In this document: piece by piece, positions 1 to 64,000 of the stretch
Position numbering within the stretch: position 1 is the first letter of the stretch
Layout of the letters: the number at the start of each line of letters is the position of its first letter
NCBI RefSeq assembly: GCF_026210795.1
Contig: NC_089442.1
Coordinates: 1,426,001-1,490,000, forward strand
From: Rhizophagus irregularis
Taxonomy: Eukaryota; Glomeromycota; Glomeromycetes; Glomerales; Glomeraceae
Length of the DNA stretch: 64,000 nucleotides
Reading direction: 5' to 3'
Translations under genes and position numbers: made by a program
The notes under the pieces: model-generated
The model's input: only the letters and a program-made list of their open reading frames with translations
Databases searched by the model: none
What the model was told of the DNA's origin: nothing

Positions 1-1006
1 AACAGTATTTTTGGATTTGGATAGTTTATAATTTTTTTTTACGATAGTATAATAAATATCAGCATCTATAACTATTGGGCAAACTTTTCATTTATTAAAA
101 TTTTTATTATTATGAATATTTTTATTTCTTATTTATTATATCCAATAAAAAAGAACATATATTTATTATTAATCATAATAAATTTATCCGATTTTTTTAT
201 AATTAACTCCACTAGTATAAAGTATAAAAAAGTATAAAATCCATCGGTGTACCCATAACTAAACAATAAAATTTAGGTAACGGGATGCGGTAAATCTTAA
301 TTTTGGCCAGAATTATAGAAATCTTAATTCTGGTCGAAGTTATATTACTTGTATATCCAATTTAAAAATATTTTATTTTATTAGCATGAAAATTTTTTAA
401 AAATTCAGTATAATAGATTTTCAATATAATTATCGAAATTTTTTTGTTATACCGGATATCCCGATAAATCGGATGGAACCGATAGTGTATTTATTAATGA
501 AATTTTAATTACTTTAATATCACCAGCTCTTGAAATGAATATAAAATATTTTTGCATTATTTATTTTAATTTTATACATTGGAAATGGTTTTATATACTT
601 ATATTATTATTTTGATAATTTATATTTAATAATTGGAAAAGTTAAAAAAAAGATTTATTCAAATTACAAACTAAGAAATTTGTAAAATATTTACTACTTT
701 AGCCTTGGTGTTTAAATAATTCTAAAAAAAAATACATCACATGAATAAAATACAGTATAAAAAAAAGGAATTATTTAAATTACAAACTAAGAATCTTGTA
801 AAATATTTTACTACTCTAGCCTTAGTGTTTAAATAAATCTAAACAACCACTTAAAAAGAACTATGAATTCTTATAAAAATACAAATAATTAATTATTTCT
901 TATCTGTTTTAATATCTAAATAGTTAAATAAATAAAATTAATTTCACATAAATAATTTGCAAAATTAATTTTTCTTTATATACTATAATATTACATACCT
1001 AATTAT
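1..1006. other. Intergenic, AT-rich; short direct repeat, no gene seen
   Basis: No coding stretch is recognised. A degenerate direct repeat of about 75 bp lies at roughly 651-724 and 769-842 (shared core with TTACAAACTAAGAA and TAGCCTT.GTGTTTAAATAA). The region lies 3' of the kinase gene, so it may hold its 3' UTR. Confidence 0.5.
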
Positions 1007-1885
1007 TCATATCTTAATTATACAATCATTCAAATCTTCAGTTATACCAGTAGAAGAATCTTGTGAATCTTCACTTTCAAGAATTTTATTCAATTCTTCA
1101 CTAGTAAAATCAAGTAAGCGACTTGTATAATGTGCCTGTGGATGAGATTTAGTAGTAAGTTTATTGTTATGTCCAATTGGTGCATTTATAAATTCCATAA
1201 TATTGCAATTTAATTCTTCATTAATATCTTCAACTTTCACTACAAATGGACGAAAAATCCATTTTCCAATAATATCTACCACTTCTTCAGATGATGGCCT
1301 TTTTGATGAATCTTCATTCCAACATTTTTTCATCAAATTTGCATAACATTGTGGAGTATTTTCAATAATTTCAGGACGTTCACCTTTACAAATACTTAAA
1401 CTAAGTTGAAAATCATGTGCTCTATTATTAAATGGTGGTACCCCAGATGTAAATTCCCACATAATCATAGAAAAACTATATATATCACTAGCTGGAGTAT
1501 AAGGTTTTCCTCTTAAAACTTCAGGTGCCATAAATGGTATAACACCATAAATATCATATTTTTTCAAAAATGATTTTACAGGTTGGCATAATCCTAAATC
1601 ACTAATATAAATTTTACTCTCATTATGATTTAAAATATTGCCATCATGAAAATCACAATGAATAAGATTTTGATCATGTATCTTTTTAAGTCCAGAAATA
1701 ATTCCATATAACATATATAATTTTTGATTCCAATCACTTTTGATTATTCTTGTTAAGTTTCCTCTTAAATTACCTTTGTTTGCATAATCCATTACTACCA
1801 TATATTTTAAAGTATCTGGATCTTTTGTAAACCCATAAAAATAAATAATATCATATGAACTTAAACAACTTTTATGATATTTCCA
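1007..1885 (-). CDS. Kinase C-lobe exon (3' exon of the kinase gene)
   Basis: Starts just after an acceptor TATAG at 1886-1890 with WKYHKSCLSSYDIIYFYGFT and runs open for 292 codons to the stop. It holds the hinge (MVVMDYANKGNL), the catalytic loop HCDFHDGN, the DLG motif, a MAPEV activation-segment end and the C-lobe motif SDIYSFSMIMWE. The tail after the domain (LLDFTSEELNKILESEDSQD) is typical of the arbuscular-fungal kinase family. Catalytic Asp and metal-binding Asp are present, so activity is possible if the N-lobe is joined to it. Without the exon at 9015-9231 it has no glycine loop. Confidence 0.85.
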   Translation of the reverse strand, partial: WKYHKSCLSSYDIIYFYGFTKDPDTLKYMVVMDYANKGNLRGNLTRIIKSDWNQKLYMLYGIISGLKKIHDQNLIHCDFHDGNILNHNESKIYISDLGLCQPVKSFLKKYDIYGVIPFMAPEVLRGKPYTPASDIYSFSMIMWEFTSGVPPFNNRAHDFQLSLSICKGERPEIIENTPQCYANLMKKCWNEDSSKRPSSEEVVDIIGKWIFRPFVVKVEDINEELNCNIMEFINAPIGHNNKLTTKSHPQAHYTSRLLDFTSEELNKILESEDSQDSSTGITEDLNDCIIKI

Positions 1886-4800
1886 CTATAAAACAATAAT
1901 ATTAATTAATATATTAATATAAATAAATTATAATTTAAATTACTTTGCAGAAACCTGGTATTTTGTTACTAAGTCGTCACATGAACGACTCTGATTCGTA
2001 AGAAATTCGTATCGATCACGTTACTGCATGTTATCATAACGAAATCGTCACGAATCGTAGCAAATTCGGTTGAGAATTAGTAGCAAAGCTGTGACAAATT
2101 ATAATTATCATTTTTAAGAAATTGTTCTTAGCGTTTAAAATTAGCCGAATAAATTAATCTGAAACTTTTTTACAATGTATTGGCGAATATTCAACGATGG
2201 AATGACTAATTTTTTTAGATATATTTTTTATTGAAAAACATGAAAAAAATTAAATAAAAATTTACAATGTATTGGCGAATATTCAACGATGGATGACTAA
2301 TTTTTTTTAGATATATTTTTTATTGAAAAACATGAGAAAATTAAATAAAAAGAGCAAATTAATAATATTTTTTTTTTAAGTATAAAAGCGAAATTAAATG
2401 TTTACAAATATAAAAAATAATAGTTAAAAATTAAATTAATAAATATGCCAATGAATAATAACTGAAAATAATTAAATTTTCAAGTTGCTCGCGAAATTAT
2501 TGCCATTTCGTGATGGTACGGCAATTTTTTGCGTTAATATATCTAGGGCTTTGGTAGCGTCAGTATCTCTGGATACATAATTGACAACAAATGCCTTCCG
2601 AATAAACTGGCGCAAAATGTTTAGAGAGTTTTTTGAGCGTAACTCATCTATCTTTGTGGCATTCAACCACCTCTGCAAGACGTTCATTACAACAGTATCA
2701 TCAATGAATGCACTTATTTCCTCCTTTTGCGGCAGACGATCACTATAAAAAATTGTTAAAACTGATTAGAAAACTATTGTAAGATTACACACAACTTCTA
2801 TAAGCATTTTCTAAATAGTACTAACCTTTCCAATCTTTCCTTAAAGGAATTGATTAATCTTTCTATCCCATCAATAAATTTGTTGCGAAAATCGCCAAAA
2901 TTCCTATTGGCTAACCGAAGCCATTCGATACCATCAGCCGAATTAAGATCACATTTGACGATTTTTCGCACTAATTCTTCAAGTGCACTTTTTGGAGGAT
3001 CACGGACCCGAAGGAAGAGGCATTTTAATTCCTCCAAAAAGTCACGGCCAATTTTTGTCTGTAATTTAAAATAAAAATGTGGGTTAATTAAAAATTTAAA
3101 ATAAAATAAACTGAAAAAATCAATTCGAATAGAATCTATTAAAATATTACTTTGTCTTGAGCTTGTTCTTGTTGCAATTGTGGTGGCGCAGATACACATG
3201 GTACAAATGATGAACTGTTTGCGACTGGCGTTTGCATCGATAAATACAAGCTGTAAGCAAATTGTAAGACACTCGGATTAGCACATAACCATAGACAGAG
3301 TTGGTGGATAGTGCCCATTTCACGAAAAGGTGTTGGAAGTTCGGGATCAATAGATCCAGGCATACTATTGACAGCTCCAGATGCATTGTTTGACATATCA
3401 CGAAATGGAGTGAATATGTTACTAGTATTCATGTTTTTTGTTATTGACGTAAGAGTTCTTGGAGGTGAACTAACTGGAGATAATGATAATTGAAATGTAG
3501 CATCTTTGCGTCTGATGTCTACATTATCATTACAATCATTGCCTCGATTTTCATCTAAAGGAGAAATTGTGAATAAAATATAATAAGCTTTACTAATCAA
3601 TCGATTGAAGAAACTTACCCGTGAGATCATCATCACTACTGTATAAAAGTTCATTAACTGAACTTGAAGGAATAACGGTTTTCTGTTATTTTTTTTGACC
3701 ACGCTTATTAGGACTTTCGTTAACTGGTTCTGGAACTAAAGGAAGGAAAAAAGCATGAACAATATATTCGCAAGCCTTCAGTTATCAATTAAAGCAAACA
3801 TTAACATGAAAGATGATCGTCATCGCTAATAATTAATGGTTCATTAGTAAGTTCCTTCTGCTTTTCCTTTTGACCACGTTTAACAGGAGTTTTGGCAACT
3901 GGTACTTGGATTTCAGTATTTAGAACTAAATAAAAAGGCATGAATAAAGTGATTACAAGCCTTATCTATTAAAGCAAAAAATACCCCAAAAAAATACCAA
4001 AAGGTCCATTATTTGGCTCCTCCTGCTGCTTTCTCTTTCGACCACGTTTAACAGGAGTTTTGGTAACTGGTACTTGGATTTCAGTTTCAAAAGGCGTAAA
4101 CAAAATAATCACAAGCCTTGCCGATTAAAGCAAAGATACCCAAAAGAAAATTACCAGAAGGTTCATTATTTGGTCCCTCCTGCTGCTTTTTCTTTCAACC
4201 ACGTTTAATAGTAGTTTTATCCGCCATAGAAGATTAATTTGTAAAATAAAAATAATGGTTGTAATTTAAAGAAGGAAACTGATACAATTATATTTATTAA
4301 TAAAATATTATTATTTATAATGTAAAAAAAAAAGAAAACCAGACTTTATTAATTAACCTTTTATTATATAATAGTTTAAATAATAATTAAAAAATAAATT
4401 GCTATGAAAAACGCGTAATTAAGCTAAAATAGTTTGTCGCGTAAATTTTTGCTTATCATATAATAGTCTAATAATAGTTAAAAAATAAATTGCTATGAAA
4501 AACGCGTAATTAAGCTAAAATAGTTTGTCGCGTAAATTTTTGCTTATCATATAATAGTCTAATAATAGTTAAAAAATAAATTGCTATGAAAAACGCGTAA
4601 TTAAGCTAAAATAGTTTGTCGCGTAAATTTTTGCTTATCATATAATAGTCTAATAATAGTTAAATAAATTACTATAAAAATGTTAACGCGTAATTAAGCT
4701 AAAATAATATAAGTTAAACTAATATATAAATAAGCTTTATTTAAACTAAATGCGAAAACAAGTTGAAATATTTGAATGTCCATTTTCTCTTTTTTTCTTT

Positions 4801-7800
4801 TTTTTCATTCTGATAAAATTATGTTTCGCAATCGCTATATTTCCTTTAATAAACAACGCAATTATATTAGACAATGTTATGTGTTTAATGCATCTTCACA
4901 ATTTTCTACTAAAGAAAGATATACTGAAGTGGATGGTGAGTATTATTTAATTTTAAAATTGATATGTATTAGCAGTATTTTAATATATTGATATTTCAAT
5001 TCTAGGAGATGATAATATGTCCACTACTAGTAATAATGGTTTCATTCAAATGGATATATATAATGACGAGAAGATAAATGAAAAGTTAAGTAAAAAAAAT
5101 TCTGAAGTCACAAGTGAAGAAAATTCTGAAACTACAAGTGATGATGAAGATGAAGTCACAAGCGAAGATCTTGAAACTGCAAGTGACGATGAAGATGAAA
5201 CCACAAGTGAAGAAGATCCTGATGAAAATGAAGTCACAAATGAAGAAGATTTTGATGATGAAATAAATGTTGATAAGTCTTTCAGTACTGAATAAATGCC
5301 ACGAAATTTTGGTGATTTTGCACCATACTTTAGCAATATTACAGAAGTATTATTTTTTTGCTGGATGCAAAAACATAACATCTGTAAGTTGAATTTTTTT
5401 ATTAATTTTGAATAATAATTTGACTCATAATAGTTTTTATTAGCCACCCGTGCATACGATGAATTAGTGGATATAATTCGTCATCCACAGTTCAGGAGTG
5501 AAGATGTCATACCAAACAGTCGACGGTTTAGAAAGTACAGACAACGATTGCCGTTACTTCCAATCAAATCTCGTAGAGTTCACATTTCTGACAAGAAGAC
5601 TCCATCCACGTCTAAGAAGATTGGAAGAGCATATTCTTTATCTATATCTGACATTATTTGTCAAATTCTAAACAATCCTTCATTATTTAACAAGATGTAT
5701 TTTGGACCAGGCCAAGAAGTTGCAAATAATAAAGAACTTTGGCATGGAAACATCTGGAAGGAATCATCAAGATTTGGGCAATCATCTATTATAATTGCTA
5801 ATGGTAATGTCCTACTATTGATGATAAATTTTCTTTGTAAAGTCATTTGTTGTTAGTTTGTACTTAATTAATTTCTTTCATAGTAACATATCACTCTGGG
5901 GATTTCGTAATATATAAAGAATCTAATGAAAGAAGATTTGGTCGTGTATTAGCCATTATCCAGCAAGATAACAGGCTAAAGATCAAGATCCAACGTATCT
6001 TAAGATACGAAGAGTTGCCAAAAAATCTGCAAAGTAATAGCCGAAAAGAGCGATCACGAGAAGGCGAGGTCTGGTTTTTTGACAGAGAAATGGATAATGC
6101 AATTGCAATTGTAGAATTACAAGCAATAGTTAAACTTGTATTGATCAGTATTCTTTATGATAATGTTAGCAATGGACATTCAATTAAAATTCGCGAAATT
6201 CTTTACAAATATAATGACCACTGGAAATTAAGAGATGTTAAATACTCTTATCAGCATCCTTCTGAATTTGCACTATTAGAAGAACCAGTAACAAATCGTC
6301 CAGTTTATAAGCTATTCATTGACCTGTATTATGATGACTTTGGGACGCTCCGTAACGTCTATCATTCACTAGGGGGTGTCTACATACAGGTCGGAAATAT
6401 GCCATTTTACGAAAGAAGATACCTTAAGAATCACTTTGTTCTTGGCTTTGTGCCTTTTGGTGGTTCTTTTGATGAATTTATAAAGCCTTTCATTGCAGAA
6501 ATGAAAGTATTAGAGAAAGGCAAGATTATGAATATCCAAGGAAAAGAGTGTCTTGTGATCGCGAGTTTAGGTGATATCACTAGCGATTTGGTACAAGGCA
6601 ATGATTTGGCTGGTGTGAAACGGCATGGTGCAAATAGAGGTTGCCGCACCTGCAATGCAACAAAAGATTCTTTAACATCTGATGTTGACTTGCCACTTAT
6701 CTCTCGTTATCATCAACAATCAGATAAACAATTTGAGGAAATATGTGCAGCATCAACATTGTCAGAATGTAAAAATCTTGCTACTGAATATGGTTTACAT
6801 CTGCAACCACCAATACTCAGTCAATTGCAATGGGAAAGGCACTTGCAATCACCTCAAGATGCTTATCATGCCACTGCTGGAAAAGTTCTGAGGTTTCTTA
6901 AAATAACAATTGATGCTCTTTTGCCAGAAGGAAAGTCAAAATTTATCATAACTTGGAAAAATTTTGAGTATCCAAGAACCTGGCATAAATTGCCAAATCC
7001 AATTTCCCACATAGATAGTTTTATGATGTCTGATTGTTTGCGATTGGCTATGGTGATTCCATTTATACTTAATAGATTCTTAAAACCTCAGCATTTCAAA
7101 CAATCCGAAATTGAGAAGTTTCAGATGCGAATGGATGTTTCTCGCAGTAATTTGGCAATAAAACTCTGGGTGAAGTGTTGGATATTAGTTTCAAAAACAA
7201 TGGCTATGGTATTTAAAAGTTCCTTTACAGAAGAAGATTATGCTGAACTGCGTAAATGCTTGGATAATGAACGAAAACTCTTATCACAGGTATATTATAT
7301 GACTAAAATTGTTTGATATATATTTATTGTAATCTCATTACTATGATTTGTTAAATTTCACATTATAATTTATTAGTAAAACATTTCATACAAAGTGTAT
7401 AATACTAATTATTGAATTAATTAGGCGTTTAAAGACTTTGAAAATCTTCCGAATCTACACGTCAATTTTCACCTTATGCAACATGCAAAAAGTTATGCAA
7501 CACTATTGAATACTAGCGTTGAAACAAAGGAGATGATGCATCGGATATTAAAAAGTGCTGTGCCACGAACAAACCTAAAAAATGTGAGTCTGGATCTATT
7601 AAAACACTATACTACATTATTTGCAGTGCGTCATTTACTAGATGGTGGTATAGATATGCGCTTTTCCACATCAAACCATGGTTTTATGAATCTTCCACAC
7701 CACTTGCAGCGCATGATGAGTGACTGGTTCATCATAAAAGGTGAAGTTAATATTGAAGATGATGCAGACGAAGGTAAGATGAATAAACAATTTGTATTCA

Positions 7801-10800
7801 TATTGAAATAAATATTTTTACTAAACTGTGTTTAAAGTTTATTTAAAAAAGCGTATTGTTCGAAGACATGTTGATGCATCACTATTGTTAAATTTTCAAG
7901 CGGAATTGGCGTTAGCATATGAAGATTTAGAGGATTATTCTATGAACCAAAACAGTTCACCTGTATTCTTCGAATATGCAAGATTTTATATAAAAGAAAA
8001 TGATGATATTGTTCAATGCCGTTTGCATGTTGGAGATATTGTCACAATCAATACCGAAGAATTTGGAGGTAGTTTCGCGGTTATACGAGCAATATTTTAT
8101 CATCAAAAGAATAATTTCCGTTTTACTTTCATTATCATCGATTGGTTTGAAGATATGAACCGTACAAAACTTGGCTGCCCAGTATATCGATTGCAAACGG
8201 CAAATAATTGGCGAAGAATCTTTTCTATTTCTCTAGTTAATGCAGTCAATACTGTACATTTCGTTCATGATTGCAAAGATGGTGAATGTGCTGGGGGAAA
8301 CCACGACTTTAGAAACAATTTGTATATGAGAAATTTGTATTTGTTTAATGCTGTTTAATTGTTTATTAATTCTAAAGGTTCGAAAATGAAATAATAATGA
8401 TCTAATGCTAATAATTTAATATTACTTTACTAATTCTTTAACACTTCGACAATAAGATATTAATAAAAATTTATAAATTCTTTATGATTTCGATAATACA
8501 AATATGTTAATAATTTACATTCTCGTGAATATTAATTTATTGATAATTCACAATTACGAAAATATTAATTTACAATTTCGAAAATATTAATTTACAATTT
8601 CGAAAATATTAATTTACAATTTCGAAAATATTAATTTACAATTTCGAAAATATTAATTTACAATTTCGAAAATATTAATTTACAATTTCGAAAATATTAA
8701 TTTACAATTTCGAAAATATTAATTTACACTTTCGAAAATAATAATTCATAATTTCGAAAATATTAATTTATTAATTATTTACAACTTCGAGAATATTAAT
8801 TTATTAATTATTTACGGTCTTGCAATGAATTTGGTAACGGTTTTCTTAATATGCAGTAACTGTTTGTAGACGAATTAATTGGCAAATTCTTTTTTAAATT
8901 TAATCAAGTTATTACCGAATACTTGTCGTTCAGGATGCGATTTTGTTACGATCCGCTTGCGATTTAGAATATTTCTGCAAAGTAAAAAAAAAAATAAATA
9001 AAATATCATCATACTTCACTTAAAAATTCATTTAAATTTTCACTTAAATTATCATAACATTTAAGAATTACTTCATTATTATCTTCACCATAAAACCAAA
9101 TAGCTTTGTATATAGTACCAAATCCTCCTTTATCAAGATATACAACATTTTTAAATTTATTATAAGGAATCCATTTTAATTTTTTTTCCAAAATAAAATT
9201 ATCTATAATTGTATTTCCACTTTTTCCAAATCTATAAATTTTAAATAATTAAAATTATTATGAAAGTTTATATTAAAAATTACACAAAAATTTAAGATTA
9301 AAATCAACACCTACTCTAAAATTTAAATAGAATTTTAATATAATATATGTCTTAGTTTTTGTATAATTATATATAATAATTACCCATATTTCACAACTTA
9401 CCAACTAAAGTAACAGAAATTTTATATGGAAGTATTCAATTAATAAATAAATATTTATGAAATATATAACAATAGAAACAACAAATAACTTACAAGCTAT
9501 ATTATTAAATAATTTTTATAAATAAAGAATTTAGTTAGTTTAAAATTATATATAAATAAAGTAATAATAAAATTAAATAAATAGCTTACGCCCTATATTA
9601 TTAAAGAATTTTTAAATAAAGAATTTAGTTAGTTTAAATTATATGTATATTAATTAAATAAATAATTTATAACTTACCAACTAAAAGAAATTACAAAATA
9701 ATTTTTTAAATAAAGAATTTAGTTAGTTTAAATTATAGAATTTTTCTTAATTTACGCTGGGGTGTTCATACACTTGTCACGTGACTATTAAAAGTTATGA
9801 AAAAGAAATTTTAATAAATATAATTTTGAAACAATTCTTTCGAGGGGTGGGTGGTTACTTAGATAGGTGCCGCCTCTTGTAGAAAGCTCCGCTCCCATGC
9901 TTGTAATACCCCTAAATATTTTTTTTAAAAAATATGATTTTAAAAGGAACATGCAGTACGTGTATTTTTGTCTGTTCTGCAAGTTCCCTTAAAGCGTCAA
10001 AGTTGATTTTGAATGTCATATTTAACAAATTCTTTTTTTTAGTTAAACTTAATTCTGCCCAACATTAAATGATCGGCATAGAAAATTTACTTTTTGGAAA
10101 CCCGTGTTTGAACACCCCGTGTACAAATATAATCGTCTAAATTACATGTAAATATTATATGAATTTGTTATAATAGAATTAACTTACCATCTATAAATAA
10201 TTTTTTAAATAAAGAATTTAGTTAGTTTAAATTATATATATATTAATTAAATAAATAATTTATAACTTACCAACTAAAAGAAATTAAAATAATTTTTTAA
10301 ATAAAGAAATTATATGTAAATATTATATAAATAAGTAATAATAGAATTAAGTAAATAACTTACTCCCTATATTATTTAAATAAAGAAATTAGTTAGTTTA
10401 AGTTATATGTAAATATTATATAAATAAGTAATAATAGAATTAAATAAATAACTTACTAGCTAAAAGAAATTACAAAATAATTTTTTAAATAAAGAATTTA
10501 GTTACTTTAAATTATATGTAAATATTATATATATAGAATTAAATAATAACTTGGAACTTACGATCTATTTAAATAAAGAATTTAGTTAGTTTATATTATA
10601 TGTAAATATTATATAAATAAGTAATAAATAACTTATAACTTACGATCTATTAAATAAAAAATTTAGTTAGTTTAAATTATATATAAATATTAATTAAATA
10701 AATAACAATAACTTATAACTTACCAACTAAAAGAAATTACAAAATAATTTTTTAAATAAAGAATTCAGTTAGTATTATATAATAAGTAATAATAGAATTA

Positions 10801-12670
10801 AATAAATAACTTATAACTTACGATCTATTTAAATAAAGAATTTAGATAGTTTAAATTATATGTAAATATTATATAAATAAGTAATAGTAGAATTAAATAA
10901 ACAACTTATAACTTACCAACTAAAAGAAATTTTTTAAATAAAGAATTTAGTTAGTTTAAATTATATGTATATTATTATAAATAAATAACTTACTCCCTAT
11001 ATTATTTAATAATTTTTAAATAAAGAAATTAGTGAATTTAAATATTATATAAATAAGTAATAATAGAATTAGATAAATAATTTATGACTTACTAACTATA
11101 ATAAATTACAAAATAATTTTTTAAATAAAGAAATTAGTGAATTTAAATTATATGTAAATATTATGTAAATAAGTAATAATAGAATTAAATAAATAACTTA
11201 TAACTTACGATCTATTTAAATGAAGAATTTAGTTAGTTAAATTATATGTAAATATTATAAATAAATAATAGAATTAATTTAATAACTTATAACTTACAAT
11301 CTATTTAAATAAAGAAATTAGTTTAAATTATATATAAATAAGTAATAAGAGAATTAAATAAATAACTTATAACTTACGATCTATTAAATAAAGAAATTAG
11401 TTAGTTTAAATTATATGCAAATATTATATAAATAAGTAATAATGGAAGGATTTAATATTTTTTCGCATATGCGATGTATCGCTCCCCATAATAACTTGCC
11501 GATCTTTGCCCAAATTTACTAATTCTCAATTTTTTTTTATTTTTTTACATTTTTGGCGCGAATCTTTATGTACCTATTGTAACACTTTTAAAAACCATAT
11601 AGTATGCGTATTTTTGATTGCTTTACAATTTTATTAGTATATCAAAAAGGGTTTATAATACTATTTTTGATTTTTATATGGGGATGTGATATTTCGCGGG
11701 TGCGATTAAAACAAAACCCATAATAGAATTAAATAAATAATTTATAACTTACGATCTATTTAAATAAAGAATTTAGTTAGTTTGAATTATGTGTAGTATT
11801 ATATAAATAAGTAATAATAGAATTAAATAAATAACTTACGCCCTATATATTAAATAATTTTTTAATAAAGAATTTAGTTAGCTTAAATTATATAAATAAT
11901 AGAAATATAGATATCTACTATAACTTACACCCTAGTATTATTAATTAATTATTAGTTAAATATAAATAATACAAAAGTATTTACTGTAAATTAAATATAT
12001 CACTTACAATCTAGTATTTAAATTAAGAATATAATTAGTTGAGTTATATAAAATATTAAACAAATAAATATGATATTATAACTTACCATCTGCAATACAA
12101 TTAATTATTAAATAATTAATTAAATAAAGAATTTAGTTATTTAAATATTATGTAAAATAATTAAAATAAAGTAAAGAATTGAAGATTTAAATAACTAATA
12201 ACTTACTGACTATCATAGTATTATATTAGTCATTAAATAAAATAATTTAATTACATGAAATGTAATAAAAATGACAAGTAATTCTATTATTATTCAATTA
12301 TAAGATAACCTATTAACTTACGAGCTAAATTATTTAATATTATTTTTGTATAATATAGTTAGTTTAAATTATATTTATATATTATGTAAGGTATGATTAT
12401 AGATAGTATAAAATGTATTTAAAAATAAAAATTTAATACTTTAGCATGTTTAATATACCTTTAGATTCCTTGATACTGCTTTCTTCAAATTCTTCAGAGT
12501 CATTTCCTTTGAATTTCTCAGAGACACTTCCTTCAAATTCTTTAGTGTTGCTTCCTTCAAATTTAATATTACCAGAAACTAGATAAATTTGTTTAAAATA
12601 TTAGAATTCTAATTGTATTAAATATTTATACTATAAATATGTTATTACCTTTATCATTATTGAAAGCCAT
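1007..12670 (-). CDS. TKL-like protein kinase gene with single-codon exon array, predicted TM segment, and a transposon in one intron
   Basis: Predicted exons in minus order: 12649-12657 (ATG at 12657; another ATG at 12670 is out of frame), 12459-12578, twenty-five 3-nt exons between 12324 and 9402, a 5-nt exon 9311-9315, N-lobe exon 9015-9231, and final exon 1007-1885. Phases agree throughout (9+120+75+5+217+879 nt), giving about 434 residues: a basic leucine-rich 8-residue repeat region, a predicted 25-residue transmembrane helix, then a kinase domain. Kinase motifs seen are the glycine loop DKGGFGTIYKA, a lysine in VILK, HCDFHDGNIL as catalytic loop (HCD for HRD), SDLGL as DFG equivalent, and an APE site in MAPEV. 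The last intron (9014 to 1886) is 7.1 kb because a transposon sits in it. Joining the two kinase exons is well supported by phase and family motif order; fusion of the array to the kinase is inference. With the 12670 ATG the array is read in another frame and the kinase is not reached. Confidence 0.6.
1943..1953 (+). repeat. Left terminal inverted repeat of the transposon
   Basis: Eleven bases CTTTGCAGAAA, perfectly complementary to the right end at 8972-8982; with the flanking bases the complementarity reaches 14 bp. Just inside (1975-2090) the motif TCGT followed by AC, AAG or AGC recurs and could be subterminal transposase-binding sites. Confidence 0.85.
2169..2350. repeat. Direct repeat, two ~92-bp copies, left end of transposon
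   Basis: The segment beginning TACAATGTATTGGCGAATAT at 2171 is repeated at 2263 with only small indels, including a shared tail ending TTAAATAAAAA. It lies between the left terminus and the minus-strand gene; subterminal repeats of this kind are usual in CACTA elements. Confidence 0.8.
2472..4227 (-). pseudogene. Transposon second gene, TnpA-like, with duplicated exons and a premature stop
   Basis: The likely start is the ATG at 4225-4227 (MADKTTIKRG), diverging from the transposase gene. Three tandem exon-plus-intron units (about 4155-4227, 3990-4100, 3815-3930) encode variants of PVTKTPVKRGRKRKQQEEPN, a basic AT-hook-like motif. Downstream exons include about 3146-3560 (proline/serine-rich, with TPFRDM and TPFREM repeats), about 2830-3060 (GRDFLEELKCLFLRVRDPP) and a last exon from about 2740 to 2472 (QRWLNATKIDELRSKN...ILRQFIRKAFVV). 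Codon 11 of the first exon is TGA where sister units have CGA, a C-to-T change that breaks the frame. No database family is recognised; the TnpA-like role is inferred from position and basic repeats. Confidence 0.6.
4376..4690. repeat. 91-bp tandem repeat between the divergent transposon genes
   Basis: GCTATGAAAAACGCG recurs at 4401, 4492 and 4583 (period 91), followed by a degenerate fourth copy near 4671. Each unit contains ACGCGTAATTAAGC and GTCGCGTAAATTTT. It occupies the shared promoter region of the two transposon genes, so it may be a transposase-binding or bidirectional promoter array. Confidence 0.9.
4821..8358 (+). CDS. tnp2-like (CACTA/Plavaka-type) transposase, six exons, one in-frame stop
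   Basis: Exons 4821-4935, 5006-5383, 5444-5803, 5884-7289, 7425-7773 and 7838-8358 all have GT-AG borders and compatible phases, giving 1043 codons. Features in order: an acidic repeat (EVTSEEN, TTSDDEDE); a tnp2-type lead region (PYFSNITEVLFFCWMQKHNI, then AYDELVDIIRHPQF); a candidate catalytic segment LFIDLYYDDFGTLRNVYHSL; a CxxC site in HGANRGCRTCNATKDSL; a C-terminal block (NLHVNFHLMQHAKSYATLLN) resembling the DUF4218-like region of such transposases; and a further domain after residue ~870. An in-frame TAA at 5293-5295, followed at once by ATG, interrupts exon 2, so it may be a decayed copy or translation may start at 5296. The family call rests on motif order, not a search. Confidence 0.75.
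8556..8760. repeat. 22-bp tandem repeat near the right end of the transposon
   Basis: The unit TTTACAATTTCGAAAATATT plus AA is repeated about eight times with almost no variation, and looser versions continue to ~8810. Each unit carries the palindrome TTCGAA. It ends about 170 bp from the right terminus and fits a subterminal transposase-binding array. Confidence 0.9.
8972..8982 (-). repeat. Right terminal inverted repeat of the transposon
   Basis: TTTCTGCAAAG, the exact inverse complement of the left end, followed by TA. Confidence 0.85.
9015..9231 (-). CDS. Kinase N-lobe exon
   Basis: Follows an acceptor (TTTATAG) and ends at a donor GTATGATG (9007-9014). It encodes FGKSGNTIIDNFI, then KLKWIPYNKFKNVVYLDKGG and FGTIYKAIWFYG, then the lysine strand EVILKCYDNL, ending FLSE. 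The block SGN..ID.FI followed by W-I-P-Y and the glycine loop is the usual start of this kinase family. The next exon in frame is 1007-1885, beyond the transposon. The same exon read one frame over gives IWKKWKYNYR and a stop, which matters for how the upstream array is interpreted. Confidence 0.85.
9759..10118. mobile_element. MITE 1 (360 bp) inside an array intron
   Basis: The ends are inverted repeats, GGGGTGTTCATACAC on the left and the complement of GGGGTGTTCAAACAC on the right (14 of 15 match). The base composition is clearly different from the surrounding repeat units. The spacer around it is about 157 nt longer than usual even after removing the element, so a unit may have been lost. 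No clear target duplication was found and no ORF is credible. Confidence 0.75.
11444..11719. mobile_element. MITE 2 (276 bp) inside an array intron
   Basis: Flanked by ATAAT on both sides (11439-11443 and 11720-11724). Both ends carry an imperfect inverted repeat of about 45 bp with shared blocks TCGCA, GCGA, TATC and CCCCATA. Removing it leaves a 91-nt spacer, the normal size for the array. Confidence 0.75.
12459..12578 (-). CDS. Repeat-coding exon upstream of the micro-exon array
   Basis: A 120-nt exon with acceptor ATCTAG and donor GTATAT, made of a 24-nt unit repeated four to five times. Two frames are open. In the frame of the ATG at 12657 it reads leucine/lysine-rich repeats such as NLKEVSLR and connects in phase to the hydrophobic array and the kinase. 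In the frame of the better-placed ATG at 12670 it reads acidic repeats (KEFEGSVSEKFKGN) but then gives a non-hydrophobic array product and a stop. Which frame is used cannot be settled from sequence alone. Confidence 0.55.
12649..12670 (-). CDS. First exon of the micro-exon gene, two candidate ATGs
   Basis: Bounded by donor GTAATAAC. ATG at 12670 has purine at -3 and G at +4 (MAFNNDK). ATG at 12657 (MIK) is the one in frame with the predicted helix and the kinase. This could be an uORF-like arrangement or a sign that the true 5' exon differs. Confidence 0.5.
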
Positions 12671-15103
12671 TACTACTATATAATTATATTAAAATTCTTT
12701 GACTGTAAAACATAATATAAATATTTTATTATTATTATTATTATCATTATTTTTTAAACCAGACTTTATTGGTATTGTGATAATCGCACAACGCAATTAA
12801 TCACAATGTAGACGTAAAAAAAATACATTATCTCAATAAAATATCTATCTAAATACAAAATATAAAAACAAAAAAACAAAATTACAAAATTAAGTCTAAT
12901 AACACATACGATTTTAACGTATTTCATTTCTCAATTACCCTTCCCTCTCAATTTTACAAAACAAACTGATTCCACGGAAATTAGCAACGAGCCAATTTTA
13001 GCCGGTTACTGTCCAAATTAAACCCCTGCTTTATATATCCCCGTGACTAATAACTCACCTTGTATTGTGTCACTATCATAAATTGTTATTAGTCAACGCG
13101 AAAACTTGTATTTTGTGTAATGCATATTATACGGTGACGTCAAGATGATGCAAATCGAACTTCTTTTGTGTAATTCATGTGACTATACGGTATCGCCAGT
13201 AACACCAACAAATTTTCTATCCCGCGTGACCTTATATATCCTTATACATCTTTATTGATTATATATAATAACAGATAAATGAAAACTGTTTAAATCATTA
13301 CAAATACATTAATAAATTAGATTTTTATACAATAAAACCTTAAATAGACTATAAATTAACTCGTGACTGATTTAATAGTGTGATCGTGAGAGTCTATATA
13401 ATAAAACACTTATTGTATAGGTCTTTAGGCAATACTATACAATAAGCATATAATATAATATCGAGCTACGTCACGAGTTACAACCTTAATGAGTGACAGA
13501 AAAAGTCCGCACCCCTAGTTAGGGTTAGGTTAGATATTAGGTTTATTTATCACAACGTATCACACCCCACGGTCTTCATTTTTGTTAATTAATCTGACTT
13601 AGAAATTAAAGTCCTAACTCTTATTCGTCACGGGAGAAATTTCCCTCCGGTTAATTAATAAAAAGCTTAAGATGGCCTTGGAACTTCAAAAAAAAAATTT
13701 CTTGTCGAATAAATATGCTACAAATTGTAATTTATAAATAATTCTATCGAAAATTATTTCTTGCGGTTAACAATACCGTGTTACAAATTGCGAACAAAAT
13801 ATTCGAATAAAATTAGCCCAAATTATCATATTACAAAAATAAGCTCAAGATAGTTGGTTACTATGCAAAAATGTGTATCAAAGATCTTGTTACCAAATAC
13901 GTATGGAATTATGATATCATTATATGAATTTTGTACTAATAATTGAATAATTGCCTATAAATATATACTACTCTATAATTCACGTGTAACTAACATTTAT
14001 TTCGTTAAAAATTATTAGAAAAATTAATGAAGTTAAACTATCAGTAATTTTATTGATTTTAAATTTTTAAATATCGATGCTATGTATAGCAAAAATCATA
14101 TTATTTTCGTTTTGTTGTGATGCAAAAAATGATTTTAGATCGATTATTGGAATTTTTATTATGAATTGTAAAATAATGAAAAGTTTTTGCTCAAATTGAA
14201 CATTGATTTTTCCTACAAAGATCACCACATATAAAGCTTATTAACTTATATTGTTAGCTTCATTAATATATATAATATTTTCATGTTAATTTTTCAGTAT
14301 CACACTACTTTTGGAAAGGAAAAATTTTTTTTTGGCGATCAGTTTATTGAAAATAGATCACGTGTCTTAATAAATATCGGAATTGAAATCCCTAATCTAA
14401 AGTTACACAGTTTATTGGTGATGTATGTAATAATAAAATGATATTAGCTATTACCTTATAGCTAAATGGATTACGCTTTTTTAGTGCCAATTTTTTTCAT
14501 TAAGCTATAAATAAACTAGATGTTTTTCATAATTATAAGCATGATCATCGGCCGCTGCAGGGTAATATAAATATTTCTATATTGCACTTATCCATACTAA
14601 TATATTCTCTTTAAAATTTGTAAATATATTCTTTTGGTAACGAGTAACGAGATAATGAAATTCGTATAACGTAAACAAAGCATGTGACTTACGCTTCTTT
14701 CTAACGTTAATTTTATTTAGACACAATTTATGTACAAATAAAAAATTTATAAAATTTATATCATGGTTCATGAAGTAACCACTAACCAGCCCTTGGTTTA
14801 GTCCTTGTTTAGAAATTGCATCATGCTAATCGACCAAATGTTGAAATTTTACTTAAAAAATAATCAGGTAAAAAAAAATTTTCTTTTATTATTTATTTAT
14901 AATAGAAAGATTTCAAGTTATCTAATATGTTGTTTTTGATATTTATCTTTAAGTTCAGCTGTTTTTGAGTTTAACGGAATTTAAACAAAATTTATTATAT
15001 GTTGAATTATATCATAGTAAAATATAATTAAAAATAAATTATTCAATATAAACTTACGAAAGATATAATAATAAACATATCAAGAAAATGCATTTTCCCC
15101 AGC
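12671..15103. other. Intergenic, no gene recognised
   Basis: It holds an ATT microsatellite near 12730-12755, a block near 12764 (AACCAGACTTTATT) also seen at 4335, and a short telomere-like stretch (TTAGGGTTAGG) near 13520-13535. Nothing else could be supported as coding. Confidence 0.5.
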
Positions 15104-15134
15104 GTTAACCAACAAAAAGAAGCTCGGGCACGTG
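15104..15134 (+). repeat. Outer inverted repeat, left copy
   Basis: AACCAACAAAAAGAAGCTCG followed by GGCAC matches the complement of about 18207-18232. The pair encloses the two inverted 1.3-kb elements and may be the ends of an older element they landed in. Confidence 0.6.
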
Positions 15135-15187
15135 ATCCATGATGTGGCTGTGTTTGATGCTATATAAATAAATATTTTTTTTCTCGC

Positions 15188-16445
15188 CCCTATGAAAAAA
15201 AATCATCCAATTTTTGTACAATATTTGTTCAAGTCTGTGTGGAAATTGTACAATTATTGCAGATTTTTGGATAAAAATAGCTATGAAGTTTTTCAAAGCA
15301 TATTAAAAGTATGCAATTTTTGTACAACTTAAATTTAGGATATAGAAAATGTTCAATTTTTGTGTGATCTTTATACAACTTAAATTTAGGATACAGAAAA
15401 CATTCAATTTTTGTACAATAAAAATTGTGATTATTGTACAACTTGAAAATAGACTTAAATTTAGGATACAGAAAGCAATTTTTGGGTAATCCTACTATAC
15501 TACTTTCCATCTTACCTGTATGGTTACATTTGACCACTTTTAGGGTCAAATAGACCACTTTTAACCATTACAAATAGATTTTCCTAAGTAAAGTGATTTA
15601 TGCAGTAAGGTTACACAAATTTTAACTGCATATTTGCTTATAAATGGGCATCTTCCGGACCCATTGGTGAAATTTTTGTATCATCTTGTAACTAAAAAAA
15701 AGTCAAAAACTTTTTATTAGGTTACACAATTAGTTCTGACTGGAATTATAATTTGGCCAGAATTATGCGGTAAAAATCAACTCTTAAAATTATATATGTT
15801 GATCACGTGATCTGATCGTCAAAATAAATATGATGACGCGAAATGTTTTTGTTTATGTTTTCTTAACCTTTTAACTTTTCTTCAACTTTCTTTTAAAATA
15901 TCAGGTAAGAAAAACTTGTGTTCTTTATCTTTTTATTTTTCTAACTTTCTACATTTTAATGTTACTAACTTGCTTTCTTCACTAACTTCGTACTTTTTTT
16001 TATTACTAACACTAATAATTTACTTTCTTCTTTGATACTACTAATTTACTTTCATGTTACTAACATACATACTTTATTTTATTTTATTTTCTTACAAATT
16101 TCTATATTTATGATTATATTAAATTTAGTATTTTATTTATGAAATATTGTGTATATTTTTTATATTTTAAGTCAATAAAAATTTCACTTTATAAATTGCC
16201 TGTCATTACTGTAAAATTTAACCTATAATTCCTAAAATATGGCCTAAAATTTGGCTCAAAAATCACACAATAATTGTATAAATTCAGGACAAAAATAGGA
16301 TAATTATTGAATGAATTACTATGCAATAATTGTGTGATTTATTGCAATTTTTAGCACAATTATTGTATGGTCAAATATACAGAAATCGTAGTGAATTTAA
16401 TTGAATGATTTTTCAACAAAAATCACACAGACTTTTTTCATAGGG
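15188..16445 (+). mobile_element. Non-autonomous DNA transposon, copy 1 (1258 bp)
   Basis: The termini are CCCTATGAAAAAA and its complement TTTTTTCATAGGG, with a 3-bp direct duplication CGC (15185-15187, 16446-16448). The interior has repeats of A/T-rich motifs such as ACAATAATTGT and GTACAATTTTTG. The longest ORF is low complexity (FLYPKFKLYK repeats) and mirrors internal repeats, so no protein is called. It is nearly identical to copy 2 in the opposite orientation. Confidence 0.85.
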
Positions 16446-16536
16446 CGCGTCGATACCCATTCAACTATTTCTTTGTACATTTTATTTTTGGAAACCTATA
16501 TTATATAACTGATAAATACTGTCTTTTCTTTATATT

Positions 16537-17887
16537 CCCTATGAAAAAAGTCTGTGTGATTTTTGTTGAAAAATCATTCAATTAAATTCACTACGATTTC
16601 TGTATATTTGACCATACAATAATTGTGCTAAAAATTGCAATAAATCACACAATTATTGCATGGTAATTCATTCAATAATTATCCTATTTTTGACCTGAAT
16701 TTATACAATTATTGTGTGATTTTTGAGCCAAATTTTTTTAGGCCATATTTTAGGAATTATAGGTTAAATTTTACAGTAATAACAGGCAATTTATAAAGTG
16801 AAATTATGAATTTTTTTTATTGACTTAAAATATAAAAAATATACACAATATTTCATAAATAAAATACTAAATTTGATATAATCATAAATATAAAAATTTG
16901 TAAGAAAATAAAATAAATAAAGTATGTTAGTAACATGAAAGTAAATTAGTATTATCAAAGAAGAAAGTAAATTATTAGTGTAAGTAAATTATTAGTATTA
17001 AATAAAAAAGTATGAAGTTAGTGAAGAAAGCAAATTAGTAGTGTTAAAAAGTAAATTATTAGTATTAGTAATAAAAAAAAGTATGAAGTTAGTGAAGAAA
17101 GCAAGTTAGTAACATTAAAATGTAAAAAGTTAGGAAAATAAAAAGATAAAGAACACAAGTTTTTCTTACCTGATATTTTAAAAGAAAGTTGAAGAAAAGT
17201 TAAAAGGTTAAAAAAACATAAACAAAAACATTTCGCGTCGTCATATTTATTTTGACGATCAGATCACGTGATCAACATATATAATTTTAAGAGTTGATTT
17301 TTACCGCATAATTCTGGCCAAATTATAATTCCGGTCAGAACTAATTGTGTAACCTAATAAAAAGTTTTTGACTTTTTTTTAGTTACAAGATGATACAAAA
17401 ATTTCACCAATGGGTCCAGAAAATGCCCATTTATAAGCAAATATGCAGTTGAATTTTATGTAACCTTACTGCATAAATCACTTTACTTAGGAAAATCTAT
17501 TTGTAATGGTTAAAAGTGGTCTATTCGACCCTAAAAGTGGTCAAATGTAACCATACAGGTAAGATGGAAAGTAGTATAGTAGGATTACCCAAAAATTGCT
17601 TTTTGTATCCTAAATTTAAGTCTATTTTCAGGTTGTACAATAATCACAATTTTTATTGTACAAAAATTGAATGTTTTCTGTATCCTAAATTTAAGTTGTA
17701 TAAAAATCACACAAAAATTGAACATTTTCTATATCTTAAATTTAAGTTGTACAAAAATTGCATACTTTTAATATGCTTTGAAAAACTTCATAGCTATTTT
17801 TATCCAAAAATCTGCAATAATTGTACAATTTCCACACGGACTTGAACAAATATTGTACAAAAATTGGATGATTTTTTTTCATAGGGA
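16537..17887 (-). mobile_element. Non-autonomous DNA transposon, copy 2 (1351 bp)
   Basis: Same family as 15188-16445 but inverted. Termini CCCTATGAAAAAA and complement; 3-bp duplication ATT at 16534-16536 and 17888-17890. It is about 93 bp longer than copy 1. The two copies face each other with 91 bp between them and could form a 1.25-kb hairpin. Confidence 0.85.
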
Positions 17888-18202
17888 TTTATTTCTTTTT
17901 ATTAACTATATTAATATTTTACGTTTCTTTGGAATTTTTAAAGTTTGTATATTTTTAGTTAGGTATATGTTACTTTATCAGCTATACAGAGAATTAAAAA
18001 CAGAGAAAAAAAATTCTTATATATTCAAGTAAAAATTTTTCTGTATTATTTACAGTATTATTCAATAAAAAACATAATAAAACTATTTAAAACTTAAAAA
18101 ATTTATTTTATTTCTATTGATTTTTTTACTATAAAGTTATTTTTTTTCAACGTTAAATGTTACACAAGATCAACCAATCAAAATTTAGACGTCACACTTT
18201 AT

Positions 18203-18233
18203 ATCATGTGCCCGAGCTTTTTTTGTTGGTTGG
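18203..18233 (-). repeat. Outer inverted repeat, right copy
   Basis: CATGTGCCCGAGC followed by TTTTTTTGTTGGTTGG is the inverted counterpart of 15104-15134. Confidence 0.6.
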
Positions 18234-18257
18234 AATTAAGAAAATGCAGAATTATCA

Positions 18258-18861
18258 AGAATGGAAAACTAATAATGGTATTACTAAAGCCGATTTCAAA
18301 AATTATTCTCGCAGAAATAGTGATAATGCGCATCAATTACCTGGCCGATCCCTTAATCGAGAATCTATACACCTTATCGTAGTCCGTTTCACGACTATCG
18401 TAATAAAATCAGGCTGATTTTATTATCATTTTATTTACTTCATCCAATTTTTTGCATAGTAGTACTTTTTTTGAACATTTATTTTTAATTTCTCATAATA
18501 TTATTCATAACTCTGATAAATTGATAATAGACGCGCCTTATTTTATGTTTAGACATCTACCACGTTTAATTTTGATCCATTTTACTTCTCTAATCTGTCG
18601 TTTCTATCGATATGGTCTTCCTTTTTATAATTTGTTACTATGTTCTATCTGCTAGGTTTCTTTTTATTATTATTTGTTTTGTTCCTCATCGGACGGATTA
18701 GGGTTCAAACTGGTTTTTCTTTAAACACAAGTGAGAGCCTGATTTCGATTTTGAATCGACTTTGGGTGGTAAATTCCTGTTATATTGCTTCTTTCTCTTC
18801 TTCTGAATTGTAATGACCTCAGTAGGCAATTTCCTGCTTGACATAAAATAAATAAATAAAT
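18258..18861 (+). mobile_element. 5'-truncated LINE-like retrotransposon fragment
   Basis: Flanked by a perfect 17-bp direct repeat, AAAATGCAGAATTATCA, at 18241-18257 and 18862-18878. The insert ends in a simple tail of AAAT repeats (18843-18861), as for target-primed non-LTR insertion. About 600 bp remain. Short reading frames in it may be the end of a reverse-transcriptase ORF, but no motif is recognisable. Confidence 0.8.
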
Positions 18862-19196
18862 AAAATGCAGAATTATCACATGACTAAATCCTATCCAAAT
18901 CATCGTACGAAAATAAGAAAAATTTATTTTAGATGATTTAATAATATAAATACTTTTTGAAGTTATATAATGCTGCATAAATAACACTATAACGCTCCAT
19001 TACATTTAATATCCTTTTATTCATTTTATAAACACTAAATAATTTATATATGATAATAATTAAATAACTTAAAACAATGTATGCTTATTGATTCATTCTA
19101 TATTTCTATGCACGAGTTTAACATGTTTCCCTATTTAAAATTAAAAAAATAAGTATATTTGAATAAATCAATAGTTATGAATAAATAATCATTTAC

Positions 19197-21924
19197 CGCT
19201 ATCATTATTAGTCTCTTTTATATTTAATTCTTCAATATTTCGCTTTCCTAAAGAAGTTACAGGTACACTTAAGGACCTACTAGTATAACTTGCATTTGGA
19301 TGTCCGTCAATTAAATTACAAATAATTAATAATATTGGTTTTTTTCCAAAAAAAATTTTTTAACTTTAAATACCTTTCAATGTCTATATCAAATCCTTGT
19401 TCTTCTGAAATGTAACTATAGCCTAAAAAATTTTAATGCATTTGGTTAACATTTTAAGTTACCAAGATTAATTTTTAAATTTTTCTAAGACAATACCTTG
19501 TGATGAATTAATCGATGAACATTTAGAAATGAAAAAGCTTAGTGGTCTACTCGTATAAATAGCTCTTGGGTGAGGTTTTTTAGCAAATTCAGGACCAAGT
19601 TTCTGTGATTCTATTAACTCTCTTCTTTTTAATTCAGCTTGATTAAATGGTTCGATGTTTTTGTTTTTAAAAAACCATTTACCAAAAGTTTTACGAATTT
19701 CTGTCGCAGAAGGTCTTTTTTTGGGGTCAGGATCCCAACAACTTTTCATTAAATTTGCATAACATTCTGGTGTATCTTCTGTAATTACAGGTCGTTCTCC
19801 ATCAAGGATTTTAAAAATCAGATTGATATCATGTTCAACATTAGCAAAAGGTTTACAACCTGTTGTAAGTTCCCACATAATCATACCCATACAATAAACA
19901 TCAGTTTCTTTAGAAAATGCAGATCCCCTAAATATTTCTGGTGCAACATAAGGTATCACTCCATATATTTCATTATTTGACGATGTATTATCTGCAGGTT
20001 GTGATAATCCTAGGTCTCCAATTAGCCATTGATGTCTTTTTATACTTGATAAATCATATAATATGTTTCCACTATGAAAATCTCGATGTATATAATCAGC
20101 TTTATGAATGGTTTCAAGTCTAAAATAAAAATAATTAATAAATTAGAAATTATGAATAACAAGAATTATTTATTTATGTTCAATAAATACCCTTCTGAAA
20201 TTTGCCACAAAATAGCTAGTTTTTTTTTATTCCATGTAATATCTGCAAATTCCTTCTGTAACCAGTTATGTAAATCTCCTCCTGGTGCATATTGCATAAC
20301 TAACATATATTCACCTAATTTAGGATCTTTTGTAATGCCATGAACTCTAATAATATGATGCTTAATTTCATAACAATTTTGATTTGATTTTAACTAAAAG
20401 AAATTCATTATCAGAGATTAAAATTATGTTATTCTATAAAATGAATAATACAAAGATTTGTAATACCTCATTTAAAAAATATCTGCTGGTATCTTGAGAA
20501 TTTTTGAATTTTTTTAGAATGACACTTTTTTTATCCCTAGTTGCACAATATATGATGCCAAATCCTCCTCTTGCTATTTCCTCTACATTTGTAAATTGAG
20601 AATATGATATCCACTCTATCAACTTTTTAGATTGATCCGTTAACTTTTCTGATTGATCCTTCAACTTTTCTGATTGATCCTTCAACTTTTTTATTTGATC
20701 CCTCAAGTTTTTTGATCGATTATTTATGTATTTTTGAGACATAGAACGAATAGTTAAATTTATTTCTGATGGAAAATAATATTTGTCAATATTTTTTATT
20801 TTGTCTATAAACTCATCTACGCCTATAAACTCGTCTGCGTCTATAAACTCATTTGCATTCATATTAACGCAAAAATGCGTGTCAGGAAATAAGTTGAAGA
20901 GAAATTCATCTAATTCACTGTTTCCACTAAAAATATTCACAATAGATTTTCTATTGCATTTTCTACATAGATATTGAATTGTAAGCCCAAAAATATTATT
21001 TATTGTTAAACAATATCTACATTTAATATAATATATAAAACAATTCTCACAATATTTTTGGCATTCTGATATAAGTGTTAAGGATTTGCCACAAGCTTTA
21101 CAATGAGATATGTGAGATATGTGAGTAAAATCATATAATTTTCTATTTTCATTATTATTTTCATTCAAAATATTTGTGGGATCAGAAATGATAGATATTC
21201 TTTTGCATTTTTTACATTGAGATTGAGTTGTTAATCCAAAAATAATATTTGTTGTTAAGCAATATCTACATCCAGTATAAAATATAAGACATTTCCCACA
21301 ATATTTCTGACAATCTGACGTAAATGTTAAATCTAAATTACAAGCATTACAACGATCTATGTTATGCCACCATGGTAAATAAATAATTAGAATATTTTTT
21401 TTGGCCGAAGTTGATTCTATATATTCAGAAGAAATTAGATAACAGTTCGAACATAATTTGAATTTCTTCACGAAATTATCATTTCCTTGATATAATGATT
21501 TTCCACACAGTTTGCAATACTTTTCAATTTCGATTACACTATTGTATAAATTTTCATTTGAATAAAAACCAGAAATAACGGTACTAAAAATTTGTTTGAA
21601 ACATAATACTACCAAACAATTCCTGCAACATTCTTGAATTACTTGTGGTTCTTTTGTCCTAATTTCATGTTCACTACATTTTAAGTCCATTGTATGATGT
21701 GCATCCAAGTACATATTATTATCTGTTATATTAGTAAGATAACATAATAAACAATTTTTGCAATATTTTTGCCAATAAGAAAAAAGCGCACGATCATAGT
21801 CTTCTTCACAAAAAATGCAACAATTATTTTCATGATTATCAAAAGGAATAAAATTTATTGGCATTGGACTAGATTTTAATTTTGGAGTTGGGTCAAAATC
21901 ATTTAATCTCTTTACAAGATCCAT
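19197..21924 (-). CDS. TKL-like protein kinase with N-terminal Cys-rich zinc-ribbon region
   Basis: Exons 20467-21924, 20191-20393, 19497-20119, 19374-19422 and about 19197-19276, all GT-AG and in phase; a last short exon was not found. Start MDLVKRLNDFDPTPKLKSSP. Residues ~30-310 contain repeated CxxC pairs (CIFCEEDY, KYCKNCLLCY, CKLCGKS, CNACNLDL, CRYCLTTN, CKKCKR) likely to bind zinc. A short repeat (KKLKDQSEKLKDQ) at ~440 may form a coiled coil. Kinase motifs: ARGGFGIIY, VILKKF, HRDFHSGNIL, GDLGLS, APEIF, GMIMWELTTG. Key residues are intact, so an active Ser/Thr-type kinase is likely. The C-terminal tail (LGKRNIEELNIKE) is basic then acidic. Paralogues are at 27.4 and 54.3 kb. Confidence 0.85.
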
Positions 21925-21949
21925 TTTATGCTATAATAAAATGTAATAA

Positions 21950-24570
21950 GAAAAACTACGACATATTTATAATTTTTTGACTATTGGTACGTTAAGATAG
22001 AACAATCTGTTGATCAATTAGATTAAGAATTCTTATCAGAATTCCACGCAGAAAGACACAACTTTGAAAAGAATGTGAAATTTATTCTTCAATGAAATTT
22101 TGCATACGGCCATGCAACTGTTTCACCTATAACCGAGGAATATATAAATAGGCGGCGCCCATTTACTAATAGTTCTACGCATCTCAGAATTACGTAATGC
22201 TGCTAGCATTATCTAAAAAGGAAAAATCTACACATTTATTTTTGTGCTATAAAACAGTTATTAGAGGAGTGCATATAACGTCAGAGAAGTGCATATAACG
22301 CCACCTAAAACTGTTATTATAGGATCGACGGAATATTCTCGTTATATACTCCGAGATTGCCACATGATCAGCAAAAAATTTGGTCTGTCATAAATTTTCT
22401 ATCGTGCATTTATGGAAAAATACGGAATACTGTATATAACAGTTTTTTTCAGAGGACGTAAAAGTACCACAAACGCAAAAATTTGATTTATTTGTAATTA
22501 TACAAATTATGCATTAGTTAGTATGACGCTTCAATCGCTTCATATAATTATTTTGTATAATAATAGACGACGAAAATTTTTTTATATCCGATGAAATGTT
22601 TAACTACATTTATTTATTTTAACAATTAATTTATTTCTTTTATTTTAAATCATCTTTTTATTACTAAAAATGTTTCAACTTATGGTAATTATGAACGTTA
22701 TTTAAATTATTTAAATATAGATTATAGTCATAATTATTTTAATATTAAATAAGAATTATTAGCATGTAATTTTGATTATTCACATAATGAACTATGACCA
22801 AAATTAAAACCTGAAGCACCACAATAAATGCTTTAGAAAAATTTTTTACACGACTTAATTTCATTTTTTTAATATATCACTATTTTCAAATGAAAAAAAT
22901 AAAATATTTTAGCAAAACAATAATTATTTCCAATTGAGCTATAGATTAACAGAATTCCACGCAGAAAGTCAACTTTGAAAAGAATGTGAAATTTATAATT
23001 TTGCATACGGTCATGCAACTGTTTCGCCTATAACCGAGAAATATATAAATGGAGATCGGCGCCCATTTACTATTGCATCTCAGAATGATTACGTAATGCT
23101 GCTGGCATTATCTAAAAAAATGGAAAATTTAACATTATTTGGTTCACCTTTTTTGTGCTTATAATGCCCATTATAAAACTATCATCGATTATTAGAGGAG
23201 TATTAGTGGATCGACGGGACACAATTTTATAGAACATTCCTATAAGAATATTCTCTTTACATTCCGAGACTGCTTACTATGTTAAGCAAAAATTCAAGTC
23301 TCATGATTTCATTATAAATTTTGAAAATATGTTACATTTATGGAAAAATATGGAATATATAACGTGGAACAATGATAATCACAATCTATATAATATGGTT
23401 CATTCAAGATTTACTTCAAATCAAAAAAAGAAAACTTTTTTTTTAATTCAAAGCCTCTTTTCTTTGTGAAAAAATTATCAATTATTCTCAACGAGAATTT
23501 CAAAAAAATTTAATTGTTTGATTGTCATCAGCGAAAAATTTTTATAACATTATTTATTTTATTTTAACAATTTTGAATTTATTTATTTTATTTTTTAATC
23601 ATCTTTTTATTACTAAAAATGTTTCAATTTCTTTAATATTAAAATAATTATACTATAATTTATATTTAAATAATTTAAATAACGCTCATAATTACCATGA
23701 GAATTATTAGCATATAATTTTGATTATTCGCATATAAAGAACCATGACTAAAATTAAACCTGAAGCACCACAATAAATACTTTAGAAAAATTCTTTACAC
23801 GATATTTTTAATATATTCACTATTTTCAAATGAAAAAATAAAATATTTTAGAAAAACAATAACTATTTCCAATTGAGCTATAGATTAAGAATTCTTGTCA
23901 GAATTCCACGTAGAAAGTCAACTTTGAAAAGAATGTGAAATTTATTCTTAAATGAAATTTTGCATACGGTCATGCAACTGTTTCGCCTATATCCGAGAAA
24001 TATACTATTAGTTCTACGTATCTCAAGTTACATAATGCTGCTGTCATTATCCAAAAAAAGGAAAAATCTACACATTATTTGGATCACCTTTTTTGTGCTT
24101 ATTAGACGGGTCACAATTTTATAGAACATTCCTATAAGAATCTTCTCATTGTATTCTGAGACTACTGTTAAACAAAAATTCAAGTCTAATGATTTCATTA
24201 TAAATTTTGAAAATATGTTACATTTATGGAAAAATATGGAATACATAACGTGGAACAATATCACGAACGCAAAAATTCGAAAAGGTTTATAACAACATTT
24301 ATTTATGATTTTAACAATTAATTTTATTTATTTTATTTTTAATCATCTTTTTATTACCAAAAATGTTTCAATTTCTTTAATATTAAAATAATTATGACTA
24401 TAATCTATATTTAAATAAAGTTCATACTAATTACTGTACCATGAGAATTATTAGCATATAATTTTTAATTATTCATATATAGTAATGAACCATGACCAAA
24501 ATTAAAACCTGAAGCACCACAATAAATAGAAAATTTTTTTACACGACTTAATTTCATATTTTTAATATCT
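21950..24570. repeat. Three tandem ~0.93-kb units with TLDc gene relics
   Basis: The block GAATTCCACGCAGAAAG recurs at about 22039, 22952 and 23901, each followed by matching text (GAATGTGAAATTTAT, CATGCAACTGTTTC, TATATAAAT, then GTAATGCTGCT). Each unit also ends with a decayed minus-strand piece of a TLDc domain (about 22670-22930, 23620-23870, 24350-24570), recognisable by TTTCATTTGAAAATAGTGA, matching the FSFENSEDI region of the intact genes. No intact gene is seen. Confidence 0.7.
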
Positions 24571-24827
24571 TCACTAATAATAATTATTATTATTATATTA
24601 TTTGCCTTGAATATAATAATTTAGATAATTAACGCGTCGTGTGCGTTGTGTCACTGGTCGATTACGCGGTTACGCGGTAGACGTTGTGTAACCTTTGTTT
24701 CTATATATATATATTCAGATCGCAATAATATTTTTTTTTTTACTCTGTATTTTTTCTACTTTTTTTATTTACACAACTTTTATCGATATCCTTAAATACG
24801 TATACTCTACATAATAATTTTAAAAAG

Positions 24828-26409
24828 ATGTCTATAAATCTTCATGACGTTCTTTTAAGAGACTTTTCATCAATGTTAAAAGATTCAAATGATCATGATG
24901 CTATCATTAAAGTTGGAGAAGATTCAAATATGAAAGAATTTTTTGCACACTCAAGTATCCTTAAAGCTCGTTCAAATTATTTTAGAAGAGCATTATCTAT
25001 CGAATGGACTACTAAAAAAGATAATATGATTGAGTTTAAAAAACCAAATATTGATCCTGCTGTTTTCGAAATAATTCTCAAGTAAGAGTTATAATAATTT
25101 AATAATTTAAAAATTTTTAACAATAAAAAAAATGTTAACATACTTTTTTTTTCAATTAAGTTATATTTATAAAGGTGAAGTAGAATTAACTAATCAATCA
25201 GGAGAACTTATTTTTGAATTATTAATCGCAACTGATGAATTACTTCTTGAAGAATTATTTTATAAATTACAAGGTTATTTAATTAAAAAACAATCAAATT
25301 GGATTCAAGATAATCTTATTTCCGTTTTAAATACGGTTTTCACACTTCCTAATTGTAATGTGGTCCAGGATTATTGTATGGAGATCTTAAAGGACTCAAA
25401 ATATTTCATGAAATCTGAAGATTTTCCATTACTCAAAAAGAATACTCTATGTGAATTACTTAAACGAGATGATTTTTTAGGTGATGAAGTTGTTGTTTGG
25501 GATTGTTTAATTAAATGGAGTATTGAAAAAATTCCCAGTCTGAGAAGTAAAAATAAGGATAAATCCAATTGGAATGATGATTTTGAAGCATTAAAAGAAA
25601 CATTTAGTCAATTTATTCCTTTTATTCGATTCTCTGAAATTAGTTCTGCAGACTTTTTTGATAAAGTTCGACCATTTAAGGCCATTATTCCTAACAATAT
25701 TTATGAAGAATTTATAGAATTTCATATGAAAGGTACTTTACCAGTAAATTCAGCTATTTCATCACCACGAATTGCAAAGTTAGATATTGAATCAAAAATT
25801 ATTAAACCGGTACATGCTCATGTAATAGCTAATTGGATTGAAGGAAAAGATGCAAAGGCTATTCGCAATAATAATGACTTGCGATACAATTTCAATTTAC
25901 TTTATTCTGGAAGAAATGACGGTTTTGATGTTAGGAAATTTCGTAGTAAATGTATGAACAAAGGTCCTTGTTTAATATTGATCAAACCATCAACAAATAA
26001 TTTGACTCAATCAACAAGTGAGAATAATCTTGATACTTGTAATACGCGATCAGTATTAAATCCGGATATACAAACACCTAAATTACCTACGCAAAATTTG
26101 GCGAAAATCTATGGGGAATATTATTCAGGTATATTTACAAAAGACGTATGGGACTGTACAACTGAAAATTTTATATTTTCTTTTGAAAATGATACTGATA
26201 TTAAAAATATGAAAATATGTCGTATGAATTATAATATTATATTAGATAAATCTTGTGGTGATTTTGATCCTACTAATACTTTTCGTATGAAAGGTCAAAA
26301 TATATCTGTTAATAATTTGGCCTATAATGATAATAACGTCATACATTCAAATATGACGAAATTTGTTCCAATGGAAATTGAGGTTTTTAGGACAACATGC
26401 GATATTTAA
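24828..26409 (+). CDS. BTB-BACK-TLDc protein A
   Basis: Two exons, 24828-25081 and 25161-26409 (acceptor ATTAAG), give 500 residues. The BTB domain (~20-110) contains DHDAIIKVGED, the HSSILKARSNYF core and the KPNIDPAVFEIIL helix; the intron falls right after it, as in all paralogues here. A BACK region follows (~120-235, ending DFFDKVRPFKAIIP), then a TLDc domain (~265-498; FNLLYSGRNDGFDVRKFRSK, FIFSFEND, final PMEIEVFRTT). BTB-BACK proteins often recruit substrates to cullin-3 ligases and TLDc domains are linked to oxidative stress and V-ATPase regulation; neither role is shown here. It is the only plus-strand copy and the most divergent, with a longer insert in the TLDc domain. Confidence 0.9.
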
Positions 26410-27390
26410 GCATCTTGGTATTAGCGTAATTGTATAGAAGGATGATTTTTTTTATATAAAAATTTTTTTATATAAAATGAATAAATAAGAGAAAAATTGA
26501 ATTTAATTTTATGATCTTTGATTTATTTCTTAGCTTCTTACTAAGAATTCAGTAAAAATGTTTTAAATTATTAAGTGGCAAAATGATGTTCCCCGTTACA
26601 AGATATCTGTGATGAAGTAAACTATGTATTGTACTATCTTTCATTCTGATTAAAATCATTGTCAAAAGAAATTATGAAAAAATAAGTTTCGTCATGATTT
26701 AATGAATGTCGTGTGACGATTTGCACCAGATTTTGTTGTCATTTGAATTTCTTTTAGTATACAGTATATTTACACGTGATTTATCTAGTCAACACGACTG
26801 AAATTTATATATTTTTTCAGGATATATAATTTTTTTTTCTTTGTTTCAGTTTTATTAAACTTAAAAGTATACGATACAATTAGTTTCTCTGTTTACGACT
26901 AAACTTGCCATAATTTTTTGAAAATGATAATAAAACCATAACAATTTCATTCAGAATTAAACGCATTCAGCTGTTCTAATTATAATATAAGGGAACGTGT
27001 TCGCATAATAAATATATCTTAAACCTCTGCTAACTAAAAAAAATGCCATTTAAAAAAACATTAACCATAATCTTTAAATTAATGAATTTATTTTATGAGT
27101 TGATATACTTTTATAATAAAATATAATAAAATATTGTTAATTTAATTTCAGATTTATAATTCATATTAAAGTTTTATATACAAATCGTAAAAAGAGAAGT
27201 ATTCAGAATTTTTTTACAGGTTAACACTTCATTTTTTCTATTTACGGTCTGTGAGAGAAGTCCTTGAATAACTAGAACTAATCTTAATGGATTTTCCTAT
27301 TTTAAATTTTAAATTAAAAAAAAAAAATAAACAAATAAACAAATAAAATAATAAATGTAATTAGTAATAATTTTCCTAGTTAATATTTAC
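26410..27390. other. Intergenic between BTB gene A and kinase 3
   Basis: Convergent gene ends. AT-rich with no supported gene, repeat or RNA. Confidence 0.5.
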
Positions 27391-29780
27391 CACTATTTTC
27401 ATGAAAATCAATATTTATATCTTCAATTTTTCGTTTAATTCCAAGTGCGTTAGTTCTACTACTAGTATAAAATTACGTTTTAAATTGTTTGAATTTAAAA
27501 TATGTAATGATGAAATTTTTTTTATTATAAATACCTAATGTCTATGTCAAAGTCCAGTTCATTTGAAATATAATCTATAGAAATTTAAAATTTTCGGTTA
27601 AAAATTAATTATTAGTATTTTACTTACGGGCAGTTCTTATTCTAGCAAATACCTTTTGAAGAATAAATGGACGAACATTTAGATATAAAAAAGCTTAATA
27701 ATCTACTCGTATAAATAGCTTTTGAATGTGGATTAATAAACTTAGGAAGCTTCTTTGACTTTATTAACTCTTTTCTTTTTATTTCTGCTTGAATAAATTG
27801 TTCGATATTTATATTTCTTAAAGACCAACTAACCAAAGTATTACGAACTTCTTTCATGGAAGGTCTTTTCTCAGGATCAGGATCCCAACAACTTTTCATT
27901 AAATTAGCAAAACATTCTGGTGTATCTAATGTAATTTCAGGTCGTTCTCCATCAAGAATTTTAAAAATCAATATGAAATCATGCTCAACATTAGCAAAAG
28001 GTTTACAGCCTGCTGTAAGTTCCCACATAATCATTCCCATACAATAAACATCAGATTTTTTAGAAAATGGAGACCCTTTAAATATTTCAGGTGCAATATA
28101 AGGTATTACTCCATATATTTCATTATTGGAAGTGCTATTTGCAGGTTGTGATAATCCTAAGTCTCCAATTTGCCATTGATGTCCTACTTTATTTGACAAA
28201 TTAAATAATATGTTTCCACTATGAAAATCGCGATGCACATAATCTGCTTTATGAATAGTCTCAAGTCTAAAATAAGAAATAATTAGTAAATTAGAATTTT
28301 TATAAATGAGTATAATAAATATATATTAATGTAAATACCCTTCCGAAATCTCCCATAAAATAACTAATTTTTGTTTACTCCACGTAATTCTTAGAAAATT
28401 TTCTTGTATCCAATTATGTAAATCTCCTCCTGATGCATATTGCATAACTAATATATAATCATCAAATTTAGGATCTTTTGTAAAACCATAAGTTCTAATA
28501 ATATGTTGTTCAAATTTATAACAAAATTGATTGGATTTTAACTATAATTTTCAAATATCAAAGATAAAATTAAATTATTTTTTATAAAAACTTAAAAATA
28601 ATATAAATATTGTAATATACTTAAATAATTACCTCATTTAAAAAATATTTACTAATATCTTGAGAATTTTTGAATTTTTTTAAAATGACAGTTTCACAAC
28701 CGTGTCTCACTCGATTATAATAATTATCTTCTATTGAGCCATCTAGCCAAGTTGCTAGGTATATAATACCAAATCCTCCTCTTGCTATCTCTTTTACATT
28801 TATAAATTGAGAATATGATATCCATTCCATCGATATTCCTACTTTACTGTTAAAACAAGAGAAATTTTCGTAAATAGAGGAAAATAATTTATTTGGAATG
28901 AAATAATTGACAATATTCTTTATTTTATCAGTAAACTCAGTTAATTTCAATTGATTGTAGATTTCAAGTCTTGAATTATCGAGAAAATCATCTAAATCAC
29001 TATTTCCACTGCTAATTTTTGTGATGTCAAAAATAATAGAAGATACTCTTTTGCATTTTTTACATTGTGATTGACTTGTAATTCCAAAAACAATATTTGT
29101 TGTTAAACAATATCTACATCCGATATAAAATGTGAAACAATTCTCGCAATACTTTTGACGGTCTGATGTAAATTTTAATGGCATGTTACAAGAATTGCAA
29201 CGATTAATATTTAGCCACCATGGTAGGTAAAGAATTGTTGTAGGTTTTTTAGTCAAAGTTGATTCTATACATTCAGAAGAAATTAAATAGCAATCTGAGC
29301 ACATTTTGACCTCATAATAATCATAATTATTTGTTTCTTGATATAATGATTTTCCACATTGTTTACAGTATTTCTCACTTTCAATTACATCTTTGAATAA
29401 ATTATAATGGGATTGTTAATATTAAAAAATATATAATTACTAGGTATTTGTTTAAAACAAAAGATGTAGTGAACTTGAAATACGTATGCCAAATAATTTT
29501 CAAGAATGCCGCAGAAATTGCTTGGGAATATTAAGTTCTCCGCTAATATATATGCGTCCACATATAAATTCTTATAAGTTGTATTATCAAGGTAGCACAA
29601 TAAGCATTTTTCACAATAGTATTGACTAAAAGGTGACATAGTATATTCGTCTCCACAATGAATACAATTGCAATCATTCGCATTGAATGAAACAAATGAA
29701 ATCGGTATGGGACTAGATTTTAATTTCGGTGTTGGATTGTAAGAATCATAATTTAATATCTTAGTAACGGTAAGTTCCAT
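27391..29780 (-). pseudogene. TKL-like Cys-rich protein kinase, frameshifted in exon 1
   Basis: Exons 28633-29780, 28339-28541, 27653-28266, 27535-27574 and 27391-27455 match the paralogues at 19.2 and 54.3 kb. Exon 1 begins MELTVTKILNYDSYNPTPKL but its frame ends at 29385, while the next part of the domain (YNLFKDVIESEKYCKQCGKS) continues in another frame from about 29415. The segment just before (FCGILENYLAYVFQVHYIF) also fails to match the paralogues, so it is rearranged or shifted. Downstream the kinase is intact: ARGGFGIIY, VILKKF, HRDFHSGNILF, GDLGLS, APEIF. It is a recent pseudogene or a sequencing error; an N-terminally shortened kinase could still be made. Confidence 0.75.
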
Positions 29781-29913
29781 TTTATTATTATGTAGTATAA
29801 ATAACTATCAATGCAATAAAAAAATTTAGGAAATTTACAAGCATATTTATAATTTCTGATTTTAAAAGACAGAACTTTCTGCTTGTGCTATGGAAAGTAT
29901 GATGTTGATCTTC

Positions 29914-29940
29914 CATATGCATGGAATTTTAAGAATTTAC
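29914..29940 (-). promoter_or_regulatory. Conserved upstream block of the kinase genes (copy at kinase 3)
   Basis: Twenty-seven bases beginning CATATGCATGGAATTTTAAG are identical to 56902-56928. Both lie 132-134 bp upstream of the kinase ATG, in surrounding sequence that is only partly similar. Either a conserved promoter element or simply recent duplication. Confidence 0.45.
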
Positions 29941-30633
29941 TATTGTACTACAGAAAGTATTCGAAGTGCTTTATCGAAGGGTAAATTCATGATATTCACT
30001 TTATTTATGTGTCTAACATTTCATGCTACAATACTTGTTCTGAAAAAAAGCATTAATGTAATTATATGATGGTGTTGATTAATTAAAAAAAGAAAAGGAG
30101 AAACGCAAAGAAAAATGGAAGAAAACTATTTGAATAACGATATAAAAAACTTTTTTTGCATTTTATACAAACCCGTTTAACTATATATATATATATCAGT
30201 CAATATAGCGTATTTTAACTGCAATATTTCCAAAGAGCAATAAATTAATTCTGAATTAATGCATTCGGAGCTTCTCGTGAATTTAAAATAGTATATAATA
30301 ATTATGTAGTTAATTTCAGTATTTTTGAACTCGCCAACTCATCGATGTCGATATAAATATTCTCAACCTTCGGTGAAAGAAAGAAAAAGTAATTAACTTT
30401 TATTATTATAATTATTATTCTAAAAAAAATAAGTCTATTTTACATAAACTTAAAAATTTATACAGTACATAATGATACATACATTCAACCGGGTTTAAAT
30501 AATTCAATATCTTCAACTTGAAAAGTTGAATCTTGTTTTAATATTCTTTACTTATAACTAATTTGTTTACATTTTATACTTAAATTATTTATTTGATAAT
30601 TTTGTTACAAGTTTAACAAATTAAATAAAAAAA

Positions 30634-30808
30634 CCCTGTAAAAAAAATCGATCCATTTTTATATTCCGTCTTTAGGCTCATATTTCCGGAATTAATAACC
30701 TTATATCCCGGAATTTATCGAATTATTTACATGTTCAATGAATGGATCCGTGAAAGGCTCATTTTTACGGAGTTTTTACAGAAATAACGGATAAAATTTT
30801 TTATAGGG
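30634..30808. mobile_element. Small MITE-like element (175 bp)
   Basis: The ends are CCCTGTAAAAAA and the complement of CCCTATAAAAAA, with internal complementary blocks (GGCTCATATTT and GGCTCATTTTT are direct). The termini resemble those of the 1.3-kb elements at 15-18 kb. A target duplication is not clear. Confidence 0.5.
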
Positions 30809-31334
30809 AACTACCATTTCTATCTAAATGAATATTAGAAAAAATAATAAAAATGATTATTATCAATAATTTTATCACAATTTTTTAATTTAATTTAATT
30901 ACAAGTATTGTAGAACATTTTAATTTTTTATATTTTTCCCTAAATGATTTCATCTAAACTTCTTCTATAATGAAAATTCGTAAGAAGGTTTACTTCGTCA
31001 ATCCAATTCGACAACATCAATAGTGGCTTTTTTTTTTGTTTCCTTTTTCATTAATTTGTACTTTCCATCATTATCTTCTATGTTGAAATGTTTAATAATT
31101 TACGCCAATATTTAAAAGGTACTTCCACTAGTTGATCATGTGCATCTTAACTAAATCAAATAATGCGATTATCTGATTATCTGCTATCGTTATGCATTAA
31201 CCTTTCGATAAAGTACTTCTAAATTTTTAAACGGACATTTCTGTAGTATTGTAGTAAATTCTTAAAATTCCATGGAAAAATCCGAAAATACTTTAACAGA
31301 AAGTTCTAACTCTTAATAAAGGTAATTATCGTTA

Positions 31335-31475
31335 TAAATGTTGTTGCGTCAATTGTCAGCTGACGGCTGACGTCATCAGATGACGGCTTGCCTGGTAATG
31401 CCGGTCAAAACATTTAAGGTGTTATGATATTGGGCCGATAATGTAGGCCGGTGTCATCTGACGCAAATCGATGTC
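31335..31475. repeat. Short GC-rich palindromic block
   Basis: TTGCGTCA at the left and TGACGCAA at the right enclose internal complementary pieces (CAGCTGACGGCTGACGTCAT and CATCTGACG). GC content stands out from the AT-rich surroundings, which suggests a small inserted element. No gene seen between 29.95 and 32.5 kb. Confidence 0.4.
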
Positions 31476-32037
31476 CTTGCAAAAAAAATGTTTTCACTCT
31501 ATATTAATGATTAATAAAAATTCGTGATACTTTTGGCGATTGGGCTTTCAGAAGCAGAATTTAATCAAGCTGAAGTAAAAAGAATGTAATTGGTAACATC
31601 AAAGAAATTGGGATCAGAATTTGCTGAAAACCGTGATATAGACTTTGAAAGGTGTTAATGATTAAAAATAATAAAATACATTGTTTAAATTATAATTCCA
31701 ATTGTATGAATTTATTTAATTTATTTATTATTTAGCTTAACATCACAAAATTTAAGTTCTAGAAATTCATAACGATAGTGGTAAATATTTATCTGACTTT
31801 CGATGTTATTTATTCTATCTTATTTTATATCTATGTTAATAATTATTAAAATTTAGAGCAGGAAACATATTAAAATTAGGAATTTAATCGCCTCAAAAAA
31901 TCGTGATCGAAATTGGTTCCAATTATTAAACAAAAAAAATTGATTACGAAAAATAGCAAATTATCATTGTTACAAAAAAAAAGGAATATGATCGAAAGGA
32001 TTTTTAAAACATATAGTTAACAATGTGCTAGTAGTCC

Positions 32038-32160
32038 TAAGGGGAAACGAAAGGGAAAGGGAAAGTGAAAACGGAAGGGAAGGGAAAACGAAAGGGAAAG
32101 GAAGGAGAAACCGAAAGGGAAAGAGAAGACGAAAGGGAAAGGGGGAAGAGGAAAAAGCAA
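32038..32160 (+). repeat. Purine-only tract, GA-rich
   Basis: About 120 bp with almost only A and G apart from isolated C and T, built from variants of CGAAAGGGAAAGG. The minus-strand ORF across it (SFPF/SLSLSF repeats) is a composition artefact. Such tracts can form triplex DNA. Confidence 0.75.
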
Positions 32161-32516
32161 GAAAATGCACAAACATACACACCACCCACACATAAATCTG
32201 AAATAGGAACAAGATGAAAGACGTCATATCTTAACTACTGTAAATACGGGTGAGGATCATAATGAGTTGTTTATAAGGGAGGTCAACAGTATAACATTTT
32301 TTAAGTTTAAAATGTCAAATATGATATTTTTTAATCAAAAAATAAAATAAATCAATTATTTTAATTGAAAACATTAAATTGATAAAAATATCAAAATTTT
32401 TTAACTAAAAATTAGTATTTAATTTTTTTTTCATATTTTTTTTTCCAAAATCAAAAATCTAGATGTACAACTCTGTTTTTGTATCATAGAAAATAAACTA
32501 CAGTACATGAAAATAA

Positions 32517-32890
32517 TTATATAACCTTATGAACTATATTGCAACATAGATAACAAGAACAAAATTTATTTAGCTTGTTTACTTTCATTAAAGTTATCTT
32601 AAACATAATTAAATAATTTCCATTAAATGATCTCTTGAGAATAATAAGTTCATCCGAAGCAACAAAAATTTCAAGAATATCTTCGTTTGATTGTTTGGAT
32701 AAAATCCTCTTCATTTGCTTTTTATAGTTGTTAAATAAAAGGATTAATTATATCAAAGTGATCTTTAGATATTTTAATTTAAAAAATTGCGTACTTTATT
32801 ATACATTAACATTAAGATCATATCTTAAATCCGATTTCACTTCTTTTAAAAATACACTTCCTTTTAGTAGTCTAATTTAATTTTTTTTTC
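32517..32890 (-). pseudogene. BTB-BACK relic beside gene B
   Basis: The frame SKQSNEDILEIFVASDELII matches the start of exon 2 in the intact genes (SKQSGENILGVLVASDELL), then diverges. Upstream on the same strand the intron block GGATTAATTATATCAAA and part of exon 1 are also recognisable and most similar to gene B. Truncated and non-functional. Confidence 0.65.
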
Positions 32891-33793
32891 GAATATATAA
32901 ATATATATATTACGCGTTTATCAGAACCGATCATTTATTATAAATAGGTAATTAAATATCAATTTATGTAAAATAACATGAGAAAGTTTTCTTCTTAATA
33001 TACCGTACGATCGTAAGAAAATTACATAATTAAACGAACAAAATGAAATCGATTAAGATAATTAATTGAATTTTGTTTACTATTACTATCGACGTTATGT
33101 CTTACATTTAAAGGGATTTTTTTTCGAAGCTTTGTAATAAGAAACAAGTCATTTTTTATTGCTTAATTAAGAAATTTAATAATTTATTGTCAAATATTTC
33201 AAATTTTCAATTACAATATAGGTTTGAAACGATAGAAATACATATCCGATCAAATTAAAATTTTTGATATGAAGATAGTCAGTCAATTTTTTAAGTATTT
33301 TTGTTTGAGTAATTTAATAAATTAGCTATCAACTATTTCAATTACAATATAAGTTTGATTGGATAAATAATGAAACGATTGAAATGTATATCCAATCAAA
33401 TTAAATTTTTATATAAATATAGTCATCTGACATTGGAAATTCACGATTCGGTTGTGAAGTTATGAAATTATGAAATTTTGCATGTGAGCGACATCATCAA
33501 ACTCTACTTTAATTCTTATAATCCATTTCAGTGAAATGGCAGTCAAATATAGAAATAAATATTAATTACATCATTTATAATAATTATATTTGATTTATTT
33601 TGATAGAAATGCTTTGTCAATAAATCTTTTAGGTTGCAAAATTTACAAATTTGTAATTTTTCTTCATCATGTACTACGCTATTTAGCTATTTACTATTTA
33701 CTACACTATTACATAAAATGCGTATTATTATATCTATCTACCAAAATAAAGAATTCAGTTAAAGAAAATACATACAATATATTATAAACACTA

Positions 33794-35333
33794 TCAAGAA
33801 GTAGTTACTTTAAAGACTTCAACATTCTCCGGAATAAATTGAATACATTCATCCTTCACATCCACTAGGTCTAATACATTGCTAATTTTATTATCATGGT
33901 TACTATCAAAATGTACGTATCGACCACTCATATAAATAGCATTACCAAAATTAAATCCTTTATTGCGCGGAAAAAAGCCACTTTTAAAACGATTCATTTT
34001 CATATTATGATTATCTTCACTATTTTCAAAAGAAAATATAAAACTTCCAATCGGATTATAGTATTCAACTCTAGAATACGAAAAGTTACGTGAATTGTAA
34101 CCTCCATAAATTTTGTTTTTGTTTTTCATTTTAACTAATCCCAAACATGGTCCTTGGCCTTTGCATTTAAGACGAAATGTTTTGTAACTCATTCCATCTC
34201 GGTTACTACGATAAAGAAGATCAAACTTGTAAGTTTTCGTGGATGATAGGGGTGATAGATTTTTACCGTCTTTTCTTTCGATCCAACTAGCAATTATCTC
34301 TGCAAGTTTAGGTTTAATAAGTTTTGATTCGATTTGAGTCTTCTCATATCGTGGAGGTAAAATTGTGGTCTTTGGTAAGGCATTTTTATAATAGAATTCA
34401 GTAACTTCTTCATAAATATAATAAGGAATAACAGCTTTATAAGGACGAACTTTATCATAAAAATCTGCAGGAGAAATTCCCACAAATCGAATAAGTGGTA
34501 TAAATTGACTTATAGTTTCCTTTAATGCTTCGTAATCATCATCATCCCATTTTGTTCTATCGTTATTTTCGCTTCCTAAACCAAAAGTTTGATCAATACC
34601 CCATTTAATCAAACAATCCCAGGCAACAATTTCTTCAAGATTCAAATTGTCTCGTTCAAGCAAGCTATGAAGAATATCTTTATCAAGTAATGAAAAATCC
34701 TCTGAAGTAATGAGTGGTTGAGGATTTGCGCAAATAGATTCAAGACAATAATCTTTCAATCTCTCACAATTGGGAATTTTGAAGACCGTATGGAGGACAT
34801 GAACAAAATTTTGTTTAATCCAGCTTGTTTGTCTTTCAATTAAATAATCTTGAACGTGATCAAATAATTTCTTGAGAAGAAGTTCATCTGATGCAACCAA
34901 AACTCCAAGGATATTTTCGCCCGATTGCCTATATAAATCCACTTCACCCGTATAAATAAACCTTTTATCATTGTTATTAAATTAAAAAAAAAGGATTAAT
35001 TATATCAAAATGACTTTTATTTAAAATCAATCAAATATTTATTAAAAATATCACGTACTTAAGAATAATTTCAAAAACTTTAGGATCAATATTTGGTTTT
35101 TTAAACTCAATAATATTGTTCTTTGTAGAATTATTATTGTTCCTTTTAGTAGTCCATTTAGCTGAAAGTGCACTCTTAAAATAAGGTGAACGAGCTCTTA
35201 AGATATTTGAATGAGTACGAAATTCTTTCATATTATGATTTTCTCCAACTTGAATAATTACATTATAATCTTCTTTATCATTTAACATTAACAAAAGATC
35301 TTTTGAAAGGTCAGAATGAAATCTCGAATTCAT
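33794..35333 (-). CDS. BTB-BACK-TLDc protein B
   Basis: Exons 35059-35333 and 33794-34961, 480 residues. Start MNSRFHSDLSKDLLLMLND chosen because it aligns with the paralogue starts; an upstream in-frame ATG at 35360 would only add a lysine-rich stretch from the poly-A leader. The BTB core is YNVIIQVGENHNMKEF, with a small Asn-rich insertion (NNNNSTKNN). BACK ends DFYDKVRPYKAVIPYYIYEE; TLDc has FDLLYRSNRDGMSYKTFRLK, IYGGYNSR and FIFSFENSED. T11 then A13 lie directly before the ATG. Confidence 0.9.
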
Positions 35334-35733
35334 TTTTTTTTTTAAAAAAAAAAAAATCAAGTATTGCGTTATATTTGTAATAAAATAAAAGCTACAAAGA
35401 AAAATTGATTAGTATTTAAATAATATAATCAAAAGTTAGACCTTTTAACTTCTTACGAGCTTATTAATAATTATTAACGTCATTTCAAATTAAAATCGGG
35501 TCATTCTGTCGAAAAGTATTTAAATGTGATGAATTTACCGTTGTAACACCAACTTACCTAGCGTCACCTAGAAAAAATGGTAGCCGGATAGGTTCGCTGG
35601 CTACACGTGATTCGGGAACTGATTTCCGGTTACATTAATTACAAATTGATAATTTTTTACCTTTTTACCTTTTCATCAATATCTCGCCAAACACGTCACT
35701 ATAAACCCTTTTCTTTTCTTTCTTATTTTACTA

Positions 35734-35997
35734 ATGTCAAACCAGGAAAATAGAACTTGTAAAAGATGTCATATTCGTCAAAGCTATGAAAATTTTCTAA
35801 ATGATAAAGGTGTTACTTTAAAAAAATGTTTGCACTGCCGAGATAAACTTAAAATTGCTCGTTTAAAAAAAATACTGAACAATCTGAACACAATAATTAA
35901 TTATTTAATTTCTCTAAATGATACTAACGAACATTATGAAGGTGAAAATGTGGAGTTAAATCTTGATCTTGATATTGAATTATCATCTTTTCTGTAA
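35734..35997 (+). CDS. Small zinc-ribbon protein carried by the long-TIR element
   Basis: Eighty-seven residues, MSNQENRTCKRCHIRQSYEN at the start. Two CxxC pairs (CKRC and CLHC) 22 residues apart form a probable zinc ribbon, followed by a basic segment (KLKIARLKKILNN) and an acidic tail (GENVELNLDLDIELSSF). A nucleic-acid-binding role is plausible but not shown. The element's second coding-like part lies downstream and may once have belonged to the same gene. Confidence 0.6.
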   Translation: MSNQENRTCKRCHIRQSYENFLNDKGVTLKKCLHCRDKLKIARLKKILNNLNTIINYLISLNDTNEHYEGENVELNLDLDIELSSFL

Positions 35998-36110
35998 TAA
36001 CACTTATTTCGGAAGGTGATGCCGTGATGGCTATTCATGGTTTATCGGAATAAAAATAAAAAAAATACTCTCTTCATATATTATATTATTGCAATTGTCG
36101 AATTGAGCTT

Positions 36111-36472
36111 GGAAAACGGCAAGTAAAGCATCCTATATTAGATAAACAAAGAGACGCATCTACCTATTTAGAATGGTACCATTGTGAAGGAACAATAAAT
36201 ATAGAAATCTTATCAAAACTGGACTTAATTAAAGTTAAGTATTCTCATAAATGTTATATCCACGACCAAGGCATATTAATATTACGTATAAATTTCATAT
36301 ACAGATGCATTTTTAATCTTTAATAATGTCAAAAGAAATTTTTTAGGCTAAAGAACTGTTAAAAGAATCATATAACAAACCAAAACGACATCTATGGTTA
36401 AAGAATGTTTGCAAAAATTTCAGATTGTTGGAAAAGATGAATAATGATAGTAAAGCACTAGAAAACCGTTGA
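36111..36472 (+). pseudogene. Coding remnant in the long-TIR element
   Basis: An open segment without a start (HPILDKQRDASTYLEWYHCE, later LIKVKYSHKCYIHDQ) is followed, after a TTTTTTAG acceptor, by AKELLKESYNKPKRHLWLKN and a stop near 36472. The Cys and His spacing recalls FLYWCH/WRKY-type zinc domains, which is only a suggestion. Probably the 3' part of a decayed gene that began with the zinc ribbon. Confidence 0.45.
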
Positions 36473-36739
36473 ACAATGCCAAAAACATGAAAAAACTTTA
36501 ACAAAAATACAATGTATTGGGAATAAATAAAATAAATAATAGCAATATTAAAATAAAATTTCAGAAAAAACTTTAAATATTTACTGTATTAATTTATTCA
36601 GAAGTTTTTTTTTTTTTACTACGTTATAATAAAAATTAATAAGCTAACCGGAAATCAGTTTCCGAATCACATATAACCCGGAAAACCTATCCGGCTACCA
36701 TTTTTTCTAGGCGACGCTAGAGTGGTTGTTGTAACACCA

Positions 36740-38163
36740 CAATTACCACGTGACCGGTGCATTTTTTAGGGGATGTGAAAAAAATAATTTTGGGAGGCAT
36801 TCCCTCATATAAATATAAACAGTGAAAAACGCTGTGGGGTGTGATGCCAGTGGTGAATATTTTTAGTTCAACGTGGGGTGGAAAATTTGTTCGGAAGTGA
36901 TTAGTCCTATTCTCACATGTAAATCATGTAATTGGTTGAAGTAACCGTCGAACAGCCGAAGTCAAGTGACAATAGTATCATTAGGATATTGCAATGATTT
37001 TTTTATTAATCATTACGAATATTTTATTATTTTTCTATATTTAGAAGAAAGAATAATCACTTATAATTATCGTGCTCCGTATATCAAATATAATTGCCGA
37101 TAATTTTGTTATTTTCGTAAATCAAAAATAAGTTATAATTAAGCTATAATTAAGCTAAAGTCCATACAATGGGTCACACGATAATATCGTTATACGTGAC
37201 ACAAAGCACAATAACTCTATTAAATAACCAGTTTTATGATTTAAATTTTAAAATTACCGACATTATCATAAAACTTGAATTACAAATTAAGACTATCACC
37301 AGTACACACGACTATTTTCCATATTTTGAAAATCTTCGCTAAAAAACTTTTTAATTGTATTACTTACCGTTCATAATAGAAAGTTTGAAGAATAAGAAGA
37401 GTAAATCATTTTTAACCTAGATCTTAAACATTTTTATTAAGTAATTTCTCGAGAATTTTATCGTATATGAATACATTAATAAACCAAAATAACATCCGTT
37501 CCTAATCGTCCTAATCGTTGAATGAATCATTTATAAATGTACGTTTTTTCTTATTATCGGATATAGAGACATTAGTTACACAGAAATATTTTTTTTTTTT
37601 ACAAATTTAAATCTTTTAGATAAATCGAATGCTCAAAAATTAAAATTTCGGGTTTAAATGCGAGAAGACATTTTAGTTAAACTAGATTCTTCCGCGTCTG
37701 TAATTTCATATCGAACATAGGATAACAATAATTGTACGTAATTTTTAATATTTTTTGCAAAATTAAAAGTGATTTTGAGAAATTAAACAATTTGCAGATA
37801 CAAAATTATTTAACAGAATTTTTGGGTTATTATAGAACTTAAGTATCATAATTATAAATTTATTTAAATATTTTACTTTATGATAAAATTCATATTTCTT
37901 ATTTGTTTATGGAAAACCTGGTAAGTAATTATTATCTTTGAAATGAGTTGCTTCGCTTTATATATTGTATGAATGAAACCGACCAGAATTTTGGAAATGT
38001 GGCGCATAAATTTACTAATTTTGGTACTGGAAAAAGATGTCAGAAAATAAATTGCAATATCATATATTGGTTAAACTTTGATAGCAATTCTTTATTAACG
38101 AGAATCGGGTGTAAAAATCCTATATAAATAACGTTATTTTTTTTATATACAATATTAACTATC
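36740..38163. other. Intergenic, no gene recognised
   Basis: AT-rich spacer between the long-TIR element and the stop of gene C. A few phrases (for example AAGTTTGAAGAATAAG near 37382) vaguely resemble BACK-coding DNA but are too decayed to call. Confidence 0.4.
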
Positions 38164-39673
38164 TCACGAAGCTTTAGTTAATTTAAATACTTCAATTTCC
38201 TTTGGAACAAAACTGTCATTTTGATTTACGTATGGACTTCTAATATTATTAAATTTATCATCATAATAGCCTTGGTTATTATTGAAATATATTTTATGAT
38301 CGCTATTCATATAAAAAGTATTTCCAAAACTAAATCCATAATTGGAACACTCGTATATTGCATAACTAGCGCTATTCACGCGACTTATTTTCATATCTTG
38401 AATATCTTTGCCACTTTCAAAAGAAAATATAAAACTTTCATGTGTATATTTCCATTGTCCGCTATCATTTGTAAACTGAAGTGGATTGTATCCTCCATAA
38501 ATTTTTGTTGATTGTTGAGATTTGACTAATACTAAACATGGACCTTGATCATTACATTTAGTTCGAAATGTGTTAGTATTAATCCCATCCTTACTACCAC
38601 GATAAAGAAGATCAAAATTGTACTTATATGATAAGTAATTTCCATCTGTTCCTTCGATCCAGCCAGCAATTATACTAGCAAGTTTTAGTCTAATAAGTTT
38701 TGATTCAATTCGGACCTTTAATTTTCGTGGAGGAAAAGTTGTAGTTTTTGGTAAAGTATTTTTATAATAGAATTCGGAAATCTCCTCGTAAATATTTTCA
38801 GGGATAACAGCTTTATAGGGACGAACTTTATCATAAAAATCAGCATGAGAAATTTCCACAAATCGAATTAGAGGAAGAAAATGACTTAGCGTTCTTTTTA
38901 ATGCTTTATAATTATTGTCGTTCCATTTAGTTTTATCGTCATTCTTACTTCCTAAACCAGGAGTTTGTTCAATACTCCATTTAATTAAAGATTCCCAAGC
39001 GACTGCCTCTTCAATTCGCAAATCTTCTCGTTTGAGTAATTCATAAAAAATATCCTTGTCAAGTGATGGAAAGTCCTTTGAAGTAATAAATGGTTGTGGA
39101 TTTGCGCAGATGGAGTTGACACAATAATCTAGCAATTTCTTACAACTAGGAAGTTTGAAGACTGTATGGAGAATAAGAATAAAATTTTGCTTGATCCAAT
39201 TTGCTTGTTTTCCAATTAAATGGTCTTGAGCATATTTAAAATATTTCTCGGGAAGTAGTTCATCCGACGCGACTACAACTCCAAGAATATCTTCTCCTGA
39301 ATGATTGGATAAATCCATTTCACCTGTATAAATATACCTTTATTTTGCCATTAAACGAAAATATTAATTACGTTATAATCAAAATTATAATTTTTTTTAG
39401 ACAAGAAAAAACCACATACTTGAGAATTATTTCAAAAGCGGTAGGACGAATATTAGGTTTTTTAAATTCAATCATATTATTATTTTTAGTAATAGATTTT
39501 GTCGAAAGCGCGCTCTTAAAATAAGGTGAACGAGCTCTTAAGACATTTGAATGTGCACGAAATTCTTTTATGTTTGGGTCTTCTCCGGTTTGAATAATCA
39601 CATTATAATCTTCTGCATCATTCATCATTAACAAAAAATCATGTGAAAGATCGTCGTAAAATTTTGTATCCAT
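38164..39673 (-). CDS. BTB-BACK-TLDc protein C
   Basis: Exons 39420-39673 and 38164-39337, 475 residues, start MDTKFYDDLSHDFLLMMND. BTB (YNVIIQTGEDPNIKEFRAHS), BACK (ending DFYDKVRPYKAVIPENIYEE) and TLDc (FDLLYRGSKDGINTNTFRTK, IYGGYNPLQF, FIFSFESGKDI) are complete. It belongs to a tandem group with D and E that share upstream and downstream flanks. T8 then A10 precede the ATG. Confidence 0.9.
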
Positions 39674-39779
39674 TTTTTTTAAAAAAAAAAGAGCACAAAG
39701 AACGGTCGTTTAAATAAATTTAATGAGGTCTCACTTGTTAATTACATTGTCAATTTTTAAAAAATTTACCACGCCATAG

Positions 39780-40860
39780 TATCACATATTTTTGATTAAT
39801 TGAGTTTTTTGATAAGCTTTTTTTTTGTTTTCAAAATAAGGCGCTAAAATAACTTTAAATAATCCAATTAGGCGTCAGTATTTAGCATTGAATTTTATTA
39901 CCTCGTGATGTCCTACAGATTGAGGGATGAAAAAAATTACATAATTTGGTTTATGTTGTAAATTAGATTATCTTGCATTTATTTTATACTCACGATTTTC
40001 TGTTGCTGAATTTAAAGGATACGATTGAACATATTAAACTTACGATGATATATATTAATATTGAAAATATAACAAAATTTGCTTAGTGCTTCGTAACTGC
40101 TATTCATTCCATTAATTCTATAGTTATCCAACCAGGAGTTTTTGAATGGCTTCATTATTTAGTCATAAAGAGAATTTCTCGTAAATTTTTGATTTTAATG
40201 TAATGATCATATAATGACTAAGAGTTTTCAGTTTTAGTTAGATTAATCGCCATTTATAGTCCAAATATTCTTAACATATTGTATGCATACGCATATGCCT
40301 ATTCCTATCCTATCTTATTTGTAATCATTTTACAAATAAAGTTTTTTAACTCTAAAAAAAAAAAATTCTTTATGTTTCGATTAGCTAATATCTTTTATTA
40401 TACGAAAAAGTACTTATTATTTTAGTATGGAACTTTTTTTTATAATAATACATTTAATAAAAAAAAAAATAAGCGACAATTAATAATCAAACTATTAATT
40501 GGAATTTAACCTTTCATTTATTTAGTTGGACCTTTTTTTAGGTTCAGCCAATCGACTGTTAGAAATATTTTCGGCCGAATTCTAACTGATTGGAAAGTTG
40601 CAATAAAATAAATAGACACACCCGGTGTTTTGTGGGCGTGGTTTTATATGATCACGTGAAGATTATTTATACGATTTACAGCAGGATCGGCATCGTGCAT
40701 AAAGTAGAAACCGCGCCCACAAAACCGAAATGCCATAGAAAGCTCGACATTTTTATCGAAAATAACTGCGTAATAAAATGTGAACATAAAATTTTACCGG
40801 ATTTACGGCAAGAAATGACATGTAAGCTAAAGATAAGATCGAACTCGTGCTAATTCATTT
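39780..40860. repeat. Duplicated flanks between genes C and D
   Basis: About 39780-40170 (AATAAGGCGCTAAA, TTGAGGGATGAAAAAAATTA) matches regions upstream of D (42600-42960) and E (47450-47620) and includes a scrap of BACK coding. About 40540-40860 (CGTAATAAAATGTGAACATA, GGATTTACGGCAAG) matches 45120-45500 and more weakly 48630-48790. These define a tandem duplication unit. Confidence 0.65.
40619..40729. mobile_element. Possible ~110-bp MITE
   Basis: GTTTTGTGGGCG and its complement CGCCCACAAAAC sit about 85 bp apart within the duplicated flank, and the corresponding place at 45.3 kb lacks this block. A short insertion is likely; no target duplication resolved. Confidence 0.4.
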
Positions 40861-40984
40861 ATAATAGTTATATATTTAATTTTAATGATTTTAATCAATA
40901 CAATTTATATAGGATACAATAATTTCTAACCTAAAATTCTTCTTAAATAACCGAAAACACAAGAATATATGTAACTTATCATAA

Positions 40985-42491
40985 TCACGTAGTAGTTATT
41001 TTAAAGGCTTCAGTGTCCTCCGGAATAAAATTGCTATTTAAGTATGGATTTAAAACATTATTAAGATTACCATCATAATAGCCATTATAACTACAATATA
41101 TTCGTTTGTCACTATTCAAATAGAAGTTGTTGCCAAAACTAAATCCGTAAATGTTGTAATCGTATATTGCATAATTATTATAGCCATTATTTATACGACT
41201 TATTCTCATATTTTGAATATCTTCGCTATTTTCAAAAGAAAATATAAAACTTTCAGTCGTACCACGCCATTGTCCACCAGAGTTCGTAAATCCAATTGGA
41301 TTGTATCCTCCATAGATTTTTGCTGATTGTTGACTTTTGACTAACACTAAGCATGCACCTTGATTATTACATTTATTTCGAAACGTATTAATATTTAATC
41401 CATTCTGTTTACTATGATAAAGAAGATCAAACTTATACTTTTTATCGAGCGTTGCGTTTTTTTCATTTTTTCTTTCGATCCAACAAGCAATTATATTAGC
41501 TTGTTTTGGGTTAATTAATTTTGATTCGAGTTTGACTTTACCAACACGTGGAGGTAAGGTTATGGATTTTGGTAAAGTATCTTTGTAATAAAATAAAACA
41601 AGTTCTTCATAAATATGAAGAGGAAGAACAGCTTTGTATGGACGAACTTTATCATAAAAGTCATCAGAAGGTATTTCCGCAAACCGAATAAGTGGAATAA
41701 ATTTACTTAAAGTTCCCTTTAATGCTTTATAATTGTTGTCATTCCATTTAGTTCTATCGTTATTTTTACTTCCTAGACCAGGTGTTTGTTCAATACTCCA
41801 TTTCATTAAATAATCCCACGCAACTGTCTCTTCAATTTGTAAATCGTCTCGTTTAAATAATTCGTATAAAATATCCTTATCAAGTGACAGAAATTCTTTT
41901 GAAGTAATAAGTGGTTGTGGATCTAAGCAGATCGATTCAATACAATGATCTTGCAATTTCTTACAACTAGAAAGTTTAGAAATCGTATGAAGAATATGAA
42001 CATAATTTTGTTTAATCCAGGCTGTTTGATTTTTAATTAAATGATTTAGAACATGTCTAAATAATTTTTCGAGAAGAAGCTCATCTGTTGCAATTAATAA
42101 CCCAAGAATATCTGCTCCCGGTCGCTTAGTTAAATTCACTTCACCCGTATAAATGTACCTTTATTTAATATCAAAAAAAAAAATTATTAGTTGCACATAA
42201 ATAATATTTATGAATTCTTAAGAATAAAAAGCTACGTTACTTAAGAATTATTTCAAAAACGGTAGGTCGAATATTAGGCTTTTTAATTTCGATCATATTA
42301 TTTTTTTGGACAACCCATTTTGTTGATAAGTTCTTAAAGTAAGGTGAACGAATTTTTAAAATAATTGAATGTGCACGAAATTCTCTTGAGTTTTTGCCTT
42401 CTCCAGTTTGAATAATCACATTATAATCATCTGTATCATTCAACAATAATGAAATATCTTGTGAAAGTTCGGAATGAAATTTTGTACTCAT
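40985..42491 (-). CDS. BTB-BACK-TLDc protein D
   Basis: Exons 42241-42491 and 40985-42158, 474 residues, start MSTKFHSELSQDISLLLNDT. The BTB domain lacks the short ARSPYFKSAL form (KIRSPYFKNLSTKW, one residue shorter). BACK and TLDc are complete (DDFYDKVRPYKAVLP, FDLLYHSKQNGLNINTFRNK, IYGGYNPIGF, FIFSFENSED). Its TLDc end is closest to E (YNNYAIYDYN, GYYDGNLNNVLNPYL). T17, one C and A run on the coding strand precede the ATG. Confidence 0.9.
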
Positions 42492-42599
42492 TTTTTTTTT
42501 TTTTTTTGAAAAAAAAAAAAACGCTTAATATTAATTTTATATAAATTTACCACGCCAGAGTATCACATAGTTATAAGTTTTTTGGAGATTCAAAATAGG

Positions 42600-43010
42600 C
42601 TTTTTTTTTGTTTTCAAAATAAGGCGCTAAATAACTTTAAATAATCCAATCATGGGTAAGGATTCGTTTAAGTAAGCATTAAATTTTATTATCTCGTGAT
42701 TTCCTACAGATTGAGGATGAAAAAAATTACATAATTTGGCTTATGTTATTAATTAAGATTATCTTACATTCATTTTATACTCACGATTTCTGCTGAATTT
42801 AAAAGAATGCGATTCAACATAGTGGTGATATTAACAAATATAATGAGGTATAATAAACCTTCCTTTAGCGCTTTGTAATTGCTATTCATTCCATTACTTC
42901 TATAATTATCCTTTGTGAATGTTTTTTTTTTTATAAAATGAAGAGAATGCTGAAAAGTTTGTGCCATATCTAAAGATTGTTGTAACATATTATAACTATT
43001 ATATGCATAC
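42600..43010 (-). pseudogene. BACK-domain relic upstream of gene D
   Basis: A short frame (RSNGMNSNYKALKEGL) resembles the DRTKWNDNNYKALKGTL segment of intact genes. The flanks match the regions upstream of C and E, so it was duplicated along with the genes. Confidence 0.5.
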
Positions 43011-44640
43011 GCATGTGCATGTTCTTATCTTATCCTATTCTATGCTTGGCTTTATGATTTTTATGCTTCGGTAATCAGCTTTTTACGAATAAGGTTCAAC
43101 GTGTGTAAAAATTTTTTTTTACAATCTCTATTTTAGTTTTGGTTAGATATACATGAACTAACATCTTTTATTATACTAAAAAGTATTTATTATTTTATTA
43201 TTTTAGTAATTCTTTTTTATATTAATAAAAAAAGTATCACGCAAACAATTATTAAGCCACAGCTGATCAACTGGAATTTAAAACAATATATAAACACAAT
43301 AACATGCGCTTGTATCACAAATACATATCTGATAACAATCCTTAACCACTTCCAAAATTTTTGTTTCTGCGCTAAATTAGACTATTTATACGTTATCATA
43401 TAAATTACAAACAATACACTATTCTAATAACTAAACTATTTTTAAAATTGCTTTTTATTTTTTAATATTATGCAGAACAGAGCAGTGTACGAAATAAAGA
43501 TTGCTAACCCTAAAAAAGTGCAGACCACATCAACATATAAGTCACTACCGCCAGTTATTTTTAAAATTGTAAATAATAGGTTTGTACTAAAGGATATACG
43601 TAACCCTATTTCACATGTTTTGTAAATTGTCACGTGATATTATGATTATCGATTATTGAATTTCGCGTTCATAAATATTCTTTCCTTTAAATAATCTTGT
43701 TCACGTGGATTATAAAAATATTCTTTCCTTTAAAACTTTTAACGTACGTAAGTTGTTTTTTCTTTTTAATTTAAGTTGCTAAAATAAATGTTATTAATAT
43801 ATTTATTTAGATGAACGATACCCCATATCGTACGAAAATGATAATGAACTCAGTGATATTGACAATGAACCTGAATTGAAAATGTTCAAGAAGAAGCTTT
43901 GGATACAAGAAAAATGATAACTCTCCTTTTCACCAATCTGCTGTAGAATACAAATCAGACAAGAAACAATGTTCCATAGTCTGTATCATGATTTATGAAA
44001 TTGCCCTGAAAAGAATGCAAAGATGATAAAGAAAATGCTTATCTTAGAGAAGGATATTAAGGGTACATGATATTACTATTGTTGTATTAAGGTTAGGATT
44101 TATTATCGCGTTAGGGTTAGGGTCAGTGCGTGATGCTATTGTTGCATTAGGAATTTAGGATTAGAGTCAGTGCGGTGCGTCATGCGTGGCGTTATTATTG
44201 CGTTAGGGTTAGCCGTTAGGTCAGGATATTTGGTTTATGAGTTAGTTAAAAGTATATAAATAAGGAAATTGGGATAATGACAAATTTATTGTATATTCAT
44301 GTAATAAAAATTAGCAAAATTATAAAAATTTTTACGTTTACATATTTTACATATTAAATTTACATAATCGCGAAATCATGTGACAAGTAGGATCCCTCGT
44401 ATCAAGAAAAAATTTTCTTTAAAATTTTTGTTACTACTCTAATTTTGTGTGACTATCATACATAAAGAAATCCTTCTTTTATATTATTATTTATTAAAAT
44501 AACTAATCTCTTTTTACTTCTTCGCTTTCATCCTTCTAAATTTCTGTTTGTGTTTCCCAGTTTTTGCACGTTTTGTCCTAACATTTTGGTCTTCCTCTTC
44601 TTACTTAATCGAGAGTCTCGTCGAACAGACTGTATTAAAC
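43011..44640. other. Intergenic with telomere-like repeats
   Basis: No gene supported. Around 44090-44220 lie several TTAGGG-type motifs (GCGTTAGGGTTAGGGTCAGTG and near copies) mixed with GTCAGTGCG repeats. An interstitial degenerate satellite, too short and mixed to be a telomere. Confidence 0.5.
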
Positions 44641-44643
44641 TGA

Positions 44644-45022
44644 TTTAACTCGCCTTGTGTTGATTTCCTATTACTTGATTGACTTTCTACAATTTTTGAT
44701 GGAAAATTTGTCTTGATATTTTACGCTTATCTTTCTCCACTTTTCTTTTCGATCCATTTTTATCTTCTCCAAATTTATTCCCGACTTTAGCCACTTCTTC
44801 CGGACTAGTATGATCATTAATTTCAAACTGATCAAATTCTTTTAACTCGCCTTGTGTTGATTTCCTATTACTTGATTGACTTTCTACAATTTTTGATGGA
44901 AAATTTGTCTTGATATTTTACGCTTATCTTTCTCCACTTTTCCTTTCGATCCATTGTTATCTTCTCCAAATTTATTCACGGTTTCAACCACTTCCTCCGG
45001 ATCAGTATGATCATTAATTTTA
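44644..45022. repeat. Tandem direct repeat, two ~197-bp copies
   Basis: TTTAACTCGCCTTGTGTTG starts at 44644 and again at 44841; the copies are over 90 per cent alike by eye. On the minus strand each copy has an open frame (INDHTSPEEVAKVGNKFGED, then SKRKVEKDKRKIS) ending at a TAG, so the unit may derive from a duplicated exon. No gene context found. Confidence 0.8.
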
Positions 45023-45698
45023 GTTGATGATGTCTGGAGTTTGTTTTTATTTAGTTAGACTTATTTCTTTTAGGTCGGATTTTCTCGCGTGAGCTGTTCG
45101 ACCGAAAAAAAGGATTTGTCTAATAAATAAAATTTTCGGTCGAATTATAATTGCTGCAATTAATTGGAAAGTTGCAATAATGAATAACCATAACTAAATT
45201 ACCTAATTAAGTAACTTTATAATAATAAAATAATTAGATACACATCATGAGTGACAGAAAGCTTGTTAAAGTAAAATAATACCGTACAACCCTAGCCCGC
45301 ATTATGATGATTTTGACCAGAATTACGACCACTTAGGCCGGAATTAAGTTCAAAAAAATGGTGGTGTAATTTCGGAATGGTACATTTAGAAAAATAACTG
45401 CGTAATAAAATGTAAATATAAATATAACTTTTATCAATTAAATTATTGCCGGATTTACGGCAAGGAAAGATCGAGTATTACCTTTCGTGTAAGCTAAAGA
45501 TAGATAAAATTCGTGATAATTCATTTAGAAAAAAAAAATCAATAATAATGATTACCATATAAATGATAGTTATGTAAATTTGACGTTACAATTTATTTAT
45601 TATGAAATAGGATACAACGTGCGAATTGTTATAACGTATAACCTAAAATTCTTCTTACATAACCGAACACACAGGAATATATACAATATATCATAAAA

Positions 45699-47228
45699 TC
45701 ATGTAGTGGTTATTCTAAATACTTCAATCTCCTCTGGAGCAAAATAGCCATTTTGATTTATGTGTGGATTTAAAACATTATTAAGATTACCATCATAATA
45801 GCCATTATTACTACAATATATTCGTTTGTCGCTATTCATATAAAAGGTGTTACCAAAACTAAATCCATAACTGGAAGATTCGTATATTGCATAATTATAA
45901 TAGTTATTATTTATACGACTTATTTTCATATTTTGAATATCTGTGCTATTTTCAAAAGAAAATATAAAACTTTCAGTTGTACTACGCCATTGATTACCAG
46001 AGTTTATAAATCCGATTGGATTGTATCCTCCATAAATTTTTGCTGATTGTTGATGTTTGACTAATACTAAATATGGACCTTGATTAACACATTTATTTCG
46101 AAATGTATTGTGATTGATTCCATCCTGACTACTACGATAAAGAAGATCAAACTTATACTTTTTATCGAGCGATGGGCTTTTTCCATTTTTTCTTTCGATC
46201 CAACCAGCAATTATATTAGCAAGTTCAGGTTTAATAAGTACTGATTTAATTCGGATCTTTCCATTTCTTGGAGGTAAAGTTGTGGTTTTTGGTAAATTAT
46301 TTTTATAATAAAATTCGGCTACCTCTTCATAAATATGATGAGGGATAACGGCTCTATAAGGACGAACTTTATCAAAAAAATTAGCAGAAGAAATATCCAC
46401 AAATCGAATTAAAGGAATAAAACGGCTTAAAGTTTTCTTTAATGCATCATAATTATTATTATTCCATTTAGTTCTATCATTATTCTTACTTCCTAAACCA
46501 GGAGTTTGTTCAATACCCCATTTAATTAAAGAATCCCAAGCGACAGCTTCTTCAATTTGTAAATCATCTCGTTTAAGTAATTCATAAAAAATATCCTTAT
46601 CAAGAGATGGAAAATCCTTTGAAGTAACAAATGGGTGTGGATCTGCACATATAGATTCGACACAATGATCTTGTAATTTCTTACAACTAGTAAGTTTAAA
46701 GACCGTATGAAGAACAAGAACAAAATTTTGTTTAACCCAATTTGTTTGTTTTTCAATTAAATAATCTTGAACATATTTAAATAATTTATCGATTAATAAT
46801 TCATCGGACGCGACTAAAACTCCAAGAATATTTTCTCCTGATTGTTTGGATAAATCCGCTTCACCTGTATAAATATACCTTTATTTTATCATTGAACAAA
46901 AAAAAAGATTAATTTACGTTATAAATCAAAATAATAAGTTATTTAGACGAGAAAAAGATCATACATACTTGAGAATTATTTCAAAAACAGTAGGACGAAT
47001 ATTAGGTTTTTTAAATTCAATCATATTATTTTTTTTGGTAATCCATTTTGTTGAAAGTGCACTCTTAAAATAAGGTGAACGAGCTCTTAAAATATTTGAA
47101 TGTGCACTAAATTCTTTTATGTTTTGGCCTTCTCCAGTTTGAATGATGACATTATAATCATCTGCATCATCCAACATTAACGAAAGATCTTGTGAAAGAT
47201 AGACGTAAAATTTTGAATCCAAATCCAT
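45699..47228 (-). CDS. BTB-BACK-TLDc protein E
   Basis: Exons 46969-47228 and 45699-46878, 479 residues, start MDLDSKFYVYLSQDLSLMLD. Exon 2 has no internal start codon upstream of 46400, so it looks truncated when scanned alone, but the frame is open from the acceptor at 46879 (YIYTGEADLSKQSGENILG) to the stop. BACK (ANFFDKVRPYRAVIPHHIYE) and TLDc (FDLLYRSSQDGINHNTFRNK, IYGGYNPIGF) are complete. Closest to D and F. T14-C-A11 precedes the ATG on the coding strand. Confidence 0.9.
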
Positions 47229-47439
47229 TTTTTTTTTTTTTGAAAAAAAAAAATTGTACGATAAGTAAAAAAAAAAAATCACAAAAAAAAAAGATTATTT
47301 AAATAGATTCAATTCATTTATTTACAATATTTGTAAATGAATTGTGCAATTAACCTGTTAATATTTACTTTTAAATACATTATCACGCTGTAGTATCACG
47401 TAATATGATGAAATTTTACTTACATAGTAATTCAAAATA

Positions 47440-50000
47440 AGCTTTTTTTGTTGGTTTTTTTTTCAAAATAAGGCGCTAAATAACCTTAATTAATCCAATC
47501 AGGAGTCAGGATTCATTTTATCTCGTGTATGATGTATGAATCATATGATTTCCTACAAATTGAGGGATGAAAAAAATTACATAATTAGGCTTAAGATGTA
47601 AATAAGATTAGCTAACCTGTATTTTATAATTACGACTTCTGCCGAATAATAATTACTTTATCGATATCTTTGCAGTAATTTATCGATATCTTGTAGCTTT
47701 GATAATTAAAAATTTCCTAGTAAAGTAGTAAATAATCTATAATTATCGTTGCTATAACAATAAAATTCAATCAAAGTATAACTAACCACAGAATATTTTT
47801 TTTTTTCGTTGATTTTTATATTTAAATTTTGTTCTGAATGATTTAATAGGGATTTTATTATTGATAAAAAGACGCGATTATATTAAATTCGTGGTGACAA
47901 AGTTGCGAGTTTTGTATAGTATTATATTAATAGAATTTAACGGTCATATATGGCAACTCAACTAGGACGAACTTTATCAAAAGTCAAACAATCAATAGGA
48001 GACATTCTTACAAGCATAATGAGCGAATTTTGATATAAAATTTAGAACTTGGTAATTGTTGTAATTAAAAAAATTTCAAATCATGAGATTAAAATCTCGA
48101 TTAAATAATTTGATAGAAAATATAATAATCACGCAATTTTCTTACAATTATGAAATTTAATGTAGGAGATCAAAATTATTATTAAACTCGGGATTAATTT
48201 AATATAAATAATTTCTCGAAAAGTCCATCAGCAGTTTACGGATAAATTTTCGTTTGATAAATCGACTTATTCTATATGAATATAATTTTTATTATGAATT
48301 TTTTTTTTACGCATACTGTCTAGTTTCTAATATTTGATTTTTTAAAAAAAGTAAAAAGAATACAATTTTTTTTACATCAATTATATTTTTTCTCAAAAAA
48401 ATTTATAACGGATAAGAATATTTTTTTCAAAGTATTTGGATGTATACGAAATTATATTATGTCATATTTACACCTTAATTTATCATTGAATAAATAATAT
48501 GATAAAAGTGTTAATTGTTCATCAATTTTCGTTTTTGATAGAATGGTAATAAATATTTGTGAGATTACTAATGAATTATTACATAAATAAATATAGGCTT
48601 ATCAATCACGTTACATTCGTTACAATCGTTACATAATACGAAATAACTGCGGAATTAAAAACATTATAGGTCTAATTATTTCCGAATTCACGGGTAAAAT
48701 AGGGGAACGGGTATTACACCATACACATCATATCCGGATAATTTGTCTCAAAGCTAAAAATGAATTCATTTAGATACAAATGTTTAATGAATAAATTTAA
48801 TTTCAATGACTTTAGTCGTAAACTGAGGTTACTTACAATAACTAATAAGGGTAAAATTTCTTCTTACATACAGTATCGTACGGTAATACTATAAATCACG
48901 AAGTACGATAGTTATTTTAACTGCCAATATTACCATAATTATTGAAATATATACCGTATATTCCATTATTGTATTGTTAGTCACTTTTGATACAACCGGA
49001 TATCTGGATAACGCTTCCTGATATAAAAGTCTTTTTTAATAAAAATTTTACACTAAAATTATACTCATTTGTTAAAATTAAGCTTTAATAATTTAATATC
49101 CTTTTCAACCAATGGGTGAAATTGTAAGAAGCCAAATATTATTTTTAATTAATTTTACGAGATTTGTATATCGGATAATTTTTCCTGATAATATTTTTTC
49201 ATAATTTTTAATGTCTAATTTTAATCTACTAGAATTTCTCATATTATAATATTTAAAAATATTTAATAATATTATTTTAACTTTAGAAAAATATTTTTCT
49301 AAAACGAGGCGCCAATTGATTAATCATATGTGATTTAACATATGTAGCATAATATTTAGGATGACATAATTATGATGTTGTAAGTTAAGCTACTTTATAA
49401 TTAAGGCTTTTTTATGAAGTAATTATTTACTGATCGTACTGATCGGTTAAAATTATTAATTTATTGGATGTATTAGTACTATTGGTCGATGTTAATTTAC
49501 TAAATATTTATTCATATTTAGTATTTAGTTTAGGGATAGTTTAAAAAATTACGTAACGTAGTCTTGATGGTTTAAGTTCGTGGTGGAAAAATCGTGGTCA
49601 TTATTAAAGTAGAATCCGACAAACATATCATAAATATAATAGTTTTTATATAGACAAACTTTTTCAAAATATAAAAAACCGATATGAATGACTATCATTG
49701 TTCGAAGTTTAGAACTTTCAATACCTCATTTAATCGAATATTTTTATGAATCATAAAACAAATAGAATTTTTTAAAAAAATTCATAAAGTGATAAATTGT
49801 TATGGATTTAAAAGTAAATTCTTGTAATTTCCAAATAGACAAATTAAATTAAACAATGTTAAAAATTTTCGTAAATTCAAATTCTATATTTTAAATGATC
49901 TTGAACGTGTATAAAATAAATCATTCATCGAGAAAGTAATTCATCAACATAAGAAAGATTACGCCTGATTTCTTAATATATTGTGCATTATATACTATCG
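47440..50000 (-). pseudogene. Decayed BTB-TLDc copy and duplicated flanks
   Basis: After the shared upstream block (47450-47620), scattered relics match the minus-strand gene: GGACGAACTTTATCAAAA near 47964, the 3' end region near 48880-48960 (TTCTTCTTACATA, GATAGTTATTTTAACTGCCA), BACK pieces near 49580-49680 and 49905-49960. Many stops and indels; not functional. Confidence 0.55.
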
Positions 50001-50352
50001 TTTATTATTTGGAGAGAAAGATGTTTTTAAATCTTTTAAATCGATCATTTTAAATACAATTGTGAAATTTTGTGAACGAAGCATTGAAAATATTAATATT
50101 CTTTAATTGTTTTAACTTTAAATAATCGCATTATAATAATCATCGCATTAATAAAAATATCGAAGTGAAATTTAGAGTCTTTTTTTAAAAAAAAATAGTT
50201 TGAATCATTACACATTGAAATACGATCTTCGGTTACCCTTTCATAGATCATTTTGTGGCTTTTGAATTACACGGATTAACCAATTTTGGTAAGTCTGATT
50301 TTTTTTTCCATAAAAATCCAATTTTTTTCTGTTCAAAAAAAAAAAAAAAAAA

Positions 50353-51482
50353 ATGTCTCGTAATCGCACAACAGCATCATCATCGTCATCATCTTTTTCA
50401 TCGGAAATTCCGTCACCATCTATATCAACAAATTATGAAGATAATACAATAAAATTTCACTTTAAAACGCATGGTTTAATCACTATTATACAATTAACAT
50501 TTTCAACGTTATGTTTATTTTATATTCCACAACAAAATTTATTAAAAGATCCCGTAGAAAGTTTAAAGTCAACTAATTTATTATTATTTTTCGTTCAATT
50601 TATAATTGAAACTATTCGTTGGTTAATTTATTTATATTATGATTCTAGTAATGGTGGTTATGAAACTAGAAAAAATTCAAAAGTTTTTCTGATAAATTTC
50701 GTAAAAAATAAAGGACAGGTAAAATGAGGAAAAAAAAAAATTTTATATATTTTCTTTTCTTTTTTGATTTTTGATTTTAATCTAATTTCTATTTTTTCTA
50801 TTTTTTTTTAGAATTTTATTGTAGCATTGCTTTTAACTGCCTTTGCTGTTTTCGTATTACATATTGTGGCTATTTTATTCGGTGCTTCTTTAATTCAGTA
50901 AGTAATATTAATTAAAAATTTCAGTTAAAAAAAAGAGATTTTATTAACAATAAAATAAACAAATTTTTAATTTTAATAGTAACGCACAAAAAACATTGAT
51001 GTTCGCAGTATATGTATCATTATTAGGAATATTTCCTCCGGCTGTTGCTTTTAAAAATCATACTCCTTATTGGTCAAGAGTATTTTCTGATTTCTGGTAA
51101 TTAAATAATTTTTTATTTATAATAATAATTTATTTATTATCGAACAATTAATTTAAACAATTTGTTTTTTTTTCAGTCCTGAAACAATTCCAGAAAAGAT
51201 GGTTTATTATCCAACTGTTGGTACGATAATAGGTGCATGGGCGGGTGCTATAGTTATACCATTGGATTGGGATAGACCATGGCAGGTAATTAAATTAATT
51301 AAGAAAAAAAACTTAAAAATATTATACGGTTACTCGATTACTAATATTTAAATTGTATTTAGGAATGGCCTATTTCTTGTGTGATTAGTGCTTACATCGG
51401 TCATGTAATTGGAAGTATTATAGCGTTAATAGTTTGTTCTTTTAATCCTGAAAGTTCTACTTTACAAAAGAAGAGGGAGTAA
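50353..51482 (+). CDS. GPI11: GPI-anchor biosynthesis protein PIG-F (Gpi11)
   Basis: Five exons: 50353-50718, 50812-50897, 50980-51096, 51177-51285, 51363-51482, all GT-AG and in phase, 265 residues. A serine-rich N-terminus (~1-30) precedes several hydrophobic segments ([95 protein letters not shown]). The family signature [18 protein letters not shown] followed by EWPIS is clear. PIG-F stabilises the ethanolamine-phosphate transferases that add phosphoethanolamine to mannose of the GPI precursor in the ER membrane. The ATG directly follows a run of about 18 A. It is the only recognisable housekeeping gene here. Confidence 0.95.
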
Positions 51483-52244
51483 AATTATGATCGATTAATG
51501 GATGGATTTAATTACTTTAATTTTTCACGATCTTATAATTTCTTAATTTCGTTAAAAAACAAAAAAGATTTTCCAAATAAACTTTACCTATTTCAAAGAA
51601 GCACAAATATTTTCGATGAAGTTATTTTTACTTTATAATTTACATTTATTATCATTTGATTAAATTTTGTTAGTTGCAATTCTAATAATTTATTAAACTA
51701 ATTTATGCGATTTTGATGGAACATCATCATATTATACTAGTTACTTCCTCCGTAATATAGTCATCGTTTAATTGTAGAAGAACTAAAGTTGATTGTAAAT
51801 TTTCTTGAATATATTTAAGACCATGGTAGTGCAACGATAGTGCGATTATATTTTTATATTGTAATTAAATAAATGTCCGTTACAGATTTATCACGAATAT
51901 CTTGCAAAGTATTAATTACTTAATTTTTTGAAATCAATAGATATAATGTAATTTATATTTTTCAATGATTTATATAATGATTTAGGGATTTACCATTCCA
52001 AAGAACTCCGGAAAAGACGAATCCTATCCACTCTTTATTTGCATTACGCTTTTAATTAACGAGGATGCAGCTATTAATTGAAATTATTTCGCTGTACTCC
52101 CCATCTAATTGTAAAAAAGACAAATATTCAATTATTAATGGTTAGTTGTACTTGATAAATAAATAATATTAAATATTTTATTTATGGTTGTTACATAAAC
52201 AAAGTATTACAATAATGGTATTTATGTAAAAGGGACCTATATAA
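51483..52244. other. Convergent intergenic region
   Basis: Between the stops of GPI11 and BTB gene F; 3' UTRs presumably lie here. No other feature seen. Confidence 0.5.
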
Positions 52245-53766
52245 CTATGAAGTAGTTATTTTAAATACTTCTATTTCCTCTGGAACAAAATTGATATTCA
52301 GATATGGGCTTAAAACATTATTAACATTTTTATAATAGCCTGAATTATTAAAATATATTAGTTGACCACTCATATAAAGAACACTTCCAAAATTAAATCC
52401 AGTGTTATAATATTCGTATATTGCATAACTGCTATTATTCACACGACCTATTTTCATATTTTGAATATCTTCACTATTTTCAAAAGAAAATATAAAACTT
52501 TCAGATGTATAAAGCCATTGATCATCCCATTGTTCATCATGTGTAAAACCAAGCGGATTATATCCTCCATAAATCTTTGCTGATTGTTGATGTTTGACTA
52601 GTACTAAACATGGACCTTGATTATTACATTTATTTCGAAATGTATTAACATAATTTCCATCCTGACTACTACGATAAAGAAGATCAAACTTATACTTTTT
52701 ATTGAGCGATCGGTTTTTTCCATTTTTTCTTTCGATCCAACCAGCAATTATGTTAGTAAGTTTTGGTTTAATAAGTTTTGATTCGATTCGGGCATTTCCA
52801 GAACGTGGAGGTAAAGTCGTTGTCTTTGGGGAAGTATTCTTCATATAAAATTCCATAGCTTCCTCGTAAATATGATGAGGAATAACTGCCTTATATGGAC
52901 GAACTTTATCGAAAAAATCAGCAGAACTAATTGCAGTAAATCTAATAAGAGGAGTGAATTTATTTAAAGTTTTCTTCAATGCTTCATAATTTTCATTATT
53001 CCATTTGGTTCTATCGTTGTTCCTATTTCCCAAACCAGGAGTTTGTTCAATACCCCATTTAATTAAAGAATCCCAAGCAACACTTTCTTCAATGTTTAAA
53101 TCATCTCGTTTAAGCAAGCCGTAGAGAATATCTTTATCAAGTGATGGAAAATCTTTTGAAGTAATGAATGGCTGTGGGTCAGCGCAGATAGATTCAAGGC
53201 AATGATCTTGCAGTTTCTTACAATTAGAAAGTTTGAAGACTGTATGAAGGACAAGAACAAAATTTTTTTCAATCCATGTTGATTGTTTTTCAATCAAATA
53301 GCCTTGAACGTGATTCAATAATTCTTCAAGAAGCAACTCGTCAGATGCAACTAACAATCCAAGAATATTTTCGCCTGGTTGCTTAGTTAAATCCACTTCA
53401 CCTGCATATATATATCTTTATTTATTGTGTAAATGGAAAAAAAAATTTTTTTTTTTATATAAATCATTATTTTTAAATATTATTATTTAACTATTATAAT
53501 TATTTTGCTTACTTAAGAATCATTTCGAAAACGGTAGGACTTATATTTGGTTTTTTGAATTCAATCATATTATCTTTTTTAGAAATCCATCCGGTTGAGA
53601 ACGCACCTTTAAAATAAGGTGAACGAGCTCTAAGAATATTTGAATGTGCACGAAATTCTTTTATATTTTGATTTTCTCCAACTTGAATTATTACATTATG
53701 ATCATCTGAATCATTTAACATTAATGAAAGGGATTCTGAAAGGCTTGAATGGAATTTTGAAACCAT
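52245..53766 (-). CDS. BTB-BACK-TLDc protein F
   Basis: Exons 53513-53766 and 52245-53415, 474 residues, start MVSKFHSSLSESLSLMLNDS. BTB (HNVIIQVGENQNIKEFRAHS), BACK (ADFFDKVRPYKAVIPHHIYE) and TLDc (FDLLYRSSQDGNYVNTFRNK, IYGGYNPLGF, FIFSFENSED) are complete. The intron has the conserved place and phase (after VFEMIL). T12 then A9 precede the ATG. Possible role as substrate adaptor is only by family analogy. Confidence 0.9.
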
Positions 53767-54332
53767 TTTTTTTTTTTAAAAAAAAATAAAAATAAAAAAA
53801 AGGTCGGAGTAAATTTATTTAAAACAATTCAATATATATATATAATAGTGCTTTTGTTCTGGAAGATCATAACTTTAATAACTTGTATTAAATCCTGTTT
53901 TTTATTTATAGAAAGAAATTTTGGAATGTGTAACGTGAACACCAGAAAAATGTCACGTGCAATATGTTAAACGTCAAAAAACCATTGTGGCGAAGTTATG
54001 TAGAATTTAATTTTTGTATTTTATTTTAATATATTATTCAGAATAATTTCGAAATTTTGATTGCATAAATTATAAATTTATTAAATGTTAAAAATTAATA
54101 TATAGTTAAATATTTTATGATATTTGATTATCAAATATGAAAATAAATATGAAATACAATATTCATCAAGAAACGCAAAAATATTATTCGTAATTTGATT
54201 TCCCAATCTATATTTTGATTACTATTACTCAATTTTAATGTATTTTCCTACTTTAAAATTAAAATTAAAAAAAAAAATGAATAAAAGTGTAAAACGAATA
54301 TAAAAAAGAATTTTATATCAATAAATACTTAC

Positions 54333-56770
54333 CATTATTTTCATGAGAATTTATATTTAATTCTTCAATATTTCGTTTAGTTCCAATTACGTTTGATCTA
54401 TTTTATATAAATGATTATTTAATTAAAAAGATTTGAATTGTTAAATTTTTTTAAAAAAAATTTTCAATTTTTTAATTACCTTTCAATATCAATATCAAGA
54501 TCATTTTCTATTGAAGTGTAACCTATAAATTGAAATCATATATTCATTCAAATATTTATTTGTTAATTGTTTAGAAACTTACATTTATTGCATTTATATG
54601 TTTATGCTTTTTTAATACATACCTTTAGAGGAATTGATAGATGAACATTCAGAAATAAAAGAAGTTAATAGTCTACTTGTAAAAATAGCATTTGGGTGAG
54701 GTTTTTCGCTAAACTCGGGTCCAAGCTTTCCTGAATTTATTAGCTCTATTCTTTTTGATTCAGCTTGATTAAATACTTCATTATGCTTATGTCTAAAAGA
54801 CCAACTACCAAGAGTATTGCGAACTTTCTTTATGGATGGTCTTTTTTTAGGGTCCGGGTTCCAACAACTTTTCATTAGATTTGCATAACATTCTGGTGTA
54901 TCTTCTGTAATTACTGGTCGTTCTCCATCAAGAATTTTATAAACAAGCTGAATATCATGCTCTTCATTAGCAAAAGGTTTACAACCTGTTGTAAGTTCCC
55001 ACATAATTATGCCCATACAATAAATATCAGTTTCTTTAGAAAATGAAGATCCTTTAAATATTTCTGGTGCAATATAAGGTATCACTCCATATATTTCATT
55101 ATTTGATGATGTATTATTTGCAGGTTGAGATAATCCTAGATCTCCAATTTTCCATTCATGTCTTTCTCTAAACTTTGCATATTCTGTTGATGAGATATTA
55201 GATGCAGCAGAACCAAATAATATGTTTCCACTATGAAAATCTCGATGTATAAAATTTGCTTTATGAATAGTTTCAAGTCTAAATAGAATAAATAAATTAG
55301 TAATTATCATAAGTAATTGTGATAAATGCATTAATATAAATACCCTTCTGAAATTTGCCATAAAATAATTAATTTTTTTTTATTCCACGTAATATTTGCA
55401 AAACTTTTTTGTAACCATTTGTGTAAATCTCCATCTTCTGCATATTGCATTACTAGTATATAATCATCTAATTCAGGATCTTTTGTAAAACCATAAGTTT
55501 TAATAATATGATGCATAATTTGATAACAATATTGATTTGATTTTAACTATAAAATTCATGATAATAAATCAGTTTATTTATAAAACATTAATAGAAAGTA
55601 TAAATGTAGGATAACATTCACCTCATTTAAAAAATGTTTGTCAATATCTTTAGAATTTATAAATCTTTTTAAAATGACTGTTTCATTTCTCCTTCTAATT
55701 CTACTACCATGTTTATTGATACAAAATGAACCATCTAACCAAGTTGCTTGATATATAATACCAAACCCTCCTTTTGCTATTTCTTTTATATCCGTAAATT
55801 GAGAATATGGTATCCATTCCATTGATAGTTTAACATCTTGATAAATAGAATTACATATACTATGTGGAAAAAAATATTTATCAATACCTTTAATACCTTT
55901 AACTTTATCAGCAAATTCGGTTATTTTTAAATTATTGTGAATATCAAGCCTCAAATTGGAAAGTAAATCATCTAAATCATTATTTCCGATGCTAATTTTT
56001 GTGATATCAAAATTAATAGATGATACTTTTTTGCATTTTTTACATTGAGATTGAATTGTAGGTCCAAAAATAACATTTGTTGTTAGACAATATCTACATC
56101 CAGTATAAAATATAAGACAATTCGTACAATACTTTTGACAGTCTGATGTAAATGTTAAGGATATTTTACAAGCTTCACAATAAGTTCTATTATGCCACCA
56201 TGGTAAATAAATAATTGGAATAGGACTTTCAGATAAGGTTGATTTTACACATCCAGAAGAAATTTGATAACAATCTGAACACAACTTAAAATTAAAATAT
56301 GCTTCTTGTTGTAATGATTTCCTACATAGTTTACAATTTTTTTCACTTTGAATCACATTTTCGCTTAAATTATAATAAGGATCCTTTGTATATATAGATT
56401 TAAAACAACCCAGTATTTGTTTAAAACATAATATTTCAAAGAAATTTCTACAACATTCTGGAATATTTTGTGGTTCATATAGTATTCTATTTATTTCATG
56501 TTCAGTACATTCCAAGTTCTTTGTAGACAAATATATGTCTAGGTATAAATTAGTATTATTATTTATATCAGTGATATAACATGATAAACATTTTTTACAA
56601 TATTTTTGGTAACATAAAATCGCCTCACTATATTCTTCTCCACAATAAATACACTTTTTATCATTCTCATTAAATGAAACGAACAAGATCGGTATTGGGC
56701 TAGATTTTAATTTCGGAGTTGGGTCAAAATAATTTTCATCATATTTATTTAAGATTTTTATGAGTTCCAT
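54333..56770 (-). CDS. TKL-like protein kinase with N-terminal Cys-rich region (kinase 4)
   Basis: Exons 55622-56770, 55344-55546, 54623-55278, 54480-54522 and 54333-54397, all in phase; a final short exon is not found. Start MELIKILNKYDENYFDPTPK. CxxC pairs run through ~30-250 (CIYCGEEY, KYCKKCLSCY, CKLCRKS, CEACKIS, CRYCLTTN, CKKCKK), two zinc-ribbon units fewer than the 21.9-kb paralogue. The kinase has AKGGFGIIY, VILKRF, HRDFHSGNILF, GDLGLS, APEIF and GIIMWELTTG. A ~14-residue insert (ASNISSTEYAKF) lies between the catalytic loop and DLG. Tail IGTKRNIEELNIN. Key residues are intact. Confidence 0.9.
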
Positions 56771-56839
56771 TTTATTATGTTTTTAAATAAATATTGAAAA
56801 TTCAACATATTTATAATTTTAACAGACAATAGATTATTT

Positions 56840-58200
56840 CAAGGAGTTGAAAATGTAAAAACTTTCCGTTGGTGTTATGGAAAAGTATTCTAGAATTTTT
56901 TCATATGCATGGAATTTTAAGAATTTACCTTAGTATTACAGAAAAGTTCGTTTTTGTATTTGGAAATATTTTATCGAAAGGGTAAATGCATGAATTATAC
57001 TATAATTGGTTAGTTATTGGACGTTTTGAAACACTGTATCGAAGCAGGTGTGTACATACAGTACGAGCAAGTCTGTCATACTTGGACCTGTTATGGTATA
57101 GTGGAATATGTGTCGATCAATATTTGTGCGTAATCACATCCGTTGTACTAATTTGCTACCTACTGACAACCATTGTGCCTTTGACTTTTAATTAAATTTG
57201 TAACCATGTAGTATCAATAACTAGGTAATGGATGGAAGTTTGTTATATTAAGTTTTGAACTATGTTGGCAATCATTTTGTGCAAAATCGCTCAATAATTA
57301 TTAAAGAATGACATTTAGCCATAATAGAAAAAAAAATAATCTCAAGGCTATTATTATTAGTAGCTTTGTTGCATATATACGGTAATTGTTAAAAGACTCT
57401 TTCTCCTCACAAAATTAGAAAAGATGGTCTAGAATTTTTTTTACCTACATGGGATTTTTATAGAAAATTCGGTTATGTACTATTTGGAAGCACTATATCG
57501 AAGAGTACATGCGGAAGTTTACAGTACGAGTGCATCAGACATTATCCTTTTGCATAAATATGTGTCGATCAATATTTGCCCCGAATATGGCGTACTCACA
57601 TCCTACCTACTGACTATCATTGTGCCTTTGACTTTTGTAACCATGTATCAATGTAATAATTTAATTTATTTTTATTTTTACTTAGAAGAGGTGAATACAT
57701 TGTGTAATAAGGTAATGGATGAAAGTTTTTTATATTAAGCTTTGAGGATCGCTTAATAATTTAAACATTTGACAATCATAGAAAAAAAAAATTATAATTT
57801 TAAAGTCTATTATTATTAACTTTGTTGCAATATACGTAATTGTTAAAAGACTCTTTCACCTGAAATTATAGAAAAGATGGTCTAGAATTTTTTTTTATCT
57901 ACATAGAATTTCTATAGAAAATTCGTTTATGTATTTGGAAGCACTATATCGAAGAGTACAATACATGCAGTAGTGTACAACAGTACGAGTACGTCTAGAC
58001 CTTATGTATGAGCACATGGCATAAGTATGTGTGCCGATCATTATTTAGTATGACGTCTCATCCGTTTGTAACTAATTTGCTGTCTGCAGGCTAACCGTTG
58101 TCTTTGACTTTTAAATAAGTTTGTAATCATATCAGTGTAATAATATGAAGAATGAAGTTTATTATATTAAGTTTTGAATTAAAAAATTTTTTTATGTTGG
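56840..58200. repeat. Three degenerate ~0.45-kb repeats upstream of kinase 4
   Basis: The phrase TTTGGAA[GA][CT]A(C)TATATCGAAG with following ACATGC and CAGTACGAG occurs near 56960-57070, 57480-57535 and 57935-57990, each preceded by AAGATGGTCTAGAATTTTTT or a variant and followed by GTGTCGATCA and TTGTGCCTTTGACTTTT. The first copy is also similar to DNA upstream of kinase 3. Short ORFs here are not conserved between copies, so they are not called. Confidence 0.6.
56902..56928 (-). promoter_or_regulatory. Conserved upstream block of the kinase genes (copy at kinase 4)
   Basis: Identical over 27 bases to 29914-29940 and at the same distance from the ATG (132 bp). Confidence 0.45.
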
Positions 58201-58580
58201 TAGTTATTTTATACAAAACCGCTTAATAATAATATTATTAGAACATTTGAAAAAGGGAATGTAAAGCACTTTATTTTGATAAATAGTTTAATTCAGACTA
58301 GCTGTAACTGCGTTTAAATCAATATAACAACAAAATTTTTGTTTTATATTTAGTTAAATTAGATAAATTATATGTTATATAATATTGCCCGTTTTTATTT
58401 TCAAGTAAAAAAAATATAATTATCCTAACTAAAAAAAAATGATATAAAGCAAATTTATCTGATAAATATTTTATTTTAATTATATCACTGATCCAAATCT
58501 AAAAGGTGAAAAAACGAAAAAAGAAAAAAAATAGTAAAATAAAAAAAAATAAAAATCACGTTTACCATAGGACCACAGCG

Positions 58581-58786
58581 TAGAAAGAGATTGGAATCGC
58601 TTAATCGAAAATCGACAAATCGATTCTCGAGAATCGATTCTCAGCAATTTTTTGCATATAAGTTAACCTGACTCCAAAGTAATTTTTCATGCCGGCCGAG
58701 TGCTGATTATTTTAGAAACTGATTCAAAGTCAGGTTTGTCGTCTATAAGAAAAATCTTGAAAAGATTCGATTTTCGAATATCCCTA
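58581..58786. mobile_element. hAT-type MITE (206 bp)
   Basis: Flanked by 8-bp near-identical repeats CCACAGCG (58573-58580) and CCGCAGCG (58787-58794). The ends start TAG and finish CTA, with inner complementary blocks ATCGAAAATCG and CGATTTTCGAAT. An 8-bp target duplication is the hAT hallmark. Confidence 0.65.
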
Positions 58787-58794
58787 CCGCAGCG

Positions 58795-61700
58795 TCGATC
58801 TAATCCGATCACTAAAAGACGAAGTAAATAATAAAGATAATATACCTATACATACATATATAAGTCAATAAAAAAAAAATATGTATAAAAATAAATAAAA
58901 AATTACATAGAAAAAATATTAGTAGTGATTAATTATAAAGAGAAAAAATCGGAATGAAAAATATCAAAAATTCAAAAAATTGGAAAGAAAATCTCGATTT
59001 TGAAAATCAATAATAATATTAAAAAAAAAAGTTCCAGTCTAAAAAAAACCGAAAAAAATACTTAATGCCTTAATGCGGAATTTTTTCAGGTGTTACTGGG
59101 CAGTTTACGGTAATCGGTTTGCTGCGTATAGGACTTAGTGAATTTATTAATTTTGGGGCGCAGTGTTATACTTAGTTTGAGTATAAATTTATTGACTTAT
59201 TAATGATTTTAATTGATTCCTAATGCTATTTAATTTTGAAAGATATAAATAGGTGAATTTATTTTGGAAATACTTAGAATTTTTTTCTTTTAATTTTCTT
59301 TCTTTTCATTTTGTTTTTACATTTTAATTCGGGAAATATAAATTATTCTTTTGTGTAGCCTGATGTAGCAAACATCTTTAATGATGGGTCAGGTGCTACA
59401 ATGGAAATAAAAGACAAATTAAGTTTTTTTTCATTAGTTGACAAAAAAAAAAAATATTTTAAACGAAATTGTATTAGCGTTCAGATTGGCCATCGGAACG
59501 TACATATGACCCGGCAGCCAATCAAATTAGATTTGGAATTTAAGGCGTTTCAGCCGTTTCATGTACCTGACTGATATTTTACTTTATTTTGATGTTTATA
59601 AATTTCTTGCTTCTGATCAAAAGTATTTTAAATTTATGTGATAATTGATAAACACAAATTTATCTAAGAGATAAAACTCAAAGTTACTCATATTAATAAT
59701 TTGTCATAAGATTTGTAAGCGATATCATTAAATATTTTAAATTATTGAACTTTGCAAAATTATGGAAATTTTTAATATTGAAATACCTTTCAATATCAAT
59801 GTCAAGTTATTTTCATTGTGAATCACATTAAAACAAGGGAAAAAAAGTAATCAACGTCATATAATCAATGAACTTATTTTTATGATAAAAAAAAAAATCA
59901 CTAATCCATAAATATCATGAACCTAAAAATAAAGTTATAAATTTAAATTCATTGAACATGAATTTATTTATAGGTCCATTTTAAATCATTAACCAAAAAT
60001 ACTAAAACGTTTTCTCTTTTTTGTCATATTACCAAACTATTATAATCCTTTAATAATTTTCTTTTTTGTCTTCATTTTAATTCAAAAAAAAAAAATTAGA
60101 ACCCTCTTAACTATTGATACTAGTTTGAACCCTACCCTAAAACGCGTTCCCTAAAAGCCTTTACAAATAATGAAAATTCATAAAAGGTATATCATATTAT
60201 CATACGTGCATATGGGTTACTCAAAATCATTATTATTATAATCTTAGAATTTAATTTCTAGTTATATGATAGAACCGGTTTATAAAAAAGCATTATTACA
60301 TTGCAAAGATTTTCATCAAATCAAGTAAAAGAAGACAGAAACGAGAATAATACTTTCAAAGCTAGCTAGATAAATTTATTTATTATCATAAAAATTCTCG
60401 TACTATCTTTAAATTAATTTTACAAATTTTTTGTAACATATAACAAGAAAAATAAAGTAAAATTCTTATTATAATGTTTATTGATAAAAAAAGGAGGTTT
60501 TTTTCATATTTTAAGTTTGAAGAATTATAAAATGTTACAGTATGTTAATTATGTCGAATATGCCGGTAATCCGCCGGTATGTCATAACTTCATAATAATT
60601 ATTGTTAAACGCGGTTTTAACATATTTATCGTCTAATCTAACTTAGGAAATCGCAATTTTTATTGTCCGTGTGTGTTCTTTTAAAACACAAAGAAATTTT
60701 GAGTTCATATTGACAACATTCATGTGCTATATGTGTCAGAATAATTATAAATCTTTTTTAAAATAATATGATAAATTCTAGTTTACAATTTTTTTTTTAT
60801 AGATTATAAAGTAAAATGTACAACGTTGATTGGAACATATGATAGGTACGGTTAATCTTGCGCGAGATGAAATAATGATAACATCAATACATTATTATTA
60901 TTATTTATTTTGAAATTGCGTGCATGGGATTTTTTTAAAAAAAAATTTGTAAGATTACGATAGCATGTCATATGTCATATGGTTAGTTCCCTTGAAATTA
61001 TGATGAGAAAAAAAACGATAATCTTTTTTAAAAGCTCACGAGATAAATCTATTTTTATTTATTTATTATTTATTTTTAAGTACATTAAACTTGAAGTACG
61101 AAAATAAAAAATATATATATATATTTTTTTTTATATATCAATAAGATCGACTTACACTTCTAAAAAAAACGAGAAAAAAAAAATTAAAACTGCGGTTTGA
61201 TTCAAGATCGACATTCGAATATCTAAACCATTGGTACTGCGTAAATTAAAAATTTGGATGAAAATGTTTTTAAACTAGGATCAAAAGTTATTTTCAACCT
61301 TGTTATAAAATTCTATAAATACAAAAAAAGTATATCATAGAACACTTTTTGAAAAAGATGAAACAATTTTAATACATTGAATAAAAGAAAAGTCGACATT
61401 GAATAAGGAAGAAACGGGCAATTATTTATTGCTTTATTAATGAAAACTTTTTAATAATTACTATGGAAATTAAATTTTCTGGATAAGGCACATCATGGGA
61501 AATGACAACATTTATTAACATATCGCATTTCTAAAGTTAGAAGGATCCGACTTTATTCAAAGAATTTATTTATTTATATCAAAATACATCACGTTTTAAA
61601 ACAATACTCCTTATTATAGTATTAAAAAAAAAATTCCGTGTCAAAAGTTTATCTATATTTGTTTATATATCACAAATCAATTCAGCCCAAATACTACTTT

Positions 61701-63120
61701 AACGTATATTAAAATGAATGAGGCTTTAAATTAAAATTCGAGTGATAAAAAATTCTAAATTTTTTTTGAAACAAAAAAAAAATAATAATAATAAATAAAT
61801 AAATAAAATAAAATAAAATAAAAAAAAATTATATTTCATTTTCATTGTTTTTGTTGTTTTTAGTTCTTTGAATTACAACAATAAAAAGTAAAATTTAAAA
61901 GACCAAAAAATAATCGTAGAATAATAGAAAAAGATCAAAAGAATTGAACTCTGAAATTTTCATGGAAAAAAAATTGTTTATGATATTTATATAATATTCG
62001 AAGAAAGAGAAAATCTATTTTATTTTTATTACAGGAATTACAGCATCAAAATCTTGCTTATTCTCAATGATTGACTTTCGATCAATTTACCAAAATTCTA
62101 ATTTTTGATGATCATAACGTTTCAGTCGTTTCATAGTAGACATATGCATTTTGTTTTAAACATGTTATCCTCTGTAAAATAATGACAAATTTATAAAATT
62201 TATTCCCATAGATTGATTCATTGTTATTATAACTTTCATCTGTTAGTTACATTAATAGGCATAAAATCATCTTCTTTAACCAATAATGAATGATTTTCTT
62301 AAAGCCAGTTTTTATTTTTTTCTGACGCTTTTTTAATGTGATGTAGATCATTTAAACATAATCATTTTAATCACATTTTTGATATTTATGAAAATTAAAA
62401 TATATTATAAAATAAACAACAACCCTTGAAATAAGCATTAGCTAAATAATAATATAAATTCTTTACCCTTGTAAAAAAAATCAATTTAATTATTTTTGTT
62501 TATAAACAAATCCACAAATTCATAAAATAATAATAACTTAATCGAGCGGACAGATATCACCTACACCCGTACTTTTGTGAAATTTTTAACCAATTACTTT
62601 CAAAATTATTAATTTTAATGTTTAATTATTGATAATAGGATGATTCTGTATTAAAAATTATTTCTGTATTTCTTACAGAGTAATTAAAATACTGTATATA
62701 CTGTATATCCAAGTTTTATATTTGTATGATATAAGTTTTTTGAATAATAAAATTATTATATTTCTTACACTTTTTTTTAAGTTTGTAATTATTTCTTTTT
62801 TCGTTTTAGGTAAATGTCCACATACATAAAAAAAACTCATCCAATATACACAATATTAATATAAATAACGTATTGTAAAATTTTACATTAAAAAAAAAAA
62901 ATTCTTATTCTGCACTTTTTCCAGCATAAACATGAATAACTACGGAGATAAGGAAGATTTGTTCCGCATTTCATTATAAATTTTACTTAAATTGTACTAT
63001 ATATTTACTACTTTATTATAAATTTATTCCTTTTTGGATTCCGCCAAAGATCATGATAATGCAGGCCAAATAGGATCCTAATGCAGGCCGGAATTTTTAA
63101 ATCGCAATTACCCATTTGGG
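58795..63120. other. Gene-poor AT-rich region
   Basis: No coding region, RNA gene or intact element could be supported. There are poly-A/T runs, an AAAT/AAATAAAATAA simple repeat near 61780-61830 and scattered GC-richer scraps near 59490-59570 and 60555-60590 that may be old insertions. Confidence 0.5.
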
Positions 63121-63128
63121 CTTCTGAC

Positions 63129-63458
63129 TAGAGATGGGGAAGTTCCAAACAGAGCGGTTCCGAACCGGTTCTAGAACAGATTCTAATTTTAGCAGATTCT
63201 GAACTTGAAATACTCTGGAAACTGTGAACTGGAACCGGCTCCGAACAGGAACCGCTCCAAATCGGGTTGTCATCAAAATTATTACGATCACGGACCAACC
63301 ATTGTTTGATGGCCAATCAAATTTTTCTAATCGATCTTCATCACATGCTCTACCTGCGTCTTAAATTTGATGCATGTAGCTCATATTTTACTTAATGAGA
63401 ACCGAAGCGGAACTGATGAAGAACCGAAATAGAACTGATGAACCGATCCCCATCCCTA
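63129..63458. mobile_element. hAT-type MITE (330 bp)
   Basis: The ends are TAGAGATGGGGA and TCCCCATCCCTA (inverted, one mismatch), flanked by 8-bp repeats CTTCTGAC (63121-63128) and CTTCTAAC (63459-63466). The interior is rich in GAACCG and CGGTTC motifs. Overlapping ORFs on the minus strand are composition artefacts. Confidence 0.8.
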
Positions 63459-63466
63459 CTTCTAAC

Positions 63467-64000
63467 AGCAAAGGGTAAAGAGATTCCATAAGTATGTTCT
63501 AGGCGTCTAAAAAAAATTTCACAAGTTACAAAAAGAGAACAATAGGATTGTCGAAATCATACTGTATAGAATTCGATATAATAATAAACCTGATCAAAAG
63601 ACACACAAAAAAGAAAAATCATGAGGATTTTAAAAAAGGAAAATATTTTTTTTTTTACTTGGATTAAAATAATAATTTATTATTTATTTTACAAAATATA
63701 TTACGCTTAAAAACTCACTCCAACGAATGCATGTTGGCGTTTTCAATGATTGGTCATCTGTCATTTTTTATCGAATAAATAAGGTTTTTTTTAAAAAAAA
63801 AAAATTTATCGCCAATGGTCATACATGAACAAATTTAGATAATTTTTTTTTTATCTTTCAAGAAAAACACAATTATATCATCTTGTCGCACGGATCTACA
63901 TACAATCAACTACCAATTTTCAATGGGTCATTAGATATTATTAATTATCACATTTTGGGTCAGAAAAAATTATTTTAATCATGCATATTTTGACTAAGTT
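63467..64000. other. AT-rich end of window, nothing recognised
   Basis: No gene or repeat could be supported. Confidence 0.5.

Follow-up and report, generated by a model that had tools for sequence, protein, structure and literature searches.

A run of 25 predicted three-base exons lies in a protein kinase gene of the fungus Rhizophagus irregularis, within a stretch of 64,000 nucleotides of contig NC_089442.1 that was analysed (hereafter, the window). Such arrays are not unique to the window but accompany a large kinase family, and each array that was followed far enough adjoins a member of that one family. We read the feature, with a probability of about 0.92, as a spliced and translated array of codon-length exons, and the translated frame appears to be one of split codons, with every codon of the segment in the window interrupted by an intron. 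The architecture, the reading frame, the order in which selection sees the triplets joined and the size of the family can all be read from the genomic sequence. Loci other than that of the window are numbered L001 to L040.

Between positions 9397 and 12326 the pattern AGNNNGTAAG matches 25 times on the minus strand; in the whole window it matches 28 times, against a mean of 3.13 expected, and 28 was reached in none of 100 shuffles. This count bears out the preliminary description of this DNA, which had listed 25 consecutive AG-NNN-GTAAG units on the minus strand, and the donors and acceptors of the units are as it had described them. In transcript order, triplets 1 to 12 are CTC TCA ATG ATT GGT GGC ATC ATC ATT ATC TTA GGA, and triplets 13 to 25 are TTG ATC TTG ATC ATC CTA GGA TTG ATG TTG GGC CTT TTG. 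The spacers had been given as 70-117 nt, which is right for 22 of the 24 internal introns (74-117 nt); the other two measure 372 and 507 nt and contain extra DNA. Inside one array intron, at positions 9759-10118, lies an element of 360 bp whose 15-nt ends are inverted (93% complementary); it touches no triplet. About 260 extra bases lie in another array intron, at about 11450-11710, and a search of positions 11420-11760 found no inverted ends for them. The features of the gene are collected in Table 1.

Table 1. Predicted exons of the kinase gene that carries the array (positions in the window)
Feature	Position	Strand	Remarks
Exon 1, 22 nt	12649..12670	-	ATG start, MAFNNDK, ends in phase 1, donor GTAATA
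Exon 2, 120 nt	12459..12578	-	degenerate 24-nt repeats (KEFEGS-like), ends in phase 1, donor GTATAT
Array, 25 three-base exons	9402..12324	-	predicted from pattern matches and stop avoidance in the family
First 3-nt exon, CTC	12322..12324	-	
3-nt exons 2-7	12207-12209, 12087-12089, 12008-12010, 11929-11931, 11840-11842, 11753-11755	-	
3-nt exons 8-13	11378-11380, 11298-11300, 11209-11211, 11093-11095, 10994-10996, 10917-10919	-	
3-nt exons 14-19	10822-10824, 10724-10726, 10644-10646, 10562-10564, 10457-10459, 10364-10366	-	
3-nt exons 20-24	10271-10273, 10188-10190, 9678-9680, 9590-9592, 9494-9496	-	
Last 3-nt exon, TTG	9402..9404	-	
One-base exon (A)	9315..9315	-	acceptor TTTTAG, donor GTAGGT; required by the kinase frame
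First kinase exon	9015..9231	-	A|TTT GGA AAA AGT..., FGKSGNTIIDNFILEKKLKWIPYNKFKNVVYLDKGGFGTIYKAIW...
Second (main) kinase exon	1010..1885	-	fits protein kinase profile PF07714 PK_Tyr_Ser-Thr, E 1.1e-33; continues the same kinase after the intron

Both exons that precede the array in the window gene end in phase 1, the triplets preserve that phase, and translation of the array gives ALNDWWHHHYLRIDLDHPRIDVGPF. A codon in phase 1 takes its first base from the end of one triplet and its other two from the start of the next. Any multiple of three bases followed by the one-base exon leads to phase 2, and the first base of the kinase exon after its AG completes the codon. The preliminary description had missed this one-base exon; a model of the window gene that omits it meets a stop shortly after entry into the kinase exon. 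With it, the split-codon model is open over 145 codons, MAFNNDKVSGN...ESK-ALNDWWHHHYLRIDLDHPRIDVGPFE-FGKSGN.... The fragment encoded by the first kinase exon scores below the cut-off when compared alone with PF07714 (E 0.088, 12.5 bits).

Some 7 kb of extra DNA sit in the intron that separates the two kinase exons; the ends of this intron are, by eye, like those of the paralogues, so that the window gene would need to remove a 7-kb intron by splicing. The extra DNA (1941-8984) resembles an inserted DNA transposon with ends, judged by eye, of TACTTTGCAGAAA and TTTCTGCAAAGTA; imperfect inverted repeats (2004-2040 and 8840-8876) and plus-strand open reading frames (5434-8358) lie inside it. Elsewhere in the window there are two near-identical open reading frames of 112 amino acids in inverted orientation about 2 kb apart, at 15229-15567 on the minus and 17507-17845 on the plus strand. 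Several similar two-exon genes with a main open reading frame of about 390-430 amino acids lie at 24729-53417, and they resemble BTB-type proteins.

The genome searched comprises 146.7 Mb in 32 contigs, and a 24-base unit pattern allowing up to two mismatches matches it 1517 times, compared with 2 matches for the reversed pattern. Eleven clusters on four contigs, among the matches listed for this pattern, make up L001-L011; all eleven lead into the same type of kinase exon, L011 to its first bases only. A 34-base pattern for the one-base-exon site (up to three mismatches) occurs at 33 places, of which seven had already been sampled and 20 of the other 26 were retrieved; a looser version gives 54 matches against 3 for a reversed control. 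At least 151 matches in the genome were found by a protein search for the kinase exon in which a 99-residue composite served as query (150 of 3797 candidates were scored), and nearly all of those listed begin at query positions 22-39, near the exon boundary (29-30). When intron-free contiguous relatives were sought among the matches listed, two were seen to begin earlier, at 16 and 19. In the first of them, C11, we interpret the extra residues as the last intron read through, since the signature of a one-base exon lies just past them; the second contains one stop. Nine kinase-exon matches were sampled at rough steps of the ranking, and the 2.7 kb upstream contain a triplet array and a one-base exon in all nine. 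A rough estimate, from the 304 of 1083 units that fit the unit pattern by which L001-L011 had also been chosen, puts the total at about 5,400 three-base exons in the genome. Arrays contain from 8 (L021) to 79 (L005) recognised units, and L013 and L027 have three units each. Some copies may be dead, such as the last two; L007 probably is, since its first kinase exon is split by an insertion whose ends are, by eye, inverted. A single DNA-level search of the genome for a spliced retrocopy of the array gave no match, and such a blank shows nothing.

If neighbouring triplets are joined and translated in phase 1, then stop codons should be avoided across their junctions. The idea for this test arose from the triplet lists of L001-L011 and the window, and it was applied to 982 neighbour junctions with spacing of up to 130 bp in 30 arrays; longer junctions were left out, as were L013 and L027 (fewer than six units), which were also excluded from the composition counts. 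Six candidates scored as 4, 6 or 7 nt entered as triplets, by their first three bases or by a one-base shift (one in L009), and one-base candidates were not counted as units. Adjacent junctions contain no stop (0/982), whereas 35.4 were expected (sd 4.8; the minimum in 2000 within-array shuffles was 18), and no distinct pair type contains a stop, compared with 23.2 expected. Reversed neighbours give 30 stops, and phase 2 gives 157 against 127 expected. The result is the same in L012-L031, which were retrieved before the test (0/510 against 20.0 expected), and in L032-L040, nine genes retrieved after it (0/199 against 7.09 expected, with zero reached in none of 2000 shuffles). For the window array alone the test is powerless, since 0 stops are expected. 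Neighbouring triplets lie about 100 bp apart in the DNA, so we see no other origin for this pattern than RNA that holds them joined, in order, and that is translated. Selection thus sees adjacent triplets joined in order and translated, which supports the earlier view of a selected protein-coding gene with three-base exons in succession and not of a decaying satellite.

The same data bear on whether the units could be a non-coding minisatellite in one long intron, its motif kept by copying or as recursive-splicing points and its triplets absent from the mRNA. The units are indeed a diverged tandem repeat, true block duplicates occur, and in the window a model that bypasses the array and keeps the one-base exon leaves the kinase open; isoforms bypassing the whole array may exist in this gene. 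Such a repeat, however, does not account for a complete lack of split-codon stops at adjacent junctions alongside no avoidance at lags 2, 3 and 4, where lag 3 gives 41 stops in 819 junctions (29.8 expected, an excess) and lag 4 gives 28 in 745 (27.2 expected); in L032-L040, lags 2 and 3 show no avoidance either. Nor does it account for exon length being fixed while intron length is free, or for a diversity that is higher in exons than in introns and, within the exon, lowest at codon position 3, as described below. We consider a minisatellite of this kind very unlikely.

Skipping one unit, the lag-2 case, also addresses combinatorial splicing, by which an arbitrary subset of triplets would be included in each cell and very many in-frame variants produced in place of constitutive inclusion. 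Any subset would keep the frame, and 868 of the 898 single-skip junctions are free of stops. The 30 that do contain a stop, however, are about as many as the 32.3 expected, and L032-L040 likewise show 7 in 180 against 6.3 expected. Because stops at lag 2 are not avoided, skipped products would not belong to the selected product, and selection on average does not seem to treat them as functional. Free combination of triplets is thus an unlikely account, and inclusion of all units in order is preferred.

Across the family, exon 1 has 13, 19, 22 or 25 bases and exon 2 has 24-138 nt. A single regular expression was run on 30 arrays; in 22 it located an open exon 1 that ends in phase 1, and in 14 of these 22 also exon 2. 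It had no match in five arrays and chose a stretch containing a stop in three (L003, L012 and L028), although L003 and L028 have, by eye, a shorter exon 1 of the correct phase. All 15 matched lengths of exon 2 (24-138 nt, L003 included) are multiples of three. At the other end, the kinase exon is entered by AG and one base followed by in-frame codons in 39 of 41 loci, the window included, and the search of these loci found no such entry motif in L011 and L031. Of the 39 placed loci, 38 have an AG-N-GT site of the one-base-exon type no more than 260 nt upstream of the kinase exon, and in L020 it is farther away. In many loci a weaker AG-T-GTAA site follows about 31 nt past the one-base exon, and using both sites would break the frame.

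The preliminary description had instead taken the triplets of the window as whole codons (phase 0) that spell a hydrophobic transmembrane helix. Its count of nine Leu, eight Ile, five Gly, two Met and one Ser is correct in phase 0, so that every triplet falls among these five residues, but phase 0 does not appear to be the translated frame. Exon 2 enters the array in phase 1. Family-wide, the 982 triplets include three stops in phase 0 (TGA in L026; TAA and TAG in L031), and charged or polar residues occur, among them Arg (66), Asn (28), Lys, Asp and Glu. Stop avoidance beyond that of shuffled arrays is seen in the split-codon frame only, although phase 0 cannot be tested by shuffling triplets. 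A five-base exon AGTAG at the end of the array, in place of the one-base exon, would connect phase 0 to the kinase and rescue the hydrophobic frame; the paralogues L001-L011, however, lack a donor for it and have AG-A-GTAAGT at the one-base exon, or C for A. The hydrophobic appearance can be explained by the middle base of the units, which is T in 58% and in phase 0 gives NTN codons (Leu, Ile, Met, Val, Phe); in the split-codon frame this T is the third codon position. The third-base variation that had been called silent falls at first codon positions in that frame, which reads, by eye, as a hydrophilic segment. A membrane helix is thus scarcely credible.

Amino-acid composition agrees with split codons, since divergence from ordinary exons is lowest, that is, closest, in this frame (0.078, compared with 0.259 and 0.157). 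Codon-usage scores with stops excluded barely distinguish the three frames (-6.06, -5.91 and -5.96) and do not help as a test of frame. Speaking against the split-codon frame, G is found at 32% of third positions in the arrays, far above the 9% in ordinary exons. The last base of the triplets is nearly even (A, C, G and T at 26, 21, 27 and 26% in L001-L031 and the window), in loci of about 81% A+T. The L031 array is divergent, rich in CTT, CAT, TTT and TGG, and has TAA and TAG as triplets and no split-codon stop.

Exon length was measured with all lengths from 0 to 12 nt allowed and candidates scored by the profiles of the flanking splice sites. Three bases is the length of 1041 of the 1064 candidates; 17 have one base, two have 4 nt, three have 6 nt and one has 7 nt. 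The one-base candidates are terminal in 16 of 17 cases, the single interior one being in the array of L022. Units that would break the frame are this interior exon, AG-T-GTAAG near position 1115 of L022, and two apparent 4-nt exons in L009. Intron lengths vary, with a median of 97 and a range of 63-125 nt among the 982 introns with spacing of up to 130, and they are spread evenly modulo 3 (337, 315 and 330). These introns begin with GTAAGT in 864 of 982 and end in TAG in 911, and in 974 of them translation continued through the intron in the split-codon frame runs into a stop. The branch-like motif mentioned in the preliminary description was counted family-wide: 697 of 982 introns have CTAAY at 12-60 nt upstream of the acceptor, so that it is frequent and falls short of universal. 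Many arrays start with CTC-TCA-ATG-ATT-GGT or a related series, and CTT-TTG is the ending of many.

The diversity of exons and introns was compared in pairs of units with 30 identical flanking bases on each side, taking the nearest pair in the same array or between arrays. Within arrays the exon differs in 30.5% of nearest pairs (n = 206), compared with 1.2-7.1% for three-mers of the intron (n = 156-197); between arrays it differs in 69.0% (n = 109), compared with 0-36.5% (n = 29-94). Two looser settings of the flanks gave similar rates of difference. Codon position 3 is the base that differs least, both within arrays (0.08 compared with 0.16 and 0.21) and between arrays (0.14 compared with 0.56 and 0.58), and a splicing constraint on the middle base of the triplet may be the cause of its low variation. 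The excess of exon diversity fits either diversifying selection or conversion of introns while the amino acids are held. Block duplicates, weighed for exon hypermutation as a source of this diversity, gave mixed results: in L009, two blocks of ten introns with 0.8% intron divergence share all nine internal exons, another pair of blocks with 0.2% intron divergence differs in two of four exons, and in L014, at about 2% intron divergence, most exons differ.

Copying of introns may also have gone on independently of the exons. Introner elements are near-identical introns, many to a genome, that are scattered over many genes; introner-like copies might have spread and replaced each other here, with the introns driving the growth of the arrays and the peptide as a by-product, which would be compatible with our main explanation. 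There are 95 pairs of identical full-length introns, all within arrays, and 41 of them differ in at least one flanking exon, that is, they show the introner pattern of the same intron between different exons. L014 has many near-identical introns beside unrelated exons; the type of intron 3' end and the donor variant GTACG track the exon class, and intron ends and exons in this locus look like linked modules. Unlike introners, the fungal introns stand in tandem with codon-length exons and, in each array followed far enough, adjoin one kinase family. Insertion into coding sequence would not yield an exact three-base spacing, and the signal of a 3-bp target duplication is slight, with 115 identical neighbouring exons against 96.9 expected (sd 8.7). 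Such independent spread is possible but rather unlikely as the account of the arrays.

For the spliced and translated array, the following mechanism is proposed. Each unit would consist of a spliceosomal intron (63-125 nt among those counted) and three exon bases, and splicing would pass through the array like a recursive-splicing ratchet that holds one codon's worth of bases, keeping three at each step. Every intron, having its own donor and acceptor and in most cases a branch-site-like motif, would be removed by intron definition, perhaps in order. The units being in phase 1, each amino acid would draw its codon from two adjoining exons, one base from the end of the first and two from the start of the second, and the terminal one-base exon would lead into the kinase frame. 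Units are symmetric and three bases long, so the gain, loss or skipping of one alters about one residue and seldom makes a stop, which lets an array lengthen or shorten (8 to 79 units). The outcome would be a segment that is hypervariable and framed by two constant ends, ALxDW... and ...FEFGKSGN. By eye, the peptide between the ALxDW-like start and FEFGKSGN differs almost wholly among paralogues; predicted examples are ALNDWWHHHYLR and IDLDHPR. Splicing of this kind, its stepwise course and a role of the segment as a variable recognition or linker region are what the sequence pattern suggests, and the segment may serve in recognition or be merely a tolerated linker.

We know of no kind of system in which a stretch of protein is pieced together from a tandem row of tens of uniform codon-length exons. 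A ratchet point contributes no base to the mRNA, whereas the fungal arrays would leave three translated bases at each step; zero-length AG-GTAAGT sites number two in L001-L011 and the window, none of them in the window array, and a length of three is the rule. In recursive splicing itself, as described for Drosophila and vertebrates, a juxtaposed acceptor and donor allow stepwise splicing (PMC8605326). The micro-exon genes of Schistosoma mansoni have exons of 3-81 bp regularly interspersed with introns of up to 5 kb (PMC10526429). They resemble the present arrays in their many short symmetric exons, multiples of three in length. Organism and protein are unrelated, however, and here a fungal kinase carries uniform three-base exons, up to 79 in an array, with introns that are short and mutually similar, codons that are split and a one-base exon leading into the kinase frame. 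Microexons of a single nucleotide and of 3 nt exist in Arabidopsis, in Drosophila homothorax and in plants (PMC4674806, PMC7392893, PMC8831610); these are single as far as the sources describe them, whereas the fungal ones come in arrays of tens in many paralogues. No report of arrays of codon-length exons, in this fungus or elsewhere, was found among the papers listed in searches of the open literature. On a cautious view, the arrangement could be classed as an extreme form of micro-exon gene.

More tentatively, and with appreciable doubt, the arrays could act as a genome-wide generator of diversity, in which more than 100 kinases would carry an anchored hypervariable segment under diversifying selection, possibly for recognition of self and non-self or of partners. 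The segment could then be likened to a complementarity-determining region, with fixed anchors and varying length and sequence, and it would evolve by single residues through the gain, loss and exchange of intron-plus-triplet units with the frame kept. The setting for such recognition would be a fungus with many nuclei in a common cytoplasm.

If transcripts confirm the predicted joining, the spliceosome of this fungus would accurately join dozens of consecutive three-base exons in order, across a large gene family. These exons would be far below the size that allows acceptor and donor complexes to be bound together, and the arrays would thus offer a direct test of exon-definition against intron-definition models. 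They would also represent a new route by which protein length can evolve by single residues without loss of frame. Ordinary annotation would probably miss the amino-terminal halves of many kinases in this important plant symbiont, and several thousand such exons would make the fungus a natural laboratory for minimal exons.
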